DNA of 64,000 nt from NCBI RefSeq assembly GCF_000377625.1, contig NZ_KB898327.1:62001-126000 (forward strand). Reading direction: 5' to 3'. The stretch is from Prevotella veroralis DSM 19559 = JCM 6290 (GTDB taxonomy: Bacteria > Bacteroidota > Bacteroidia > Bacteroidales > Bacteroidaceae). Below the pieces are notes generated by a model that worked only from the letters and a program-made list of their open reading frames with translations, made no database searches and was not told the origin of the DNA. This document shows positions 1-64,000 of this stretch, in pieces. Every line of letters starts with the position of its first letter. Positions within the stretch are counted from its first letter, which is position 1. The translations under genes were made by a program, and so were the position numbers.

Positions 1-1126
1 AACCGGTCTCACTATCGGTTACGATACCTTTCACGCCCAACTGTTCCGTTGCCTCAATAGCACTTCTTGACAAGAACTCACGCTGGTCATTAAGGTTTGT
101 CATCGGTACGTTGATATGCCCACGCTTGTGTGCATCAACCTCCGCAGCCTCTGCTATACGTGCCATTGTCTGTACCGCCTCAACAGGATATTTACCGCTT
201 GCTGTCTCACCACTCAACATCAAAGCATCTGTGTGACTATAGATTGCATTCGCAATATCTGTTACCTCGGCACGAGTAGGACGAGGGTTATTAATCATGG
301 TGTGAAGCATCTGAGTAGCCACTATCACAGGCTTCTTCTTCAAGATACACTTGTTGATGATACTACGCTGAATGCCTGGAATCAACTCAATAGGCACCTC
401 AATCCCCAAGTCACCACGCGCAATCATGATACCATAAGAGGCATCAATGATTTCATCTATATTATCAACGCCCTCTTGATTCTCTATCTTTGAGATGATT
501 TTAATATCCGAGTTATGCTCATCAAGTATCTTTTGAACCTCCAAGACATCAGCTGCAGAGCGAACAAAAGAGTGTGCAATAAAGTCGATATCTTCATCTA
601 TTGCTAACAGGATATTACGCTTATCTTTCTCTGTCAAAGCTGGTAGTTCGATATGCTCTCCAGGTACATTTACACTCTTATGTGAGCCTAAATCGCCTTC
701 ATTCTGAACCTGTGCAACTAACATTGGGCCAGCACTCTCAACAATCAGCATATCCAATGCTCCATCGTCAAAAAGCACATGATCGCCCACCTTTACGTCG
801 CGAGCAAAGTCTGGATAAGATACGTTTATAATATCTTTTGTTGTATCAATATCTGGGCGACCAAAGATCTTTACCATATCCCCCGCCTTATAATGAATAG
901 GATTATCTGTGCCCGTTGTTCTTACTTCTGGACCTTTTGTATCTATCAACAGAGCAAGGTGTGGAGACACAGCACGCGTATTGCGGATAATCTCACGAAT
1001 ACCATCAGGAGTGGCATGAGCCGTATTCATACGTACAACATTCATACCCGCAAAGAAAAGCTTCCTAAGGAAATCGACATCACAACGTCGGTCGCTAATT
1101 GAACATACTATCTTTGTTTGTTTCAT
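1..1126 (-). CDS. pyk: pyruvate kinase, N-terminal part (C-terminus beyond the window)
   Basis: This is the last enzyme of glycolysis, converting phosphoenolpyruvate and ADP to pyruvate and ATP in the cytoplasm. Translated from ATG at 1126 on the minus strand, the protein begins MKQTKIVCSISDRRCD and remains open to the window edge (about 375 residues, C-terminal allosteric domain partly missing). Diagnostic segments are LLIDTKGPEVRTTG near residue 60, the phosphoryl-transfer region with SKIENQEGV, the signature IMIARGDLGIEV, and ATQMLHTMINNPRPTRAEV followed by LMLSGETASGKYPVEA. It lies 17 bp downstream of two small zinc-ribbon membrane proteins read in the same direction, so it is probably co-transcribed with them. 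The start is typical of the family. Identification is secure; only completeness is limited by the window. Confidence 0.96.
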   Translation of the reverse strand, partial: MKQTKIVCSISDRRCDVDFLRKLFFAGMNVVRMNTAHATPDGIREIIRNTRAVSPHLALLIDTKGPEVRTTGTDNPIHYKAGDMVKIFGRPDIDTTKDIINVSYPDFARDVKVGDHVLFDDGALDMLIVESAGPMLVAQVQNEGDLGSHKSVNVPGEHIELPALTEKDKRNILLAIDEDIDFIAHSFVRSAADVLEVQKILDEHNSDIKIISKIENQEGVDNIDEIIDASYGIMIARGDLGIEVPIELIPGIQRSIINKCILKKKPVIVATQMLHTMINNPRPTRAEVTDIANAIYSHTDALMLSGETASGKYPVEAVQTMARIAEAAEVDAHKRGHINVPMTNLNDQREFLSRSAIEATEQLGVKGIVTDSETG

Positions 1127-1143
1127 AACTTGAGTATTATTAT

Positions 1144-1488
1144 TTAATTCGACATCGCTGAAAATATAATATATAAGAGTGAAGATAAGGCAAGAATAGC
1201 AACAAACACAATCGTAAACACGATGATTGTCATCTTCCCCACTCCACTTATAAACTTGCCGTGTTTCGTTTGAGTAGTTGCCTTGTTATAGCCATTACCC
1301 ATAGTAATAGGTGGCTGCTTGTCTACAACTTGTTCTCTGGATATATTTTGAGAAGACTGCTCTTCGCTTGGAGTAGCAACCATCATGCTTTCACCGCAAT
1401 AAGGACAATTACATCGCAAAGTCTTTCCTCCCTCCGATGTTATCACAAAAGAACGATGACAATGCTTACAAACAATTTGAAACTGCAT
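1144..1488 (-). CDS. small zinc-ribbon membrane protein
   Basis: A 114-residue protein of unknown function. Residues 7-34 form a four-cysteine zinc ribbon (CKHC near the start, then CNCPYCGE). A polar Ser/Gln/Thr-rich linker of about 45 residues follows, then one hydrophobic membrane segment (about residues 86-111, TIIVFTIVFVAILALSSLLY) next to the C-terminus. The ribbon would lie in the cytoplasm with the tail anchored in the inner membrane. The N-terminus closely resembles that of the neighbouring protein at 1515-2252, so the two are paralogues, this one lacking the extracytoplasmic domain. It sits 26 bp after that gene and 17 bp before pyruvate kinase. The family resembles proteins annotated only as zinc-ribbon domain-containing; no specific function can be claimed. 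Confidence 0.8.
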   Translation of the reverse strand: MQFQIVCKHCHRSFVITSEGGKTLRCNCPYCGESMMVATPSEEQSSQNISREQVVDKQPPITMGNGYNKATTQTKHGKFISGVGKMTIIVFTIVFVAILALSSLLYIIFSAMSN

Positions 1489-1514
1489 TCTTTGAGAACC
1501 TCCTTTCTTTCGTT

Positions 1515-2252
1515 TTATCTGATGTCATCAATAAGTACATGTCCATCTGATACTTTAACTTTTATCTTCCTGAATACCGTTACACCATGTTCTGATAGGC
1601 GTACTTTATACCAATTATCATCCAATGGTGTAACCTGTAAATTGCGCCTCATCTCATCAAAGTCGTCCCCACTACTAGGATCCCCAAAAGCTGCCCACCA
1701 TTCATTCCAGACATCTTCATCCTCACCAAAAGGATCTACGCCGAATATCATTTGCCGACAATATGGGGTCAGGTAACGTACATAATAGCTTGGATCACCT
1801 GATGTAAAGACCGCCTTCCGATAGAATGAATCCAAAAAGCGGCACACCGACTTTTGTTCATTCGTCTTGCGCTGTGCTGCTGCTTCCTGCATCTGCAGTT
1901 TAGCGCGAACTTGCAAAACAGAGTCTGCATGAGCTTTACGTTGTGCTGCCAAAAGCTCTCTTTCACTCTCTTGATGCTGTTGCCATTGAATAAAAACAAA
2001 TACGGACAAACCACCAAGAAGTAGAACAATGAGAATGCTCAATAGTATTTTCGTTGAGGCACTAGCTCCTTCGTTCTTTTGCACATCATAGAGAGTTGGC
2101 TGTACAGAGGGGGTAACGGGTTGAGCAACAGTGGGCAAATTAACAAGTAACGACTGCCCACAATAAGGACAAGTACAATGTATTCTATCACTTCCTTCAC
2201 TGTTAATAGTGAATGGACGATGGCACTTATTACAAGTTACTTGATACTGCAT
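1515..2252 (-). CDS. zinc-ribbon protein with one membrane segment and C-terminal domain
   Basis: A 245-residue protein of unknown function. It starts with a zinc ribbon (MQYQVTCNKCHRPF, then CTCPYCGQ), followed by a Pro/Gln/Thr linker, one membrane helix (ILLSILIVLLLGGLSVFVFI, about residues 68-88), a charged Ala/Gln-rich helix likely to be a coiled coil, and a C-terminal domain of about 110 residues that would be periplasmic if the ribbon is cytoplasmic. I chose the ATG at 2252, although an ATG lies 18 bp upstream at 2270. The 2252 start aligns with the paralogue (MQFQIVC) and the upstream ATG lies inside a promoter-like box (2268-2275). It heads a likely three-gene unit ending in pyruvate kinase. 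Confidence 0.75.
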   Translation of the reverse strand: MQYQVTCNKCHRPFTINSEGSDRIHCTCPYCGQSLLVNLPTVAQPVTPSVQPTLYDVQKNEGASASTKILLSILIVLLLGGLSVFVFIQWQQHQESERELLAAQRKAHADSVLQVRAKLQMQEAAAQRKTNEQKSVCRFLDSFYRKAVFTSGDPSYYVRYLTPYCRQMIFGVDPFGEDEDVWNEWWAAFGDPSSGDDFDEMRRNLQVTPLDDNWYKVRLSEHGVTVFRKIKVKVSDGHVLIDDIR

Positions 2253-2267
2253 CAGCTCATTTTTCTG

Positions 2268-2275
2268 CAAAATTA
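2268..2275 (-). promoter_or_regulatory. Bacteroidota -7 box TAATTTTG
   Basis: On the minus strand this reads TAATTTTG, a match to the Bacteroidota TAnnTTTG box. It overlaps the upstream in-frame ATG at 2270, which argues for the ATG at 2252 and a very short leader. Whether it is a working promoter is inferred. Confidence 0.5.
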
Positions 2276-2362
2276 AATATTTTATTCCGTACTTGGAAAT
2301 GTTTTAACCAATAATATAGCCAACAGATATGGGAGATAAACGAAGATTATATCCGATTAGCT

Positions 2363-2690
2363 TAACAGGTTTGCCCAGTTTTCTCACCTGTTTGCGAATC
2401 GTTTTCCACCTGTTCCAACATTATTTATCACCTGCTCTCCATTTCTTTCTAACGTGTTGCGCATCATTTACACACGCACATAAAGTTAGTTTCATCGTGA
2501 TGAGACACAAGTTTCATCGTGAAGATACACTGGTTTCATCATGATGAGACACTAGTTTCATCACGATGAGACAAGTAAAAGGTACGGATGAGAAAGACGC
2601 AAGAAGCGTGAGAAAGGAATGGGGAACGGGTGATAAAGAATGCGGAAACCTATTGGACAAAGAGTGCGAACAGGGTTAATTTAAATTGTA
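2363..2690. repeat. 22-bp-phased palindromic array A with inverted flanks
   Basis: Fills the gap between the zinc-ribbon gene and dinB; no gene is supported here. Four core units begin at 2489, 2511, 2533 and 2555, exactly 22 bp apart. Each contains a near-palindrome of the type GTTTCATCATGATGAGAC plus a short spacer. To the left the same phase continues in diverged form: CACCTG recurs at 2385, 2407 and 2429, with AACGTG at 2451. The right flank (about 2600-2680) is the imperfect reverse complement of the left flank; for example ATTTATCACCTG at 2423-2434 faces CGGGTGATAAAG at 2627-2638. The whole region is therefore an imperfect dyad about 320 bp long centred near 2531. Function unknown; four other arrays of the same design occur in the window. 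Confidence 0.85.
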
Positions 2691-2744
2691 ATAGGTGGAA
2701 TTATATTAGGTATAAATACTTAAGGCACTTCAAAAAGATAAGAA

Positions 2745-3830
2745 TTATTTTTCAAAAGGTAAGAAACCTTCTACCCATATTGGGAGTTTCTCCTCAACAA
2801 TTTCATCATTCGTTGGGGAAGAAACAGATAGACCCATTAAACGAATGGGGCGAGTTTCATATTCCGTTTCTCTGAGTAATTGTTTTGCAAGTGGGAGTAT
2901 ATCTTCTTTTGTTCGTAATATTTTCTCTTGTGTCAAGCTACGTGTTATCTGAGTCGTTGCATCCCACTTTAACTTCAAAGTGAGCGTTCGACCCTCAAAC
3001 TTACTCCTGCTCAATCGCTCAACTAGTTCTATTGTAATATGGTAAAGTTCGATGACAATTTTCGATTTAACATGTAAGTCCTCTAGAAATGTGCGTTCGC
3101 AACCGACTGATTTACGTTCCCGGCTAATGACTACAGGGCGTTCGTCGATTCCACGAGAGAAATCGTAATAAACTTTCCCCATCTTTCCAAAGACCTGAAC
3201 AAGGTGGTTATAAGAGATTTTACGTAATTGTTCGCCCGTAAAGACTCCCATTTCGTGCATCTTAATAGCTGTTTTCGGACCTATACCCCACAACTTCTCG
3301 ATAGGGAGACGAGCAATAAAGTTCATTGCTCGTTCGGGATGAACAATATAAATACCATTGGGTTTGCGCATGTCAGAAGCTATCTTTGCCAATAACTTGT
3401 TATAGCTAACTCCAGCAGAAGCCGTTAATGAAGTACGTTCAAATATTTTCTGCTTTATATCTTTTGCAATGTCTACAGCGAGTGCTATTCCTTTCTTATT
3501 CTCCGTCACGTCAAGAAAGGCTTCATCCAAAGAGATGGGTTCCACGAGATCGGTGTATTCATGGAAGACTTCATGGATTTGCCTCGAAACCTCCTTATAT
3601 CTTTCAAAATGACATGGGACAATGATTAAATCAGGACAGCGACGCTTAGCTTGTGCGATGGACATAGCCGAATGAACGCCATAGGGACGAGCCTCATAAC
3701 TAGCAGTAGAGACTACTCCACGTGGTCCATCATAACCAACAGCTATGGGCTTACCACGCAATTCGGGATTGTCTCTTTGTTCAACTGAAGCAAAGAAAGC
3801 ATCCATGTCTATATGAATAATTTTACGCAT
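2745..3830 (-). CDS. dinB: DNA polymerase IV (Y-family translesion polymerase)
   Basis: A Y-family polymerase that copies past damaged template bases. From ATG at 3830 it is 361 residues, the usual length. The N-terminus MRKIIHIDMDAFFASVEQ carries the first metal-binding aspartates; SLDEAFLDVTE near residue 100 carries the second acidic pair. ASAGVSYNKLLAKIASD and LWGIGPKTAIKMHEMG (helix-hairpin-helix) follow, then the little-finger domain. An in-frame reading extends upstream to 3881, but those codons run across a promoter box at 3851-3858 and lie outside the conserved family N-terminus, so 3830 is preferred. It stands alone: array A lies downstream and the capsule operon promoter diverges upstream. 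No SOS-type operator could be recognised. Confidence 0.95.
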   Translation of the reverse strand: MRKIIHIDMDAFFASVEQRDNPELRGKPIAVGYDGPRGVVSTASYEARPYGVHSAMSIAQAKRRCPDLIIVPCHFERYKEVSRQIHEVFHEYTDLVEPISLDEAFLDVTENKKGIALAVDIAKDIKQKIFERTSLTASAGVSYNKLLAKIASDMRKPNGIYIVHPERAMNFIARLPIEKLWGIGPKTAIKMHEMGVFTGEQLRKISYNHLVQVFGKMGKVYYDFSRGIDERPVVISRERKSVGCERTFLEDLHVKSKIVIELYHITIELVERLSRSKFEGRTLTLKLKWDATTQITRSLTQEKILRTKEDILPLAKQLLRETEYETRPIRLMGLSVSSPTNDEIVEEKLPIWVEGFLPFEK

Positions 3831-3850
3831 TATTAACCCTGATTCATGCG

Positions 3851-3858
3851 CAAAGATA
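3851..3858 (-). promoter_or_regulatory. Bacteroidota -7 box TATCTTTG for dinB
   Basis: Reads TATCTTTG on the minus strand, 21 bp upstream of the chosen dinB ATG. This predicts a leader of roughly 10-15 nt. No clear -33 element was identified. Confidence 0.55.
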
Positions 3859-3911
3859 CTGCTAAGTGTAGAAAGATGCACATTTCTAACCTATAAATAA
3901 ATAAAAAAAGC

Positions 3912-3919
3912 TACCTTTG
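3912..3919 (+). promoter_or_regulatory. Bacteroidota -7 box TACCTTTG for the capsule operon
   Basis: Reads TACCTTTG and would start transcription near 3926, giving a leader of about 75 nt ahead of the ATG at 4001. It overlaps a TTG at 3917 that could otherwise be taken as the start of the first capsule gene, so that start can be rejected. Confidence 0.6.
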
Positions 3920-4000
3920 CAACGAAATAACAAAGACAACACTATAATAAATAAACCAAAGTTGAGTTATACTATACAAACGAGCCTAACACGAGACGAA

Positions 4001-4621
4001 ATGGACATGTCAACTAATATTGATGCCATGGGGAAGCTACAACGCAGCCTCAAACGAGCATTTGATATTATATCATCGCTCATTGGTTTCATAATTTGTT
4101 CTCCATTATTCATTGTTGTTATTCTCTTACTAACATATCAAAACAATGGTTCGGTATTCTTTCGACAAGTCAGAATAGGATACAAAGGGCAACCTTTCAT
4201 TATCTATAAGTTCCGCACAATGAGTAGTGTTGTGGAAGAAGAAGGACCTCAACTTATTGCAAACAGTGATGGTGCAAATTCTACACGACTAGAGTTGTTC
4301 CTCCGAAATCATCACTTGGATGAGTTGCCACAACTATGGAATGTTCTTCGTGGAGACATGTCTTTCGTTGGTCCGAGACCGGAACGTCAGTTCTTTATCA
4401 ATAAGATACAGGAACATACAGACCGCTATAACCTGATTTATCAGATGAAACCGGGATTGACATCAGAGGCTACACTTTATAATGGATATACTGACACAAT
4501 GGAGAAAATGCTACGACGTATGGAGATGGATATCCATTATTTGGAACATCGGTCATTGTGGTTAGACTTTATCATTGTTATTAAAACTATTCTTAATATT
4601 ATCACTGGCAAGAAATTCTAA
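4001..4621 (+). CDS. initiating sugar-phosphate transferase (bacterial sugar transferase family)
   Basis: A membrane-bound phosphoglycosyl transferase that loads the first sugar-1-phosphate onto undecaprenyl phosphate to begin a polysaccharide repeat unit. From ATG at 4001 it has 206 residues, like the short PglC/WcaJ-C catalytic form. Visible features are the basic RSLKRAFDI segment, a hydrophobic re-entrant membrane helix (IISSLIGFIICSPLFIVVIL), FFRQVRIGYKGQPFIIYKFR, DELPQLWNVLRGDMSFVGPR (with the Asp-Glu catalytic pair) and the closing PGLTSEATLYNGY region. A longer reading from TTG at 3917 is rejected because it starts inside the promoter box. It is the first gene of the plus-strand capsule series, 8 bp before the export gene. 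The sugar specificity cannot be read from sequence. Confidence 0.9.
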   Translation: MDMSTNIDAMGKLQRSLKRAFDIISSLIGFIICSPLFIVVILLLTYQNNGSVFFRQVRIGYKGQPFIIYKFRTMSSVVEEEGPQLIANSDGANSTRLELFLRNHHLDELPQLWNVLRGDMSFVGPRPERQFFINKIQEHTDRYNLIYQMKPGLTSEATLYNGYTDTMEKMLRRMEMDIHYLEHRSLWLDFIIVIKTILNIITGKKF

Positions 4622-4629
4622 CAAAAGAA

Positions 4630-7251
4630 ATGAAGAAATATATTCTATTCGTATTACTCTCAATATGCTCGCTAAGCGGCTTTGCGCAGTCGTCTATGAC
4701 GGACACACAGGTTCTGGAGTTTGTTCAGAAGGAGCATAAGCGTGGAACATCACAGGCACAGATTGTAACCAAACTGATGCAGAGCGGTGTTGATATATCA
4801 CAGATTAGACGTGTGAGAGCCACATACGAAAAGATGCAAAAGGGCAATGCTGCTTTCGGAGCTGCGCCAGAAAGCAATACTGGCGATCGTAGTCGTAGTA
4901 ATAACGGACAGAAGCGTCCGGGGCAGAACAAACGTCAGATTGCAGAGAACACACTCGAAGATTATAATGATAACGAGCAAAAGATGAGCCAGTACTCTGA
5001 TGGTCGAATATCAAACAATCAGACGTGGCAACATACGTATGATGAGAATGATGGTGACTATTTGAAGATGCAATCGGAAATGAATGATTGGATGCCTCAA
5101 GACACAGCAATGATGTATGAGAATCTTTTGAAGCAATTAAGTCGTAATCGAAAGAAGGTTTGGGGGCGCGATATCTTTAATAATAAGAGTCTATCATTCG
5201 AACCGAATATGAACATGGCATTACCTCGTAACTATCGAATTGGACCTGGCGATGCTGTATTCATTGATGTTTATGGAGCCTCTCAGAAGTCGTATCAAAC
5301 AACAGTAGCCCCTGATGGTATCATCACGTTAGATGGTTTTGGGCCTATTCAAGTAAGCGGACTGACTGTTGCACAGGCTAATAATCGTATTAAGCAGAAA
5401 CTCGGGAAGAGATATAGTAGTTCTAGTATCCGTCTCTCTGTCGGTCAGACACATACCATAATGGTAAACGTTGTTGGAGAAGTAAAGACCCCAGGAACTT
5501 ATACACTCTCTGCCTTTGCCACCGTATTCAACGCTTTGTATATGGCTGGTGGTATTGGTGAACTCGGTACATTACGTAATATTAAGGTATATCGAAATGG
5601 GACACTCATCAGTACTGTGGATGTTTATGACTTCTTGCGTCGTGGTCATTTAAGTGGAAATGTACGTTTAGCTGATAACGATGTGATTGTTGTTGGTCCT
5701 TACGAAATGCTTGCTCAGGTTAGTGGAAAGGTGAAACGTCCAATGTTCTATGAAATGAAACGTGGCGAGAGCCTCGGAACTTTGATTAGTTATGCTGGTG
5801 GTTTCGCTGGCGATGCTTATACTCGTTCGGTTAGAGTACGCCGTAAAACAGGTCGGCAATATTCTATCTTTAACGTTAACGAGTTTGACATGCGTAGTTT
5901 CCGAGTGGCTGATGAAGACTCTGTCAGCGTTGATTCGGTTATACCTCGTTATGAGAATATGGTTGAGGTAAAGGGAGCTGTGTTCCGTCCAGGCATGTAT
6001 GAAGTGGGAGGACGTATCAATAGTATTCGAGAACTGGTTGAAGCTGCCGATGGACTAACCGAAGTTGCTTTCGCTCCTCATGCCGTATTACACAGGAAGA
6101 AAGCAGATCGCACCTTAGAGGTAATATCAGTTGATATTGATGGAATCCTTACTGGACGTGTTGCCGACATTCCTCTTCAAAATGAGGATGTGCTCTTTAT
6201 TCCTACAAAAACAGAAGCACAAGAGCAGCGTACAATTACCATTCATGGCGAAGTACTCTATCCTGGCGTGTATACATACGCTGATAACGAATCGTTAGAA
6301 GACTTTATCTTGCAAGCTGGAGGACTGAAACAAACAGCTTCAACAGTAAGGGTGGATGTATCGCGACGCATTAATAATCCACAAGCACTTGCACCAGATT
6401 CTATTATTGCACGCACTTATTCCTTTGCTCTCCGTGATGGTTTTGTTATAGATGGTGCTCCAGGATTCGTATTAGAGCCTTTTGACGAGGTCTATGTTCG
6501 TAAGAGTCCAGGAACCACAACACAACAGAATGTTTCTGTTGAAGGGGAAGTTGTCTTTGCAGGAAAGTACACCCTCACCTCACGTAAGATGCGTTTAAGT
6601 GATGTCTTTAAAGCTGCTGGTGGTGGAACAGACCTTGCATATATCAAGGGGGCACGTCTAGAACGACGTCCGACACCTAGCGAACGAAGCAGAATGGAGG
6701 CTGCTTATAAGACTCAAATGGATCAACAAAGTAAAAACATGATGCAATTAGCTATAAGGACAAAGGACGCTTCCGTGTTGAAAGCGGCGCAAGAAAATAC
6801 CAAGCAAGTTGAGGTTAAATTCCAAGTACCTGACACGTATCCTGTCGGAATAGAGCTTGATAAAGCTATTGCACACCCAGGTAGTGATGCAGACATTGTG
6901 CTAAGAGAAGGTGACAGACTTATCGTTCCCCAATACAATGGTACTGTTAAGATTAATGGTGCAGTTATGTATCCAAACTCTGTCGGTTATGTTGAAGGTA
7001 AGAGTGTCGCATATTATATTGATCAAGCAGGTGGCTTTGCCAGTGATGCCAAGAGGAATCAGACATACATTCTCTATATGAATGGCACCTTAGCAAAGGT
7101 TGGACACAACGCCAAAGTACGTCCTGGTTGCGAGATTATAGTCCCTACAAAGGTTCAAAGCAAAATGAGTTTGGCAGAGACTCTTAGTGTAGGTTCCAGT
7201 GCTGCTAGTATTGCAGCCGTTATCGCTACGATTGCGAATTTGGTGAAATAA
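4630..7251 (+). CDS. polysaccharide export protein with multiple SLBB domains
   Basis: A large outer-membrane-associated export component of the Wza class, 873 residues. It has an N-terminal signal peptide (MKKYILFVLLSICSLSGFAQ), a disordered Gln/Asn/Arg-rich stretch to about residue 150, a polysaccharide export domain around 195-275 (YRIGPGDAVFIDVYGAS, PDGIITLDGFGPIQVSGL), then about six SLBB repeats recognisable by openings such as VVGEVKTPGTYTL, VSGKVKRPMFYEM, VKGAVFRPGMYEV, IHGEVLYPGVYTY, VEGEVVFAGKYTL and INGAVMYPNSVGY. A small hydrophobic segment ends the protein. Much longer than E. coli Wza (about 380 residues), as is common in Bacteroidota. It follows the sugar transferase by 8 bp and precedes the chain-length regulator. 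Confidence 0.92.
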   Translation: MKKYILFVLLSICSLSGFAQSSMTDTQVLEFVQKEHKRGTSQAQIVTKLMQSGVDISQIRRVRATYEKMQKGNAAFGAAPESNTGDRSRSNNGQKRPGQNKRQIAENTLEDYNDNEQKMSQYSDGRISNNQTWQHTYDENDGDYLKMQSEMNDWMPQDTAMMYENLLKQLSRNRKKVWGRDIFNNKSLSFEPNMNMALPRNYRIGPGDAVFIDVYGASQKSYQTTVAPDGIITLDGFGPIQVSGLTVAQANNRIKQKLGKRYSSSSIRLSVGQTHTIMVNVVGEVKTPGTYTLSAFATVFNALYMAGGIGELGTLRNIKVYRNGTLISTVDVYDFLRRGHLSGNVRLADNDVIVVGPYEMLAQVSGKVKRPMFYEMKRGESLGTLISYAGGFAGDAYTRSVRVRRKTGRQYSIFNVNEFDMRSFRVADEDSVSVDSVIPRYENMVEVKGAVFRPGMYEVGGRINSIRELVEAADGLTEVAFAPHAVLHRKKADRTLEVISVDIDGILTGRVADIPLQNEDVLFIPTKTEAQEQRTITIHGEVLYPGVYTYADNESLEDFILQAGGLKQTASTVRVDVSRRINNPQALAPDSIIARTYSFALRDGFVIDGAPGFVLEPFDEVYVRKSPGTTTQQNVSVEGEVVFAGKYTLTSRKMRLSDVFKAAGGGTDLAYIKGARLERRPTPSERSRMEAAYKTQMDQQSKNMMQLAIRTKDASVLKAAQENTKQVEVKFQVPDTYPVGIELDKAIAHPGSDADIVLREGDRLIVPQYNGTVKINGAVMYPNSVGYVEGKSVAYYIDQAGGFASDAKRNQTYILYMNGTLAKVGHNAKVRPGCEIIVPTKVQSKMSLAETLSVGSSAASIAAVIATIANLVK

Positions 7252-7313
7252 AAATTAGAATCCTATTGAGCACCTCCATAAATATTAAGTATATATAGGT
7301 ATAGCGTAAGGTT

Positions 7314-8357
7314 ATGGAATACGAAGATACAGCCAAACAAATAGATTTACGATTGGTATTTAAAAAGATTAAAGAACATAAGAAACTATATCTTATAACT
7401 TTACCAATAGTAATCGTATTGTCATCATATATCATTCTCTGTGTACCAAGAACGTACACAAGTGAAACTGCGATGGCTCCAGAAGCAAGTGCAGGTCTGG
7501 ATGCAGATGCCCTTGGGGATATTGCGTCTTCATTTGGATTTGATCTACCAACGGGGAAAAATACTGATGCTATCTCTCCGTTGTTATACCCAGACCTCAT
7601 GAAAGATAATGGCTTTGCAACAGCACTTTTCAAAGTGGACGTAACAACCATTGATAAAAAAGTCCATACAGATTATTATAATTATCTTAAATATAACACA
7701 AAAACAACATGGTGGGAGAAACTTCAAGTATGGATAACAAAAAAGATATCACATAAGGACTCTATAAACCTAGTTCCAGGAAAGTTTAATCCATACCAAC
7801 TCTCAAAAGAAGACAATTCCATAGTAGAAGGTATGAGAAGTAATATAAAAATAAATACAGATAAAAGAACTGGAATCATAAGTATCTCTACCATTGCTCA
7901 AGATCCAATGGTTGCAAAAATGCTCGCTGATGCAACCAGAACTCAACTACAAAAATATATTATTGAATATAGAACAAAGAAGCTAAGAAATGATGTAGAA
8001 CATTATCAGAGTCTCGTTAACCAGGCAAAACATGACTATGAGAAAGTACGTAAAGAATATGGTAAGATTAGTGATGCTGATATGGATGTTGTACTGGAAA
8101 GCGTCAAGTTAAAACAGAATGACTTAGAGAATGATATGCAGCTTAAATATAATGCATATACAACTCTTGTAGCACAACTTAAGGCTGCCGATGCAAAGCT
8201 ACAAGAGCATACGCCAGTCTTCACAACCATTCAGGGAGCAGAAGTTCCCGTCAAGCCTTCAGGACCTAAGAGAATGCTGTTCGTTTTTGGCTCACTCTTC
8301 ATTGGATTCCTTGCTATTTCAATATACGCAATACGTGACATAATATTAGCTGAATAA
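7314..8357 (+). CDS. polysaccharide chain-length determinant (Wzz/PCP family)
   Basis: An inner-membrane co-polymerase that sets polymer chain length. The 347 residues show the usual two-membrane-helix layout: a helix near residues 28-46 (LYLITLPIVIVLSSYIILCV), a long periplasmic region with predicted coiled coil (about 215-285), a Pro-rich motif PVKPSGPKRM, and a C-terminal helix (LFVFGSLFIGFLAISIYAI). No Walker motif or tyrosine-rich tail follows, so this is the Wzz type without the autokinase domain. No separate Wzc/BY-kinase gene appears in the window. Its stop overlaps the next start (TAATG at 8355-8359), showing tight coupling to the flippase gene. Confidence 0.88.
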   Translation: MEYEDTAKQIDLRLVFKKIKEHKKLYLITLPIVIVLSSYIILCVPRTYTSETAMAPEASAGLDADALGDIASSFGFDLPTGKNTDAISPLLYPDLMKDNGFATALFKVDVTTIDKKVHTDYYNYLKYNTKTTWWEKLQVWITKKISHKDSINLVPGKFNPYQLSKEDNSIVEGMRSNIKINTDKRTGIISISTIAQDPMVAKMLADATRTQLQKYIIEYRTKKLRNDVEHYQSLVNQAKHDYEKVRKEYGKISDADMDVVLESVKLKQNDLENDMQLKYNAYTTLVAQLKAADAKLQEHTPVFTTIQGAEVPVKPSGPKRMLFVFGSLFIGFLAISIYAIRDIILAE

Positions 8358-9919
8358 TGCTTCCCACCCTAAAAGATAAAAAATATATAGGAAAAAAAGG
8401 AAATGGAATAAAAACCATTGCATCAAACACATTTGTATTATTTATACGAATGTTGTTTATGACATTAGTAAACCTTTATACTGTACGCTGTGTATTGGAG
8501 GGTTTAGGGCTTATTGATTATGGCATATTAAACGCAGTCGCAGGTATTGTAACAGCAAGTACATGTCTTAGTGGCGTATTAGCTCTTTCTACTCAGCGTT
8601 TCTATTCTTATGCAATGGGGAAAGAAAAAAATGAACGCTTAAAAGAGATCTTTTCGGCAAGCCTCAACTTAGTCATTATATTATCTATTTTACTTTTCAT
8701 CATATGCATCACTTTAGGCTCATGGTTTGTTAACACGCAATTAAATATACCATTAATTAGGCAGTCTGCTGCACAATGGCTGTTAATTCTATCTCTTATA
8801 TCATTTATCTTTAGTATCTTACAGATTCCATATATGGGAGCTGTCTTTGCTCACGAAGATATGAAAATTTACACTATTATATCAATTTTAGACTGCTTAT
8901 TTAAACTAATAGTAGCAATTAATATCAAAAACACACAAATAGATAGTCTTATTTTCTATGGATTAGGCTTTACCATCATAGCTTTGTTTGATTTACTGGC
9001 ATATATCATTGTCGCCAAAAGTAAATACAGAGAATGCCGTTATACAAGAATAAAATCAAAGAAAATGATGAAAGAGTTAATATCATTTTCCGGTTGGACC
9101 TTTTATGGTTCACTTGCAGGAGTGGGCATGACACAAGGTAGCACCATTCTACTTAATATCTTCTTTGGTCCAATTGTAAATGCAGCGTTCAATATTGGAA
9201 ACCAAGTATATAATGCCTTGAATTCACTTAGTAATAGCATGGTATTTGCATTTCGTCCTGCAATGATAAAAGCTTACTCTGGAGGACAACATAACTATTT
9301 GGACACACTTTTTTCTATTAATAACAGAATCTTAGTAAACCTGCTTATAAGTATTGCAATTCCACTGCTTTTAGAAACGAAGACTATTCTCACTTTATGG
9401 TTAGGAGATATAACAGATAATATGGTCACTTTCACACAATTGTATATCATTTTTGAGATTATATTAACAATGCATAACCCTATTACCATTATTGTTCAGG
9501 CTACAGGGAGGATAAAACTATATTCAATGATTGTAGAATCTATGACTATTTTATGTCTCCCTATCTCATGGATGTTATTTAAAATGGGATTCTCAGCATC
9601 ATATTTGTTCTATACAATGATTGTAATATGTTTCATAGCCCATATAGCTCGTTTGATAATTTTGAAAAAAATATATCAGGAATTTGATTTATCTAATTAT
9701 CTTATAAAAATCATTCTTCCAGCTATCGTAACATTCTCTATTACTTATAGCTTTATTTTACATTTTCATCAACAAATCCACAATGTAATACTCAAGCTAC
9801 TTGTTGTCTGTATTTCTTCATTTATATTAACAGTACTCATTGCATTCTTCATCAACACTTCACATGAAGAGCGAAAGATTATAAAACAATATATTATCAA
9901 AAAAAGAAAATGGGATTAA
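8357..9919 (+). CDS. polysaccharide flippase (Wzx-like, MATE/MOP superfamily)
   Basis: A polytopic inner-membrane protein expected to flip lipid-linked repeat units to the periplasmic side. Its 520 residues contain about 12-14 hydrophobic helices across the whole length. It has features of oligosaccharide flippases, such as the early VNLYTVRCVLEGLGLIDYGI segment and the LISFSGWTFYGSLAGVGM helix before the second half. Base composition is noticeably AT-richer than the SLBB gene upstream, a common sign of the variable core of a capsule locus. The start overlaps the preceding stop and the end overlaps the next gene by 10 bp. Confidence 0.88.
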   Translation: MLPTLKDKKYIGKKGNGIKTIASNTFVLFIRMLFMTLVNLYTVRCVLEGLGLIDYGILNAVAGIVTASTCLSGVLALSTQRFYSYAMGKEKNERLKEIFSASLNLVIILSILLFIICITLGSWFVNTQLNIPLIRQSAAQWLLILSLISFIFSILQIPYMGAVFAHEDMKIYTIISILDCLFKLIVAINIKNTQIDSLIFYGLGFTIIALFDLLAYIIVAKSKYRECRYTRIKSKKMMKELISFSGWTFYGSLAGVGMTQGSTILLNIFFGPIVNAAFNIGNQVYNALNSLSNSMVFAFRPAMIKAYSGGQHNYLDTLFSINNRILVNLLISIAIPLLLETKTILTLWLGDITDNMVTFTQLYIIFEIILTMHNPITIIVQATGRIKLYSMIVESMTILCLPISWMLFKMGFSASYLFYTMIVICFIAHIARLIILKKIYQEFDLSNYLIKIILPAIVTFSITYSFILHFHQQIHNVILKLLVVCISSFILTVLIAFFINTSHEERKIIKQYIIKKRKWD

Positions 9920-10965
9920 TTCTTGCTGTAATATTCATTTCCACTCTTTTGGTATCTTTCATAGAGAAATATATGAAGCATGCACAACTCCCTTTTTTCA
10001 TTCTTATGGGATTTGTACTGATTTTTGTTGCAGGTTTCCGTGAAATCGGCATAGATCCAGACTCTCCAAATTATGCGACTTTATACCAACATCCAGACAG
10101 TCCAAGTCTTATAAGCCATATGGAATATTCTTTTATCTTGATTGCCATATTACTGAATAAAATATCAGACTCACCACATGCCATTTTTTTTGTATATGCC
10201 ATTATGGGAGTAACGCTGAAAATGCTGGCTTTTAAAAAATATTCTGACCAATATATCCTATCACTTGCTATCTATTTATGCTATTTTTATGAACTTCATG
10301 AACTAACTCAGATTAGAGCTGGAGTTGCTTCAGGTTTTTTTCTTATCTCTATCCTTTACACTGCAGAAAAGAAAAGAAAAAAAGCCGCACTCTTCATCTT
10401 TTTAGCTATTCTATTCCATGTATCAGCAATAGCTCTTCTCCCAACACTCTTCTTGGGGAACAAACCTTTGAACAAAAAGGAACTGCTAATCTTATATGTG
10501 GCAATCCCCTTGGGTTATATCATTTATTTTACAGGAACTTCTATACTATTCAATACAAACATCCCACTTATTGGAGACAAATTATCATTCTATCAAAAAA
10601 CAACAGAAAAGGGTATTGGTATTGTTGAAATGGAATTACTTAACCCAGTATATCTTTTGAATATCCTCATATTTTACTTTCTCCTAATATTCCAGAATAC
10701 AATTTCAGAAAAAAATAAGTATGCACCCTTATTACTCAAAGTTTACGCAATAGGATTATTCCTTTACACATCATTGGGTTTTTTACCAGTTTTGTCTTTG
10801 CGTCTTAGTGAACTTTACTACATAGTACATATTTATATGATAGGTTCTCTTTATTACACTATTAAGCCACGATGGGCAAGCTTGCTATTCATAGCTATAA
10901 TTTGTATAATGCTATACGCCTTTGGCCTACCTCACATGGGATTATCAGAATTAGTAAAAATATAA
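9910..10965 (+). CDS. O-antigen/EPS polymerase (EpsG-like Wzy)
   Basis: A probable polymerase joining repeat units in the periplasm. The protein is 351 residues with about ten hydrophobic segments. The region FVAGFREIGIDPDSPNYATLY near residue 40 is typical of EpsG-family polymerases (arginine plus an acidic/Tyr pattern after the second helix). LHELTQIRAGVASGFFLISI around residue 130 and ILFHVSAIALLP near 175 are also family hallmarks. Wzy proteins are very diverse, so the assignment rests on topology, these motifs and position directly after the flippase, which it overlaps by 10 bp. Confidence 0.8.
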   Translation: MGLILAVIFISTLLVSFIEKYMKHAQLPFFILMGFVLIFVAGFREIGIDPDSPNYATLYQHPDSPSLISHMEYSFILIAILLNKISDSPHAIFFVYAIMGVTLKMLAFKKYSDQYILSLAIYLCYFYELHELTQIRAGVASGFFLISILYTAEKKRKKAALFIFLAILFHVSAIALLPTLFLGNKPLNKKELLILYVAIPLGYIIYFTGTSILFNTNIPLIGDKLSFYQKTTEKGIGIVEMELLNPVYLLNILIFYFLLIFQNTISEKNKYAPLLLKVYAIGLFLYTSLGFLPVLSLRLSELYYIVHIYMIGSLYYTIKPRWASLLFIAIICIMLYAFGLPHMGLSELVKI

Positions 10966-10980
10966 AACATTAGATATAAA

Positions 10981-11380
10981 ATGAAGCAAATTATTATTAA
11001 TATCATCAAGTGTCTAGGTACATTATGTTCCTATATTCATCCTGAAGAGATAAACAAATGTATTCATACTCTTAAAAATAATCCTTATACAGGTTATGTG
11101 CAAAATAAATTTGCATACTTGGGAAAATATATCATAATGTGGAGCCCATATGCTCTGTTAGGTACACAAGACATACATATCAGTAATAACGTTGTTATAG
11201 AAAGCGGTGTACAGCTTGCTACCCATTGTGCCAGCAATTATATAAACCAGAAATTCGTATCGGAAATAATACACTTATTAGGCATAACACACATATGCTG
11301 TTGTTACGACTATTCCTCCATATCCAATAGCAGTAGAAAATCCCACTAAAATAATCAAAATCTTTCTAATCAGAATTAAA
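10981..11380 (+). pseudogene. disrupted hexapeptide-repeat acyltransferase
   Basis: The open frame from 10981 gives only 122 residues and loses sense after about residue 83. Reading on in other frames restores an acyltransferase. Frame 1 ends in NVVIESGVQLATHCA; from 11241 the next frame gives YKPEIRIGNNTLIRHNTHM; from about 11297 the third frame gives AVVTTIPPYPIAVENPTKII, the usual C-terminal end of left-handed beta-helix acyltransferases. This needs a one-base shift near 11225-11240 and a loss of roughly 50-70 residues of hexapeptide repeats near 11290-11300. The C-terminal remnant runs in frame and without a stop into the next gene. It was probably a CysE/WcaF-like O-acetyltransferase acting on the capsule. 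A sequencing error could explain the frameshift but not the missing middle. Confidence 0.82.
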
Positions 11381-12526
11381 ATGAAAGCAAGAGTTATAGC
11401 ATATTATTTACCACAATTCCATCCTATTCCTGAAAATGATAAGGCATGGGGAAAAGGTTTTACTGAATGGACGAATGTCGCAAGTGCTAAACCTCAGTTC
11501 AAGGGTCATTACCAACCAAGAATACCTGCTGATTTGGGATTTTACGATTTGCGCCTCTCTGAAGTAAGAGAACAGCAGGCACGAATGGCGAAAGAAGCTG
11601 GGATAGAGGGATTTTGCTATTGGCATTACTGGTTTGGAAATAATAAGAGACTATTGGAGCGACCTTTCCAGGAAGTTTTAAACTCTGGCAAACCAGACTT
11701 TCCTTTCTGCTTAGCATGGGCAAACCATGACTGGACGACAAAGACATGGAAAAATAATGGTAAACCTGCAATGATAGCAAAACAACTATATCCAGGTGAA
11801 GAAGATTATAGACAACACTTCTACACTGTATTGCCTGCTTTTAAAGACCATCGATACATCACAGTTGATGCAAAACCTTTATTCGCAATATTCGACCCTT
11901 ATTCATTTAAAGATATAAGAAACTTTATTGAAGTGTGGAGAAACTTAGCAAAAGAAAATGGGTTAAAAGGAATTCATTTTATAGCTATATGCAACAACAC
12001 CTCAACAATAAAAAGGATTGCAGATGGAAGTATAAAAAGGGTTCTGCCAAATACTAAAAGCAGTGTTGAAGTGTATAAAGAAATGCTTTCATTAGGTTTT
12101 GATGGATTAAATTCTTTTGGGAAATCACGAGGTGAGATGCTTGCCTTAGGTAGAATTAGACGAACAGTACGATTCCTTTTACAAAAAAATATATCTTGGT
12201 TTCCCTCACTTAAGTATGATTATGCAAAAGTAACAAAACATTTCTTCTCTCCCGAAGACAGATGGGATAACATATACCCCACTATTATGCCACAATGGGA
12301 CAGAACTCCGAGAGCAGGAAAGCATGAAGGAATCTACATCAATTCAACCCCTGAAAACTTTAAGAAGCATATAGAAGAGGCATTAGAAGTAATAAAAGAA
12401 AAACCAAAAGAACATAAGATACTATTTCTCCGTTCATGGAACGAATGGGGAGAAGGCAATTATGTGGAGCCTGATCTAAAATATGGTCACAAGTTCCTCG
12501 AGGCAATCAAGGCATCTGTATTTTAA
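11381..12526 (+). CDS. WbsX-like glycan protein (GH99-like domain)
   Basis: A 381-residue protein of the WbsX family found in O-antigen and capsule clusters, with a glycoside hydrolase 99-like barrel. Diagnostic stretches are IAYYLPQFHPIPENDKAWGK, GFTEWTNVASAKPQF, HYQPRIPADLGFYDL, GFCYWHYWFGNNKRLLERP, FCLAWANHDWT near residue 110 and SWNEWGEGNYVEPD near residue 350. Family members are annotated as putative glycosyltransferases, but the fold is that of a glycosidase and the biochemical role is unsettled. The frame is open upstream into the acyltransferase remnant (from 11288), with no other ATG, so 11381 is the likely start. It lies in the capsule operon, 19 bp before the next glycosyltransferase. 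Confidence 0.87.
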   Translation: MKARVIAYYLPQFHPIPENDKAWGKGFTEWTNVASAKPQFKGHYQPRIPADLGFYDLRLSEVREQQARMAKEAGIEGFCYWHYWFGNNKRLLERPFQEVLNSGKPDFPFCLAWANHDWTTKTWKNNGKPAMIAKQLYPGEEDYRQHFYTVLPAFKDHRYITVDAKPLFAIFDPYSFKDIRNFIEVWRNLAKENGLKGIHFIAICNNTSTIKRIADGSIKRVLPNTKSSVEVYKEMLSLGFDGLNSFGKSRGEMLALGRIRRTVRFLLQKNISWFPSLKYDYAKVTKHFFSPEDRWDNIYPTIMPQWDRTPRAGKHEGIYINSTPENFKKHIEEALEVIKEKPKEHKILFLRSWNEWGEGNYVEPDLKYGHKFLEAIKASVF

Positions 12527-12545
12527 TAAATAATCGAAACAACAC

Positions 12546-13472
12546 ATGTATAATATTCCTATTCTATTCATAATATTTCGACGCAAAGACACTGCGCTAA
12601 AAAGTTTTGAGCGAATAAAACAAGTAAAGCCAGCAAAACTATACATTGCTTGCGATGGTGCGCGTGAAAATATAAAAGGCGAAGCTGAATTGGTAAAAGA
12701 AACTCAAGAATCTATTCTTCAACAAATAGATTGGGAATGCGAAGTAAAAACACTATTTAGAACAAAGAATCTAGGTTGCTGCATGGGTGTATATACAGCT
12801 ATCAATTGGTTATTTGAAAACGAAGAGAAAGGGATTATAATAGAAGATGACTGTGTCCTCCAACAATCTTTTTTCCCTTTTGCAGAAGAACTATTAGATA
12901 GATATGAAAAAGATGAACGTGTTGCGATGATTGATGCTGCAAATTATATTAAAAATGTTATTATCCCCGACTCGTATGGCTTTAGCAGATTCAAATCAAC
13001 GAATGGCTGGGCAACCTGGAAACGTGCGTGGAAAAATATGGATTTAAACATGAATTGGAAAAATACTCCTTATTTTAAATCCATCATTAAAAATAACGGA
13101 TATGATGGGAAAGATATACACTACTGGAAATATCGTATAAAAGCTATTGAGCATAACTATGTCAGCGCATGGGATTGGCAGTGGTATTTTACGATGGCAG
13201 CCCATAATCAATTAGGAATATATCCAAAAACAAGTCTTATTAGTAATATTGGATTTGGAGAAGATGCCACCCACACTACAGGATCTACAATTCCAAGCCG
13301 ATACAAAGCAAATGAAGAAATAGTATTTCCCCTACAACACCCTAAATATGTTGTACCTTACGAAGACTTTGAACAAGGCTTTTACAAGAGCAACAATACG
13401 TTTAGGAACACTATACTACAACTCATTCCATTCAGTCTAAAAACAATACTAAAGAAATGGATCAGAGGATAA
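12546..13472 (+). CDS. glycosyltransferase (GT-A fold, GNT-I-like)
   Basis: A 308-residue probable glycosyltransferase. The N-terminus IPILFIIFRRKDTALKSF and YIACDGARENIKGE match the beta-strand/loop start of GT-A enzymes. KNLGCCMGVYTAINWLFEN is followed by IIIEDDCVLQQSFFPF near residue 100, where EDD occupies the metal/sugar-nucleotide DXD position. STNGWATWKRAWKNMD and SAWDWQWYFTMAAHNQLGIY resemble acceptor-side motifs of nucleotide-diphospho-sugar transferases. There is no signal peptide or membrane helix, so it should act at the cytoplasmic face on the lipid-linked intermediate. Donor and acceptor are not predictable. It lies between the WbsX-like gene and the LicD gene in the same operon. 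Confidence 0.78.
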   Translation: MYNIPILFIIFRRKDTALKSFERIKQVKPAKLYIACDGARENIKGEAELVKETQESILQQIDWECEVKTLFRTKNLGCCMGVYTAINWLFENEEKGIIIEDDCVLQQSFFPFAEELLDRYEKDERVAMIDAANYIKNVIIPDSYGFSRFKSTNGWATWKRAWKNMDLNMNWKNTPYFKSIIKNNGYDGKDIHYWKYRIKAIEHNYVSAWDWQWYFTMAAHNQLGIYPKTSLISNIGFGEDATHTTGSTIPSRYKANEEIVFPLQHPKYVVPYEDFEQGFYKSNNTFRNTILQLIPFSLKTILKKWIRG

Positions 13473-13495
13473 AATACTAATAACAGAAATTAAAT

Positions 13496-14197
13496 ATGAA
13501 ATTAAATATTCCTACATCAAAAGGTAATTATTCTTTTCGCTTTGTGCCCATCTATCCAGGCATAAAGCCTATTAACAAAGAAAGGGCGAAAGAAAATCTT
13601 TCTTTGTTAAAACACATATGCAATACGCACAACTTAGAATTTATTCTTTTCTTTGGTACACTCTTAGGAGCAGTGAGAGAACATGATTTTATTTCTCATG
13701 ATGAAGATATTGATATCGTACTTCCAATTACAGACTTAGAACGTTTTAAAGACATACTTTTCATATTGAGAGAAAATGGTTTTGAAGTCGTGCGTTTTGA
13801 GAGGAGAGGATTTATGTCAATAATGCGTAAAGGAGAATATATTGATATCTATTTTTTTACGCCCTATGCAAAAGACAGAAGATTAGCTACTTGTATATGT
13901 GAACTTTGCGAAGTAAAATATATAAACAATACGACTCAAATAGAATTCCAAGGAGAATCTTATACTGTACCGAAAGAAAGTGAGGCTTTATTAAACTTCC
14001 TTTATGGAAAGGATTGGCGCACCCCTATCCCCATGTTTAATTTTAAAATGAGCAAGACAGAAAGAACAAAAGCCTTTCTTATACAATATATCAAGGTATT
14101 ACTGCCACATACGATGACAGAATTCATTCAAGACATTAAAAGTAGAAAAAGAATAAATTTCTTTAAACAAAAAGCATACACTATACTAAACAAATAA
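13496..14197 (+). CDS. LicD family phosphotransferase
   Basis: LicD proteins transfer a phospho-headgroup (classically phosphocholine from CDP-choline) to a glycan. The 233 residues include the family hallmark ILFFGTLLGAVREHDFISHD followed by EDIDIVLP around residues 50-80, where the DED/DIDI aspartates bind metal as in nucleotidyltransferases. FLYGKDWRTPIP near residue 165 is a second LicD hallmark. It sits 12 bp before a gene encoding a cytidylyltransferase-aminotransferase fusion, which would supply a CMP- or CDP-activated headgroup. This suggests that the capsule repeat carries a charged phospho- or phosphono-substituent. The actual headgroup is an inference. Confidence 0.85.
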   Translation: MKLNIPTSKGNYSFRFVPIYPGIKPINKERAKENLSLLKHICNTHNLEFILFFGTLLGAVREHDFISHDEDIDIVLPITDLERFKDILFILRENGFEVVRFERRGFMSIMRKGEYIDIYFFTPYAKDRRLATCICELCEVKYINNTTQIEFQGESYTVPKESEALLNFLYGKDWRTPIPMFNFKMSKTERTKAFLIQYIKVLLPHTMTEFIQDIKSRKRINFFKQKAYTILNK

Positions 14198-14209
14198 TCA
14201 TATTGAAAT

Positions 14210-16021
14210 ATGCAAGCAATCATATTAGCTGCTGGAATGGGTAGGCGACTTGGAGAATACACAAAGGACAATACGAAATGTATGCTGTCCGTCAATGGTG
14301 TCAAACTGATTGACAGAACTTTAACAATGCTCTCCCATCTGGAGATTAAACGTGTTATCATTGTAGTCGGCTACCAAGGGCAGAATCTTATTGCCCACAT
14401 AGGACAGCGCTATAATGACAAATTAAAAATAGAATTCATCGACAATCCAGTCTACGAAAAGACGAACAATATTTATTCTCTTGCACTTACTCAAGACAGA
14501 ATATCAGAAGATGATACAATTCTATTGGAATCAGACCTCATCTACGAGGAAAGTTTATTGCAAATGATCATAGATAATCCTTTCCCTAATCTTGCCCTTG
14601 TCGCAAAATGGGAATCTTGGATGGATGGAACTGTCGTCCGCATAGATGACGAAAACAATATTATAAACTTTATTCCCCAAAAAGCCTTCAACTACAAGGA
14701 GGCAGACCAGTATTACAAAACTGTAAACATTTATAAGTTCAGCAAAGATTTTTCCAAACATAGGTTTCTTCCTTTCCTCAAAGCCTACTGCGAAGCTATA
14801 GGAAACAATGAATACTATGAACAAGTACTACGTATCATCACTTTCCTTGACGGTTCAGACTTCAAGGCATTACCAATCGGAGACAGAAAGTGGTATGAAA
14901 TCGATGACATACAGGATCTTGATATTGCAGAAACAATCTTTGCCCCAAAAGAAAAAAGCCTATCCCGATATGAGATGCGTTACGGAGGTTATTGGAGATT
15001 CCCTAAATTATTAGATTTCTGCTATTTAGTTAATCCTTTCTTCCCTCCACAACGAATGAAGGACGAGTTACGTGCCAATTTTGACACTCTACTGACAGAG
15101 TATCCATCGGGAATGTATGTTAACTCTCTGTTGGCAGGTAAATATTTGGGAATTCGTCAGAGTTATATAGTTGTAGGGAATGGTGCAGCAGAATTAATCA
15201 AAAGTTTGATGGGGATGATAAATGGGAAAATTGGAGTTGTCTACCCGACTTTCATGGAATACCCTAATAGGAAAAATAAAGATGATATAATTGCATATCT
15301 TCCTCAGAACATGGACATGTCATACAATATAAATGACTTGATGGCTTTCTTTGCCCATAAGGAAATAAGCAGTCTACTTATAATCAACCCAGATAATCCT
15401 TCTGGCAACTTTATACCAATCAGCGATATAATCAATCTTATTCAATGGGGAAAAGAAAAAGGCATACGGATTATAATAGATGAATCTTTCGTAGATTTTA
15501 CTGATGATTATTCTCATAACAGCCTTTGCCATGATGATATATTAAAATCTAACCCTAACCTTATAGTCATAAAGAGCATTTCAAAGAGTTATGGCGTACC
15601 TGGACTACGTCTTGGAATCATGGCCTCTTCAGATTCCGACCTAATAGATGCTGTCAAAAAAGATGTGGCAATATGGAATATTAATTCTTTTGCAGAATTT
15701 TACATGCAAATCTTTGGTAAATATACCAAAGATTACCAACATGCTTGTGAGAAGTTCATCATAGAGCGTCGACGTTTTAAAAGATTATTGGATCAGATAC
15801 CTTTCATACATGTTATCCCATCACAGGCCAATTATTTCTTAACTGAAATTACAAGTCGGTTCACATCAAAGCAGCTAACCCAGAAACTACTTAATGAGTA
15901 TAATATTCTCATTAAAGACTGTGACAACAAAGATGGATTAAAAGGGAAAAACTATATACGCATTGCCATCCGAACTAAAGAGGATAATGACAGGTTAGTT
16001 GCCGCACTCAAAAGTATTTAG
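14210..16021 (+). CDS. bifunctional cytidylyltransferase-aminotransferase (PntC-like)
   Basis: A 603-residue two-domain enzyme. Residues 1-245 are a LicC-type nucleotidyltransferase: MQAIILAAGMGRRLGEYT, KCMLSVNGVKLIDR, VVGYQGQNL, NPVYEKTNNIYSL, ILLESDLIYEE. Residues about 255-603 are a fold-type I PLP aminotransferase related to HisC: GNGAAELIKSL, INPDNPSGNF, IIIDESFVDF and SISKSYGVPGLRLG, with Lys459 as the PLP lysine. The same domain order and size is known from PntC of Treponema denticola, which makes 2-aminoethylphosphonate and activates it with CTP. With LicD directly upstream, the likely product is a CMP-activated amino-headgroup for the capsule. PEP mutase and phosphonopyruvate decarboxylase are not in the window, so a phosphonate substrate is a hypothesis; a phosphoethanolamine- or choline-like use is possible. 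Confidence 0.82.
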   Translation: MQAIILAAGMGRRLGEYTKDNTKCMLSVNGVKLIDRTLTMLSHLEIKRVIIVVGYQGQNLIAHIGQRYNDKLKIEFIDNPVYEKTNNIYSLALTQDRISEDDTILLESDLIYEESLLQMIIDNPFPNLALVAKWESWMDGTVVRIDDENNIINFIPQKAFNYKEADQYYKTVNIYKFSKDFSKHRFLPFLKAYCEAIGNNEYYEQVLRIITFLDGSDFKALPIGDRKWYEIDDIQDLDIAETIFAPKEKSLSRYEMRYGGYWRFPKLLDFCYLVNPFFPPQRMKDELRANFDTLLTEYPSGMYVNSLLAGKYLGIRQSYIVVGNGAAELIKSLMGMINGKIGVVYPTFMEYPNRKNKDDIIAYLPQNMDMSYNINDLMAFFAHKEISSLLIINPDNPSGNFIPISDIINLIQWGKEKGIRIIIDESFVDFTDDYSHNSLCHDDILKSNPNLIVIKSISKSYGVPGLRLGIMASSDSDLIDAVKKDVAIWNINSFAEFYMQIFGKYTKDYQHACEKFIIERRRFKRLLDQIPFIHVIPSQANYFLTEITSRFTSKQLTQKLLNEYNILIKDCDNKDGLKGKNYIRIAIRTKEDNDRLVAALKSI

Positions 16022-16097
16022 GCATTCTGTTATAAATTCGACCTACAAAATAATATACTAAGGTTTTCTCATAAAAAACCTTTATCAGAGAGGATTC

Positions 16098-16186
16098 AAG
16101 TTGCTATCACTTTTAACATTTCACATAATATCCTTATTATAAGAAGTTTACAAAGTATATTTATGTGACAGGAGTGACAGCAACTT
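16098..16186. repeat. imperfect 89-bp hairpin after the capsule operon
   Basis: AAGTTGCTATCACT at 16098-16111 faces AGTGACAGCAACTT at 16173-16186, and inside it TCACATAA (16121-16128) faces TTATGTGA (16161-16168). It lies between the end of the capsule operon and a wrecked gene. It could act as a transcript end structure or be a small repeat element; there is no poly-T tail. Confidence 0.6.
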
Positions 16187-16202
16187 TGAAAACTGAAGTG
16201 AA

Positions 16203-16567
16203 TTAATCACGCATACAGAAAAATGTATAGATGGAGGTGGACTTCATCTTCGTCCCTTCCCTGTCAACTCCACTCAAGATGCGCTCTGCACTAAAAACAC
16301 TTATCTGGGACTGTCTGGCTTCTCCCCGGAACACAGGTAAAGGGATTCTCTCTACAGGAACACTATCCAGAAAAAGGAAGTCGAATGGGATATGTACGCT
16401 TTTAGCAAAGTCCTCAAACTGCTTAATCGTAAGTGCTTTCGTGCCACCCAGCATGCCAAAGCAACTCTGGGATGGCTATCCATATAGCCATTTACTGTAA
16501 GACCCGCACGTTGAATAGCCCAATCATAACGATCCGGAGACAGATTGATTCTGTTAGCAGTTGCCAT
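16203..16567 (-). pseudogene. frameshifted N-terminal remnant of an XRE/ImmA-IrrE type protein
   Basis: Two overlapping minus-strand frames join into one recognisable N-terminus. The first (from ATG 16567) gives ANRINLSPDRYDWAIQRAGL and continues to HPRVAL. After a one-base shift near 16450 the second gives LGGTKALTIKQFEDFAKSV, then HIPFDFLFLDSVPVERIPLP and VFRGE. This is the pattern of the helix-turn-helix region and linker of proteins with an ImmA/IrrE-like metallopeptidase domain, often paired with a toxin or in mobile elements. The reading ends at 16203, where the peptidase domain (HExxH) should begin, and no such motif follows. It is a truncated, frameshifted relic, possibly of a toxin-antitoxin or phage module inserted next to the capsule genes. 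Confidence 0.65.
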
Positions 16568-16587
16568 TTCCTATGTATATATCACTG

Positions 16588-16595
16588 CAAATGTA
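16588..16595 (-). promoter_or_regulatory. -7 box TACATTTG for the relic gene
   Basis: Reads TACATTTG on the minus strand, 21 bp upstream of the relic's ATG. The promoter appears intact although the gene is broken. Confidence 0.4.
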
Positions 16596-16663
16596 CAATA
16601 TTTTCTGAACGATCCCAAATTTCACAAGAACTTATCTAAAAAGACAAAATATCCATCTAAAAA

Positions 16664-17422
16664 TCAGAACCTAAACTCGAAGAGTTTGTAGAGATACTTG
16701 AGCGAGATTAAGAGCTGATTACTATATATTCCGTTCTCTCGGCAAGCACGAGTATCTTCCTGCAAAAGTAATCGGTGGCTACGAATACCATTCGTGCTCG
16801 CTCCGCCATTACGCATCGTAACAAAGTCAAGATTAAGATATTTCGACTTTATCTTATGGACACAAAACATGCGAACAACCATCTCAAAATCGGCACCAAT
16901 CTTATAATCGAGCTTGTAAAAACCTATCTTTTGATAAACTTCCCGGCGTACATACAATGAGGGATGGGCTGGCATAAAGCCGAAACGAACCCAAAAAGGG
17001 GAGAAGATTTTAGATGAGTAATAACGCGTAATCTTATCTGGTTCGCCGTCATGAATGAAGTGTATGTCGCCATACACAGCCTCTAAAGTATCATCTTCGA
17101 ATGGTTTCGCCAACTTAGAGACTATATCGTTTGATGTAAAATAATCATCCGAATTAAGGATTCCAATAACGTCTCCCGTCGCCATTGCTATCCCTTTGTT
17201 CATTGCATCATATATACCACGGTCTTTTTCTGATACCCATTTCACGGAATAAGAAGTTGTTTTAGAGGCGTATGCACGAATCATATCTACCGTTGCGTCC
17301 GTAGATTCACCATCTACTATAATGTGTTCAATATCGCGATAATCCTGTCGCAAGACAGAATCTAAGGTATCTTGCAATGTTTTTTCACTATTAAAAGTTG
17401 CTGTGATAATAGATACTTTCAT
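16664..17422 (-). CDS. family 2 glycosyltransferase
   Basis: A 252-residue GT2 enzyme: MKVSIITATFNSEKTLQDTL at the N-terminus, IEHIIVDGESTDATVDMI, SEKDRGIYDAMNKGIAMATG and VIGILNSDDYFTSND near residue 90, where the acidic triplet binds metal and the sugar nucleotide. AVYGDIHFIHDGEPDKI and HPSLYVRREVYQKIGFY match WcaA-like transferases used in colanic acid, capsule and O-antigen synthesis. No membrane helix is evident. It is encoded opposite to the main capsule series, separated from it by the relic gene and hairpin, and has its own promoter-like box at 17515-17522. It may add a sugar to the same polymer or belong to an independent glycan. Confidence 0.9.
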   Translation of the reverse strand: MKVSIITATFNSEKTLQDTLDSVLRQDYRDIEHIIVDGESTDATVDMIRAYASKTTSYSVKWVSEKDRGIYDAMNKGIAMATGDVIGILNSDDYFTSNDIVSKLAKPFEDDTLEAVYGDIHFIHDGEPDKITRYYSSKIFSPFWVRFGFMPAHPSLYVRREVYQKIGFYKLDYKIGADFEMVVRMFCVHKIKSKYLNLDFVTMRNGGASTNGIRSHRLLLQEDTRACRENGIYSNQLLISLKYLYKLFEFRF

Positions 17423-17514
17423 TAAAACAAAGATTAGACTTATTTACAAATCACATCACTAAAAACTCTTCACTCAATAGGTTTATTGTGAATAAGAGGA
17501 AATCCTCGTGCTTG

Positions 17515-17522
17515 CAAAAGTA
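17515..17522 (-). promoter_or_regulatory. -7 box TACTTTTG for the GT2 gene
   Basis: Reads TACTTTTG on the minus strand, about 93 bp upstream of the GT2 start. It lies in the 243-bp divergent gap between the GT2 and WecA-like genes. No other element was seen in that gap. Confidence 0.5.
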
Positions 17523-17665
17523 CAAAAAGAAAATGAGACAAGAGATAATTCCAAAACATAAAAGCGTGAACAGGCAATGAAACTCTGCTTAAAATATTCC
17601 AATACACAAATATAATATTATTACAAAGAACGAGTTTATAGAATAAGAGAATACTTCAAAAAAAT

Positions 17666-18775
17666 ATGTCTATTTACATTCTGATAAGTTTATTCGCCTT
17701 TACCATGAGTGCTGTCTGTGGATTCTTTATGATTCCGCAAATACTATCTTTTTGCAAGAAAAGGCATTTGTACGATGCGCCCAACGCCCGTAAGGTACAC
17801 AAGAATGCTATCCCGCGCTTAGGTGGAGTATCGTTTCTACCTAGCATGCTTATCGCTTCCATTGTTGCCTTACTCGTATGGTCTTATACTAGCAAAGGCA
17901 GTAAGATTGCCGTAAGCCCATGGAGTATCTTCTTTGGCGTAGGGATTACTATTATTTATCTAACGGGGCTTATCGATGATATCTTTGGCATTCGTGCAAG
18001 GATGAAACTACTTATGCAGGTGATTGCTGCCAGTCTATTGCCCATCTCTTACCTCTATATTAATAACCTCTACGGCTTCTTGAACATTGAAGAACTGCCT
18101 ATGGTAGTTGGCATGTTACTGACAGTTGGCATCCTCGTATTCGTTATGAACGCCATAAACCTTATAGATGGTATTGACGGACTATCGGCTAGTTTGGTTC
18201 TTATTGCACTCTGCGGACTCTTCTTTCTCTTCCTCCGTGAGCGTATTGGAATCTATTGTATCTTGATTGCGGGACTGATGGGTGTACTTGTTCCGTTCCT
18301 TTATCACAACCTTTTCGGTAGTGCAGAAGACGGGCAAAAGATATTCATGGGCGACTCTGGTAGTCTAACACTTGGATATATACTCGGCGTTTTGATGGTT
18401 AAATTCTGTATGTATAATCCACATGTTATGCCTTATCAAAAGGATTCCATTCTCTTGTCAGTAACCTTGCTACTCGTACCTGTCTTTGATGTTTTCAGGG
18501 TTATTATCGTACGATTAATACACCGCGAACCACTCTTCCGACCCGATAAGAACCATATACACCATAAACTCATGCGTGCCGGACTGACGCAACGTCAAAC
18601 GTTAATCAGCATCCTCTTGCTTGCAATGACATTCATCCTTATCAACACATTATTATTCAATCATCTCCTTGTAACATGGATTATTGCGATAGACATCATC
18701 GGTTATATCGCATTCAATTACATATTGGATATTAGAATAAAACGCAATGGTTTGTCTCCTTTCCAAGCTGAATAA
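17666..18775 (+). CDS. WecA/MraY-like undecaprenyl-phosphate sugar-1-phosphate transferase
   Basis: A polytopic glycosyltransferase 4 family enzyme that transfers a HexNAc-1-phosphate to undecaprenyl phosphate. The 369 residues show about ten membrane helices and the full motif set: YDAPNARKVHKNAIPRLGGV, the DD of LTGLIDDIFGIRARMKLLMQ, NAINLIDGIDGLSASL, IFMGDSGSLTLGYILG and the basic HIHHKLMRAG loop. It is a second initiating enzyme in the same region as the PglC-like transferase at 4001, so two lipid-linked glycans, or alternative primers, may be made here. Its stop lies 3 bp from the stop of the convergent lipoprotein gene, with no room for a separate terminator. Confidence 0.93.
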   Translation: MSIYILISLFAFTMSAVCGFFMIPQILSFCKKRHLYDAPNARKVHKNAIPRLGGVSFLPSMLIASIVALLVWSYTSKGSKIAVSPWSIFFGVGITIIYLTGLIDDIFGIRARMKLLMQVIAASLLPISYLYINNLYGFLNIEELPMVVGMLLTVGILVFVMNAINLIDGIDGLSASLVLIALCGLFFLFLRERIGIYCILIAGLMGVLVPFLYHNLFGSAEDGQKIFMGDSGSLTLGYILGVLMVKFCMYNPHVMPYQKDSILLSVTLLLVPVFDVFRVIIVRLIHREPLFRPDKNHIHHKLMRAGLTQRQTLISILLLAMTFILINTLLFNHLLVTWIIAIDIIGYIAFNYILDIRIKRNGLSPFQAE

Positions 18776-18778
18776 GAC

Positions 18779-19228
18779 TTAAAACTTATCGAAATAGAGC
18801 TTCACACTGCCATCACTTAATATCAACTGACCTTTCTTCTTACTTTCAATCTGTAGTGTTGGTGTTATAGTTTTAATGCCATATAAAGCTAAAGAAGTAT
18901 CATAGGTCGTAAGCGGATGATCGCCATTTTCACGATCAAAGAGGTAAGGTGAGGACAGAGCCAACTGATTGTTGTTAATATTAAAACGATAGAGATAACT
19001 GCTGTGCGCGCCTGTCTTATCTTCTAATTGCAGTAGTTTCGCCTGAAACGACCAGAAGATTAGTTTATTACTCACATCTGTGTTTGTACTTGTCGCAGGT
19101 TCTTCTATCTTAACCAAATGCCACATTCCCTCTAAATCTCCTGCGTCGTTATCTGTTTCCAAGCTACATGAAGTGAAGAGGTAAGCCAATACTGGCAATA
19201 AAAATACTAATATCTTTGATTTAAACAT
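18779..19228 (-). CDS. small lipoprotein with lipocalin-like/DUF4847-type domain
   Basis: A 149-residue predicted lipoprotein. From ATG at 19228 the signal peptide MFKSKILVFLLPVLAYLFTS ends at Cys21 (FTSC lipobox). A longer in-frame reading begins at 19255 but places nine polar residues before the signal, so I prefer 19228. The mature part begins with an acidic linker, then GMWHLVKIEE, a beta-rich region and LILSDGSVKLYFDKF at the end. This resembles the small DUF4847/lipocalin-like lipoproteins of Bacteroidota, whose function is unknown. It follows wzi by 38 bp in the same direction and may be co-expressed with it. Confidence 0.7.
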   Translation of the reverse strand: MFKSKILVFLLPVLAYLFTSCSLETDNDAGDLEGMWHLVKIEEPATSTNTDVSNKLIFWSFQAKLLQLEDKTGAHSSYLYRFNINNNQLALSSPYLFDRENGDHPLTTYDTSLALYGIKTITPTLQIESKKKGQLILSDGSVKLYFDKF

Positions 19229-19266
19229 ATCTTTTTCTACATTATTATTATTCAACCATTACGATT

Positions 19267-20859
19267 TTACTTACCGAATAATCCACGCTTACAGAGCGTT
19301 AGCTGTAAGCCATAATTAGGTCCTTCAAGAATACCACCGAAGTCGGCTCCAATGCCCAACTTTACTTCCGTACCCTGCAACCACTTAGATTTTATATCAC
19401 TACGAAGCCTATATACAGCCTCACCTAACAAACTCACATTATGCTTCTTATGCGTATAAGGCTTCTCATAAGTGCCCAATCCCTCTTGCCAAGTTGCCAA
19501 GAAACGCCACTTCAAACAATCAGAAGGATGACCACCCAAGCCTAAGTGGAATGCTACAAAGCGGTTGTCCTTGAAGAATATAGTACCATCTTCATTATAA
19601 ATAGGCGACCGATAGAGTGGATTACCCATTCCCTGCCCCCAATGTTGATAGCCCGGGAAGATATAGTGATTATAGAAGTTGTCCCTTCCTCCTATATGAT
19701 CAGGCACCGTGATAGTGTGGTCATGATAGATAGGACCACTCTGATACTTACTATAAAGGTATTCAACTACGACGTTATTCAGCCAGTTGTCAGGCTTATA
19801 CTCATATTCAAAGCCTAACATCCAGTCCTTAAAATCATACAACAAATAGCGTCGTTTCTTCTTTTCTTGCCATTCCGTCCCCTCGCCATAACCATCATAA
19901 TCAAGCTGGAACATGGACGAATGATCTTCAAAGAACTTATCCGCATAGAAGGAGAAACGACTCCAATCACCCTCATAATTCAATCGCATCACCCAACTAC
20001 CCAGCTGATCGCCCTCCACGTTTTGGTAAGTTGTCTCTCCATTATCGGCTCCTCCAGGTAGAAAAGCATTCCAGAAATCACGCACTCCAGTTCCTCCTTT
20101 AGATGGAACAAGGTTACCATGCCCATCAGGAAGATAGGATGTACCACCAAAAAGGGACACCATCTCTAACCCCATCTCTAATGACCACGGACAGAACACG
20201 TCCTCATTTCCAATCTTTAAGTAGCCAGCTTTAGAATGATAAAGCACCTTATCAGAATACTTCGACTGCATGTGTGTGAAGTCATGTTGCCAATTCTGAT
20301 CGGTCATCCTACCGTATGCTATATGTCCTTTCAGGTGCAACCAACCATTAGCGAAAGGCAATGTCCAATAGTCACCAAGTGCTAACCGCACTTGAGGAAC
20401 AGGTCGAGCATTGATGCCCAAGGTCTGTGATCCAGTACTAAAATCGGCATTCTTCAGCTCCATCGGTTGTTCTTTTGCACCAATAGTTAGTGTTCCATGC
20501 CACCAACGACCTTCTATATAGGCTTGCTGAATGACTGCCTTACTGGTGTAATTAACGGGTGCGACGACATCTACACCATAGCCAATACCAAACTTATTAC
20601 CAGCATCCACGCTCAAAGGACGTTCCACTGCTCCTCGCACATAACCATTTGTTGCCTCCAAAGAACTTAGTCCGTACTTATTGGCATTCAGCCACAACGG
20701 AGTCTTCCCTTTCGATAAGCTCCCTTGTAATTCCACCTTATATTCTAAGCCTTTAAGCAACTGCACACGAGCAGTATCTCTATTGTTTACCTCCCAAGAC
20801 TGCGCTTTCAATGCACTTGCCAATAGAAAGACAACCAAGGATAAAAGTAGTTTTTTCAT
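19267..20859 (-). CDS. wzi: capsule assembly protein, Wzi family outer-membrane beta-barrel
   Basis: A 530-residue outer-membrane protein of the Wzi family, which helps anchor or organise surface polysaccharide. It begins with a signal peptide MKKLLLSLVVFLLASALKAQ, and the mature part is rich in alternating aromatic/polar strands, as in an outer-membrane barrel. Family-like stretches include GIGYGVDVVAPVNYTSKAVI, QQAYIEGRWWHGTLTIGAKE, LGDYWTLPFANGWLHLKGHI, EMGLEMVSLFGG and FKDNRFVAFHLGLGGHPSD. The 5' extension to 20934 contains no signal-like sequence and is rejected. A promoter-like box lies at 20948-20955. The position near the capsule genes supports the assignment. Bacteroidota Wzi proteins are typically close to this size. 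Confidence 0.88.
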   Translation of the reverse strand: MKKLLLSLVVFLLASALKAQSWEVNNRDTARVQLLKGLEYKVELQGSLSKGKTPLWLNANKYGLSSLEATNGYVRGAVERPLSVDAGNKFGIGYGVDVVAPVNYTSKAVIQQAYIEGRWWHGTLTIGAKEQPMELKNADFSTGSQTLGINARPVPQVRLALGDYWTLPFANGWLHLKGHIAYGRMTDQNWQHDFTHMQSKYSDKVLYHSKAGYLKIGNEDVFCPWSLEMGLEMVSLFGGTSYLPDGHGNLVPSKGGTGVRDFWNAFLPGGADNGETTYQNVEGDQLGSWVMRLNYEGDWSRFSFYADKFFEDHSSMFQLDYDGYGEGTEWQEKKKRRYLLYDFKDWMLGFEYEYKPDNWLNNVVVEYLYSKYQSGPIYHDHTITVPDHIGGRDNFYNHYIFPGYQHWGQGMGNPLYRSPIYNEDGTIFFKDNRFVAFHLGLGGHPSDCLKWRFLATWQEGLGTYEKPYTHKKHNVSLLGEAVYRLRSDIKSKWLQGTEVKLGIGADFGGILEGPNYGLQLTLCKRGLFGK

Positions 20860-20947
20860 ATAAAAAAGCTGATTATCAAAATAGACATAGGCTGTGCAAA
20901 GAGAAGAAAAACAACACTTCTGCCATCTACACACGCATTATCTCATG

Positions 20948-20955
20948 CAAAGTTA
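20948..20955 (-). promoter_or_regulatory. -7 box TAACTTTG for wzi
   Basis: Reads TAACTTTG on the minus strand, about 90 bp upstream of the wzi ATG. It lies in the 341-bp divergent gap 20860-21200, which holds no gene; that gap also contains the promoter of the gene at 21201 and a small CCCC/GGGG hairpin near 21070-21086. Confidence 0.55.
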
Positions 20956-21116
20956 ATAAAAAAAAGAGAACTAACAAACAAATGACTTACCAACTACCAA
21001 AGCCTTACACCTTATTATATAAGGGGCACATCAATCCTTACCAACACTCAATACACCTTTAGGGAAAATCCCCCTCAGTGTAGGGGAAATCCTTTTAGTA
21101 TGCTGAATATTATTCG

Positions 21117-21124
21117 TTCCTTTG
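21117..21124 (+). promoter_or_regulatory. possible -7 box TTCCTTTG
   Basis: One mismatch to TAnnTTTG (TTCCTTTG), about 77 bp upstream of the ATG at 21201. This is the best candidate in that gap. Confidence 0.35.
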
Positions 21125-21200
21125 CATCACGAGGACAGGGAAAGGAGTTCTAAACGCTTCCAAACATCCCTAATAATCATCAACAAAGATCGAAGAAAGT

Positions 21201-22112
21201 ATGAAGAAGCTTATATTAACACTCATTGCGACACTCGTTCTCAGTGCTTCTGCAAATGCTATGAGTTACGAGCAAGCTCGCATACAAGCCCTCTTTCTAA
21301 CAGACAAGATGGCTTATGAACTGAATTTGACCGAAGAACAATACGAAGCAGCATACGAGATTAATCTCGATTATCTGATGAGTGTCAACTCAATGGTTGA
21401 TCTTTACGGAGCTAACTGGACACATCGTAATATGGACTTCAACTATATCCTCTGTGACTGGCAATACAGAGCTTACATGGAAGCAAACTACTTTTATCGT
21501 CCATTAAGATGGGATGCAGGCTACTGGCACTTCAGTGTTTACGCAAGATATCCATGCCGCGATTACTATTACTTCGGTCGTCCTAGCTTCTATTCAGCCT
21601 ATCGTGGTGCTCACAGCTGGCGCATGAATGGTGACAGGAGTTGGTATTATGGCAGAGACCTCTTCTATGGAAGGAACAATAGTAACTACTATGGTATGCG
21701 TGACAGCTTCAACCGTGGCTACTATGATAGGGGTTACAACGGTTACAGCTCATACGACAATAGCTTCCAACAAAACGGTCGTCCACGCAGCTTCGGGAAC
21801 CAACAACGCAGCACATTCGATGGTCCGCAGGGTATGACTCGTACTTATGAGCCACGTGAGAGTTCGACTCGTACAACCGTAACACGCCCTAACAACAACA
21901 GTGGATTTGGTGCTAATCATAGCTTCGGAAACGCTACTAGGGGTAATGAACCAACTCGTTCTTTCGATAGCCCGAGATCAACTTTTAGCAATCCAAGCCC
22001 TTCATTCAGTACACCGCAAGGCAGTTTCGGGAATGGTTCATCTTTCGGAGGAAGCCGATCAACGGGTGGAAGTACCTCAAACAGCGGTTCTGTCTTCGGA
22101 GGACACAGATAG
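21201..22112 (+). CDS. secreted low-complexity protein of unknown function
   Basis: I do not recognise a characterised family. The 303 residues start with a clear signal peptide (MKKLILTLIATLVLSASANA), then a helical segment MSYEQARIQALFLTDKMAYE with LNLTEEQYEAAYEINLDYLM, similar to small Spy/heavy-metal-resistance-like helical regions of Bacteroidota secreted proteins. Next comes a Tyr/Trp/Arg-rich stretch (about residues 75-160). From residue about 170 a disordered tail rich in Gly, Ser, Asn, Arg and Phe repeats phrases such as SFGN, RSTF and SSFGG, ending VFGGHR. It is probably periplasmic or surface-exposed. A terminator-like hairpin lies 260 bp downstream (22375-22410). Confidence 0.72.
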   Translation: MKKLILTLIATLVLSASANAMSYEQARIQALFLTDKMAYELNLTEEQYEAAYEINLDYLMSVNSMVDLYGANWTHRNMDFNYILCDWQYRAYMEANYFYRPLRWDAGYWHFSVYARYPCRDYYYFGRPSFYSAYRGAHSWRMNGDRSWYYGRDLFYGRNNSNYYGMRDSFNRGYYDRGYNGYSSYDNSFQQNGRPRSFGNQQRSTFDGPQGMTRTYEPRESSTRTTVTRPNNNSGFGANHSFGNATRGNEPTRSFDSPRSTFSNPSPSFSTPQGSFGNGSSFGGSRSTGGSTSNSGSVFGGHR

Positions 22113-22374
22113 ATAAGGTAACAAAAGAGAGTTATAAATACAAGACAATGACTAAAGCGGCCACTAAAAAACTTACTTTAGAGAGTTACAACACATAGCA
22201 AGAGAACTACCAACGAACAGTTCTCAAGAAGGTTTAAATACTAAACACTAAACGCTAGAGAGTAATTAGTTCATCTTAAAAGGTATAAGTTTGTGAAAGA
22301 GGTTCTCGCAAGAAAGAGAAGAGAACACTAAGGATTAATAGAGATGTAACAATCAGAGAGTTATTTAAATGAAG

Positions 22375-22410
22375 GAAAGAGGAGCCTCACGGGATGTGAC
22401 GCTCCTCTTT
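22375..22410 (+). terminator. hairpin AAAGAGGAGC / GCTCCTCTTT
   Basis: A perfect 10-bp stem (22375-22384 with 22401-22410) followed by a weak T-rich stretch. Plausible end for the transcript of the gene at 21201. The rest of the 620-bp gap 22113-22732 contains no supported gene, only the repeated element at 22541-22605. Confidence 0.65.
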
Positions 22411-22540
22411 AATTATGTTCCTTCCTCCTGCTCTTAACCATCAATTCATCTGCTACTAACCTACTTCTATGACATTAAACATGCTTATCAAATTGGCTTG
22501 CGACACTTATCTATACTGGAGGAAACGTACTCATGAATAT

Positions 22541-22605
22541 AAAAATAATCTATTTTTATGGATTATATAATATAACCGTCAGATAAAAATAAACTATTAT
22601 TTCCT
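22541..22605 (+). repeat. AT-rich intergenic element, copy 1
   Basis: About 65 bp beginning AAAAATAATCTATTTT and ending AAACTATTATTTCCT. It matches a second copy at 39866-39929 over its whole length with few gaps. Both copies lie in convergent intergenic gaps in the same orientation. Function unknown. Confidence 0.55.
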
Positions 22606-22732
22606 GTCTGGAAGGCTCTTCTCAAGAATAAAAGACGGTTCACTACCTTTTAACTAAGGTCTAACAGCATTAAAGAAAGAGCCTTGTAACAGGAGAAAGA
22701 GAGGCTTCATGTGGCTTGACTTAGCATTATAT

Positions 22733-23251
22733 CTATAGTTCAAGCATACGAATTTCAGCATTGCTCATCGGTAAAATCTCATTCATCGGCTTATCATAAT
22801 AGACACTTTGGATAGCCTTATTGATGATACCATGCCCAACGGCAAGTACCTTTTGATTAGGATATTCCGTGCGTAACCACGCTATAAACTCTGCTGCCCT
22901 AGCCTTTATTGCATCAATACTCTCAATATCCTTTGGCCATAAAGCAGGATTCTTCAGATTGGATAAGTCGGGAATGTACTTGCCAGTAAAGGCTCCCCAA
23001 TCACGCTCACGCAACAGGGGTGTAATGCGAACAGGCTGATGATGCGGTGCAGCAATAATCTCACAAGTATGAATACTGCGCCTTAAATCACTTGCAATGA
23101 AAGCATTTATTGGTTCAGCCTTGAGTTTCTCTGCCACTTCCTCAGCCTGTTTTATGCCGTTATCATTCAATTTCCCTTGTGTTTGTCCTTGCATGATACG
23201 ATGCACGTTATCGATTGTTTCACCATGCCGAACTAAGTATAACAATGTCAT
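22733..23251 (-). CDS. histidine phosphatase family protein (GpmB/CobC-like)
   Basis: A 172-residue enzyme of the phosphoglycerate mutase-like histidine phosphatases. The catalytic motif LYLVRHGETIDN (His10 phosphorylated during catalysis) is at the N-terminus, IASDLRRSIHTCEII contains the second conserved arginine, LLRERDWGAFTGKYI the catalytic acid, and VLAVGHGIINKAI the second catalytic His. The length suits the small single-domain branch. The substrate may be a phosphorylated metabolite (alpha-ribazole phosphate, phosphoglycerate or a phosphosugar) and cannot be fixed. It stands alone, divergent from the DUF308 gene, with a promoter-like box at 23271-23278. Confidence 0.9.
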   Translation of the reverse strand: MTLLYLVRHGETIDNVHRIMQGQTQGKLNDNGIKQAEEVAEKLKAEPINAFIASDLRRSIHTCEIIAAPHHQPVRITPLLRERDWGAFTGKYIPDLSNLKNPALWPKDIESIDAIKARAAEFIAWLRTEYPNQKVLAVGHGIINKAIQSVYYDKPMNEILPMSNAEIRMLEL

Positions 23252-23270
23252 CTATTACGTCTTTTTCGTG

Positions 23271-23278
23271 CAAAAGTA
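23271..23278 (-). promoter_or_regulatory. -7 box TACTTTTG for the histidine phosphatase gene
   Basis: Reads TACTTTTG on the minus strand, 20 bp upstream of the ATG at 23251, so the leader would be short. Confidence 0.5.
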
Positions 23279-23321
23279 ACAAATAGTTTACGAGTAAAGC
23301 CTTGGAATAGAGATTATTTTG

Positions 23322-23329
23322 TATTTTTG
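23322..23329 (+). promoter_or_regulatory. -7 box TATTTTTG immediately before an ATG
   Basis: Reads TATTTTTG and ends only 5 bp before the ATG at 23335, with a TTGG about 17 bp upstream as a possible -33 element. The transcript would begin at or next to the start codon. Confidence 0.5.
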
Positions 23330-23334
23330 TAGCC

Positions 23335-24000
23335 ATGAAAGTACTACAAATATCAGCTATAAGAGCAATCCTTATGGCAGTGACGGGCTTCCTTTTGGTG
23401 AAATACAACCAAGGAGCAATGACATGGTTAACCATTACTATTGGTTTACTCTTCTTCCTTTCGGGAGCCGTCTCATGCATTATCTACTATGTAGAGAAGG
23501 AACGTATTGAGAAAAAGAAAGCAAAAGCAGAGAAGGAGGAGACAGATGCTTTGAAGTCGCCTTCATTCCCTCTTGCAGGTGTTGGAAGCGTTGTCTTGGG
23601 TATCATCTTGGCTTTTATGCCTGACACCTTCGTTATTGGTATGGTCTATATCCTTGCTGCTTTGCTCATTCTCGGTGCTATTAACTTGTTCATAATACTT
23701 GCCCGTTCAAAGCAGTATGCGCATGTCCCTGTCTATCTCTGGCTTCTCCCTACCCTCATCTTGATTGTCGCTATCTTCTCAATACACAAACCAATAGAGG
23801 CAGCGGCACTACCATTAAAAGTGATAGGATGGGCTTTCATGTGTTATGGAGTTATCGAATTGCTCTTCTCTATACGTAATTATTATATTCGAAAAGCGTT
23901 TGAGAAAGTAGAAGAAAGTAAGATTGTTGAAGGCTTCAAACTCGCTAATGAGGATATTGAAGACGCTGAAATCATAGAAGAAGAGAAGCCTACAACATAA
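23335..24000 (+). CDS. HdeD/DUF308-like membrane protein
   Basis: A 221-residue inner-membrane protein with about six hydrophobic helices arranged in pairs. The first two span residues 5-55. A charged Lys/Glu stretch (KERIEKKKAKAEKEETD) follows, then four more helices (VGSVVLGIILAFMPDTFVIG, VYILAALLILGAINLFIIL, YLWLLPTLILIVAIFSI and the GWAFMCYGVIELLFSI helix) and an acidic C-terminal tail. The layout matches the DUF308 family that includes the E. coli acid-resistance protein HdeD, but the physiological role in Bacteroidota is not established. The promoter box is only 5 bp from the ATG, suggesting a leaderless mRNA. A strong bidirectional hairpin follows. Confidence 0.82.
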   Translation: MKVLQISAIRAILMAVTGFLLVKYNQGAMTWLTITIGLLFFLSGAVSCIIYYVEKERIEKKKAKAEKEETDALKSPSFPLAGVGSVVLGIILAFMPDTFVIGMVYILAALLILGAINLFIILARSKQYAHVPVYLWLLPTLILIVAIFSIHKPIEAAALPLKVIGWAFMCYGVIELLFSIRNYYIRKAFEKVEESKIVEGFKLANEDIEDAEIIEEEKPTT

Positions 24001-24010
24001 CAAACAAACA

Positions 24011-24040
24011 GCAGCTAACCCGGAAACACAGGTTAGCTGC
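24011..24040. terminator. bidirectional terminator hairpin
   Basis: GCAGCTAACC (24011-24020) pairs perfectly with GGTTAGCTGC (24031-24040), between the convergent DUF308 and CBM9-like genes. Confidence 0.7.
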
Positions 24041-24099
24041 TTACTGATTATTAACTTTTATCAGTGATTATGAGCACTGATACTCAAGTGAAGAACACT

Positions 24100-24753
24100 C
24101 TATAAGAATCTAATCTCACCAAAGAAGTCGGGGCGATGGAAGTCGGGTGCTGGCAAGTCTATCGGATTCCACGATAGGAAATGAGGCTTTGTTGTCTTGT
24201 CACCGCACTTATAGAAATTAGCACGCATTGTCTTCCCGGAGAGGTTCTTTAGGTTATGACGGAAGAAAGAAGCGACTGGGACAACCAAAGCAAGTTCCCA
24301 TTTCTGCTTGTTCTCTTTCATTTCAAAGGGTTCACGACCCAGTGATGACCAACGCTCAATAGCCCTCAAAACATCAAATGGAGCCTTTGCTCGGTTCTCA
24401 CGACCTTGTCCATTGCAAAGCAAAACAGTTCCTATACAATTGGTTTCAAGGTTATAATAGCCTCCTTCTACATCTGGACTGACAAAGAACTCACAGCAGG
24501 AGTCTTCCCAAACAGGACCTAAGTCGATTCCAGAGACGGCTCTCACACAATCTTCTTCCACCCGATAATGGAGCAAGATAGCGTCATTCTTATGCGCAAT
24601 CGCAAATTCTACTTGTGGGCAATAAGGGTAATCAGCAGCCCAATTAACTGTATCTATTTTCTGATAAGTAACCTTTTCAGCTCTAAAAAGAGCTGGGATA
24701 TCAGCAGCATTAACCTGCTGATCGTCTATTCTTCGTACTTCTAATTGTTTCAT
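24100..24753 (-). CDS. CBM9-like carbohydrate-binding protein
   Basis: A 217-residue protein of the carbohydrate-binding family 9-like group. It has no signal peptide, so it is predicted to be cytoplasmic. Family-like stretches are VEFAIAHKNDAILLHYRVEE, GPVWEDSCCEFFVSPDVEGG around residues 80-100, YYNLETNCIGTVLLCNG, WELALVVPVASFF and RANFYKCGDKTTKPHFLSWN near the C-terminus. Such proteins are common as stand-alone genes in Bacteroidota; the ligand is unknown. The start overlaps the end of the sugar kinase gene by 4 bp, so the two are translationally coupled and probably share a function in hexosamine metabolism. Confidence 0.83.
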   Translation of the reverse strand: MKQLEVRRIDDQQVNAADIPALFRAEKVTYQKIDTVNWAADYPYCPQVEFAIAHKNDAILLHYRVEEDCVRAVSGIDLGPVWEDSCCEFFVSPDVEGGYYNLETNCIGTVLLCNGQGRENRAKAPFDVLRAIERWSSLGREPFEMKENKQKWELALVVPVASFFRHNLKNLSGKTMRANFYKCGDKTTKPHFLSWNPIDLPAPDFHRPDFFGEIRFL

Positions 24754-25841
24754 TGTTTTAATGTTTTCTGAACAAAGTCAGCCATCATCTGGTCATGCCG
24801 ACGCACATCACGATAGAGCAAGAGCTGGTTGCTTGAGCGAACAAGGTTGTGTTCAGCGTACTTAGTCTTAAAGTAAACATCCCCATTAAGGTAGTCGGCA
24901 AGGAAACGAACGCACTGCATAAAGGGGAAAAGGGCTACTGCATAAGGTAAATGACTGGTTTCAACTTCCGTTAAAAAGCTCCCCGCACTACTAAGATACC
25001 CCTCTGTGAAGGATTTAAAAATGTCTTCCTTGAGTCCAACTGCTTGATAATTGTCACTGTCTTCAGCAACATGATTAGCTCCAGTACGCAAGAAGTCACC
25101 ATAATCAGAGAATATAAAGCTAGGCATAACAGTGTCCAGATCTATCACGCAAAGCACCTTTCCAGATGTATCAAAGAGCATGTTATTAACCTTTGTATCG
25201 CAGTGACAAGTGCGCTTAGGCAATACTCCCTTACGATAAAGGCGTTCGGCAAGGCACATCTCATCCGCATTACGATACAATTCATCGATGATATCCTGCA
25301 CACTGGACACTCTCCCTTTAACATCAGCACTAACTGCTTCCTGCAACTGACGTATGCGCAACTCCATGTTATGGAAGTCCGGTATAATCTCACCAAGCGG
25401 TTCTTTCAAGTCGACTAACATCTTCTCGAAATTGCCAAAGGTCTCTCCACAACAGAAAGCACTATCTGGATTCACCTCTTCCTTAGTAACAGAATCAGGG
25501 ATAAAGACGCTCATTCGCCAGTAACGACCATACACATCTTGATAATAAGTGCGCCCATCTGTGGTCTTAATAAACTGTAAGCACTTGCGATCAACATCCT
25601 GTTCTCCCTGTTGAATCAGCTTCTGGCGAATATGAGAAGTAACAAGTTCAATGTTGTGTTGTAGGAGTTCTACATCGGTAAAGACGGCATCATTAATGCG
25701 TTGCAGTATATAATCAGGAGTAGATTTTCCTATTGTTGACACTCGCAGCGTCTCATTAATTAGCCCGTTACCAATAGGACTCACACTTTCTACAATGCCG
25801 TTTATACGGAACTGAGAAACCACGTTATTAAAATCAGTCAT
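24750..25841 (-). CDS. nahK: N-acetylhexosamine kinase-like phosphotransferase
   Basis: A 363-residue APH-fold kinase strongly reminiscent of bifidobacterial N-acetylhexosamine 1-kinase, which phosphorylates the anomeric OH of GlcNAc/GalNAc. Shared segments are SPIGNGLINETLRV, YILQRINDAVFTDVELLQHN, IELVTSH, the catalytic loop HCDTKVNNMLFD (HxDxxxxN), VIDLDTVMPSFIFSDYGDFL with the metal-binding DxD, and MQCVRFLADYLNGDVYFKTK ending YAEHNLVRS. The residue after the catalytic His is Cys rather than the Asn of the bifidobacterial enzyme; the essential His, Asp and Asn remain. It lies just downstream of GH92, GH20 and GH130 genes, fitting phosphorylation of GlcNAc released from N-glycans. Specificity for GlcNAc over other sugars is inferred. 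Confidence 0.85.
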   Translation of the reverse strand: MTDFNNVVSQFRINGIVESVSPIGNGLINETLRVSTIGKSTPDYILQRINDAVFTDVELLQHNIELVTSHIRQKLIQQGEQDVDRKCLQFIKTTDGRTYYQDVYGRYWRMSVFIPDSVTKEEVNPDSAFCCGETFGNFEKMLVDLKEPLGEIIPDFHNMELRIRQLQEAVSADVKGRVSSVQDIIDELYRNADEMCLAERLYRKGVLPKRTCHCDTKVNNMLFDTSGKVLCVIDLDTVMPSFIFSDYGDFLRTGANHVAEDSDNYQAVGLKEDIFKSFTEGYLSSAGSFLTEVETSHLPYAVALFPFMQCVRFLADYLNGDVYFKTKYAEHNLVRSSNQLLLYRDVRRHDQMMADFVQKTLKQ

Positions 25842-25864
25842 AGCTTGATTAAGTAATTAAAGGT

Positions 25865-25916
25865 CGATACCCATGACTCGCCAAAGGCTTTCAATGACAT
25901 AGAGTCATGAGTATCG
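25865..25916. repeat. inverted repeat between glycan genes
   Basis: CGATACCCATGACTC (25865-25879) faces GAGTCATGAGTATCG (25902-25916) with one mismatch, between the GH92 gene and the kinase gene. It has no T-tract; possibly an RNA processing or stabilising hairpin. Confidence 0.6.
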
Positions 25917-25947
25917 GATAGGTTATTTAACTAGCGTTTGATATTGC

Positions 25948-28098
25948 CTAAGGGCGATCAGAAGGCTTAACACCGAATTGCGAAGGCTTATTACCCATAA
26001 CAAATTCGAGTGTTCCACCACGTACTATATCCTTGAAGTCAATGTAAGAACGAGTATAAGGCTTGCCATTCAGCTTCGCACTTTGTATATACTTATTCTC
26101 GGAACTATTGTTATGCGCAACTACACGGAAAGTCTTTCCATTACCAACATTCAATGTTGCTTCATCGAAGAGTGGCGATCCAAAGACATAACGACCACCA
26201 GCTGGATCAACCTGATAGAAGCCTACCGAAGACAGGATATACCATGCTGACATCTGTCCAACATCCTCATTTCCACTCAAACCATCAAAGTCATCATGAT
26301 ACAAGTTAGCCAAGACATAACGTATCTTGTCAGCCCCTTTCCAAGGTTGCCCAACATAGTTATACATATAGAGGATGTGGTGACTTGGCTCGTTACCATG
26401 CGCATATTGACCAATTAAACCAGTAATGTCTGGTGAGGCATCAGCACCCATATCACCATTGACAATGAATAGTGAATCGAGCTTAGAGACGAATGGTTTC
26501 TCCCCACCAAAGGCTGAAACAAGCCCGTGAACATCATGTGGAACTAACCAAACATACTGCCAAGCATTACCCTCAGTATAGTCATCCTGACGATGAACCG
26601 TGCTGAATGGATCGAATGGCTCACGGAACTTATGGTCGGAAGTAACGCCTCTCATGAACTTTGTTTGCTTATCGAAATAGAAGTCACGATAGGACTGGCT
26701 ACGCTTGTAGAAGTACTTATAATCCTCTGTCTTACCCAACTGCTTAGCAAGTTTGGCTATACAAGCATCGGCGAGCGCATACTCTAATCCCTTAGCAACC
26801 GTCTCCTTCTCTGGGTCGAGATCACAAGGAATATAACCGTATTTCTTCAATAGTCCCATACCTCGTTCATCTCTCATTGCAGAGGCTTTAACAGCTTCAA
26901 AGACAGCCTTCTTATCCACATTAAATCCTTTCAAAGCAATATCTACAAGTACAGGAATGCCAGGATTACCCACCATACAGTCTGTTTCATTACCCATCAA
27001 GTGCCAAACAGGGAGCTTACCTTGCTGCTTGAAGATATGTAGCATTGTCTCCGCAAGATCACGTTGCATCTCTGGTTGAATAAGCGTCATCAAGGGGAAG
27101 GCTGCACGATAAGTGTCCCAGAGAGAGAAGGTGGTGTAATCAGTGAAGTCACCCTTATGCGTCTTACCATCTGCCCCACGATACTCTCCATTCACATCAC
27201 TAAACACTGAAGGGGCTATCATCGTATGATAAAGTGCTGTATAGAATATACGTTTCGCACGCTCGTCCTGTGTCTTAATTGCAATCTTACTTAGCTCACG
27301 ATTCCAATCGGCATTCGCTTTAGACACAACACTTGCAAAGTTCCATCCAGGAAGCTCCTGTTGCAGATTCTCTCGAGCATTCTCTACGCTAACAGCAGAT
27401 ATACCAACCTTCACTAAAAGAGGCTGACTGGTTGATGCAACCGAGAATATTCCTATTGTATCACGCTCATTCTCTTCAAGTTTAACAGGCTCTGAAAACT
27501 CCGCAACAAAGTAAACTCGCTGGTCTTTAGCCCATCCTTCAGACAAGCGGAATCCTGTGATGGTCTTATCTGACTCCTGCTTGAACTTGCAAGAAGTCAT
27601 CTTATCCCATCCAATCCCTTGTGCGAGATTCAAAGCTATATAGCCCTTTGTAGCATCGGCTGGGAATGAGTAACGATGAAAGGCTACACGTTGGGTTGCG
27701 GTCAACTCTACCCTAATTCCTGAAGCTAACATCACCGAATAATAACCGGGACGGACATACTCTGCTCTATGCGAGAACTTCACTTCACGCTGTGAAGGGT
27801 TGGTCATAGGTAATAGAGAGACATCACCCAAGTCGCCAATACCCGTACCACTAAGGTGCATCTGCCCGAAGCCAATCACCGTAGAATCGCTATAATGATA
27901 GCCTGAACACCAATCCCAACCTTGTTTCTTTTGCGTTGGACCTGCTTGAATGTTACCAAATGGAACATTAGCACCTAGGAAGACATGACCATGACCACCT
28001 GTACCAATGAAAGGATTCACATACTGCGCGTAGTCTTGTGCACTAACAGAGAAGATTGTTGCTAGCGCTACAGCAGCAGTCAAAAAGATTTTCTTCAT
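25948..28098 (-). CDS. GH92 alpha-mannosidase (GNEPSHH type)
   Basis: A calcium-dependent exo-alpha-mannosidase of family GH92, 716 residues, secreted through a signal peptide (MKKIFLTAAVALATIFSVSA) cleaved before QDYAQYVNPFIGTGGHGHVF. Family marks are NVPFGNIQAGPTQKKQGWDW, GFGQMHLSGTGIGDLGD, SLWDTYRAAFPL, WHLMGNETDCMVGNPGIPVL (with the catalytic-region Glu), and AHGNEPSHHILYMYNYVGQP. The Ca-binding and acid/base residues appear intact. The GNEPSHH form is, in the family literature, linked to alpha-1,2 specificity; this is inference here. It is likely periplasmic and removes mannose from high-mannose chains. Upstream lies a 677-bp gap holding array B. Confidence 0.94.
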   Translation of the reverse strand: MKKIFLTAAVALATIFSVSAQDYAQYVNPFIGTGGHGHVFLGANVPFGNIQAGPTQKKQGWDWCSGYHYSDSTVIGFGQMHLSGTGIGDLGDVSLLPMTNPSQREVKFSHRAEYVRPGYYSVMLASGIRVELTATQRVAFHRYSFPADATKGYIALNLAQGIGWDKMTSCKFKQESDKTITGFRLSEGWAKDQRVYFVAEFSEPVKLEENERDTIGIFSVASTSQPLLVKVGISAVSVENARENLQQELPGWNFASVVSKANADWNRELSKIAIKTQDERAKRIFYTALYHTMIAPSVFSDVNGEYRGADGKTHKGDFTDYTTFSLWDTYRAAFPLMTLIQPEMQRDLAETMLHIFKQQGKLPVWHLMGNETDCMVGNPGIPVLVDIALKGFNVDKKAVFEAVKASAMRDERGMGLLKKYGYIPCDLDPEKETVAKGLEYALADACIAKLAKQLGKTEDYKYFYKRSQSYRDFYFDKQTKFMRGVTSDHKFREPFDPFSTVHRQDDYTEGNAWQYVWLVPHDVHGLVSAFGGEKPFVSKLDSLFIVNGDMGADASPDITGLIGQYAHGNEPSHHILYMYNYVGQPWKGADKIRYVLANLYHDDFDGLSGNEDVGQMSAWYILSSVGFYQVDPAGGRYVFGSPLFDEATLNVGNGKTFRVVAHNNSSENKYIQSAKLNGKPYTRSYIDFKDIVRGGTLEFVMGNKPSQFGVKPSDRP

Positions 28099-28344
28099 AA
28101 AGTTATAAATACTATTTATGATGACAGAATGACTCTACTCCGCATCGGGAGTTCTACTGTCTATGATTGAAAAGAATATTCACTTACTGAACGGGTACAT
28201 AGAGAGAGCCATAACGGAATATCCTTTACGAATAAAAGAGAGGGTAATATTTCTGCTCACTAACTTACTGATAAAGTTTAAGTTATAATCCCGTTGGACT
28301 AATTAGGCTGGCTAGTACCACTGTTTTAAGTTATATTGATGAGA

Positions 28345-28352
28345 CAAATTTA
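28345..28352 (-). promoter_or_regulatory. possible -7 box TAAATTTG for the GH92 gene
   Basis: Reads TAAATTTG on the minus strand, about 247 bp upstream of the GH92 ATG, implying a long leader. Weak support. Confidence 0.35.
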
Positions 28353-28483
28353 GCAACTATTAATGACATATCAAAACATTTCAATAACAAATGTCATTGC
28401 ATAGTATAAAAATGAGAGAGTAAACGATACGAAAGGGAGAAACCATAGAGGGGATATCTCTCCGCCGACTTTATCGTATCATG

Positions 28484-28637
28484 GAGTATCATCAGGGTGA
28501 TACTGGAGTATCATCAGGGTGATACTGGAATATCATCAGGGTGATACTGGAGTATCATTAGGGTGATACTGGAATATCATTAGGATGATACTGGAATATC
28601 ATTAGGATGATACTGGAATATCATTAGGATGATACAG
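28484..28637. repeat. 22-bp tandem palindromic array B
   Basis: Seven consecutive units of exactly 22 bp, starting at 28484, 28506, 28528, 28550, 28572, 28594 and 28616. Each holds a palindromic core such as GTATCATCAGGGTGATAC; the last three read ATATCATTAGGATGATAC. It lies in the 677-bp gap between the start of GH92 and the end of GH20, where I see no gene. The gradual change from TCAGGG to TTAGGA cores along the array looks like ongoing unit duplication or conversion. Confidence 0.95.
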
Positions 28638-28699
28638 AAGTAACACGTATGTATAAAGTTTGCATATCATGCGATTGCGAAAGGCTTATAACGCATGAA

Positions 28700-28724
28700 G
28701 GCTTGGCACTCTTCATGCCAAGCC
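28700..28724. terminator. hairpin GGCTTGGCA / TGCCAAGCC after GH20
   Basis: A perfect 9-bp stem (28700-28708 with 28716-28724), about 50 bp beyond the stop of the minus-strand GH20 gene. The T-tract on the minus strand is poor, so its role as terminator is tentative. Confidence 0.5.
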
Positions 28725-28775
28725 CTCATTTCCTTTAGATAGGATCGTCGATTTAATAGTAATGAAATACGACCT

Positions 28776-30872
28776 TTACTTCTTATTAATGATGATTTCG
28801 TCTGTGAAGATCCACGCATCTGGCTCACGCGAGGTGGCTTTCAAACGCACATAACGCGCCTGTACCGAACCCTTCCAGCGATAGGGGTAAACAAGGTAAT
28901 CGCTGCTTGTCTTGATACCAGGGAGCGTCTCATCTATTGTGGTAAACTTCTTTCCATCCTTTGAGACAAGTAGGGTTATGGTGTTAGGAACATAGATGAC
29001 AGCCTCCAACTGGTGCATGAAGTTGGCTTCCACATCCTTAATATCAGTTACCTTCCCCATGTCTACAATCACGTCAACGCCGGTGCTATCTATAAAGCCC
29101 TGCCATCTTCCCTCAAGGTAGCCCCAGTCTCCACACAGTCCATTGGTCAGCGTACTATCGCCTTCTGCACGATATTTCTCAGCGTATCGACCGAGATAGG
29201 TCACGGGTTTACCCAAACCTTCATGCTGCACGATGGAACGGCTTTCAGGGCGTGCGCCTTTCTCTTTTCGAATGTCGAAAGCATTATAGCCAGCACGTTT
29301 GAGTGCATCAGTTGTTGTAATTACTCGTTGACGGAAGTCGGCATAGCCTGTACGTTGCTTCGTCCATCCCGTCTCGGCTAATGCAAGCAATCGGGGGTAT
29401 ATCATATACTCTAGATGGTCAGGCTTCTCTATAAATTCCGTCCATACACAACCCTGTACACCATCGATATATTTCTCCAAAGACGTACCCTTATAAGCCG
29501 CTGGGATAGGGTCATAGTTGTAAGTCTTCTCCAATCTCGTATATCCTCCTTGCGCCTTTGGTTCCGTCATTGGGTCATCCTGATACATATTCAAATAGCA
29601 GAACTCTTGCGGTGCCATGACCACGTGGTGCCCACTCTTAGCGGCAGTCAATCCTGCTTCAGTGCCACGCCATGACATGACAGCGGCATTGGGAGCTAAA
29701 GTGCCTTCCATGATTTCATCCCATCCGAGGAGCTTTCTACCATTATCGTTAAGGAAGCGTTCTATGCGGTGAGTGAAATGACTCTGTAACTCGGCTACGT
29801 CCTTTAGATGATAGTCCTTCATTACACGCTGACAGTCGGGGCACGTCTTCCATGTGCGGCGTTCCGCCTCATCGCCTCCTATGTGAATGTACTTTGAAGG
29901 GAAGAGTTGCATTACCTCTTTCAATACATTCTCCATGAAAGTATAGGTCTGTTCTTTCCCTACGCATAAATCTGACTGAGTATAGGGCTTACCCGTACAT
30001 GACAACTCAGGGTAAGCATAGACAACCTCATCACTGTGCCCAGGCATTTCAATCTCTGGTATGATGGTGATATGGCGTGCAGCGGCATAATCGACAATCT
30101 CTTTAATGTCGTCCTGCGTGTAATAGCCACCATGTATATTCATTCCCTTCCAACATACAAGGCGGCTAGGATTAGGCGAATACTGGCGGTTCTTTCCGTT
30201 CCACCACTTCGTCCAGTCAGATTCTGTTCTATAGGCAGTCTCCTCTGTTAGGCGTGGATATTGCTTCACTTCCATGCGCCATCCGCCGCCGTCAGTGAGG
30301 TGCCAGTGGAATCTGTCGAGCTTGAAATACGCCATAGCGTCCAATTGCTTCTTGATTTCATCACTCGACCAGAAGTGTCTTGAGCAGTCTATCATCAGAC
30401 CACGATAAGCGAAACGGGGTGTATCTGTTATCTTTACACAAGGAATCTGGCGATCCTTCTCCAGCTGTCGTAGTGTTTGCAAACCATAGAAAAGTCCCAT
30501 AGGAGTTCTCGCCTGTATGGTCACGGCTGTTGGGGTAACATTTAACTCATACTCTTGTAGGCTTACGCTATCTGCCGCCATCGCCGCCTCCTGTTCCGTA
30601 CCAGTACAGATGAGGCGCAAGGGTGCATCAGCAGAGGGATTCTTTACGGATGAGAACGGAATATTCATTACATCTGAGGTGTACTGATTCAGTATCTTGA
30701 AGTCCTTTCCTTTAAGATTGGTCACGCCTTGTAGCCCCTTAGCCAATGTGAAAGTGCCTTGCTGACGAGTGATATTCTCGGGTTGAGGGATAATGCTCTG
30801 CGCACTGACAGGTTGTGTGATTGACGCTGATAACAGCAAGAATGCTGCGCCTATAAATACTTTTTTAATCAT
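28776..30872 (-). CDS. GH20 beta-N-acetylhexosaminidase
   Basis: A secreted exo-hexosaminidase that removes terminal beta-GlcNAc/GalNAc, 698 residues. It has a signal peptide (MIKKVFIGAAFLLLSASITQ to VSAQ) and an N-terminal GH20b domain. The catalytic barrel shows PRFAYRGLMIDCSRHFWSSD, RFHWHLTDGGGWRMEVKQYP, IIPEIEMPGHSDEVVYAYPE, and HIGGDEAERRTWKTCPDCQR with the catalytic Asp-Glu pair near residue 325; GCVWTEFIEKPDHLEYMIYP follows. A C-terminal region of about 140 residues ends YVRLKATSREPDAWIFTDEI and looks like a discoidin-type or chitobiase C-terminal domain. It is 57 bp downstream of the second GH92 gene and probably co-transcribed with it. Confidence 0.95.
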   Translation of the reverse strand: MIKKVFIGAAFLLLSASITQPVSAQSIIPQPENITRQQGTFTLAKGLQGVTNLKGKDFKILNQYTSDVMNIPFSSVKNPSADAPLRLICTGTEQEAAMAADSVSLQEYELNVTPTAVTIQARTPMGLFYGLQTLRQLEKDRQIPCVKITDTPRFAYRGLMIDCSRHFWSSDEIKKQLDAMAYFKLDRFHWHLTDGGGWRMEVKQYPRLTEETAYRTESDWTKWWNGKNRQYSPNPSRLVCWKGMNIHGGYYTQDDIKEIVDYAAARHITIIPEIEMPGHSDEVVYAYPELSCTGKPYTQSDLCVGKEQTYTFMENVLKEVMQLFPSKYIHIGGDEAERRTWKTCPDCQRVMKDYHLKDVAELQSHFTHRIERFLNDNGRKLLGWDEIMEGTLAPNAAVMSWRGTEAGLTAAKSGHHVVMAPQEFCYLNMYQDDPMTEPKAQGGYTRLEKTYNYDPIPAAYKGTSLEKYIDGVQGCVWTEFIEKPDHLEYMIYPRLLALAETGWTKQRTGYADFRQRVITTTDALKRAGYNAFDIRKEKGARPESRSIVQHEGLGKPVTYLGRYAEKYRAEGDSTLTNGLCGDWGYLEGRWQGFIDSTGVDVIVDMGKVTDIKDVEANFMHQLEAVIYVPNTITLLVSKDGKKFTTIDETLPGIKTSSDYLVYPYRWKGSVQARYVRLKATSREPDAWIFTDEIIINKK

Positions 30873-30929
30873 GAATATAGTGTCGTTGTGGTGGGATATA
30901 CGATAGGAATTAGCCTCGAATGACCCACC

Positions 30930-33188
30930 TTATTTCTTTAAATAAAACTTTAATACTCCGCCCTTCAAGAGCTCTTCATTACTGATGCGATATTGGTTCC
31001 ACGCCTTACCACCTAATTCCATCTTACTGATGATAACGTCATCGGGATTAGGGTGCACAGCCTCAATAACGAGCTTGTCCCTACCCCACTGCGCCTTATC
31101 CAGACGGATGGTTACCTTGTCAAAGACGGGGGATGTGAGGGTGTAATAGGGGTCGCCAGGGCAATCGGGATAGAATCCTATCATATTGAAGACTGCCCAA
31201 GCTGACATGGTTCCCGTATCGTCATTACCAGGAATGCCTTCTGGCGCATTCTTGAAATATTCCTTCAAGAGTCTGCGTGTCTGTACCTGTGTACGCCACT
31301 CGTCACCCTTGAAATATGAGAAGAGGTAAGGATAAGCAATATCGGGTTCATTGGCAGGGTCGTAATATCCCTTATCAAAGACGCTCTGTAACTTATCGAC
31401 GAATGACTTCTGACCTCCCATCAGCTTTGCTAAGCCTTTCACATCATGTGGCACATAGAACGAATAGTTCCAAGAATTGCCCTCGTGGAAGCCAGGTGAC
31501 GGCTCGAAGTTCTCTCCCTGCTTAGGGTCAAAGGGCTTATAGAAGCTACCATCGGGCATGATGGGGCGGAATACGCCATACTCCTTGCTGTAATAATGGC
31601 GATAACCTAACGAGCGATCATAGAAGAGTTTGGCGTCAGCTTTCTTGCCTAAGGCAGCTGCTAAACGTGATAGCGCATTATCTGCAATGTAATATTCCAG
31701 TGCGTGAGAGACCGAGTTATCATATTGTTCGTGCAGAGCAACATAGCCTTTCTGCATATACTCATCATTATCTGGGCGCAACGGATTATCGCTACCTTTC
31801 GTTAGCGCAGACTTACGGAAAGCCTCGTATGCCTTATTGATGTCGTAACCACGCAAGCCCTTGAGCCACGAATCGGTGATGACGGGAATCGCTGGGTCGC
31901 CTTCCATGGTGTAAGTCTCGCGACCAAAGAGTTCCCACTTCGGCATCCATCCATGTTCGTCATACATATCAATCATTGTACGAATCATATCACGCTGACG
32001 TTCTGGATAGACTAAGGTAAGCAACTGATGCACGTTGCGGTAAGTGTCCCAAAGCGAGAAGACGGTATAGCGGTTGCCCTCTTTTATGGTGCGAATATCG
32101 TTGCTCTCCATTGCTGGATATTGCCCATTGACGTCCTGTAGGATGTTAGGATGGATGAGGGTATGGTACAAGGCGGTATAGAAGATGGTGCGTTCCGTCT
32201 TCGTGCCTCCTTCAACGAGGATACGAGAAAGGTCATCATTCCACTGCTTGCGAGCGGCATTGTAGATGGCGTCAAAGTTCTTTCCATGCTGTTCGGCATT
32301 GAGATTCTCTCGTGCATTTGCAATACTGACAAATGATACGCCCATCTGTACTTCTACTTGCTCGTTAGCATCTGTATCGAAGTTCATCCATACTCCTATA
32401 TCATCGCCCGATAACTCTTTCTGATACTTCTTATAGAGCTTATACTTGCCATTGTCTGCATCCCATTCTGCCTCAACGCCTGTCATAGCACGTTGTTTCT
32501 TCCAATAGCCCGACTCTAAAGGCTTTTTGCTTATGCGCATAACGAAGTAGATAGGGAACACTGCCTGTGGGTTATAACAGAAGGTTCCTTGTAACTTCAT
32601 GCCCTCAAACTCGGTATTGCTTACCTTCCGCACCATGGCTCCCGTCTCATTCGTGAGCCCCTCGCCTAAGTTCAACAAAACGTGGCTCTCGCCTTTGGGG
32701 AACGTAAAGCGAGCTACTGAGGTGCGCGGTGTTGCGGTTACTTCGGTCTTGATGTCGTATTTGGTAAGATGGTTCGAGTAATAACCGGGATGGGCTACTT
32801 CCTTATCGTAAGTGCTACCATAGTTCTTATAGTCTACATCTAACTTCCCCGTCGTTGGCATAAGCAATAACGAGCCCACTTCTGGGCAACCTACGCCACT
32901 AAGGTTCACATGAGAGAAGCCTGTGAAATAGACATTATGATATTCATAAGGTGTTGACCACCATCTTGCATCCTTATCATACTTATTCAAGTCGGAACCC
33001 ATCACATTAAAGGGAACGACTGACATCAAACCATTCGGGCACACAGCACCAGGGTTGGTTGTTCCGAAGTTGGATGTTCCAATGAAAGGATTAACAAGAT
33101 CAACGGGTTCCTCGCCTGTCTTATCTGCAGCTCTCAAGGATAGAAAAGATAAGGAAATAAGGATTCCCAATAGGAGTTTAGGTCTCAT
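30930..33188 (-). CDS. GH92 alpha-mannosidase (divergent active-site type)
   Basis: A second GH92 enzyme, 752 residues from ATG at 33188 (MRPKLLLGILISLSFLSLRA signal peptide). The longer reading from 33221 adds eleven residues without improving the signal. Family marks include VNPFIGTSNFGTTNPGAVCP, GFSHVNLSGVGCPEVGSLLL, VFSLWDTYRNVHQLLTLVYP and WELFGRETYTMEGDPAIPVI. The position of GNEPSHH in the other GH92 is here DPANEPDIAYPYLFSYF, so the two His residues are replaced. This suggests a different linkage preference (such as alpha-1,3 or alpha-1,6), which is inference. The gene follows GH130 (150-bp gap) and precedes GH20 (57 bp), all on the minus strand. Confidence 0.92.
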   Translation of the reverse strand: MRPKLLLGILISLSFLSLRAADKTGEEPVDLVNPFIGTSNFGTTNPGAVCPNGLMSVVPFNVMGSDLNKYDKDARWWSTPYEYHNVYFTGFSHVNLSGVGCPEVGSLLLMPTTGKLDVDYKNYGSTYDKEVAHPGYYSNHLTKYDIKTEVTATPRTSVARFTFPKGESHVLLNLGEGLTNETGAMVRKVSNTEFEGMKLQGTFCYNPQAVFPIYFVMRISKKPLESGYWKKQRAMTGVEAEWDADNGKYKLYKKYQKELSGDDIGVWMNFDTDANEQVEVQMGVSFVSIANARENLNAEQHGKNFDAIYNAARKQWNDDLSRILVEGGTKTERTIFYTALYHTLIHPNILQDVNGQYPAMESNDIRTIKEGNRYTVFSLWDTYRNVHQLLTLVYPERQRDMIRTMIDMYDEHGWMPKWELFGRETYTMEGDPAIPVITDSWLKGLRGYDINKAYEAFRKSALTKGSDNPLRPDNDEYMQKGYVALHEQYDNSVSHALEYYIADNALSRLAAALGKKADAKLFYDRSLGYRHYYSKEYGVFRPIMPDGSFYKPFDPKQGENFEPSPGFHEGNSWNYSFYVPHDVKGLAKLMGGQKSFVDKLQSVFDKGYYDPANEPDIAYPYLFSYFKGDEWRTQVQTRRLLKEYFKNAPEGIPGNDDTGTMSAWAVFNMIGFYPDCPGDPYYTLTSPVFDKVTIRLDKAQWGRDKLVIEAVHPNPDDVIISKMELGGKAWNQYRISNEELLKGGVLKFYLKK

Positions 33189-33265
33189 AAAAAACATGCA
33201 GTTAATAGTTATTGCTGCCATGGCACATGAATGAAAAGGACTATGGCGAGCCTATAAGAAAATGA

Positions 33266-33314
33266 CTACGCACATCTCTGACATTATATGATAATACACC
33301 GAAGATGTGCGTAG
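33266..33314. repeat. perfect 12-bp inverted repeat between GH130 and GH92
   Basis: CTACGCACATCT (33266-33277) faces AGATGTGCGTAG (33303-33314) with a 25-nt loop, in the 151-bp gap between co-directional genes. No poly-T follows on either strand. Confidence 0.65.
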
Positions 33315-33339
33315 CTCCGTCTTACAAGTAGGTTGAAAC

Positions 33340-34314
33340 TTATAAGATGCTATTGTTCTTTGTAAATTCAACAATCTCTTTGATATAGCCGAACGTCATA
33401 CCAACGACGGTATCAGCTGCACCATAATATACAGCAACACGCTCGCCATCTTGCAAAGCAGCACATGGGAAGACTACATTTGGCACGTCTCCTTGCAATT
33501 CATACGTAGCTGCTGGAGCCAATAGGTAAGGACGAGTACGATAGAGCACCTTCTCTGGGTTGTCCTTATCAAGGATAGCTGCACCCATTGAATAACGGAA
33601 ACCATTACAAGTGTTGATTACGCCGTGATAGAACAAAAGCCAGCCCTCATCGGTCAAGAAAGGAACTGAACCAGCACCAATCTTTGTGCATTGCCATGCG
33701 CTCTCTGGGAAAGGAGTCACCTTCATCACGCAACGATGTTCGCCCCAATACTTCATGTCAGGGCTGAAGCTGATATAGATATCCCCGAAAGGAGTATGAC
33801 CATTATCGCTTGGACGGCTCAACATGGCATACTTCCCGTTAATCTTCTCTGGGAAGAGCACGCCATTTCGGTTGAATGGCAAGAAAGCATTCTCACACTG
33901 ATAGAACTTCTTAAAGTCGAAGGTGTAAGCAATTCCGATCGTTGGTCCGTGATAACCGTTGCACCAAGTAATCCAATAACGATCCTCAATCCATGTAACA
34001 CGTGGGTCATACTTGTACTCTGACTCAATCATTTCAGTGTTACCAGCCTCAAACGTAATAGGCTCGTGATTAATTTCCCAGTTGATACCGTCCTTACTGA
34101 AACCTGCGAAGATGTTCATCTGCACCGCCTTGTTATCGCAACGGAACACCCCAGCGAAGCCATCCTCAAATGGTACGACAGCACTGTTGAAGATACTGTT
34201 TGATGTTGGAATATGATAGCGGTCAATGATTGGATTCTTTGAATAACGCCACATCACATCCTTGCATCCAACAGGACGCTCCTCCCAAGGTAATATATCC
34301 TTAATACTTTTCAT
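33340..34314 (-). CDS. GH130 beta-mannoside phosphorylase family protein
   Basis: GH130 enzymes phosphorolyse beta-mannosides, giving mannose-1-phosphate. From ATG at 34314 the protein has 324 residues and no signal peptide, so it is cytoplasmic. Family-like stretches are [57 protein letters not shown] (with the catalytic Asp region), [35 protein letters not shown], and [20 protein letters not shown] followed by HGV. The 18 extra codons back to 34368 overlap the promoter box at 34366-34373 and are rejected. Together with GH92, GH20 and a NahK-like kinase it fits the known Bacteroides route in which Man-beta-1,4-GlcNAc from N-glycans is phosphorolysed. The exact substrate is inferred from context. 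Confidence 0.9.
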
Positions 34315-34365
34315 TATAAATAGTTTTATGTTTTTAGCTTGTGAATACCACTCAATTTTCGCAAA

Positions 34366-34373
34366 CAAAGTTA
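34366..34373 (-). promoter_or_regulatory. -7 box TAACTTTG for the glycan cluster
   Basis: Reads TAACTTTG on the minus strand, about 52 bp upstream of the GH130 ATG. Likely the main promoter of the minus-strand glycan genes. Confidence 0.6.
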
Positions 34374-34474
34374 ACTTTTTACTTCTACATAGAATAAGAA
34401 TTTATTATTCCTTAATTAGGAAAAACACTTATTAACGGGATATAAAGACTGATCCGACCGCTTTAAAAACAAGT

Positions 34475-34876
34475 GTATACGGGAGAAAGAGGAAAGCAAT
34501 ACGGATAGAGAAGACGGGCAATACGGGCAGAAAAGAAAGGGAATACGGCAAGCATAATAATTTTATCCGTATATTTTCTTGCTTTTATACGTATTTTGTT
34601 ATACTTTTGTACGCATATAATTTCATTTTCAGCATAGTGAAAAAACAATTTCAGCGTAGTGAAAGTATATTTTCAGCGTAGTGAAAATGTTTCATCAGCG
34701 TTGAGAAAATATAATTTGATACGCATTAAATTATGATAGAATACAAGAATAACTATAACGGAATACGGGAATAATTATGACGGAATACGCTTCCGACTGC
34801 GAAAATATACGAATCAAACAGCCAAAGAATATGCTTACAAATGGAAAAGAAAGCGTATCTGACGGCGAAAACGTAC
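34475..34876. repeat. 22-bp-phased palindromic array C, about 400 bp
   Basis: Fills nearly all of the gap between the GH130 and HU-like genes; no gene supported. An ATAC- or CAGC-centred hexamer recurs in strict 22-bp phase: 34475, 34497, 34519, 34541, 34563, 34585, 34607, 34629, 34651, 34673, 34695, 34717, 34739, 34761, 34783, 34805 and 34827, with a further fit at 34871. The four central units are palindromes of the type TTTTCAGCGTAGTGAAAA. The flanks are diverged: CAATACGG-type units to the left, GAATACGG-type to the right, and roughly inverted TTATACGT-type units near the centre. It is the longest of the five arrays and the clearest case of phase being kept after sequence has drifted. Confidence 0.88.
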
Positions 34877-34922
34877 ATAAGAAAAAGAAGAGTAAACGAA
34901 CAAAACAAAATTATAAAAGGTT

Positions 34923-35537
34923 ATGAGCATCAAATACAGACTACAAAAGAATTACGGAAAGCTGAAAGAGAAGGCAGAATTCCGTACAATCATCATGGAG
35001 CGACAGACCATCGGATTGGAACGCATTGGGCGCGACATACAAGGTGCAACGGCTCTTACGCGAGCGGATGTTTTCGCAACGGTTATGGCTCTGGGAGATG
35101 AAATAGCCAATCAACTATTGGACGGTAACGCTGTCCATCTGCCGGGTATCGGTTATTTCTCACTGGCTGTGAAAGGTGAGGTGTACGAGGATCCGCGCAC
35201 ACACAATCATCGATTGCGTAACCCGAAAGTGCGAACGATAAAGTTCCGCCCCGATCGTGAAATGGCGCATAAGCTCCTTTCTGCCAAATTCGAGAACGAA
35301 ACTCATCATTACGGCAATGCCTCCATTCCTACAGCCGAAGACATCGACCAAGCTCTCGAGGAACTTTTCGCCACAAAGTCTGTCATTACCATTGCCGACT
35401 TCCGCCGGTATCTCAATCTTTCCGCTTCTACTGCTTATCGCATTGCTGAACGATTGGAGGCGGCAGGCAGAATCCATAATATTGGGACACGCCGACTAAA
35501 GTTGTTTGAGTTGAGGAGTGGACAAGTAAACGAGTAG
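34923..35537 (+). CDS. HU-family DNA-binding protein with C-terminal winged-helix-like region
   Basis: A 204-residue protein. Residues about 1-125 resemble the longer HU/IHF-like proteins of Bacteroidota: MSIKYRLQKNYGKLKEKAEF, LTRADVFATVMALGDEIANQ, VHLPGIGYFSLAVKGEVYED, and a DNA-arm-like basic stretch NHRLRNPKVRTIKFRPDREM. Residues about 135-200 (IADFRRYLNLSASTAYRIAE, RLEAAGRIHNIGTRRLKLFE) look like a helix-turn-helix or winged-helix extension. It should bind DNA as a dimer and may be a nucleoid-type or local regulator. It lies directly next to array C, which is suggestive but proves nothing about binding there. Confidence 0.8.
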   Translation: MSIKYRLQKNYGKLKEKAEFRTIIMERQTIGLERIGRDIQGATALTRADVFATVMALGDEIANQLLDGNAVHLPGIGYFSLAVKGEVYEDPRTHNHRLRNPKVRTIKFRPDREMAHKLLSAKFENETHHYGNASIPTAEDIDQALEELFATKSVITIADFRRYLNLSASTAYRIAERLEAAGRIHNIGTRRLKLFELRSGQVNE

Positions 35538-35597
35538 ACAAGTTAACGAGTTAATAGCATTTACAGCCTTTTCTTTGGTTGTTTGATAAGAATGTAT

Positions 35598-35605
35598 TAC
35601 TTTTG
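35598..35605 (+). promoter_or_regulatory. promoter of the thiamine operon (TTG-N20-TACTTTTG)
   Basis: TACTTTTG with a TTG placed 20 bp upstream, close to the Bacteroidota consensus. Transcription would start near 35611, just before the TPP riboswitch. Confidence 0.7.
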
Positions 35606-35621
35606 CACCGACTTCCAAAGC

Positions 35622-35708
35622 GGAAGTTAGGGGGTGCTTGCCTGTTTGGGCTTGCTGAGAATATACCCATTGACCTGATACGGGTAATGCCGTCGTAGGG
35701 AAAATTCC
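35622..35708 (+). promoter_or_regulatory. TPP riboswitch (THI element)
   Basis: Contains the conserved THI-box blocks in order: GGGGGTGCTTG, GCTGAGAATATACCC, GACCTGATACGGGTAATGCC and GTCGTAGGGAAAA. The closing P1 helix pairs GGAA at 35622 with TTCC near 35705. A small hairpin ACTTCC/GGAAGT precedes it. It lies 34 bp ahead of the receptor ATG, so thiamine pyrophosphate should switch off the outer-membrane receptor, PnuT and thiamine pyrophosphokinase. Whether it acts on transcription or translation is not evident. Confidence 0.95.
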
Positions 35709-35741
35709 CCTTATTTGTATTTTAATATCATTACTAAGGAT

Positions 35742-38126
35742 ATGAAAAGAATTATCCTATTCACTGCTGCATTAACATGTGTAGCAACGACAAAGGCACA
35801 GGAAGTAACTGACACGCTCAAACAACAGCACTTGGAAGAAGTAATCGTAGCTGGCGTTCGAGTACAAAAGAATGCTCCTTATGCAGTGGCTAACATCAAG
35901 AAATCAGAACTTGAGGCTTTCTCTAAAACGGGACGTGAATTACCTTTCTTATTAGCTCAAACGCCGGGCGTATTGGCTTGGGGCGAGAACGGATTAGGAA
36001 CGGGTACCGCCGCTATGCGCATACGAGGCGCAGCAGGAAGTCGCATTAACATCACCTTAGACGGTGTGGCTTTAAACTCGCCAGAAGATCAGTCTGTGTT
36101 TTGGGCGAACATGAATTCGTATGCTTCGCTTATGGGAAGTGTTCAGATACAACGCGGTATCGGAACATCTACAAACGGCGACGGTGCTTTCGGCGGTTCG
36201 GTTTCTTTGGCGACAAGTTCACCCATGCGGACGCCGAGCGCAGAAGTCAGTGCATCATACGGTTCGTATAACACTTACAACGCAGGAATGAAGTTCTCAA
36301 CGGGTTTGCTCTTCAATCATCTTATCTTTGATGGGGCATATCACGAGACAGCGACTGATGGTTATGTCCACGGCACAAGCGGGCGGTCGGGTTCTTACTA
36401 TGGCGGTTTGACTTGGTTAGGAGATAACTTCCGTATTAGCTACAAGAACATCGGAAACTTTGAGAAGACGGGGCAGGCTTGGAATGGAGTTGTCGCTGGT
36501 AGCGATAATCTTAGTTTGATGGATGGCACTTTCGGAGTACATACGGGTATTAAAACTTACAAGGATCTTTACGATAGAGGATTAGGCAAATTCAATTCCC
36601 TATACGAGTATTTGCAAACAGACAATAATGGTGCTTTCGTCAAAGATGCTGCTGGGAATTATCAAACGGAACGATTTAAGATGCGCGATGGTTCGTTTTG
36701 GAAGAAGACTACCGATAACTTCTATCAGAATCACAACATCCTTTCTTTCCTCATTCATCCTGCACAGCATTGGAGCCATAACATAACCATACATTATACT
36801 TATGGTTATGGTTATTACAGCGAGTTCAAACGGAAAACAAAGCTGGCTAAGTTTGGTTTGCAATTCACCGACAATACTGGCACGCAGATAGCAAAGACTG
36901 ACCTCGTGCGTCGTAAGGGTTTGTCACAACACACCTACGGCGTTATCTATAATCTCAACTATAAAGATGAAAGCTGGGATGTGATGGGTGGCTTGAACCT
37001 TCAACAGTTCCGTGGTGATCACTTCGGATATCTTACTTATATCAAAGACCAACAGGTTGACAACAAGTTCCGACTTAACGGCAAGGATTATAAGTATTAT
37101 TCTTCTGACGCTCGTAAGTTCGATTACAGTGGTTTCTTCAAAGCTAATTACCACTTTAACAACTACTGGAATACGTTTATTGATCTTCAGTATCGCCGCG
37201 TGGAATATAGAACCAATGGCAAAAATGATAGATTCCGTAAGGGTGCTAACGGATACCATAATCAACTATTGAATATCAATAAGCATTATGACTTTATCAA
37301 TCCTAAAGCGGGCGTAAGTTACTATCGCGATGGGCACAAGGCTTACGCTTCTATCGCCTATGCTAACCGTGAACCTGAACGCAATAACTTTACCAACAAT
37401 GGTAGTTACCCTGCACCTTCGCCAGAACGATTGATGGATATAGAGCTTGGCTATCAGTACACAGGTAATAACTGGCATGCTGGCGTAAACCTTTATTATA
37501 TGGACTATACGAATCAGTTTGTGCAGACTGGCGAGAAGAGTGACATCGGCGAGAATCTTACCACAAACATCAAGAACAGCTATCGTATGGGTGCCGAGTT
37601 GGAAGCTGGCTGGAGTCCGTTGTCATGGTTGACAGTCGAAGGAAACGCTGCGTTAAGTCGCAATGTTATTAAGGACTTCGACGAGATGGCAAGTGTCAAC
37701 TTTGATGATTCTTTCCGCAAGATACATTATAATCACTCTACTTTGGCGTTCTCTCCATCAGCTATCCTCAATGGTTTCCTCGATTTACATTACAAAGGCA
37801 TTAAGGCTGTATGGCATACAAACTTCGTCAGTCGTCAGTATCTCGATAACACCGAGAACATAACCCGTTCATTACCTTGCTTTTCGCAGACGAATGTCAA
37901 CATCAGCTACTCTCTCCGTCCTGCAAAGCGTCTTATCGGTTTGAAAGAAGTTATCTTCGGTGTGAATCTTAACAACATCTTCAATCGTCATTATGCTGCC
38001 AGCGGATGGGTATATAGCTCTATCCTCGACAATGACGGTCACCCTAACGAGAACCGTTACACGCAGATTGGTTTTATCCCAATGGCAGGCTTTAATGTCA
38101 TGGGGAATGTTGCGTTGAAGTTCTAG
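35742..38126 (+). CDS. omr1: TonB-dependent outer-membrane receptor, predicted thiamine uptake
   Basis: A 794-residue TonB-dependent receptor. From ATG at 35742 it has a signal peptide (MKRIILFTAALTCVATTKAQ), a TonB-box-like region near LEEVIVAGVRV, a plug domain (ELPFLLAQTPGVLAWGENGL, AMRIRGAAGSRINITLDGVA, FGGSVSLATSS) and a 22-strand-type barrel ending FNVMGNVALKF with the terminal Phe. The earlier ATG at 35715 adds nine residues before the signal and lies immediately after the riboswitch. TPP-riboswitch control and the downstream pnuT and TPK genes match the predicted thiamine uptake operon of Bacteroidota (omr1-pnuT-tnr3). Substrate assignment to thiamine or its phosphates rests on this context. 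Confidence 0.92.
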   Translation: MKRIILFTAALTCVATTKAQEVTDTLKQQHLEEVIVAGVRVQKNAPYAVANIKKSELEAFSKTGRELPFLLAQTPGVLAWGENGLGTGTAAMRIRGAAGSRINITLDGVALNSPEDQSVFWANMNSYASLMGSVQIQRGIGTSTNGDGAFGGSVSLATSSPMRTPSAEVSASYGSYNTYNAGMKFSTGLLFNHLIFDGAYHETATDGYVHGTSGRSGSYYGGLTWLGDNFRISYKNIGNFEKTGQAWNGVVAGSDNLSLMDGTFGVHTGIKTYKDLYDRGLGKFNSLYEYLQTDNNGAFVKDAAGNYQTERFKMRDGSFWKKTTDNFYQNHNILSFLIHPAQHWSHNITIHYTYGYGYYSEFKRKTKLAKFGLQFTDNTGTQIAKTDLVRRKGLSQHTYGVIYNLNYKDESWDVMGGLNLQQFRGDHFGYLTYIKDQQVDNKFRLNGKDYKYYSSDARKFDYSGFFKANYHFNNYWNTFIDLQYRRVEYRTNGKNDRFRKGANGYHNQLLNINKHYDFINPKAGVSYYRDGHKAYASIAYANREPERNNFTNNGSYPAPSPERLMDIELGYQYTGNNWHAGVNLYYMDYTNQFVQTGEKSDIGENLTTNIKNSYRMGAELEAGWSPLSWLTVEGNAALSRNVIKDFDEMASVNFDDSFRKIHYNHSTLAFSPSAILNGFLDLHYKGIKAVWHTNFVSRQYLDNTENITRSLPCFSQTNVNISYSLRPAKRLIGLKEVIFGVNLNNIFNRHYAASGWVYSSILDNDGHPNENRYTQIGFIPMAGFNVMGNVALKF

Positions 38127-38163
38127 CCTCACCCCCGCCCCCTCTCCTATTGGAGAGGGGAGT
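38126..38163 (-). repeat. GC-rich palindromic repeat, copy 1 (inverted relative to copy 2)
   Basis: Starts at the stop codon of the receptor gene: GCCTCACCCCCGCC, then CCTCTCC-TATT-GGAGAGG. It is the near reverse complement of the copy at 38261-38298, so the pair could fold into a larger stem. Confidence 0.85.
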
Positions 38164-38260
38164 AGATACCGAGACTTCCCTAAATGATAAACCATATATA
38201 TGAGAAGATTACTATTCGAGTTTAACTATTACATTATAAACTTAGCAAACGCCACATTCC

Positions 38261-38298
38261 ACTCCCCTCTCCAATCGGAGAGGGGCTGGGGGTGAGGC
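38261..38298 (+). repeat. GC-rich palindromic repeat, copy 2
   Basis: ACTCCCCTCTCC-AATC-GGAGAGGGG followed by CTGGGGGTGAGGC, 7 bp before pnuT. Nearly identical to the copy at 60360-60398. Confidence 0.85.
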
Positions 38299-38305
38299 CA
38301 TCATT

Positions 38306-38917
38306 ATGACACTAGACATGCTGGGCTGCATCGTCGGCCTCATTTACATCTATCAAGAATACAAAGCGAGTATATGGCTTTGGCTGACGGGTATTATTAT
38401 GCCTGCCATCTATATGGTTGTCTATTACGAGGCGGGGCTATATGCCGACTTCGGAATGCAGATATATTATACATTAGCAGCCATTTATGGCTTCTTGTAT
38501 TGGAAGTTCGGACGGAAGAAAGGGGCGGAGGAGCTTCCTATCACACACTATCCTCGTCGGTTGATACTCCCTTCACTGCTTGTCTTCCTCGTCCTATGGG
38601 GCGCACTCTACCTCATCCTCATCAAGTTCACGAACTCTACCGTACCAGTATTAGACAGCTTCGGTAATGCACTCAGCTTCATCGGACTGTGGGCATTAGC
38701 AAAGAAATACATCGAACAGTGGTGGATATGGATTGTCGTCGACATCGAACTGGCAGGACTCTACCTTTATAAAGGAATTCCTTTCACCGCAGGACTCTAT
38801 GCTCTCTATTCCATTATCGCCGTGGCAGGGTACTTTAAGTGGAGGGGAAACCTCCCCAAGCCGAAAGGAATAGGTAAGGAGCCTCCCCAAGCCCCTCCGA
38901 AGGAGGGGATGTGCTAA
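38306..38917 (+). CDS. pnuT: PnuT thiamine transporter (PnuC family) with repeat-derived C-terminus
   Basis: A 203-residue inner-membrane transporter of the PnuC family, here predicted to carry thiamine by facilitated diffusion. It has about seven helices. Family-like segments are YQEYKASIWLWLTGIIMPAI, YEAGLYADFGMQIYYTLAAI, YGFLYWKFGRKK and NALSFIGLWALAKKYIEQWW ending IWIVVDI. The C-terminal tail KGIGKEPPQAPPKEGMC is encoded by a palindromic repeat (38881-38914) inserted in frame, so the natural end of the protein was probably near WRGNLPK. The gene follows the receptor gene with a pair of palindromic repeats between them. It is controlled by the TPP riboswitch through co-transcription. Confidence 0.9.
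   Translation: MTLDMLGCIVGLIYIYQEYKASIWLWLTGIIMPAIYMVVYYEAGLYADFGMQIYYTLAAIYGFLYWKFGRKKGAEELPITHYPRRLILPSLLVFLVLWGALYLILIKFTNSTVPVLDSFGNALSFIGLWALAKKYIEQWWIWIVVDIELAGLYLYKGIPFTAGLYALYSIIAVAGYFKWRGNLPKPKGIGKEPPQAPPKEGMC
38881..38914 (-). repeat. 34-bp palindromic repeat inside pnuT
   Basis: A perfect inverted copy of 39073-39106. Core CCCCTCC-GA-AGGAGGGG with a GCCTCCCCAAG arm. It encodes the last residues of PnuT. Confidence 0.9.
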
Positions 38918-38956
38918 TAGGCAAAGTCACAACAACATATAAAAGCAACACAACAA

Positions 38957-39745
38957 ATGATTATCAATAACAAAGAGAATAACAAGGACAAACGACATTC
39001 TCGCATCCCCAACGAACACCCCGTTAGGCACTCCCTTCTTTCAGAGGCATTAGGGGAAGTGTCTTCCGCTAGGCACATCCCCTCCTTCGGAGGGGCTTGG
39101 GGAGGCTTTAACTCCGTCATCCTTGCAGCTGGCGACTTCCCCACCCACGTCCTACCCCTTCGCATCCTACGCACTGCGAATAATCTCATAGTATGTGATG
39201 GCGCACTAAAGAATCTACTTGAATATGAGATAGAGCCAACGGCAGTAGTGGGCGACGGCGACTCTCTCCCTGAAGAGCTGAAACAACGCTATGCACACAT
39301 CTATCATCATATATCGGAACAGGAGTTTAACGACCTCACCAAGGCTACTCTCTTTGCTCGTTCACATCTGAAGATGGACGCATCTACGCATACCCGTCCC
39401 CGTTTCTGCTACCTCGGGGCGACTGGCAAACGGGAGGATCACACACTAGGGAATATCTCTTTAATGCTTTATTACTATCGTCAACTAAGCATAGCCCCCC
39501 TCATGTTGACCGATTACGGATGGTTTGTACCTGCATCAGGTACAAACACCTTCTCTTCATTTGCAGGTCAACAAGTAAGCATTTTCAATGCTTCTTGCAA
39601 GGAACTAAGTAGCGAAGGGCTCAAATGGGACATATACCCCTTCGCAGAAATATGGCAGGGAACACTGAACGAAGCCCTTTCCACATCCTTTACTATCCAT
39701 GCCGATGGAGACTATTTAATCTATCGGACACATAGAAACATTTAA
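38957..39745 (+). CDS. thiamine pyrophosphokinase with repeat-derived N-terminus
   Basis: Transfers pyrophosphate from ATP to thiamine to make TPP. The conserved part begins near residue 52 with NSVILAAGDFPTHVLPLRIL, then VCDGALKNLLEYEIEPTAVV, GDGDSLPEELKQRY, LTKATLFA, GATGKREDHTLGNISLML and a C-terminal TPK B1-binding domain ending GDYLIYRTHRNI. The family usually starts directly at the VILA segment. Here about 50 extra residues precede it, many encoded by two tandem copies of the palindromic repeat (about 39024-39062 and 39073-39106). No other ATG lies between 38957 and the conserved core. The enzyme looks complete apart from the extension, although its start may be an unusual codon. Last gene of the thiamine operon. 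Confidence 0.88.
   Translation: MIINNKENNKDKRHSRIPNEHPVRHSLLSEALGEVSSARHIPSFGGAWGGFNSVILAAGDFPTHVLPLRILRTANNLIVCDGALKNLLEYEIEPTAVVGDGDSLPEELKQRYAHIYHHISEQEFNDLTKATLFARSHLKMDASTHTRPRFCYLGATGKREDHTLGNISLMLYYYRQLSIAPLMLTDYGWFVPASGTNTFSSFAGQQVSIFNASCKELSSEGLKWDIYPFAEIWQGTLNEALSTSFTIHADGDYLIYRTHRNI
39024..39106 (+). repeat. two tandem copies of the palindromic repeat inside the TPK gene
   Basis: A degenerate copy (GTTAGGCACTCCC ... AGGGGAAGTG, 39024-39062) is followed by a clean copy at 39073-39106 (GCACATCCCCTCC-TTCGGAGGGG), which is the perfect reverse complement of the repeat ending pnuT. Confidence 0.85.
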
Positions 39746-39865
39746 TAATTATTGCGTAAAGGCTGCTCATTACCAATGATTAAAAGTCTTTCTTTACTTT
39801 CAGAAAGTCCTTATATAGAACAGAGAAAGTATCAAGACAGCTTGAAGAAGGATGTCTCTTATACG

Positions 39866-39929
39866 AAAAATAGTCTATTTTCCAAAGGGATTAAGTATAT
39901 TTTACAGAGAAAATTAAACTATTTTTCCT
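39866..39929 (+). repeat. AT-rich intergenic element, copy 2
   Basis: AAAAATAGTCTATTTT at the start, AAACTATTTTTCCT at the end; matches the element at 22541-22605. It lies in the 303-bp convergent gap between the TPK and dnaA genes, which otherwise shows only AT-rich sequence. Confidence 0.55.
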
Positions 39930-40048
39930 AATTCACAAAGCCCATTTAGAAAATAAGAAGAAGTTAGGTCTACTTTAAGTCACATCTATCTACTAATAAT
40001 AAGTTACAATAATTATACGCTTCATTGTAACCCTCATTGACAAAAAAC

Positions 40049-41455
40049 TTATGCTTTCAACTTAAAGGAATTCTCTATACTTGCCAATTCTGCATAGAAC
40101 CCTTTGTCAACCTTAAGCCTGTCTTCTACTTTAGAACAGCTGTGAATAACTGTACTATGATCCCTGTTTCCCACCAACTTACCGATTCGACTAGCAGGCA
40201 TCTTCGTATATTTCTGTGCCATATACATGCTTACCTGACGCGCCATTACAATGTCCTTCTTGCGTGAACGAGAGTTGACAGCAGAGGTGGTAACGCTGAA
40301 GTGTGTACAAACCTTATCCAAGATATCATCAATGGTTAGTGGTTCATCATCGATCTTTACAGCACGCTTTATTACACGTTCAGCCAGTCGCATATCGACG
40401 TTACTGTTATAAACAACGCTATAAGCCAAGAGAGAGTTGATAACACCTTGCAAGTCTCGCACACTACCATTAGCCGTTTCTGCGATAAACTTAATCACGT
40501 CCTCTGGGATACTAAGCCCATCACGCTTAATCTTATTGTGCAAGATGTCCACACAAAGTTGTACATTTGGCTTCTCCAATTCTGCAATAAGACCACAAGA
40601 GAAACGTGTCAACAAACGATCATTCATCCCTTTAAGATCTACAGGGGGGCGGTCACTGGCTAAGATAATACGCTTCCCGTTGCGGAAAAGGTGATTGAAG
40701 ATATGGAAGAAAGTGTCTTGTGTCTTGGTAGCAGTGATCCACTCTTGTATATCATCCACTATTAAGACATCAATCGTTTGGTAGAAATTAATGAAATCAT
40801 TGGTGGTGTTCTGTCTAACAGAATCTGTGTACTGCACTTGGAAAAGGCGTGCAGAAACATATAACACACGCTTTTCGGGATAAAGCTGTTTGACTTTCAA
40901 CCCAATGGCATTGACTAGATGTGTCTTACCACAGCCAGAAGGTCCATAAATAAACATGGGATTGAACTGCGTTGTACTAGGATGTTCTGCAATAGAAAGT
41001 CCTATCGAACGAGGCAACTTATTGCTATCTCCTTCTATATAGTTGGTGAATGACTTATGAGGATCAAGTTGCGAATCAAGGTCTTGAGGCACTGCATCCA
41101 AAATCGTAGGACTTTGGTTGCCACGAGCAGTAGGTCTCTGTGAGGAGATTTCTTCGACTGTGTCTGGTTGTAAGTCTTGTGATAAGTGATGCTCCTGATC
41201 GACCATCACACGATAACTCAATTGAACCCCTTGACCAAAGACACGTATGAGAGTCTTACGCAACAAAGGGACGTAATGCTCTTCCAAATATTCATATACG
41301 AACTGACTTGGCACCTGAACCAACAATGTCTTACTGGCCGGCTGATAGGATTGAAGTACTATCGGACGGAACCAAGTATCGTATTGCTGCTCGGTAACAT
41401 TCTCCTTTATAAGCTGGAGACACTGATCCCAAAGTTGTTTAGGATTGACGTTCAT
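40049..41455 (-). CDS. dnaA: chromosomal replication initiator DnaA
   Basis: A 468-residue AAA+ initiator that binds DnaA boxes and melts the origin. Domain I is at the N-terminus (LWDQCLQLIKENVTEQQYDT). A linker follows to about residue 135. Domain III carries Walker A GPSGCGKTHLVNAIG, Walker B VLIVDDIQEW, ILASDRPPVDLKGMNDRLLT and RFSCGL. Domain IV ends with KKDIVMARQVSMYMAQKYTK and the DNA-binding signature VGNRDHSTVIHS. The length and all motifs are normal. Upstream is a 372-bp gap with a good promoter box. No cluster of DnaA boxes is visible nearby (only a single TTATCCACA at 44610), so the origin is probably not in this window. Confidence 0.97.
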   Translation of the reverse strand: MNVNPKQLWDQCLQLIKENVTEQQYDTWFRPIVLQSYQPASKTLLVQVPSQFVYEYLEEHYVPLLRKTLIRVFGQGVQLSYRVMVDQEHHLSQDLQPDTVEEISSQRPTARGNQSPTILDAVPQDLDSQLDPHKSFTNYIEGDSNKLPRSIGLSIAEHPSTTQFNPMFIYGPSGCGKTHLVNAIGLKVKQLYPEKRVLYVSARLFQVQYTDSVRQNTTNDFINFYQTIDVLIVDDIQEWITATKTQDTFFHIFNHLFRNGKRIILASDRPPVDLKGMNDRLLTRFSCGLIAELEKPNVQLCVDILHNKIKRDGLSIPEDVIKFIAETANGSVRDLQGVINSLLAYSVVYNSNVDMRLAERVIKRAVKIDDEPLTIDDILDKVCTHFSVTTSAVNSRSRKKDIVMARQVSMYMAQKYTKMPASRIGKLVGNRDHSTVIHSCSKVEDRLKVDKGFYAELASIENSFKLKA

Positions 41456-41528
41456 ATTGATATCTACGTTTCTTATGTCTTTCTACAAATGGTGTGTTGA
41501 TAAACCATTCCTAGTTCTTACACACCTG

Positions 41529-41536
41529 CAAAGGTA
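41529..41536 (-). promoter_or_regulatory. -7 box TACCTTTG for dnaA
   Basis: Reads TACCTTTG on the minus strand with a TTG about 16 bp upstream; leader of about 65 nt before the dnaA ATG at 41455. Confidence 0.6.
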
Positions 41537-41712
41537 ATAATTAAATAATAAACAACCTATTTCCTCCGATTTACTCTACACCTATCTAAATCGCATAAAT
41601 AGCTATCTTATCGTACTTTGCAGCTGTTTAAGCATCTATATATATAATGTGTCGTTTGCCCAATTATAATATCTTGATTGTCAAAAGGTTTCGATATGAA
41701 AAGAGAGAAAAC

Positions 41713-41818
41713 GTGTCTAAAGAGTGGAACAGAAGCAAGAGACAAGTAAAGGAACTGATTTACACGTATCTTTTAACTCATCTCTTGCATGTGAAACACC
41801 TATCTTTTAATTTAGACG
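41713..41818. repeat. imperfect palindrome upstream of dnaA, possible decayed array
   Basis: Within the 372-bp gap 41456-41827. GCAAGAGAC (41735-41743) faces ATCTCTTGC, GTAAAGG faces ATCTTTTAAC and GTGTCTAAA faces TTTAGACG, around a centre near 41762. ATCTCTT and ATCTTTT are 22 bp apart. It may be an eroded relative of the 22-bp arrays; the evidence is weak. Confidence 0.35.
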
Positions 41819-41827
41819 ATATTTAAA

Positions 41828-42808
41828 TTACTTATCCTTTCTACCGAACAGTGAGAAGTGAACATAGCGTTTCGGATGAGCCTTGAGATTGACAAGTAAG
41901 CTATCAGCACTACGCATCGTACTGTTCAAGTTATTGTAAAGAGAGGCATCATTCATCAACAGTCCGAGGCTTCCCTCATTACTATTTAGCTTTGCAGTGA
42001 GTGAGTTCATGTGATCAAGGGTGGTATTTACCTTTGCCATCGTACCCTCTACGTCGATTCCACTCACCTTATTATTTAATGTAGAGATCATGCCATTAGC
42101 ACCACGAATAGCACCACGTGCTTCTGTTATACCGCCATTTGCATTTGCCATTAAGCCGTTAACTCCATCCATCACTCTACCTGCTTTCGTGGTTAAAGCT
42201 GGCAATGAATGATTCATCTGAGCGAGTAACTGGTTTACTTCACGCGTCGAAGTCGTAAGGTTTGCAGTAACTTGATCGACATTATGGATGGAACTTCTCA
42301 CCGCAGGATCAGCCAAGAGTGAGTTGATACTAACAAGTATGCTATCCAATTTGGGTAGCATCTTTTGAATGGAGGGAACCATATCTTTCATTCGTCCCAA
42401 AGCTCCGTCATTAATACGACCATCAATAATTCCATTCGAGGCTAGCGTCTTGCTACTCGTTCCAAGCACTAAGTCAACTTTCACATTACCCATAACATCA
42501 CTGATAATATCAGCCTTTGTTCCCTCTGGAATGTTCATGCTTTTATCGATATCTACGCCGACGATGATTGGTTCTCCAGGCTTAGCATAATCGTATTCTA
42601 TGCTCTTTACGGTACCAACCTTAAAACCATTTGCATACACAGGAGTGGACGTTGAGAGTCCACTTACATTACTGAATCGCATCTGATAGTGCGTGTCTGT
42701 CGAGAAAATAGAGAGTCCCTTCAGGAACTGCATACCGAAGAACAACACTACAACACCCAATATAGCGACGAGTGCAATCTTAACTTGTGGCGTGAAAAAC
42801 TTACTCAT
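41828..42808 (-). CDS. MCE/MlaD family lipid-transport protein
   Basis: A 326-residue inner-membrane-anchored protein with one MCE domain, the substrate-binding ring of lipid transporters between the two membranes. An N-terminal membrane helix (VKIALVAILGVVVLFFGMQF, residues 9-28) precedes the MCE domain (YQMRFSNVSGLSTSTPVYAN, GFKVGTVKSIEYDY, IPEGTKADIISDVMGNVKVD). A long helical tail follows (about 140-310) of the kind that builds MCE needles or tubes. The gene ends LFGRKDK. It lies 9 bp after the amidase gene in the same direction; amidase and MCE genes are often neighbours in Bacteroidota. Its ATPase and permease partners (MlaE/MlaF) are not in the window. Confidence 0.9.
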   Translation of the reverse strand: MSKFFTPQVKIALVAILGVVVLFFGMQFLKGLSIFSTDTHYQMRFSNVSGLSTSTPVYANGFKVGTVKSIEYDYAKPGEPIIVGVDIDKSMNIPEGTKADIISDVMGNVKVDLVLGTSSKTLASNGIIDGRINDGALGRMKDMVPSIQKMLPKLDSILVSINSLLADPAVRSSIHNVDQVTANLTTSTREVNQLLAQMNHSLPALTTKAGRVMDGVNGLMANANGGITEARGAIRGANGMISTLNNKVSGIDVEGTMAKVNTTLDHMNSLTAKLNSNEGSLGLLMNDASLYNNLNSTMRSADSLLVNLKAHPKRYVHFSLFGRKDK

Positions 42809-42817
42809 ATTACTTCC

Positions 42818-44098
42818 TTACTTATTCCTTTTATTCTTTAAAAACTCGTTGATAGCATCGTTCGTGTCCATGCGATTGCCTGCTTTATAAGCTATAACAA
42901 ATGCTTGAGGAAAGTCCTTTTTCAACTTCTCACGTAGGCGTGCTATCTCATTATAGTTAGTACTGTTACCTATTGTATATTTGTACCAAGATCCTTCTTG
43001 AATACATTCTATATCCTTATGACCTTTAAACTGTTCACAACCAGGGCGTAGTTGACGACTTGAAGCAATCACTTGAACCTTGAAAATAGGAGCATTAATG
43101 GGTGCACTTACCTTATTATCTTTCTTCGCATCAGTCTTTGTTTTGTTAGAAGAAGATACTGGAGTTTCTTTCTTCGGAGTCTCTTTTATCGTCTTCTTAG
43201 TAGGAACCTTTTTTGTAGATTGCGCCCTAGTGTTAGATGACACGAGGTTCGGTTGCCCCGAAGGAGGCACTGGCACCACCCTTGTAACACTAATCTTCCT
43301 ATTGTCAGCAGCCTTATATGGTACGACAATATGCGTGTCGTACATGTTCTTGTACTTAACGAAAGCATTGTAAATACCCTTTGCCATGGCATCAATACCA
43401 TCTGGACTATTTAAGAACTCCTCCTCATCTGCTGCAGTAATAAAGCCTAACTCTATCAGACAACTAGGCATATAGCTCTCACGTAACACCAAGAAACCAG
43501 CTTGGTGCACACCTTTATCAATGCGATTGGCACTAGAACACACCGAACGTTGTATCAATCTCGCCAGCTCAACACTCTTTTCCATGTTTGCATTCTGCAT
43601 GAACTCAAACATAATATAGCTCTCGGACGACTTCGGATCGAAGCCTTGATAAGTCTGTTGGTAGCCTTTCTCCATCGAAATAACCGAGTTCTCGCGCATC
43701 GCAACATCAAGGTTATCCTTCGCACGGTGCATACCTAAGGTATAAACTTGGAATCCCTTAGCATAATGACCGGGTACAACAGAGTTGGTGTGAACCGATA
43801 TAAAGAGGTCAGCCTTAGCCTTATTCGCTATATCCGCACGCTGATGTAGAGGAATAAAGACATCCGTCTTGCGTGTATAAATCACTTGCACGTCCGGTAA
43901 GTTTTGCTCCACATAACGTCCAAAAGCTAATGCTACGTTCAAATTGATGTCCTTCTCCTTTGATATAGCACCTAAAGCACCAGCGTCATGACCTCCATGA
44001 CCAGCATCAATAACAAGTGTGAAGCGTCCGTTCGTAGCCCATGAAGTGCCCACGAACAATACAAAGAAAACAATGAAAAGCGTTATTTTCTTAAACAT
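42818..44098 (-). CDS. N-acetylmuramoyl-L-alanine amidase with C-terminal SPOR-like domain
   Basis: A zinc amidase that cuts the peptide from the glycan in peptidoglycan, 426 residues. It has a signal peptide (MFKKITLFIVFFVLFVGTSW to ATNG). The Amidase_3 domain shows zinc ligands in VIDAGHGGHDAGALG (His), the Glu of KDINLNVALAF, the His of DLFISVHTNSV, and the catalytic Glu in SCLIELGFIT. A Lys/Thr/Pro-rich linker of about 80 residues follows. The C-terminal part (FKVQVIASSRQLRPGCEQFK, WYKYTIGNSTNYNEIARLRE) looks like a peptidoglycan-binding SPOR domain, which directs such enzymes to the septum. A promoter box lies at 44117-44124; the MCE gene follows. Confidence 0.93.
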   Translation of the reverse strand: MFKKITLFIVFFVLFVGTSWATNGRFTLVIDAGHGGHDAGALGAISKEKDINLNVALAFGRYVEQNLPDVQVIYTRKTDVFIPLHQRADIANKAKADLFISVHTNSVVPGHYAKGFQVYTLGMHRAKDNLDVAMRENSVISMEKGYQQTYQGFDPKSSESYIMFEFMQNANMEKSVELARLIQRSVCSSANRIDKGVHQAGFLVLRESYMPSCLIELGFITAADEEEFLNSPDGIDAMAKGIYNAFVKYKNMYDTHIVVPYKAADNRKISVTRVVPVPPSGQPNLVSSNTRAQSTKKVPTKKTIKETPKKETPVSSSNKTKTDAKKDNKVSAPINAPIFKVQVIASSRQLRPGCEQFKGHKDIECIQEGSWYKYTIGNSTNYNEIARLREKLKKDFPQAFVIAYKAGNRMDTNDAINEFLKNKRNK

Positions 44099-44116
44099 AC
44101 TTAATTATTTAGAGAG

Positions 44117-44124
44117 CAAAGGTA
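44117..44124 (-). promoter_or_regulatory. -7 box TACCTTTG for the amidase-MCE pair
   Basis: Reads TACCTTTG on the minus strand, 19 bp upstream of the amidase ATG, so the leader is short. It lies between the amidase and folB genes, indicating separate transcription from folB. Confidence 0.6.
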
Positions 44125-44150
44125 CGGTTTTTCATTTGGAAACCATGGTT

Positions 44151-44537
44151 CTAATCCTTGGTTTTATCATTTATTAAGTGTAATTCAACGCCTGTGCTAT
44201 CACAATCCGCGCCCATCGGTGGATTCTTTTTCACCAACTTTAAGTCTATACTCTCCAGCCGCTTGTATCGGGCACACAACTCTTTTACAATCTTTCCAGC
44301 TGCTGCTTCCAACAGTTTCGAAGGTTGCTTCATCACTTCTGAAACGACATTGAACACATCAGCATAGTTCAATGTATCATCAACAGCATCGCTCTCCATG
44401 GCTGCAGCAAAGGGATAACCCAATCTGAGATCAAGCACATAATCATTCCCAACAACCTGCTCTTGTTCTCCAACTCCTATAAAGGCATGATATTGAAGAC
44501 CCTGTAAAAGAATATAAGTAGACGTTAATTCCATCAT
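44151..44537 (-). CDS. folB: dihydroneopterin aldolase
   Basis: A 128-residue enzyme of folate synthesis that splits 7,8-dihydroneopterin to the hydroxymethyl pterin and glycolaldehyde. Typical FolB segments are ILLQGLQYHAFIGVGEQEQV near the N-terminus, the substrate-region DDTLNYADVFNVV, LLEAAAGKIVKELCARY with the conserved Glu, and LKLVKKNPPMGADCDSTGVE, where the Lys-Lys/Pro-Pro motif is catalytic. There are two consecutive Met codons at the start; either is possible. It forms an octamer in studied species. It is flanked by the amidase and ribonucleotide reductase genes on the same strand but is separated from the latter by 72 bp. Confidence 0.92.
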   Translation of the reverse strand: MMELTSTYILLQGLQYHAFIGVGEQEQVVGNDYVLDLRLGYPFAAAMESDAVDDTLNYADVFNVVSEVMKQPSKLLEAAAGKIVKELCARYKRLESIDLKLVKKNPPMGADCDSTGVELHLINDKTKD

Positions 44538-44609
44538 TAAACATTAGTTTTAAAGATAAAAAGAAGGTGCATTAAATGCCTTATAAGCACTTAATACACC
44601 CCCATAAGA

Positions 44610-47210
44610 TTATCCACAACGAGAAGCACCACAATTGGTACAAATCAAGCAACCCTCCTGATAAACAAGAGTCTCCTGTCCGCAAACAGGGCAACGGAGC
44701 CCTGAAGCCTTCGTGCCATCGGTTACGTACTTCTTCAAAGCACGCTCCACACCATTCTTCCAAGTGTTAATACTCTCGTTCTTAAGCTGCAATGAGCCTA
44801 CAAGCTTTATGACATGGTCTATCGGCATACGGTAACGAAGCACACCAGAGATGAGCTTTGCATAGTTCCAATACTCTGGATTGAACTTCTCCGACAGCCC
44901 TTCAACAGTCGTCTTATAGCCTCGCTTATTCTCAAACTGGAAGTCATAACGATGGCTACCATCCTCTGCTGTCTGCTTGATGATCTTTCCCTTGGTAACA
45001 CTCTTTGGTAAGGCGATACCTTCCTCATCGTCTTGAAGACCCGTAAAGATCTCGTATGGATAACCATCCAACAGCCCAACAAAAGCCACCCACTTCTCCT
45101 TGTTATTCTGAAAACGTACCACATCGCACTCAAGTTCCTTAGGTCGAACCTCCACTACTTGCGGTCGGTTGCATACATGCTCATGGTGTTCTTCTGCTGA
45201 AGTAAGGTCTTTCACCTTCTCCTCCTCGGCTGTATTAGTCTCCTTCTTCTTATCTTTCTTCGATACAGATATCATCACTCCGGACCTGCTACCATCACGA
45301 TATATGGTGCAGCCTTTGCATCCGCTGCGCCAAGCCTCAACGTATAACTTGTTGACAAGAGCCTCATCAACGTTGTTAGGGAGGTTCACTGTAACCGAAA
45401 TGGAGTGGTCAACCCACTTCTGAATAGCACCTTGCATGCGTACTTTCATCAGCCAGTCAACATCGTTGGCAGTAGCTTTATAATAAGGTGAACGCTTTAC
45501 CAACGCATCAATCTCCTCTTGGCTGTACTTCTTTCGGGTATCAATTCCATTCACTTCCATCCATGTTAGGAACTTACGATGGTACACGATGTACTCTTCG
45601 AAGGAATCTCCAACCTCATCAACAAAGTCTACATGCACATCAGCATCATTTGGATTCACCTTTCGGCGACGCTTATAAACAGGCATAAAGACGGGTTCTA
45701 TGCCCGAAGTAGTTTGTGTCATTAAGGACGTAGTACCGGTTGGAGCAATCGTTAAACAGGCTATATTGCGACGCCCGTAACGTATCATCTCCTCATAAAG
45801 TTGTGCATCAGCTTCCTTCAAGCGGAGTATGAAGGGGTTATGCTCCTCACGCTTTGCATCATAGATAGCAAAGGCTCCGCGCTCCTCTGCCATTCGAACG
45901 GAAGAACGATAAGCATTCAATGCCAACGCACGATGAACACTAACAGAGAAGTCGGTAGCCTCTTGTGTTCCATAACGCAGACCCATTGCTGCTATCATGT
46001 CACCTTCGGCAGTTATGCCCACTCCCGTTCGACGACCTTTACCGCTCTTATCCTTTATCTTCTCCCAAAGATGGTACTCGGCTTCCTTCACTTCATCAAC
46101 TTGTGGGTCGCTCTTAACCTTTTCCATGATAAGATCAATCTTCTCCATCTCGAGGTCAACGATATCATCCATGATACGTTGCGCTAGCTGTGCATGCTTG
46201 CTAAAGAGGTCGAAGTCGAAGCGAGCATGGTCTGTGAACGGGTCTACAACATAGGAGTATAGATTCAACGAGAGCAATCGACAGCTATCATAAGGGCACA
46301 AAGGAATCTCACCGCAAGGGTTAGTAGAGACTGTGCGGAAGCCTAAGTCGGCATAACAATCAGGTATGCTCTCACGGATAATTGTATCCCAAAAGAGCAC
46401 ACCAGGCTCTGCGCTCTTCCAAGCATTATGCACAATCTTCTCCCAAAGAGCCTTTGCTGAAACCTTCTTAGTGCACTTTGGCTCCATAGAATCTATTGGG
46501 AACTGCTGCTCATAAGGCTTATCATCAATGGCAGCACGCATGAACTCATCCGTAATCTTTACTGACACGTTAGCCCCAGTGACCTTTCCTTCCTCCATCT
46601 TAGCGTCTATGAACGCCTCAGAGTCTGGGTGTTTAATACTCACAGAGAGCATCAATGCACCACGACGACCATCCTGTGCAACCTCCCTTGTACTATTGGA
46701 GTAGCGTTCCATGAAAGGGACAAGTCCAGTAGAGGTAAGGGCAGAGTTATGGACTGGTGAGCCCTTTGGACGAATGTGACTTAGGTCATGACCAACGCCT
46801 CCACGGCGTTTCATCAGTTGAACCTGCTCTTCGTCTATACGCATGATAGCCCCATAAGAATCGGCATCACCATCTAATCCAATCACAAAACAGTTGGATA
46901 ACGATGCTATCTGATGGTCATTACCGATTCCAGTCATCGGACTTCCAGCTGGAATAATGTACCGGAAATGATCCAAAAGATTGAATATCTCTTCCTCTGT
47001 TAAGGGGTTCTTATACTTGTGTTCGATACGAGCTATCTCCTTGGCAATACGTCTGTGCATCTGCTCTGGAGACTTCTCATAAATGTTACCAAGGCTATCC
47101 TTCATGGCATACTTGTTCACCCATACACGAGCGGCAAGCTCATCTCCATTGAAGTAAGCTAATGAAGTCTGATAGACCTCATCGAATGAGTAAGTTTGAT
47201 TAGTTACCAT
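44610..47210 (-). CDS. nrdJ: adenosylcobalamin-dependent (class II) ribonucleotide reductase
   Basis: Reduces ribonucleotides to deoxyribonucleotides using a B12-generated radical, so it works with or without oxygen. 866 residues from ATG at 47210 (MVTNQTYSFDEVYQ). The reading upstream to 47318 crosses the divergent promoter and is rejected. Diagnostic parts: SLSNCFVIGLDGDADSYGAI, MKRRGGVGHDLSHIRPKGSP, VSTNPCGEIPLCPYDSCRLL with the active-site Cys, CLTIAPTGTTSLMTQTTSGI, EPVFMPVYKRRRKVNPND, and a C-terminal zinc ribbon (CPVCGQETL and CTNCGASRCG) that carries the redox cysteines. It implies dependence on cobalamin. It diverges from the nitroreductase gene. Confidence 0.96.
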   Translation of the reverse strand: MVTNQTYSFDEVYQTSLAYFNGDELAARVWVNKYAMKDSLGNIYEKSPEQMHRRIAKEIARIEHKYKNPLTEEEIFNLLDHFRYIIPAGSPMTGIGNDHQIASLSNCFVIGLDGDADSYGAIMRIDEEQVQLMKRRGGVGHDLSHIRPKGSPVHNSALTSTGLVPFMERYSNSTREVAQDGRRGALMLSVSIKHPDSEAFIDAKMEEGKVTGANVSVKITDEFMRAAIDDKPYEQQFPIDSMEPKCTKKVSAKALWEKIVHNAWKSAEPGVLFWDTIIRESIPDCYADLGFRTVSTNPCGEIPLCPYDSCRLLSLNLYSYVVDPFTDHARFDFDLFSKHAQLAQRIMDDIVDLEMEKIDLIMEKVKSDPQVDEVKEAEYHLWEKIKDKSGKGRRTGVGITAEGDMIAAMGLRYGTQEATDFSVSVHRALALNAYRSSVRMAEERGAFAIYDAKREEHNPFILRLKEADAQLYEEMIRYGRRNIACLTIAPTGTTSLMTQTTSGIEPVFMPVYKRRRKVNPNDADVHVDFVDEVGDSFEEYIVYHRKFLTWMEVNGIDTRKKYSQEEIDALVKRSPYYKATANDVDWLMKVRMQGAIQKWVDHSISVTVNLPNNVDEALVNKLYVEAWRSGCKGCTIYRDGSRSGVMISVSKKDKKKETNTAEEEKVKDLTSAEEHHEHVCNRPQVVEVRPKELECDVVRFQNNKEKWVAFVGLLDGYPYEIFTGLQDDEEGIALPKSVTKGKIIKQTAEDGSHRYDFQFENKRGYKTTVEGLSEKFNPEYWNYAKLISGVLRYRMPIDHVIKLVGSLQLKNESINTWKNGVERALKKYVTDGTKASGLRCPVCGQETLVYQEGCLICTNCGASRCG

Positions 47211-47276
47211 TGTCCTTTTTAGAAAATTAACGACTGCGAAGTTACGAATTGTTTTCTTAATTCTAAAACATTTGCT

Positions 47277-47284
47277 TAACTTTG
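47277..47284 (+). promoter_or_regulatory. -7 box TAACTTTG for the nitroreductase gene
   Basis: Reads TAACTTTG, 20 bp ahead of the ATG at 47305, in the 94-bp divergent gap with nrdJ. It overlaps a TTG at 47272-47274 that could start a longer frame, which is therefore rejected. On the other strand TAACTTCG near 47237 is a weaker candidate for nrdJ. Confidence 0.55.
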
Positions 47285-47304
47285 TCGAAACAAAGTTATT
47301 AGCA

Positions 47305-48045
47305 ATGGAAACTATCAATTCAAGAAGAACTATAAGACGATATTCTCAAGAGGATGTATCGGATGACTTGTTAAGAGAACTCCTATCGGTTGCAGAGAGA
47401 ACACCAACTATGGGCAACCTGCAACTCTATTCGGTCGTTATCACCCGAAGCCCAGAAATGAAGAAGAAGATCGCTCCGGCACACTTCAATCAACCTATGG
47501 TTACGGAAGCTCCAGCCGTTCTAACCTTCTGTGCAGACTATCGCCGAACAACCTTATGGGCGACACAAAGGAAAGGAACACCCGGTTATGACAACTTCTT
47601 ATCATTCCTAAATGCGGCGACAGATGCCCTTCTTTATTGCCAAACTTTCTGTAATCTCGCTGAAGAAAGGGGCTTGGGAACCTGCTTTCTGGGCACTACG
47701 CTCTATAGTCCAAAAGCGTTAATTGAAGCACTCGAATTGCCTCGTTTGGTCATGCCGGTTGCTACTATCACCTTGGGATGGGCTGCTGAAACACCCGAGC
47801 AGACCGATCGTTTGCCATTGAAGAGTATTATTCACAATGAGACTTACAACGATTATACGCCCGAGAGAATAGACGAGTTTTACACGCAAAAGGAGAACTT
47901 GAAAGAGAATAAAGACTTCGTTGAGCTGAACAAGAAAGAAACACTTGCACAGGTATATACCGATATTCGTTATACAAAGAAGGACAATGAGGCTATGTCT
48001 GTGGGCTTGCTTGAAGCACTAAGACAGCAGGGGTTCCTCCCGTGA
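47305..48045 (+). CDS. nitroreductase family flavoprotein
   Basis: A 246-residue FMN-dependent NAD(P)H oxidoreductase. METINSRRTIRRYSQEDVSD at the N-terminus contains the FMN phosphate-binding RRTIRRY; VAERTPTMGNLQLYSVVITR and NLAEERGLGTCFLGTTLYSP are flavin-site segments, and MPVATITLGWAAETPEQTDR matches the end of the core domain. A C-terminal extension of about 50 residues (ENLKENKDFVELNKKETLAQ and on) is of the type seen in NfsA/FRP-like members. Natural substrates of the family include quinones, nitroaromatics and flavins; the one used here is unknown. Divergent from nrdJ; followed by a strong terminator. Confidence 0.9.
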   Translation: METINSRRTIRRYSQEDVSDDLLRELLSVAERTPTMGNLQLYSVVITRSPEMKKKIAPAHFNQPMVTEAPAVLTFCADYRRTTLWATQRKGTPGYDNFLSFLNAATDALLYCQTFCNLAEERGLGTCFLGTTLYSPKALIEALELPRLVMPVATITLGWAAETPEQTDRLPLKSIIHNETYNDYTPERIDEFYTQKENLKENKDFVELNKKETLAQVYTDIRYTKKDNEAMSVGLLEALRQQGFLP

Positions 48046-48071
48046 CATATGTCATTTTCCACTGACTATAA

Positions 48072-48117
48072 AAAAAACCACAGTTTTAGCACAAGAAATG
48101 CGAAACTGTGGTTTTTT
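48072..48117. terminator. bidirectional terminator, 15-bp stem
   Basis: AAAAAACCACAGTTT (48072-48086) pairs perfectly with AAACTGTGGTTTTTT (48103-48117). A/T tracts on both sides serve both convergent genes. Confidence 0.92.
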
Positions 48118-48152
48118 CGTTTATTATAGCCCAATCAAAAGCGCACTATTTC

Positions 48153-50414
48153 TTATCTTACAACATATTTCTTATGATTTACGATATAGATACCCTTTGG
48201 TAATCCCTTCAAAGAGATTGCTTCTGTACGGATAATCTGTCCATCAAGACTATAAACCGTACCTCGTACCTCGTCATTACTTTCATCATTAACAGTAACA
48301 CCGTCAATAGCTGTGACAGTGTCCTCCTCTACACCATCAATGAAGAATCGTATAGTCTTTGCATACGTCTCAGAACCTGTTGCAATCCAGCAACGGAAAC
48401 CCATTATAGAAAGAGGATGCTGTGTAAAGTGCCACTTACCATCTTTTGAACCTAAAGCATAAGAGTTTGCAGGAACAATGCTATTAGTCTGCTTGATAAG
48501 TGAACCACAGAACTGCAACGTCTCATCTTTCGTTGTTGAAGAAGTAGCTTCATCCTTAATAACTCCACCGTAGTAATTAGATAGTTCTGAAGGTTTTTGC
48601 GTCAAAGACACATTATTTATAACATAGTAAGGAGCAGGAACCTCTATCCAAGAATTGTCTTTCAACTGCTTCCTATATGGGTCTTCACGCTCAATACCAG
48701 TCGGCTCCTTATCTGATTTGATAAGATAGAGTTCATTTGCCTTTATTGCCAAAGCATCGTCATTACTTAGATTTACACTCTCGAATTTGATACGGCTCTT
48801 TACCGTGTTGTGCTGTTTGGGATGCCAAGAGAGCTTGACATTCTCACCGAAAGCAGTCTTCACCTGACCTACTGTAAGATTGACAGGAAGCATAAGAGAA
48901 CACCAAATGCCTGGCTTCATCGTACGCTTCAGAATAAGTGTACCAGCATTAATAGGATCTACCTGAAGATCTATATAATTGTCACTTGTCTGATTTTCAT
49001 CCAATACAATATCATTATTGCCACAATACTGTAACTGTACATTATCCCAACAGGTCCAATCACGCTCATCTGTAGACCCCTGTATCTCTATACCAATATT
49101 TAGAATATCACCGTCATGCGGCACTTTCACTAATATTGTATTGTTGTATTTACCTTTATCAAATTCCTTTCCAGCCTTGACATAAGGACTCTCTACCGTA
49201 ACATTACCGACATTCTTTCCACCCTTATCTATTGCCAAGTCATCATCATTATAGACACGAAGTAAATCTTGTTTTGTATAAGTAAATTCCTGTCCAAATT
49301 CATTCAAACGAGCACTTACATTTGATATCGTAGCGTTTGATCCATTTACCTTTGCAAACAGCTTTGACACCATATGACTTCCATTCCCTCTATTGTAGAA
49401 GCCATTACAGGAAACCTTATACCAGCCTTTCTTTATTGTTTTGACAGACTGTGTAATTTTTCCATTAGCCTTATCATTATTACCTACATTACGGACATTA
49501 GCTGTTGTATAGCCTGCAAATTGTGCCATATAATAGTTACTTGATATAGCACCATTTCCTACATAGTAAGTATAATCCTTCGAATCTGGCTTAAAAATAT
49601 AAGGTATTTCTTTCCCTTTACTATTTTTTGCATATGACCATGTGAGACCATCACTTGCTTTCCAATGATCTACATAGACATTACCACGTTCAAAATTTTG
49701 GTCATAAATGAGGAATGTTGCATCTGATGGAGCTTCATTTGAAGCATATGTATCCTTAAAAGCATCTTTCAAGTCTTGCTTCGTAACAAACTTCCATTTA
49801 CTGTATTTATTGTTAGGAGTATGGGGATATTCAATATCATAAGTTTTCCCATTACTTGCAGATGCCATTGTAAGATAAATATCACCATTCATACCAGCAC
49901 GTTCCTCATCATTATTACAATAGATGTAATAGGTATTGTTACCATCACTTGTTTTCTCAATCTTCCACTCTAGAATACCATTCTTATGTTTAGTATGAGT
50001 AAAATCATCCGTCCAATCTACTCCTCTGTCAACATATACCCGATTATAATTGATTGGATTCTTTGGCCCTGGAGTGTCCATCTGACGTCCGAAAGCAATA
50101 TACTTTCCCTCCGTCGTAACCAATGGACCTGTCATTGTGTAAGTATTTGGTATCGTCGAACGTTGTACATAGGTTGTCATTCCCACATTAAAACCTATCA
50201 CAACTGTTCCCCAATAGCTACCCGTATTGAGAAATTTACCAGTACCAACATTATAGAGATATACTGTCCCCATATCATCTGTCTTATCAACTATATTTTC
50301 AAGTGGATTACCTTTCCATAAATGATGTTCATCTTGTCCTTGTGCTTTTACACTAACATGAACCAACAAACCTACTACGACTAGAATAGTCGTTAATGTA
50401 AAACGTCTTACCAT
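48153..50414 (-). CDS. large secreted surface protein with C-terminal sorting-type tail
   Basis: I do not recognise a characterised function. From ATG at 50414 it has 753 residues: signal peptide (MVRRFTLTTILVVVGLLVHV to SVKA), a N-terminal region of about 220 residues with VYLYNVGTGKFLNTGSYWGT (a ricin/lectin-like phrase common in Prevotella surface proteins), then beta-rich domains including YDQNFERGNVYVDHWKASDG and TILVKVPHDGDILNIGIEIQ. The end RGTVYSLDGQIIRTEAISLK followed by GLPKGIYIVNHKKYVVR is the form of C-terminal domains sorted by the type IX secretion system. The longer frame to 50471 overlaps the upstream gene and lacks a signal. It lies 20 bp after the small Asp-rich gene, so both are likely one operon. 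Confidence 0.78.
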   Translation of the reverse strand: MVRRFTLTTILVVVGLLVHVSVKAQGQDEHHLWKGNPLENIVDKTDDMGTVYLYNVGTGKFLNTGSYWGTVVIGFNVGMTTYVQRSTIPNTYTMTGPLVTTEGKYIAFGRQMDTPGPKNPINYNRVYVDRGVDWTDDFTHTKHKNGILEWKIEKTSDGNNTYYIYCNNDEERAGMNGDIYLTMASASNGKTYDIEYPHTPNNKYSKWKFVTKQDLKDAFKDTYASNEAPSDATFLIYDQNFERGNVYVDHWKASDGLTWSYAKNSKGKEIPYIFKPDSKDYTYYVGNGAISSNYYMAQFAGYTTANVRNVGNNDKANGKITQSVKTIKKGWYKVSCNGFYNRGNGSHMVSKLFAKVNGSNATISNVSARLNEFGQEFTYTKQDLLRVYNDDDLAIDKGGKNVGNVTVESPYVKAGKEFDKGKYNNTILVKVPHDGDILNIGIEIQGSTDERDWTCWDNVQLQYCGNNDIVLDENQTSDNYIDLQVDPINAGTLILKRTMKPGIWCSLMLPVNLTVGQVKTAFGENVKLSWHPKQHNTVKSRIKFESVNLSNDDALAIKANELYLIKSDKEPTGIEREDPYRKQLKDNSWIEVPAPYYVINNVSLTQKPSELSNYYGGVIKDEATSSTTKDETLQFCGSLIKQTNSIVPANSYALGSKDGKWHFTQHPLSIMGFRCWIATGSETYAKTIRFFIDGVEEDTVTAIDGVTVNDESNDEVRGTVYSLDGQIIRTEAISLKGLPKGIYIVNHKKYVVR

Positions 50415-50434
50415 TTTCCTTTTCTGTTTAATAA

Positions 50435-50665
50435 TTAGTTCCCCCAAACATCTAGATCTGCATTGTCCCATGGTGTATTTGGTTTCGCGCCGATACCACC
50501 ATCAGGATCTCCTGGGATAATACGCTCACTACCATTACCATGCTGTTCCGGGATGCCATCCCCATCATTGTCAATCTGCGAAGCACCAGGTAAGCATTGC
50601 ATCACATCATCAAAATTAAAAGCCATAACTTCTACATATGGCCTCAGATAATTTTTCTTCATCAT
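50435..50665 (-). CDS. small Asp/Gly-rich protein with a DxDxDG loop
   Basis: A 76-residue protein of unknown function. The N-terminus MMKKNYLRPYVEVMAFNFDD has no classical signal peptide but follows a pattern (MKK-Y-xP-xVEV) common to many short proteins in Bacteroidota genomes. The central IDNDGDGIPEQHGNG contains DNDGDGIPE, spaced like the calcium loop of EF-hand, dockerin or thrombospondin type 3 repeats. The tail PGDPDGGIGAKPNTPWDNAD ends in DVWGN. It lies directly upstream of a large surface protein gene, with a promoter-like box about 165 bp further upstream. It may be secreted or displayed together with that protein, or be a peptide precursor; neither can be shown here. Confidence 0.72.
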   Translation of the reverse strand: MMKKNYLRPYVEVMAFNFDDVMQCLPGASQIDNDGDGIPEQHGNGSERIIPGDPDGGIGAKPNTPWDNADLDVWGN

Positions 50666-50829
50666 TACTTATTAATTTTTTAGTACTATATTCTATATAA
50701 ACTCACGAGGAAAACTCACAAAAACTTAAATAAAATATTAGTCCATATAATGCCTTTAAGAACCCACTTTGTAGGACTGTATACTATACGGTACCCATCA
50801 AATCCTTTCAAAATTTAATAATATTAGTG

Positions 50830-50837
50830 CAAAGATA
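50830..50837 (-). promoter_or_regulatory. -7 box TATCTTTG for the small protein-surface protein unit
   Basis: Reads TATCTTTG on the minus strand, about 165 bp upstream of the ATG at 50665, so the leader is long. The 417-bp divergent gap 50666-51082 holds no other feature except the promoter at 51070. Confidence 0.5.
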
Positions 50838-51069
50838 ATAAAATTTATCTTCTTCCTCCATTAATTAAACCTATTTAATAAAAAAGATGTTGCATAAATA
50901 GCATTAAAAAGAAATCCTGATAAACACCACTTACTTGCAACGACAACATTCAAAAGAGTTATAGCATTTAAACATCTGCAATTCTTTCAGATTTAGTAAA
51001 ATCTATACTGCCATTTAAACAAATGATACATTACTGTGGTAGGAAATTGCGTATATTCATTATTTTCCC

Positions 51070-51077
51070 TAACTTTG
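51070..51077 (+). promoter_or_regulatory. promoter TTG-N20-TAACTTTG next to the GSCFA start
   Basis: TAACTTTG ends 5 bp before the ATG at 51083, with a TTG at about 20 bp upstream. Transcription would start at or close to the start codon. Confidence 0.6.
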
Positions 51078-51082
51078 CCAAT

Positions 51083-51913
51083 ATGAAATTTAGAACCATT
51101 GCCAATATTGCCAATCCAGTATTCAAATTAAGACCCTGCGAAAGAGTCCTCTTTGTGGGTTCTTGCTTTGCAGATAACATCGGGAAGCGATTCAAAGAGG
51201 AGAAGTTTCGCACGAAAGTCAACCCTTTTGGGGTGATGTATAACCCTGTTTCCATCCTTCACACAGTACGGAAACTATCCAATCAGGCGTTTGATATAGT
51301 GGTATTCACGCTTGGGACGAACCATGTCTACATAGAGAAAGCTACGGGAGAGATCGTGGATAATTGTCAAAAACGCCCTCAAAACCTTTTCAACGAACAG
51401 GAATTAACGATTGACGAATCGGCTAATGCCCTGCGTGAAGCCATCCATTTATTAAGGAAACAAAACCCAAATGTGAAGGTGATAGTGACTGTTAGTCCGA
51501 TAAGATATGCAAAATATGGCTTTCACGGGAGCCAGTTGTCAAAGGCTACATTGCTTTTGGCTGCAGACAAACTAGTACGAGAAGAAGGAGAGGCGGTCTA
51601 TTATTTCCCTGCTTACGAGATAGTGAATGATGAGCTGAGAGACTATCGCTTCTATAAAGCGGATATGTTACATCCTAACGAACAAGCCGTTGAATACATC
51701 TGGGAACGGCTCGTTGAGACTTGCTTCTCATCGGAAGCTAAGAAGTTTCTGGAGGCTTGGCGTCCTATTAAGGAGGCGTTAGGACATCGCCCATTCAATC
51801 CCGATTCGGAGACTTATCGGCTCTTTCTAAAGAAGACCAAAGAGAAAGCTCGACGCTTAAAACAGCTATATCCTGACCTAGAAATAGACGAAGAACAACT
51901 GAAACAATGCTGA
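51083..51913 (+). CDS. GSCFA domain protein
   Basis: A 276-residue member of the GSCFA family, named after the motif seen here as LFVGSCFADNIGKRF near residue 25. The family belongs to the SGNH/GDSL hydrolase-like fold: the GSCFA serine, a VFTLGTNHVYIEKATGE block and the late DMLHPNEQAVEYIWERL (Asp/His) resemble the catalytic blocks of such esterases. Function in Bacteroidota is unknown; a role in cell-envelope or capsule deacylation is possible. The ATG at 51083 is preferred over 51023 because the intervening codons cross the promoter box and the family core starts with MKFRT. The downstream Fur-family gene begins 1 bp after its stop. Confidence 0.9.
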   Translation: MKFRTIANIANPVFKLRPCERVLFVGSCFADNIGKRFKEEKFRTKVNPFGVMYNPVSILHTVRKLSNQAFDIVVFTLGTNHVYIEKATGEIVDNCQKRPQNLFNEQELTIDESANALREAIHLLRKQNPNVKVIVTVSPIRYAKYGFHGSQLSKATLLLAADKLVREEGEAVYYFPAYEIVNDELRDYRFYKADMLHPNEQAVEYIWERLVETCFSSEAKKFLEAWRPIKEALGHRPFNPDSETYRLFLKKTKEKARRLKQLYPDLEIDEEQLKQC

Positions 51914-51914
51914 T

Positions 51915-52334
51915 ATGAACGATCAACAGATAGAACGCTTACTGGAGCAACACGGTATTAAGCTAACAGCCAATCGAATACTAATAGCCAAAATCATGTC
52001 TTCCTTGGATTATCCAGTATCAATGAGAGAATTGGAAACAATGCTCCTCACGATGGATAAGTCGAGTATCTTCCGCACGTTATCACACTTCAAAAGCCAT
52101 CATTTAGTGCATCAGTTGGAAGATGGGAACGACATTGTGCGTTACGAACTATGCCATAGTCTGAACAAAGAAACCGATGAAGACATACATGTACACTTCT
52201 ATTGTGAACACTGCCATCGCACCTTCTGCCTCAATGAAATACCCGTTCCGCAAGTCAATTTACCTACTGGTTATAGGCAGACAGCCGTTAACTACATGAT
52301 TAAAGGAATCTGCCCAGATTGCTCCCATCGGTAG
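51915..52334 (+). CDS. Fur family transcriptional regulator
   Basis: A 139-residue metal-dependent repressor of the Fur/Zur/PerR family. The N-terminal winged helix (LLEQHGIKLTANRILIAKIM, MRELETMLLTMDKSSIFRTL) contacts DNA. The dimerisation domain carries DEDIHVHFYCEHCHRTFC with His and CxxC metal ligands, and a second structural zinc pair in GICPDCSHR. Which metal it senses is not clear; Zur-like members often have two CxxC pairs, as here. It lies one base after the GSCFA gene, so the two are co-transcribed. No binding site could be identified with confidence. Confidence 0.92.
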   Translation: MNDQQIERLLEQHGIKLTANRILIAKIMSSLDYPVSMRELETMLLTMDKSSIFRTLSHFKSHHLVHQLEDGNDIVRYELCHSLNKETDEDIHVHFYCEHCHRTFCLNEIPVPQVNLPTGYRQTAVNYMIKGICPDCSHR

Positions 52335-52395
52335 ATTCTTTATCAATAAGTAATAAAAAACGGTCAAGATAAGATGTTGTATTAATAGTTTTGAT

Positions 52396-52403
52396 TATCT
52401 TTG
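52396..52403 (+). promoter_or_regulatory. -7 box TATCTTTG for murF-alr
   Basis: Reads TATCTTTG, 27 bp upstream of the ATG at 52431. It overlaps a TTG at 52401 that could otherwise be read as the start. Confidence 0.6.
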
Positions 52404-52430
52404 CAAGAGATTAAAACAATTAGAATAGTA

Positions 52431-54911
52431 ATGAATTATACTATTGAGAAGGTAACGACACTAATTGGTGCACGCCGATATGGTACTAAAGAGGCTAATA
52501 TAAGCTTCGTTCTCACCGACAGTCGATCACTCTGCTTCCCTGAAGAAACATTGTTCTTTGCACTCAAAACGGAGCGTAATGATGGTCATAACTATATACC
52601 GGAACTATATGCAAGGGGCGTTAGGAACTTCGTAGTAGAGGTAGTTCCAGATAACTGGGAAACGCTCTACTCGGGTTCAAACTTCCTAAAGGTTGTGGGC
52701 AGCCTAGAGGCTTTGCAACGTTTAGCAGAGCGTCATCGCGATGAGTTCCTCATACCGATTGTGGGCATAACAGGCTCTAATGGCAAGACAATGGTTAAGG
52801 AGTGGCTTTATCAACTACTATCTCCTCAAATGGTGGTAACGCGTTCTCCAAGAAGTTATAACTCTCAGATCGGTGTCCCACTATCGGTTTGGTTGCTCAA
52901 TGAAAACACCCAAGTAGGGGTGTTCGAAGCGGGCATCAGTAAGCCAGGAGAGATGATGGCGTTGCGTGATATCATACAACCTACCATCGGAGTGTTCACT
53001 AGTTTGGGTACAGCTCACCAAGAGAACTTCCCTTCCATAGAGGCTAAATGTAAGGAGAAGTTATGTCTTTTCCATGACACGCAAGCGATTGTCTATTCTA
53101 TGGATGACGATGTTCTGACACATTGCTTGGCTCAATATAACTACCAAGGAGAGCAACTTAGTTGGTCAACAAAGCATACGGACGCAACGTTCTATATAAA
53201 GTCTATTGAGAAGAAGGACATTGAGACTACAGTTACTTACACATGGAAAGGTGGGAAAGAAGCCCAGTATAAGCTCCCATTTATCGATGATGCAAGTGTG
53301 GAGAACTCTATCACTTGTGCTGTTGTTGCACTACATTTAGGTGTAACGCAGTCTGCTCTTGCAGAGCGAATGGCGCAATTGGAACCTGTTGCTATGCGAT
53401 TGGAAGTGAAAGAGGGACAGCATGGTTGCACGCTTATCAACGATTCTTACAACTCTGATTATAACTCACTTGACATTGCACTCGACTTCATGAATCGTCG
53501 TCCAGACCATAAGGGACGCAAGAGAACATTGATATTGAGTGATATACTTCAGAGTGGCGAGGATGACAAGGAACTATATAATAAGGTGGCATTCCTATGT
53601 GAGAAGCGTGGAGTTGATAAGTTCATCGGCATTGGCGAAGGGCTTTTAGCAGAGCGCAATGCCTTTAAGCATTTAGGAGAAAAGCATTTCTTTGCTACTA
53701 TCAATGCCTTCATTCATAGCGAGGTATTTGCTAACTTGCACGATGAAGTGATCCTTTTAAAGGGTGCAAGACAGTTTGGTTTTGACCATCTCACCGAACT
53801 ATTGGTAAAGAAAGTACATGAGACTGTATTGGAGGTAAACCTCAATGCGGTGGTAGATAACCTCAACTGGTACCGTTCCTTTATGAAGCCTGAGACCAAG
53901 CTAGTGTGCATGATCAAGGCTGATGCTTATGGAGCTGGAGCCGTAGAGATTGCTAAGACGTTGCAAGATCATCGTGTCGATTACCTTGCTGTGGCTGTGG
54001 CAGATGAGGGGGTAACGCTCCGCAAGAATGGTATTACAAGTAACATCATGATCATGAACCCAGAGATGTCATCCTTCAAGACGCTCTTCGATTATGATCT
54101 TGAGCCTGAGGTTTACAGTTTCCGACTCCTTGATGCACTCGTCAAAGCCGCTCAAAAGGAGGGCATAACAGGCTTCCCTGTTCATATCAAACTCGATACT
54201 GGTATGCACAGACTGGGCTTTGATCCACAGAAAGACATGGATGAATTGATTGATAGACTTAAACATCAGAATGCTATCATACCGCGTTCTGTCTTCTCTC
54301 ACTTCGTTGGCTCTGATGCAGATAGCTTCGATGAGTTCTCTGCCAAGCAGTTTGCTTTATTCGATGAGGGTAGTAAGAAGCTGCAAGCAGCATTCAAACA
54401 CAAGATCATCCGACACATAGATAACTCATCAGGAATCGAACACTTCCCAGCGCGTCAACTAGATATGTGTAGGCTAGGATTGGGTCTTTATGGTATCAAT
54501 CCACGCACAAATAAGATTATCAACAATGTTTCTACACTCAAAACTACCATCCTTCAGCTTCGCCATGTGCCTGCTGGCGACACGGTAGGATACTCTCGTA
54601 AGGGTACAATAGACCATGATAGTGTTATCGCCGCAATACCTATTGGCTATGCAGATGGGCTCAATCGCCACCTTGGGAATCGGCATTGTTATTGCTTGGT
54701 AAACGGTCAGAAGGCTGAGTATGTAGGCAATATTTGTATGGATGTAGCCATGATTGACGTTACAGGTATCGATTGTAAGGAGGGCGATAGCGTTGAGATT
54801 TTCGGCGACCACCTATCTGTCACAGTCCTTAGTGATGTATTAGACACGATTCCTTACGAGGTTCTCACCACCATTAGTAACCGTGTGAAGAGGGTTTACT
54901 TCCAAGACTAA
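52431..54911 (+). CDS. murF-alr: bifunctional MurF ligase / alanine racemase
   Basis: An 826-residue fusion typical of Bacteroidota that joins two cell-wall steps. Residues about 1-455 are UDP-MurNAc-tripeptide:D-Ala-D-Ala ligase: DSRSLCFPEETLFFALK, the P-loop GITGSNGKTMVKEWL, VGVFEAGISKPGEM, TLINDSYNSDYNSLDIALDF. Residues about 460-826 are a PLP alanine racemase: VCMIKADAYGAGAVEIAKTL with the PLP lysine, HIKLDTGMHRLGFDP, HIDNSSGIEHFPARQLDMCR, GYSRKGTIDHDSVIAAIPIG and YVGNICMDVAMIDVTG. The racemase makes the D-alanine that, after D-Ala-D-Ala ligation, is used by the MurF half. ATG 52431 is chosen over a TTG at 52401 inside the promoter box. Confidence 0.96.
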   Translation: MNYTIEKVTTLIGARRYGTKEANISFVLTDSRSLCFPEETLFFALKTERNDGHNYIPELYARGVRNFVVEVVPDNWETLYSGSNFLKVVGSLEALQRLAERHRDEFLIPIVGITGSNGKTMVKEWLYQLLSPQMVVTRSPRSYNSQIGVPLSVWLLNENTQVGVFEAGISKPGEMMALRDIIQPTIGVFTSLGTAHQENFPSIEAKCKEKLCLFHDTQAIVYSMDDDVLTHCLAQYNYQGEQLSWSTKHTDATFYIKSIEKKDIETTVTYTWKGGKEAQYKLPFIDDASVENSITCAVVALHLGVTQSALAERMAQLEPVAMRLEVKEGQHGCTLINDSYNSDYNSLDIALDFMNRRPDHKGRKRTLILSDILQSGEDDKELYNKVAFLCEKRGVDKFIGIGEGLLAERNAFKHLGEKHFFATINAFIHSEVFANLHDEVILLKGARQFGFDHLTELLVKKVHETVLEVNLNAVVDNLNWYRSFMKPETKLVCMIKADAYGAGAVEIAKTLQDHRVDYLAVAVADEGVTLRKNGITSNIMIMNPEMSSFKTLFDYDLEPEVYSFRLLDALVKAAQKEGITGFPVHIKLDTGMHRLGFDPQKDMDELIDRLKHQNAIIPRSVFSHFVGSDADSFDEFSAKQFALFDEGSKKLQAAFKHKIIRHIDNSSGIEHFPARQLDMCRLGLGLYGINPRTNKIINNVSTLKTTILQLRHVPAGDTVGYSRKGTIDHDSVIAAIPIGYADGLNRHLGNRHCYCLVNGQKAEYVGNICMDVAMIDVTGIDCKEGDSVEIFGDHLSVTVLSDVLDTIPYEVLTTISNRVKRVYFQD

Positions 54912-54923
54912 CGAGTGCTATTC

Positions 54924-54952
54924 ATCCCCTCTTCTTCTCTTGAAGAGGGGAT
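54924..54952 (+). terminator. hairpin after murF-alr
   Basis: ATCCCCTCTTC (54924-54934) pairs with GAAGAGGGGAT (54942-54952), an 11-bp perfect stem, followed by ATAATCT, so the T-tract is weak. Confidence 0.65.
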
Positions 54953-54990
54953 ATAATCTATCAAACTCATCCCTATTTGCTCATTTTCAA

Positions 54991-55049
54991 CACTGAATAC
55001 ACAGATAAAAGGACGACTCCATGACTTCCTTTCATCCGTGTATTCTGTG
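54991..55049. repeat. imperfect inverted repeat with 22-bp arms
   Basis: CACTGAATACACAGAT at 54991 onward faces ATCCGTGTATTCTGTG ending at 55049; over the full 22-bp arms 19 positions match. It lies between murF-alr and rmuC. Function unknown. Confidence 0.6.
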
Positions 55050-55090
55050 TTTAAGATGAACTTAGTAACAAATAAACAACTATAAGATTT

Positions 55091-56488
55091 ATGGAGATAA
55101 TATACTTAATTCTGGGACTTATCATCGGTTTCGTCATCTCATTCTTGTGGCTAAAAGGCAAGATGACACAGGATGTGAGCAAAGCAAATGAGCAACTGGC
55201 AGCACTCCGCAGTCAGCTGGAAGCGGAGCAGAAGAGCGTTGAAGATCGTCTTGCTGTCGCTAAAGAGAATGCGACTCAACAGGTGACTGCAACGAAAGAA
55301 GCGGCTGACCGACAATTAGAAGAGGTCAAGAACAGCTACACCCAACGCCTGGAAGCAGAGCGCAAACATAACGAGGAATTACGTAGCGAACTACAGAAAC
55401 AGGCGGAGGCAAAGAATAAGTTGCTGCAAGAGGAGGTGCGTAACATGGCGGCGCAGATGCTTTCAGAGAGTCGTGAGAAGATGAATACGGCTGATAAAGA
55501 GCGTCTCGAGGCTTTACTCACACCTTTGAAGGACCGCTTGGAGGCTTTCAATCAGACGGTGACAAACAATAGTAAGGAGACAGCAGCTAACAAAACAGAG
55601 ATCAAAACGACCTTTGAAGAGGCGATGAAGAGACTTCATGCCGAGCAAGAAATGACCATTAAGGCGATGCGTGAAGACCAAGAACGAACGGTGAAGGAGC
55701 TTCGCGAACAGACAGAACGCATTGGAAATGATGCCGCCTCACTAACGAAAGCACTCAAGGGGGACTCGAAGATGCAAGGTGACTGGGGTGAGATGATTCT
55801 CGAAAAGACCTTAGAAGACTGCGGGCTTATTAAGGATCAGCAGTTCTTCCTACAAGAGAATTACAAGGACGAGGAGGGTAATAACTTCCGACCAGATGCT
55901 GTTATCGAGTTGCCGAATAAGGAGAGAGCAGTCGTTGACTCGAAGGTTTCGCTCACAGCTTACCAATCGGCAATAAAGGAAACAGACCCTAATGAGCAGG
56001 AGCGATTGCTGAAAGAGCATGTAAACTCCATGCGGAAACACATTGACGAGCTATCGGCTAAGGGCTACGAGAAGATTGTCCCTGGTTGTATCGGCTATGT
56101 CTTGATGTTCATCCCCTACGAGAGTGGCTATTCCGCAGCCCTCAAGACCGACCCTTCTATCCTACAATACGCCTACAGAAAGCATATCATCGTACTCAGT
56201 CCGAGCAATCTCCTCATGGCATTGCAACTGACCCGCACGATGTGGCAGAACTATCGATTGAATAAGAATGTAGATGAGATTCTCCGCCAGTCGAACGATC
56301 TATACGATAAGTTCGTGACCTTCGGTGAAACCTTCGTAAAGATTGGGACAAGCATTGAGAAGCTCCAATCAGACTTCAACAAGGCTAAGGGACAACTCAA
56401 CGAAGGCAAAGGTAATATCATTAGACGCCTCGAAGGGATGAAGACGCTGGGGATTACTCCGAAGAAGCAGATACCTGATAACCTATAA
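55091..56488 (+). CDS. rmuC: DNA recombination protein RmuC
   Basis: A 465-residue RmuC family protein. An N-terminal membrane helix (IIYLILGLIIGFVISFLWL) anchors it. A long coiled coil of about residues 25-215 follows, then the nuclease-like RmuC core: KGDSKMQGDWGEMILEKTLE, FRPDAVIELPNKERAVVDSK (with the D/VxDSK metal site of the PD-(D/E)XK fold), GCIGYVLMFIPYESGYSAAL and the HIIVLSPSNLLMALQLTR segment. In E. coli RmuC limits recombination at short inverted repeats, which makes its presence in a genome rich in palindromic arrays noteworthy, though this is only a thought. A strong terminator follows. Confidence 0.94.
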   Translation: MEIIYLILGLIIGFVISFLWLKGKMTQDVSKANEQLAALRSQLEAEQKSVEDRLAVAKENATQQVTATKEAADRQLEEVKNSYTQRLEAERKHNEELRSELQKQAEAKNKLLQEEVRNMAAQMLSESREKMNTADKERLEALLTPLKDRLEAFNQTVTNNSKETAANKTEIKTTFEEAMKRLHAEQEMTIKAMREDQERTVKELREQTERIGNDAASLTKALKGDSKMQGDWGEMILEKTLEDCGLIKDQQFFLQENYKDEEGNNFRPDAVIELPNKERAVVDSKVSLTAYQSAIKETDPNEQERLLKEHVNSMRKHIDELSAKGYEKIVPGCIGYVLMFIPYESGYSAALKTDPSILQYAYRKHIIVLSPSNLLMALQLTRTMWQNYRLNKNVDEILRQSNDLYDKFVTFGETFVKIGTSIEKLQSDFNKAKGQLNEGKGNIIRRLEGMKTLGITPKKQIPDNL

Positions 56489-56500
56489 GGCACACATCAC

Positions 56501-56553
56501 AAAAGACCCCACTCATGGTCGGATAAGTACCGCACCATGGGTGGAGTCTTTTC
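56501..56553. terminator. bidirectional terminator after rmuC
   Basis: AAAAGACCCCACTCATGGT (from 56501) faces ACCATGGGTGGAGTCTTTT (to about 56552) with two mismatches, with A and T tracts at both ends, between convergent genes. Confidence 0.88.
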
Positions 56554-56584
56554 GTTTATACACCTTTATATAATAGTGGAAAAC

Positions 56585-56953
56585 TTATTTCAACAAGAAC
56601 TTCCGCCTCGACTCAATGATATCCTCCATATTCTCACTTGCCCACGAGAGTAGATTATCAATCAGAGGCAACAGACTCTTACCCTTCTTCGTAAGCGAAT
56701 ACTCCACACGAGGTGGTACCTCTGGAAAGACTTCACGATGAATGAGTCCATCAGCCTCAAGCATCTTTAGCGTTGCTGTCAACATCTTTTGAGAGATGTC
56801 TGGGATATTCCTTTGCAACTCTTTAAAGCGTTGGTTATCGTTCGACTCAAGGGTGAAGAGCACCAGCATTGACCACTTATCTCCTACTCTAGAGAGTACA
56901 TTTCGGATAGGACAATTAGGGTAAAGAGCATCTCTAATATCACTTCTGTTCAT
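56585..56953 (-). CDS. HxlR family transcriptional regulator
   Basis: A 122-residue winged-helix regulator. The family signature is the N-terminal CPIRNVLSRVGDKWSMLVLF, followed by RFKELQRNIPDISQKMLTAT (recognition helix) and the wing EVPPRVEYSLTKKGKSLLPL. HxlR proteins bind as dimers and often react to reactive aldehydes, quinones or oxidants through the N-terminal cysteine, here Cys14. The gene diverges from the cupin gene 57189 with a 235-bp gap and has its own promoter box at 56986-56993; it may control the cupin operon, a common arrangement. Confidence 0.92.
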   Translation of the reverse strand: MNRSDIRDALYPNCPIRNVLSRVGDKWSMLVLFTLESNDNQRFKELQRNIPDISQKMLTATLKMLEADGLIHREVFPEVPPRVEYSLTKKGKSLLPLIDNLLSWASENMEDIIESRRKFLLK

Positions 56954-56985
56954 TTCTAATAACGTCTATGTGTCTTATTACTATA

Positions 56986-56993
56986 CAAAAGTA
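56986..56993 (-). promoter_or_regulatory. -7 box TACTTTTG for hxlR
   Basis: Reads TACTTTTG on the minus strand, 33 bp upstream of the HxlR ATG. Confidence 0.5.
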
Positions 56994-57137
56994 ACCATTA
57001 AAGTCAACGTTCCCTTTTACTTTATAGTTAAACTATGTAAAACTAAGAAACGGCAATCTCTTTACTTACCGCATTACTTACTTCGAGGTAACTGGCTGAC
57101 CTTTGCGTGCCTACTTGTGCGATTCTATGAAAGAATA

Positions 57138-57145
57138 TACCTTTG
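57138..57145 (+). promoter_or_regulatory. promoter TTG-N20-TACCTTTG for the cupin operon
   Basis: TACCTTTG with a TTG 20 bp upstream, about 43 bp before the cupin ATG. It lies in the divergent gap with the HxlR gene, whose product may act here. Confidence 0.6.
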
Positions 57146-57188
57146 CATCGTCAAAACAAAATAATAACAATTAAACAAATAAAGCATT

Positions 57189-57641
57189 ATGAAGACGATT
57201 GAAACAATTAAGAATGGTAAGAACTACACAGCAGTAACAGTTGGAAAGCTCAACGAGATCAAAGATTATGTGCTCCCTATGGGCGAGATTGAGATACCTG
57301 GTAAGGTGTTCGCAGGGCAGGCTTTGCACGCAACAGGTAGTGAGCTATCATTCCAAACACTCGTTCCAGGACAAGACAGTGGCTTCTTGCACACACATAA
57401 AACGCACGAGGAACTTTACTTCATACTAAAAGGTGAGGGCGAATATCAGGTAGATGGCGATATATTCCCAGTCTCTGAAGGTAGTATCATACGTGTTGCT
57501 CCAGAAGGCAAACGCGCATTGAAGAATACAGGTAAGGGCGAGTTGCTCATGCTTTGCATACAATATAAGGCAAACAGCTTCGTTGAGAGCGATTCTCCCG
57601 TTAGTGATGGCAATATCTTAAATGAGCCACTTAAATGGTAA
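57189..57641 (+). CDS. cupin domain protein
   Basis: A 150-residue single-domain cupin. The metal-binding motif 1 is HTHKTHEELYFILKGEGEYQ with GFL before it (His-His-Glu, and Tyr-Phe strand), and motif 2 is in the VDGDIFPVSEGSIIRVAPEG region, where a basic/Arg position replaces the usual His, followed by KRALKNTGKGELLMLCIQYK. Cupins are enzymes or small-molecule binding proteins; the substrate is unknown. Its end overlaps the second HxlR gene by 7 bp. With two HxlR regulators on its sides, a redox- or aldehyde-responsive detoxification role is possible but inferred. Confidence 0.87.
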   Translation: MKTIETIKNGKNYTAVTVGKLNEIKDYVLPMGEIEIPGKVFAGQALHATGSELSFQTLVPGQDSGFLHTHKTHEELYFILKGEGEYQVDGDIFPVSEGSIIRVAPEGKRALKNTGKGELLMLCIQYKANSFVESDSPVSDGNILNEPLKW

Positions 57642-57925
57642 CCGACCCCTTATTTCCAACGTGCCCGATACGTAATGTCCTTGCAAGGATATGCCGACCG
57701 GACACGCTGTGGATTATCCAGTTACTCGGTGCAAGTGGTTCGAAAGGATACAACACACTACTAAAGGATCTTCCTGAGAGCGAACTCGCCAATTCTTTGC
57801 AGGTATTAATACAGGACGAGATTATCACTGAGAAGGCTGGTAAATACGCACTCTCTACAACAGGTAAAGAGTTGTTCCCATTAGTAACATCGCTCATAAC
57901 CTGGTGTAATGAGCACCTTGACTAA
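57635..57925 (+). CDS. short HxlR-like regulator
   Basis: A 96-residue HxlR paralogue. PTCPIRNVLARI matches PNCPIRNVLSRV of the regulator at 56585, but the family core GDKWSMLVL is changed to CRPDTLWIIQLL, and the recognition helix and wing are shortened (KGYNTLLKDLPESELANSLQ, EKAGKYALSTTGKELFPLVT). Cys10 and the adjacent Cys20 are candidate redox residues. It overlaps the cupin gene by 7 bp, so the two are translationally coupled. It may have lost independent DNA binding and act as a heterodimer partner for the divergent HxlR protein; this is speculation. Confidence 0.78.
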   Translation: MVTDPLFPTCPIRNVLARICRPDTLWIIQLLGASGSKGYNTLLKDLPESELANSLQVLIQDEIITEKAGKYALSTTGKELFPLVTSLITWCNEHLD

Positions 57926-58013
57926 ATATTCTTCTTACCATTTTCACGGTCATAAACGCCTTACACACAGCAGAAAAGAATACCCTTATATACAAAGCAT
58001 ACACAAACTAGCA

Positions 58014-58123
58014 TTCAATAGAGCGTTCCCTCCATTTCAAGAGAGCCTCTCTTCCACCCGAAGAGAGGCTCTTCTCGCATAAAGGAAAGGCTCTCTTCAT
58101 TTCGAGCAGACGCCCTTCTGCAA
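58014..58123. repeat. 22-bp-phased palindromic array E
   Basis: Five consecutive 22-bp units begin at 58014, 58036, 58058, 58080 and 58102, with short palindromes such as AGAGAGCCTCTCTT and GAGAGGCTCTTCTC. It lies in the 264-bp gap between the short HxlR gene and the ettA promoter. Units differ more than in array B but stay in phase. Confidence 0.8.
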
Positions 58124-58156
58124 TGCTATTGATTTGTCAATACGGATTATTTTAGC

Positions 58157-58164
58157 TATCTTTG
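58157..58164 (+). promoter_or_regulatory. promoter TTTG-N20-TATCTTTG for ettA
   Basis: TATCTTTG with TTTG about 20 bp upstream, 25 bp before the ATG at 58190. A close match to the Bacteroidota consensus. Confidence 0.7.
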
Positions 58165-58189
58165 TCCACCAAACAAAACAGTACATTCA

Positions 58190-59887
58190 ATGGCAACAGT
58201 TGACGACAAGAAGATTATCTTCTCAATGGTGGGCGTGTCAAAGATCATCCCACAGAACCAAAAACAAATCCTGAAGAACATTTATCTATCGTTCTTCTAC
58301 GGCGCAAAGATAGGTATCATAGGTCTTAATGGTGCGGGTAAGTCCACCTTAATGAAGATTATTGCAGGGCTCGTAGAGCCTACGCAGGGCGAAGTTGTGT
58401 GGAGCCCGGGTTATTCGGTGGGCTATCTACCACAGGATCCACCGCTCGATGAGAGTAAAACAGTCAAAGAGAACGTCATGGAGGGAGTGCAACAAATCTA
58501 TGACGCACTCAAAGAGTATGACGATATCAATGTGAAGTTCGGCTTGGAGGAGTATTACTCTGATGCCGACAAGATGGATAAACTCATGCAGAGACAGGCT
58601 GAACTTCAAGACATCATCGACGCTACTGACGCATGGAACATCGACTCCCGACTGGAACGGGCGATGGATGCCTTACGCTGTCCTAAGGGCGATTTGCCTG
58701 TGACGAATCTGTCTGGTGGTGAGCGCAGACGCGTTGCCTTGTGCCGATTACTCCTACAGAAGCCCGACGTTCTACTGCTTGATGAGCCTACCAACCACCT
58801 CGATGCAGAGAGTATCGACTGGTTGGAACAGCACTTACAGCAGTATGAAGGCACCGTTATTGCCGTCACTCACGACCGTTACTTCCTAGATGATGTGAGC
58901 GAATGGATACTCGAACTCGACCGCGGGGAAGGGATTCCTTGGAAGGGAAACTACTCTTCGTGGCTCGATCAAAAGACCAAACGCATGGAACAGGAAGAGA
59001 AGTCTGCATCGAAGAGACGTAAGACTCTCGAGCGAGAGCTGGAGTGGGTTCGCATGGCACCAAAGGCTCGACAGGCAAAAGGTAAGGCTCGTTTGAACTC
59101 ATACGAACAAATGCTCAACGAGGAACAGAAGCAGCGTGAAGAGAAGTTAGAGATATTTATCCCGAACGGTCCACGCCTCGGTAATAAGGTGATTGAGGCG
59201 CAGCACGTGAAGAAGGCGTTTGGCGATAAGGTGCTATTCAACGACCTCAACTTCATGTTGCCACCTAATGGTATCGTTGGTGTCATCGGTCCTAATGGTG
59301 CAGGAAAGACCACTCTCTTCCGCCTCATCATGGGACTTGAGCAGGTAGATGGCGGTACGTTTGAGGTGGGTGAGACCGTTAAGTTGGCTTATGTAGACCA
59401 GCAACACAAGGACATCGACCCTAACAAGACCGTTTATGACGTAGTGGCACAGGGCAACGAAACCATCCGCATGGGTGGGCGTGACATCAATTCGCGTGCT
59501 TATCTGTCACGTTTCAACTTCTCAGGAACCGACCAGAGCAAACTCTGTTCAGTGCTATCTGGTGGTGAGCGCAACCGCTTGCAACTGGCATTAGCACTCA
59601 AGCAGGAAGGCAATGTGTTACTCCTCGATGAGCCAACGAACGACATCGACGTGAATACGCTACGTGCGCTTGAGGAAGGTTTAGAGGCTTTCGCAGGTTG
59701 TGCAGTAGTCATCAGCCACGACAGATGGTTCCTCGATCGTATTTGTACGCACATCCTTGCTTTCGAAGGCAATGGCGAGGTCGTATTCTTCGAAGGCGGT
59801 TTCTCCGATTACGAGATTAACAAAGCGCGCCGTCTAGGTAATGAAGAAATCAAGAAAGGCAGGTATCGCAAACTAATGGAAGAGTAA
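58190..59887 (+). CDS. ettA: energy-dependent translational throttle protein EttA (ABC-F)
   Basis: A 565-residue soluble ABC-F ATPase that binds the ribosome E site and gates translation according to energy charge. Two ABC domains are evident: the first with Walker A GLNGAGKSTLMKI, signature LSGGERRRVALCRLLL and Walker B VLLLDEPTNHLDAES; the second with GPNGAGKTTLFRL, LSGGERNRLQLALAL and VLLLDEPTNDIDVNT. Between them lies the P-site tRNA interaction motif region (KTKRMEQEEKSASKRRKTLE, ARQAKGKARLNSYEQ), a charged helical linker. There are no membrane segments. The length suits EttA rather than the other ABC-F types. A terminator follows at once. Confidence 0.95.
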   Translation: MATVDDKKIIFSMVGVSKIIPQNQKQILKNIYLSFFYGAKIGIIGLNGAGKSTLMKIIAGLVEPTQGEVVWSPGYSVGYLPQDPPLDESKTVKENVMEGVQQIYDALKEYDDINVKFGLEEYYSDADKMDKLMQRQAELQDIIDATDAWNIDSRLERAMDALRCPKGDLPVTNLSGGERRRVALCRLLLQKPDVLLLDEPTNHLDAESIDWLEQHLQQYEGTVIAVTHDRYFLDDVSEWILELDRGEGIPWKGNYSSWLDQKTKRMEQEEKSASKRRKTLERELEWVRMAPKARQAKGKARLNSYEQMLNEEQKQREEKLEIFIPNGPRLGNKVIEAQHVKKAFGDKVLFNDLNFMLPPNGIVGVIGPNGAGKTTLFRLIMGLEQVDGGTFEVGETVKLAYVDQQHKDIDPNKTVYDVVAQGNETIRMGGRDINSRAYLSRFNFSGTDQSKLCSVLSGGERNRLQLALALKQEGNVLLLDEPTNDIDVNTLRALEEGLEAFAGCAVVISHDRWFLDRICTHILAFEGNGEVVFFEGGFSDYEINKARRLGNEEIKKGRYRKLMEE

Positions 59888-59899
59888 AACTTCACTCAA

Positions 59900-59945
59900 G
59901 GGGATGTATCACAAGCGTTGTTAACGACTGATACATCCCCTTTTT
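59900..59945 (+). terminator. terminator of ettA
   Basis: GGGGATGTATC (59900-59910) pairs perfectly with GATACATCCCC (59930-59940), followed by TTTTT. Confidence 0.92.
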
Positions 59946-60021
59946 CTTATGTATATCTTATTCGTTCAATAAGGTCTTATCACCCGCAAAACCATTATTC
60001 TACACAGTTATACAAGCCTGT

Positions 60022-60187
60022 ATAATGAATTGTAACAAGTGATTACAATCAGTTGTCACGTATTGTTACAATCAGTTGTCACGCACTATACAATGAATTG
60101 TCACGTACCATACAATGAATTATAACGCGCTGTATAATCGAGTATCACACGTATGATACTCAAGTATCATAAGGATGATACTGAGTG
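60022..60187. repeat. 22-bp-phased palindromic array D
   Basis: Units are anchored at 60022, 60045, 60068, 60090, 60112, 60134, 60156 and 60178: five intervals of 22 bp and two of 23. Cores are palindromes such as ACAATGAATTGT, ACAATCAGTTGT and GATACTCAAGTATC. It lies in the 544-bp convergent gap between ettA and the YfhO gene, which otherwise holds the ettA terminator and one GC-rich palindromic repeat. Along the array the core changes from ACAAT-type to GATACT-type while the period is kept. Confidence 0.85.
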
Positions 60188-60359
60188 ATAAAAGCCCATA
60201 TAGGGTATTCAATCATATAAGTGAGCGTTCCTATTAGCGTCCGTCTTTGCTCTTCGCCCTATCACCTACGAACAAAAGGAAGTGCTTTGTGGGAGAGTAA
60301 ACACGTTTACGAGTAAACCTGTAGACAAGTTGTTACCTCGTTACCCACCGTCCCTAATC

Positions 60360-60398
60360 ACTCCCCTCTCCATTCGGAGAGGGGTTGGGGGTGAGGCT
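60360..60398 (+). repeat. GC-rich palindromic repeat, copy 3
   Basis: ACTCCCCTCTCC-ATTC-GGAGAGGGG, then TTGGGGGTGAGG. It differs from the copy at 38261-38298 at only a few bases, 22 kb away, so it is a dispersed repeat family. Here it lies just after the 3' end of the YfhO gene (minus strand). Confidence 0.85.
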
Positions 60399-60431
60399 GT
60401 AGAGGGGCTGTGTAGGGCTGTTATTGGGAGA

Positions 60432-62939
60432 TTAGGCTTCTTTTCTATTCTTAAACCTCATATATCCCGCTCCAACAATAGCCAAGAGCAAGATGACGAT
60501 AGCGATGTAAGCGATTGTCTCAGTCGTGGATATACTCGTTGGATGGAAGTCGAGTACAACCGTGTGCTTGCCTGCCTTTACATTCAAAGCACGTAGGATG
60601 TAGTTCACCCTACCGAGTTCTGCAGGCTGACCATCAATCGTTGCTGTCCATCCAGGATAATAGATTTCAGCGAAGACAACCACTCCACCCTTCTTAGATT
60701 CTATAGTGTATTGCAGGTTGTTAGGCTCATACTTGACGAGTTTCACTATAGCCGTTGAGTCGTTACTCTGTGCTTGTCCGAGGACAGACTCAAACTTCTT
60801 ATCTGCAACGGCTTCGTGTCTTACATCAATCTTACCTACTCCGGCATACTCTGCGTTGGCGTCAGCTACATAGTTAATCTTATCTACGAACCATCCATTC
60901 CCTTGTGCATAAATATTCTGCAAAGGCATCGTTGCACCTCCTTGCAATGGTAGGATGAAGTACTTCGTGTTAAGCATATTCAATACAGGGAACTCTTTCG
61001 CGCCATCCACCTCCTGCATATTTCCATTCTTAGCAGCGATTGCCTGCATAGCAGCTTGCATCTCGGGTGCAATGTAAGCATCAATCATCTCTTGATAACG
61101 ACGCAACTTCGCTGGGTGATAACCACCGATACTCTTATGGAAGTAAGAAGTTTCGTTCTCATTAAAGGTGTTCGAAGCGAGGTTCAACACACGGTAGTCA
61201 AGGCTCTTATCCTTCATAATGGCAAGGTCAGTGGAAGTGGCTTGATGAGGCATATCACGCTCACTCTTGGGTACAAACATCTCATCATTTAGGTATCGTT
61301 TGTCCACTTGCCACATATCAACAAGACAAAGTACTGCCATGCAGATAACCATATAATTGGCACGTAACTTCTTCATCTTGTAGAGGAACAAGAGGGCGAA
61401 ACCTATCAAGATCACTATGACCGAACGCCATGCATCAGCACTCACCATTGCCTCACGCATCGCTGCGATGTTGGCTAGAATCATGTTAGCAGTATTGCCA
61501 TCCATGCCTTGGATACTGGTAATCATCTGACGCTCTTGGTCGCTGACAAAGGGTTCCATCATACCTGGGAACAGGGCAATCAATAGCGCAACACCTGCTG
61601 TAAGGGCTAAACTGATATAAACGAACTTCATCTGTTTGGTAAGTACTTCAGGCTCATCAACTATCTTCTTCAGCGCAAGCGCAGCCAAAAGAGGTATCGT
61701 AAACTCGGCTATTACGAGGATACTAGCCACAGTTCGGAACTTAGCATACATCGGTATATAATCGAGGAAGAAGTTCGTAAAGCCCATGAAGTTATGTCCC
61801 CATGCGAGAAGAACCGACAGAACAGTAGCCGCCAGTAGTGCCCATTTCATAGAGCCACGCACAATGAACAATCCTAAGATGAAGAGGAACAACACGAAGG
61901 CACCCACATAAACAGGTCCGCTAGTGCCTGGCTGCGTACCAAAGTATTGCGGTATTGCATCATAGAGTTGCGGTATCATCGATTGTATCTGTGGGTCGGC
62001 TTTTGCCATAGCAGTGGCGTTCTTGCTCAATGGGACAGTAGCCCCACCCTTCGCATCAGGCACTAAGAGCGTTAGAGTCTCATCAATGCCATAACTCCAT
62101 TGTGTTATGTAGTCACGGTCTAAACCAGAGCTTGTTTGATTGGCGGCATCCTTCTTTACCAACTCACTCTTGCCTCGCATGCTCTCCTTCTGATACTGCC
62201 ATGTGTGATAGAGGCTCGATAGATTGATTGCAATACCAATCACTGCGGCAGCTGCCACGACGCCTGTCGACTTCATAAAGCCTGTCAGTTGCTTCTCACG
62301 CACAGCCTTTACAAGGTAAGCTATCACCATGAAGAGGATGATAAACAGGTAGTAATACGTCATCTGCACGTGGTTCGCCTTTATCTCAAATGCCGTGAAG
62401 AGTGCTGTAACAATGAATCCCGACAGGTATCGACCACGATAGGCTAAGACGATACCAGCAATCATTGGCGGTAGATAGGCTAATGCCATTACCTTCCACA
62501 AGTGGCCTGCTGCGATGATAATTAGGAAGTAGGACGAGAACGCCCACATGATACTTCCGAGTGCAGCTAACGTCTGTCTGAAGTCGAAGGCACGCAACAG
62601 AATATAGAAACCTAACAGGTAGGCGAAGAGGAACCATACGTTATCTGGCAACCAGAGATGGTATGCGTTCATCACTTGTGACAGTCCATCAGTCGACTGA
62701 TAAGATGGAGACATCTGATAAGTAGGCATACCTCCGAAGATAGAATTAGTCCATCTTGTTGTCTCACCCGTACGATTCTGATACTCTGTAAACTCCTGTG
62801 CCGAGCCAACACCAGCCGAGGCATCGTGCTGAAAGAGTATCTTTCCCTGTGTAACAGGCACAAGGAAGTAAGCGAAAGAGATAATCGCAAACACCAAGAT
62901 AACCACTACATCAGGTAGAAATTTCTTATAAGTTCTCAT
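60432..62939 (-). CDS. YfhO family membrane protein
   Basis: An 835-residue polytopic membrane protein of the YfhO family (GT-C-like fold), members of which take part in glycosylation of surface polymers in Gram-positive bacteria. It opens with a short cytoplasmic stretch and first helix (VVVILVFAIISFAYFLVPVT), the luminal HDASAGVGSAQEFTEYQNRT with an acidic motif, about twelve helices to residue 560, and a large periplasmic C-terminal domain (about 565-800), where KSIGGYHPAKLRRYQEMIDA and AEIYYPGWTATIDGQPAELG are typical. A last helix ends the protein (IAYIAIVILLLAIVGAGYM). Its function in Bacteroidota is unproven; a role in transfer of lipid-linked sugars is likely. The start follows a promoter box at 62984-62991. 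Confidence 0.9.
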   Translation of the reverse strand: MRTYKKFLPDVVVILVFAIISFAYFLVPVTQGKILFQHDASAGVGSAQEFTEYQNRTGETTRWTNSIFGGMPTYQMSPSYQSTDGLSQVMNAYHLWLPDNVWFLFAYLLGFYILLRAFDFRQTLAALGSIMWAFSSYFLIIIAAGHLWKVMALAYLPPMIAGIVLAYRGRYLSGFIVTALFTAFEIKANHVQMTYYYLFIILFMVIAYLVKAVREKQLTGFMKSTGVVAAAAVIGIAINLSSLYHTWQYQKESMRGKSELVKKDAANQTSSGLDRDYITQWSYGIDETLTLLVPDAKGGATVPLSKNATAMAKADPQIQSMIPQLYDAIPQYFGTQPGTSGPVYVGAFVLFLFILGLFIVRGSMKWALLAATVLSVLLAWGHNFMGFTNFFLDYIPMYAKFRTVASILVIAEFTIPLLAALALKKIVDEPEVLTKQMKFVYISLALTAGVALLIALFPGMMEPFVSDQERQMITSIQGMDGNTANMILANIAAMREAMVSADAWRSVIVILIGFALLFLYKMKKLRANYMVICMAVLCLVDMWQVDKRYLNDEMFVPKSERDMPHQATSTDLAIMKDKSLDYRVLNLASNTFNENETSYFHKSIGGYHPAKLRRYQEMIDAYIAPEMQAAMQAIAAKNGNMQEVDGAKEFPVLNMLNTKYFILPLQGGATMPLQNIYAQGNGWFVDKINYVADANAEYAGVGKIDVRHEAVADKKFESVLGQAQSNDSTAIVKLVKYEPNNLQYTIESKKGGVVVFAEIYYPGWTATIDGQPAELGRVNYILRALNVKAGKHTVVLDFHPTSISTTETIAYIAIVILLLAIVGAGYMRFKNRKEA

Positions 62940-62983
62940 TTTAATAGCCTTTTGTTCTTTCTAAAGTATGCGTATTATGCGTG

Positions 62984-62991
62984 CAAAGTTA
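62984..62991 (-). promoter_or_regulatory. -7 box TAACTTTG for the YfhO gene
   Basis: Reads TAACTTTG on the minus strand, 45 bp upstream of the YfhO ATG, in a divergent gap with mtnN. Confidence 0.55.
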
Positions 62992-63034
62992 CAAAAAACA
63001 AAGTACTTACAACATCCAACTTCTAACTTTTTCG

Positions 63035-63042
63035 TACCTTTG
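63035..63042 (+). promoter_or_regulatory. -7 box TACCTTTG next to the mtnN start
   Basis: TACCTTTG ends 4 bp before the ATG at 63047, so the mRNA is probably leaderless or nearly so. No -33 TTG could be found. Confidence 0.5.
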
Positions 63043-63046
63043 CAGT

Positions 63047-63745
63047 ATGAAAATAGGAATCATTGTTGCAATGGACAAGGAGTTCACGCAACTCAAGTCA
63101 ATTCTCTCAGACACGCAAACAGAGCGTTATCATCATAAAGACTTCGTAACAGGAACGCTAGAGGATAAGGAGATTATCCTGCAACAATGTGGTATTGGTA
63201 AGGTTAACTCGGCTATTGGAGCTGTGGAGATGATTAATCATTACAACCCCGACTTAGTTATATCAAGCGGTTGTGCAGGCGGTGCCGACACCTCTTTGGA
63301 GGTAACTGATGTTGTGGTAGCAAGCGAGTGTACTTACCATGACGCATATTGTGGTGACGAGGTGCAGTTCGGTCAGATCATAGGGATGCCAGCCCGTTTT
63401 AAGGCACCAACAGAGCTCATTGAGAAGGCTCTCTCACTAAGTACACAACCCGATTGCAGGGATATTAACATCAAAGCAGGGCTCACTGTCAGTGGCGAAT
63501 GGTTTGTTAATACAAGAGAGAAGATGCAACAGATCCTTGATAAGTTCCCATCGGCAACGGCTGTTGACATGGAGAGTTGCTCCATTGCACAGGTCTGCCA
63601 CATCTACAAGAAACCCTTTATATCCTTCCGTGTCATCAGTGATATTCCATTGAAGGATAACAAGGCTAGCCAGTACTTCGACTTCTGGAATAGAATAGCT
63701 AACGGTAGCTTCGAGGTGACGAAGCACTTTATTAGTATCATATAA
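63047..63745 (+). CDS. mtnN: 5'-methylthioadenosine/S-adenosylhomocysteine nucleosidase
   Basis: Cleaves MTA and SAH to adenine plus methylthioribose or S-ribosylhomocysteine. It has 232 residues, the family's normal length: MKIGIIVAMDKEFTQLKSIL, IILQQCGIGKVNSAIGAVEM, LVISSGCAGGADTSLEVTDV, TVSGEWFVNTREKMQ and AVDMESCSIAQVCHIYKKPF, where the Glu of DMES and Asp of RVISDIP are catalytic. ATG at 63047 is chosen because the 66 bases upstream run through a promoter box and do not match the family. luxS begins 52 bp after its stop and uses its product, so this is the two-step SAH recycling route that also makes the AI-2 precursor. Confidence 0.96.
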   Translation: MKIGIIVAMDKEFTQLKSILSDTQTERYHHKDFVTGTLEDKEIILQQCGIGKVNSAIGAVEMINHYNPDLVISSGCAGGADTSLEVTDVVVASECTYHDAYCGDEVQFGQIIGMPARFKAPTELIEKALSLSTQPDCRDINIKAGLTVSGEWFVNTREKMQQILDKFPSATAVDMESCSIAQVCHIYKKPFISFRVISDIPLKDNKASQYFDFWNRIANGSFEVTKHFISII

Positions 63746-63796
63746 AAGGAGTGAGTGCCTCGTTACACAGCAATATAACAACAAAAGAAAGCAACT

Positions 63797-64000
63797 ATGA
63801 ACAAGATTCCATCATTCACTATTGACCACGAGCGATTGCTACGTGGCATCTACGTAAGCCGTAAGGACGAGGTTGGCAACGAGGTTGTTACCACCTTCGA
63901 CATACGTATGAAGGAGCCAAACCGTGAGCCTGTGCTGCACGTGGGAGCGATCCATACGATTGAGCATTTGGCTGCTACCTATCTTCGCAACGACCCGGAA
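63797..64000 (+). CDS. luxS: S-ribosylhomocysteine lyase LuxS (5' part)
   Basis: Converts S-ribosylhomocysteine to homocysteine and DPD, the precursor of autoinducer-2. The first 68 codons are in the window: [20 protein letters not shown], then [18 protein letters not shown] and [25 protein letters not shown] contains the two His ligands of the catalytic iron/zinc site; the third ligand (Cys) lies beyond the edge. It follows mtnN by 51 bp in the same direction, which is the natural pathway order. No separate promoter box is visible between them. Confidence 0.95.

Follow-up and report, generated by a model that had tools for sequence, protein, structure and literature searches.

Arrays of DNA sites that are bound by the product of the gene beside them are a known kind of arrangement, of which iterons, centromere arrays and REP/RAYT systems are examples. 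On plasmids, they include the 22-bp iterons of R6K and autoregulatory arrays of the parC/parS type. In REP/BIME-RAYT systems palindromes flank the gene of the protein and are also dispersed through intergenic DNA, and protein and palindrome are paired paralogue by paralogue. HU-like proteins are usually regarded as unspecific packers of DNA; the HU-HIG family (PF18291) was reportedly treated by Burroughs et al. in 2017. BrickBuilt of Porphyromonas gingivalis is a single sequence family with a leader and tail and IS5-type terminal repeats (PMC4596501). No linkage of it to HU-like genes is reported, and the published table lists BrickBuilt_14 beside a PF00216 DNA-binding gene (PMC4596501).

The locus considered here lies in a 64,000-nucleotide stretch of the Prevotella veroralis genome (the window) and comprises a chromosomal array of 22-bp units, array C, in front of an HU-HIG gene. 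In the searchable literature, outside which the main HU-HIG paper falls, we found no description of chromosomal HU-HIG genes that each have a private array of 22-bp palindromes.

Results

Array C keeps a 22-bp phase

Written in rows of 22, array C (Table 1) shows ATACG/GTACG/CAGCG-type hexamers in 17 consecutive units, from 34475 to 34827, with the constant phase that the first-pass annotation had described; the further hexamer that it had placed at 34871 is present in a weaker form, as GTACAT at 34873. The four central units are palindromes and the outer units are diverged, again as had been claimed, the fourth palindrome being itself degenerate. Over about 34470-34880 the identity of the sequence with itself is 0.58 at a lag of 22, 0.50 at 44 and 0.45 at 66, and around 0.29 at the remaining lags; in all 5000 Markov-1 simulations of the same dinucleotide make-up the maximum across lags 8-60 was at or below 0.40. 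Neighbouring units differ at 43% of their sites. They are joined head to tail at 22 bp without spacers, so the array does not have the conserved repeats and unique spacers of a CRISPR.

When about 400 Prevotella genomes were searched at the DNA level, array C itself was matched only in P. vespertina. A comparison of the orthologous regions, the check for indels in multiples of 22 that the first-pass annotation had proposed, gives 36 substitutions over 452 aligned bases; the single net indel within the array is exactly 22 bp, and a 9-bp indel falls outside the array. The persistence of phase through substitution had been taken to imply either selection against indels or a template-based process that makes units of fixed length. 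The local intergenic indel/substitution ratio of 0.113 predicts about 17 indels between the diverged units of array C, which show none; this prediction is a rough estimate and carries an ascertainment bias, arrays being recognised by their phase. These data favour selection, and templating finds no support. Between other orthologous arrays the differences in length are 44 or 66 bp. Within-array pairwise indel counts for array B and two further arrays (L025 and L023) were left out as unusable, since turnover or paralogy of these arrays makes them misalign, and the sites at which the relative lacks an array were too unclean as empty sites to fix the ends of an insertion. Array D and the families of 21- and 23-bp units tolerate ±1 bp between families, and the rule is therefore one of helical phase rather than of exactly 22 bp. 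Selection for helical phase accounts for the scarcity of indels in array C, and a templating process is not needed. A better explanation of the fixed unit length is that it reflects the footprint of DNA-binding proteins of one family, encoded next to the arrays.

Table 1. Features of the window that bear on the 22-bp arrays.
Feature	Position	Strand	Remarks
Array A: dispersed element of ~316 bp with four palindromes GTTTCATCRYGATGAGAC	2363..2677	.	GTTTCATCRYGATGAGAC also in HU-HIG leader G000:C15:8134
Array B: 22-bp units TATCATCAGGGTGATA	28418..28709	.	no HU-HIG partner found
Array C: region in 22-bp phase	34475..34892	.	identity 0.58 at lag 22
In-phase degenerate units upstream of promoter box	34475..34601	.	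contains the sole 22-bp indel relative to P. vespertina
TAnnTTTG -7 box TACTTTTG of HU-HIG gene	34602..34609	+	Bacteroides consensus
Palindrome 1 TTTTCAGCATAGTGAAAA	34626..34643	.	predicted HU-HIG site
Palindrome 2 ATTTCAGCGTAGTGAAAG	34648..34665	.	predicted HU-HIG site
Palindrome 3 TTTTCAGCGTAGTGAAAA	34670..34687	.	predicted HU-HIG site
Palindrome 4, degenerate, TCATCAGCGTTGAGAAAA	34692..34709	.	predicted HU-HIG site
Degenerate in-phase units with GAATACG-type half sites, from palindromes to start codon	34710..34892	.	arrangement recurs in other HU-HIG leaders
HU-HIG (PF18291) protein, 204 aa, HU fold and C-terminal winged helix-turn-helix (predicted)	34923..35537	+	Pfam, AlphaFold2, Foldseek
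Array D: 22/23-bp units	60038..60222	.	no HU-HIG partner found

Array C probably forms the leader of an HU-HIG gene

The protein encoded by the gene at 34923 matches the HU-HIG profile over residues 1-124 with an E-value of 7e-26 and 91.2 bits (cut-off 26.2). The AlphaFold2 model has a pLDDT of 81 and Foldseek matches to HU/IHF at an E-value of 5e-5, and the predicted HU fold is followed by predicted helices at 138-151, 157-164 and 168-180 and a wing, i.e. a winged-helix fusion. This protein is the predicted binder and autoregulator of array C. Its predicted operators correspond to the four central palindromes, with the diverged units outside them as putative in-phase arms. Elsewhere in the neighbourhood there is a cluster of GH92, GH20, GH92 and GH130 genes (25948-34368; N-glycan or mannose use). 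Its GH130 gene is oriented divergently to the HU-HIG gene and carries a separate TAnnTTTG box, at 34366-34373 on the minus strand. A TonB-dependent receptor gene (35715) has a TPP riboswitch (35620-35718) immediately in front of it.

The P. veroralis genome has 23 matches to the HU-HIG profile. A palindromic array of 21-23 bp period was found within 350 bp upstream of 15 of the 18 HU-HIG genes inspected and of 19 of 422 other genes (Fisher 5e-16), and when the comparison is limited to long upstream gaps the association persists, with an array at 18/109 other genes against 15/18 (4e-8). An ordinary HU gene is without an array upstream. In genomes of other genera, HU-HIG genes with an upstream array number 5 of 8 (G450), 3 of 6 (G423), 2 of 8 (G416) and 1 of 2 (G454). 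Among the HU-HIG genes without an array are G003:C20, G017:C35 and most of those of G416. The first of these, G003:C20 of P. vespertina (L034:2646-3145), is a 97.5% orthologue of the P. veroralis gene C1:73932 whose promoter and array have been replaced by adjacent genes on the opposite strand; despite the lost leader array, the palindrome family of C1:73932 is still dispersed in P. vespertina (22 copies).

Winged-helix HU-HIG genes share a common leader design. Such genes, 41 in all, were found in 23 of 247 genomes (Prevotella), and about 35 of them have a strong palindromic array upstream, as against 5% of 130 control genes. A TAnnTTTG box comes first and is followed, after a constant gap, by palindromes at 21-23-bp steps, as a rule four of them; degenerate in-phase units then lead up to the start codon, and each leader carries its own palindrome sequence. 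TAnnTTTG, which in Bacteroides is the -7 consensus for the main sigma factor (PMC7366714), occurs once per ~425 bp. In array C the gap from TACTTTTG to the first palindrome is 16 bp, and the distance from box to first palindrome is identical in 31 of the 41 leaders, the fixed position that is expected of an autoregulatory operator array. The shorter class of HU-HIG genes has the array upstream of the promoter, not downstream, and therefore repression by blocking need not be general.

Arrays of 22-bp period are widespread, and one family is dispersed as an element

Arrays A (about 2419-2653), B and D are intergenic and have the 22-bp period of array C, with unrelated units. Among tandem arrays of period 8-60 in 542 kb of P. 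veroralis and 315 kb of Prevotella vespertina, nearly all have a period of 22, fewer 21 or 23, and essentially none 20 or 24. The density is ~8 per 100 kb in the sampled P. veroralis genome, for which the census covers 542-752 kb of stretches, and shuffled sequence gave none. Most stretches of other Prevotella genomes carry such arrays, again with unrelated palindromic units. The arrays are intergenic, lying between convergent gene pairs more often than expected and between divergent pairs less often.

No HU-HIG partner was found for over half of the arrays sampled in P. veroralis, B and D included. The large families TATACANACGTGTATA, TTGGACAAACGTGTCCAA, AGGCGTTTCCTTGATGTGAAGA and TCTCCAAGTGCTTTGTAATA (e.g. 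L021:10575, L130:12217, L026:5416 and L019:7755) match no HU-HIG leader and may be owned by a further DNA-binding family. At the position of array B in P. vespertina (L032:14133-14419) the array is composed differently, with one TATCATCAGCATGATA unit followed by TGACTCGTATGTGTCA units, and the difference upstream of it is 66 bp, i.e. three units. BLAST from the flank of array D also revealed a separate repeat of ~39 bp, about 90-100% alike in many genome copies, at about 60360, 38125-38163 and 38260-38298.

Array A belongs to an element of which the P. veroralis genome contains nine near-full copies, with constant ends (TAACAGGTTYGCCCAG...GCGCAAACAGGGTT), a 22-bp grid throughout and inverse arms flanking the four palindromes. 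The copies differ by 22 or 66 bp plus a few single bases; the two arms match one another imperfectly in inverse orientation, and inspection by eye showed no duplication. Constant ends in several copies are a trait that the element shares with MITE/BrickBuilt-like elements. The dispersal of array A, with its near-full copies, constant ends and differences of whole 22-bp units, could be taken to mean that arrays are minisatellites within mobile elements and that their phase is inherited by element copying; BrickBuilt is a 23-nt minisatellite MITE from an order shared with Prevotella (PMC4596501). We consider this unlikely. Array C is not dispersed as an element, having only one partial related patch elsewhere rather than several copies with constant ends; unit sequences are unrelated across families, yet all are of 21-23 bp; and no target-site duplication or transposase-type terminal repeat was recognised by eye in the copies of array A. 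Element copying also leaves the spacing from the -7 box and the linkage to HU-HIG genes unexplained. Dispersal as a mobile element is real for one family, but it does not explain the leaders.

Palindromes are paired with HU-HIG paralogues

Orthologous HU-HIG proteins keep a common palindrome (C3, 94% identity; C15/C21b, 95%; C1a/G378, 81-83%), and paralogues at or below 63% identity have differing ones. C21a, a 59% paralogue of C15, has a different palindrome; the candidate that the L023/L035 pair represents rapidly diverged orthologues was rejected, as the true orthologue of C15 is G003:C21b (95%, palindrome kept). The leader palindrome of C1:73932, TTATCTAAGYSTGATAA, occurs in 31, 22 and 32 copies in exactly those 3 of 247 genomes that have this HU-HIG orthologue, and in none of the other 244; the backwards control gave 0. 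The sequence of family A is present in 34 and 15 copies in the two genomes with a C15-type protein and in at most 2 copies elsewhere. Another hairpin unit, AAAAGCTCTTAAGCTTTT, is present once at L061:14464-14851 in P. veroralis and three times at L073:7059-7491 in P. vespertina, a difference of exactly 44 bp, and matches the leader palindrome of the HU-HIG gene C14:24533.

At the start of the recognition helix, Tyr at residue 170 goes with the absence of C at half-site distance 5 (0/12 vs 19/22, P 8e-7; P 2e-4 on 24 representatives). This association had caught our attention before it was tested, and it is confounded by clade; residues 27 and 29 in the HU part associate as well. With close relatives removed, protein distance and palindrome distance correlate weakly (Mantel r 0.15, 142 of 2000 permutations). 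One might suppose that another regulator or nucleoid protein binds the palindromes and that HU-HIG genes are merely among its targets, given that binding by HU-HIG proteins is what we infer and that many arrays were found without an HU-HIG partner. Such a regulator is very unlikely in view of the palindrome family that is private to each HU-HIG paralogue, the co-occurrence of orthologue and motif (3/3 vs 0/244 genomes) and the recognition-helix association, all of which point to the HU-HIG protein itself.

Palindrome symmetry is at the level of DNA

RNA hairpins had come into consideration because arrays A and B seemed to contain wobble pairs; this candidate was rejected on balanced counts of G.T and A.C mismatches. 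For array C, which lies within a predicted transcribed leader and in which every unit can fold, the corresponding proposal is that the HU-HIG mRNA forms four hairpins in its 5' leader, which act as an attenuator or stability element. Against this, the transcribed strand of 34 leaders has 52 G.U and 82 A.C, without the G.U excess of strand-specific pairing, and over 65 arrays the numbers are balanced at 94 vs 89 sites (G.T vs A.C); the symmetry of the palindromes is therefore at the DNA level. The shorter HU-HIG genes have their arrays upstream of the promoter, Rfam gave no match within array C, and a role as RNA is highly improbable. We give next to no credence to functionless minisatellites grown and shrunk by replication slippage, common as gains and losses of whole units are, since the 21-23-bp length is constant in unrelated sequences across the genus, the units are palindromic and usually four in number at a fixed distance from the box, and the phase is kept at 43% unit divergence.

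Discussion

Array C is likely to serve the HU-HIG gene at 34923 as its promoter-operator leader, and the protein of that gene would bind these palindromes and repress its own transcription. The array, its spacing from the box, its association with the gene and the pairing of palindrome with paralogue are direct observations. RNA polymerase would start just past the TAnnTTTG box at 34602, and the HU-HIG protein would occupy the four 22-bp-spaced palindromes directly downstream. It would probably do so in dimeric form, in a cooperative lattice that advances two helical turns per step. The bound complex would repress transcription of its own gene, and the weaker in-phase half sites on both flanks would allow it to extend. 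Base changes would be tolerated in such a lattice, and an indel of anything but whole units would turn neighbouring protomers to the wrong face of the helix; array C would have kept its 22-bp phase because partial-unit indels misplace these protomers. The palindrome sequence would drift along with the protein. There is one palindrome family per HU-HIG paralogue, and some families are also found away from the gene. Binding and cooperativity, as well as autorepression and any role at dispersed sites, are put forward here on the basis of sequence comparison.

A wider proposal, to which we hold only tentatively, is that the expanded HU-HIG paralogue sets of the Bacteroidales may be orthogonal nucleoid proteins with private palindromic addresses, located in their own leaders and at dispersed sites and read as a two-turn lattice. 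A genome could then be marked by many parallel, fast-diverging systems of DNA addressing, each with four strong sites as its origin and the degenerate in-phase arms as the zone into which it spreads. If true, HU paralogues would be sequence-addressed, self-controlled regulators rather than packing proteins, and the pairing would account for a large class of 22-bp repeats in oral Prevotella that have so far had no explanation. The matched pairs of protein and site would form a natural library from which winged-helix specificity could be read, and what HU-HIG expansions do would become directly testable.

Among described systems, the gene at 34923 is a member of the HU-HIG family PF18291, for which no cognate palindromic arrays were found described in searchable papers. 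BrickBuilt resembles the present arrays as intergenic tandem repeats of 23 bp in the Bacteroidales that are dispersed and vary in unit number (PMC4596501), but it is a single family with leader/tail and IS5-type terminal repeats, whereas here there are many unrelated families. The likeness to REP/BIME-RAYT systems extends to the gene beside its palindromes, the dispersed copies and the paralogue-wise pairing. A RAYT/REP system was nevertheless rejected, as the Y1 (IS200-like) transposase profile PF01797 has 0 matches in the 99.98% complete genome, where positive controls were found; the linked protein is instead a predicted HU/winged-helix protein, and the units of HU-HIG leaders are in tandem on a 22-bp grid whose distance from the promoter is fixed. 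Genes for replication or partition were not seen beside array C. Plasmid iteron and centromere arrays share with it the fixed-length tandem sites in the leader of the presumed binder's gene and the predicted autoregulation; they differ in that the arrays described here are chromosomal, belong to a set of 18 HU-HIG paralogues inspected in one genome, and consist of palindromic units that are private to each.
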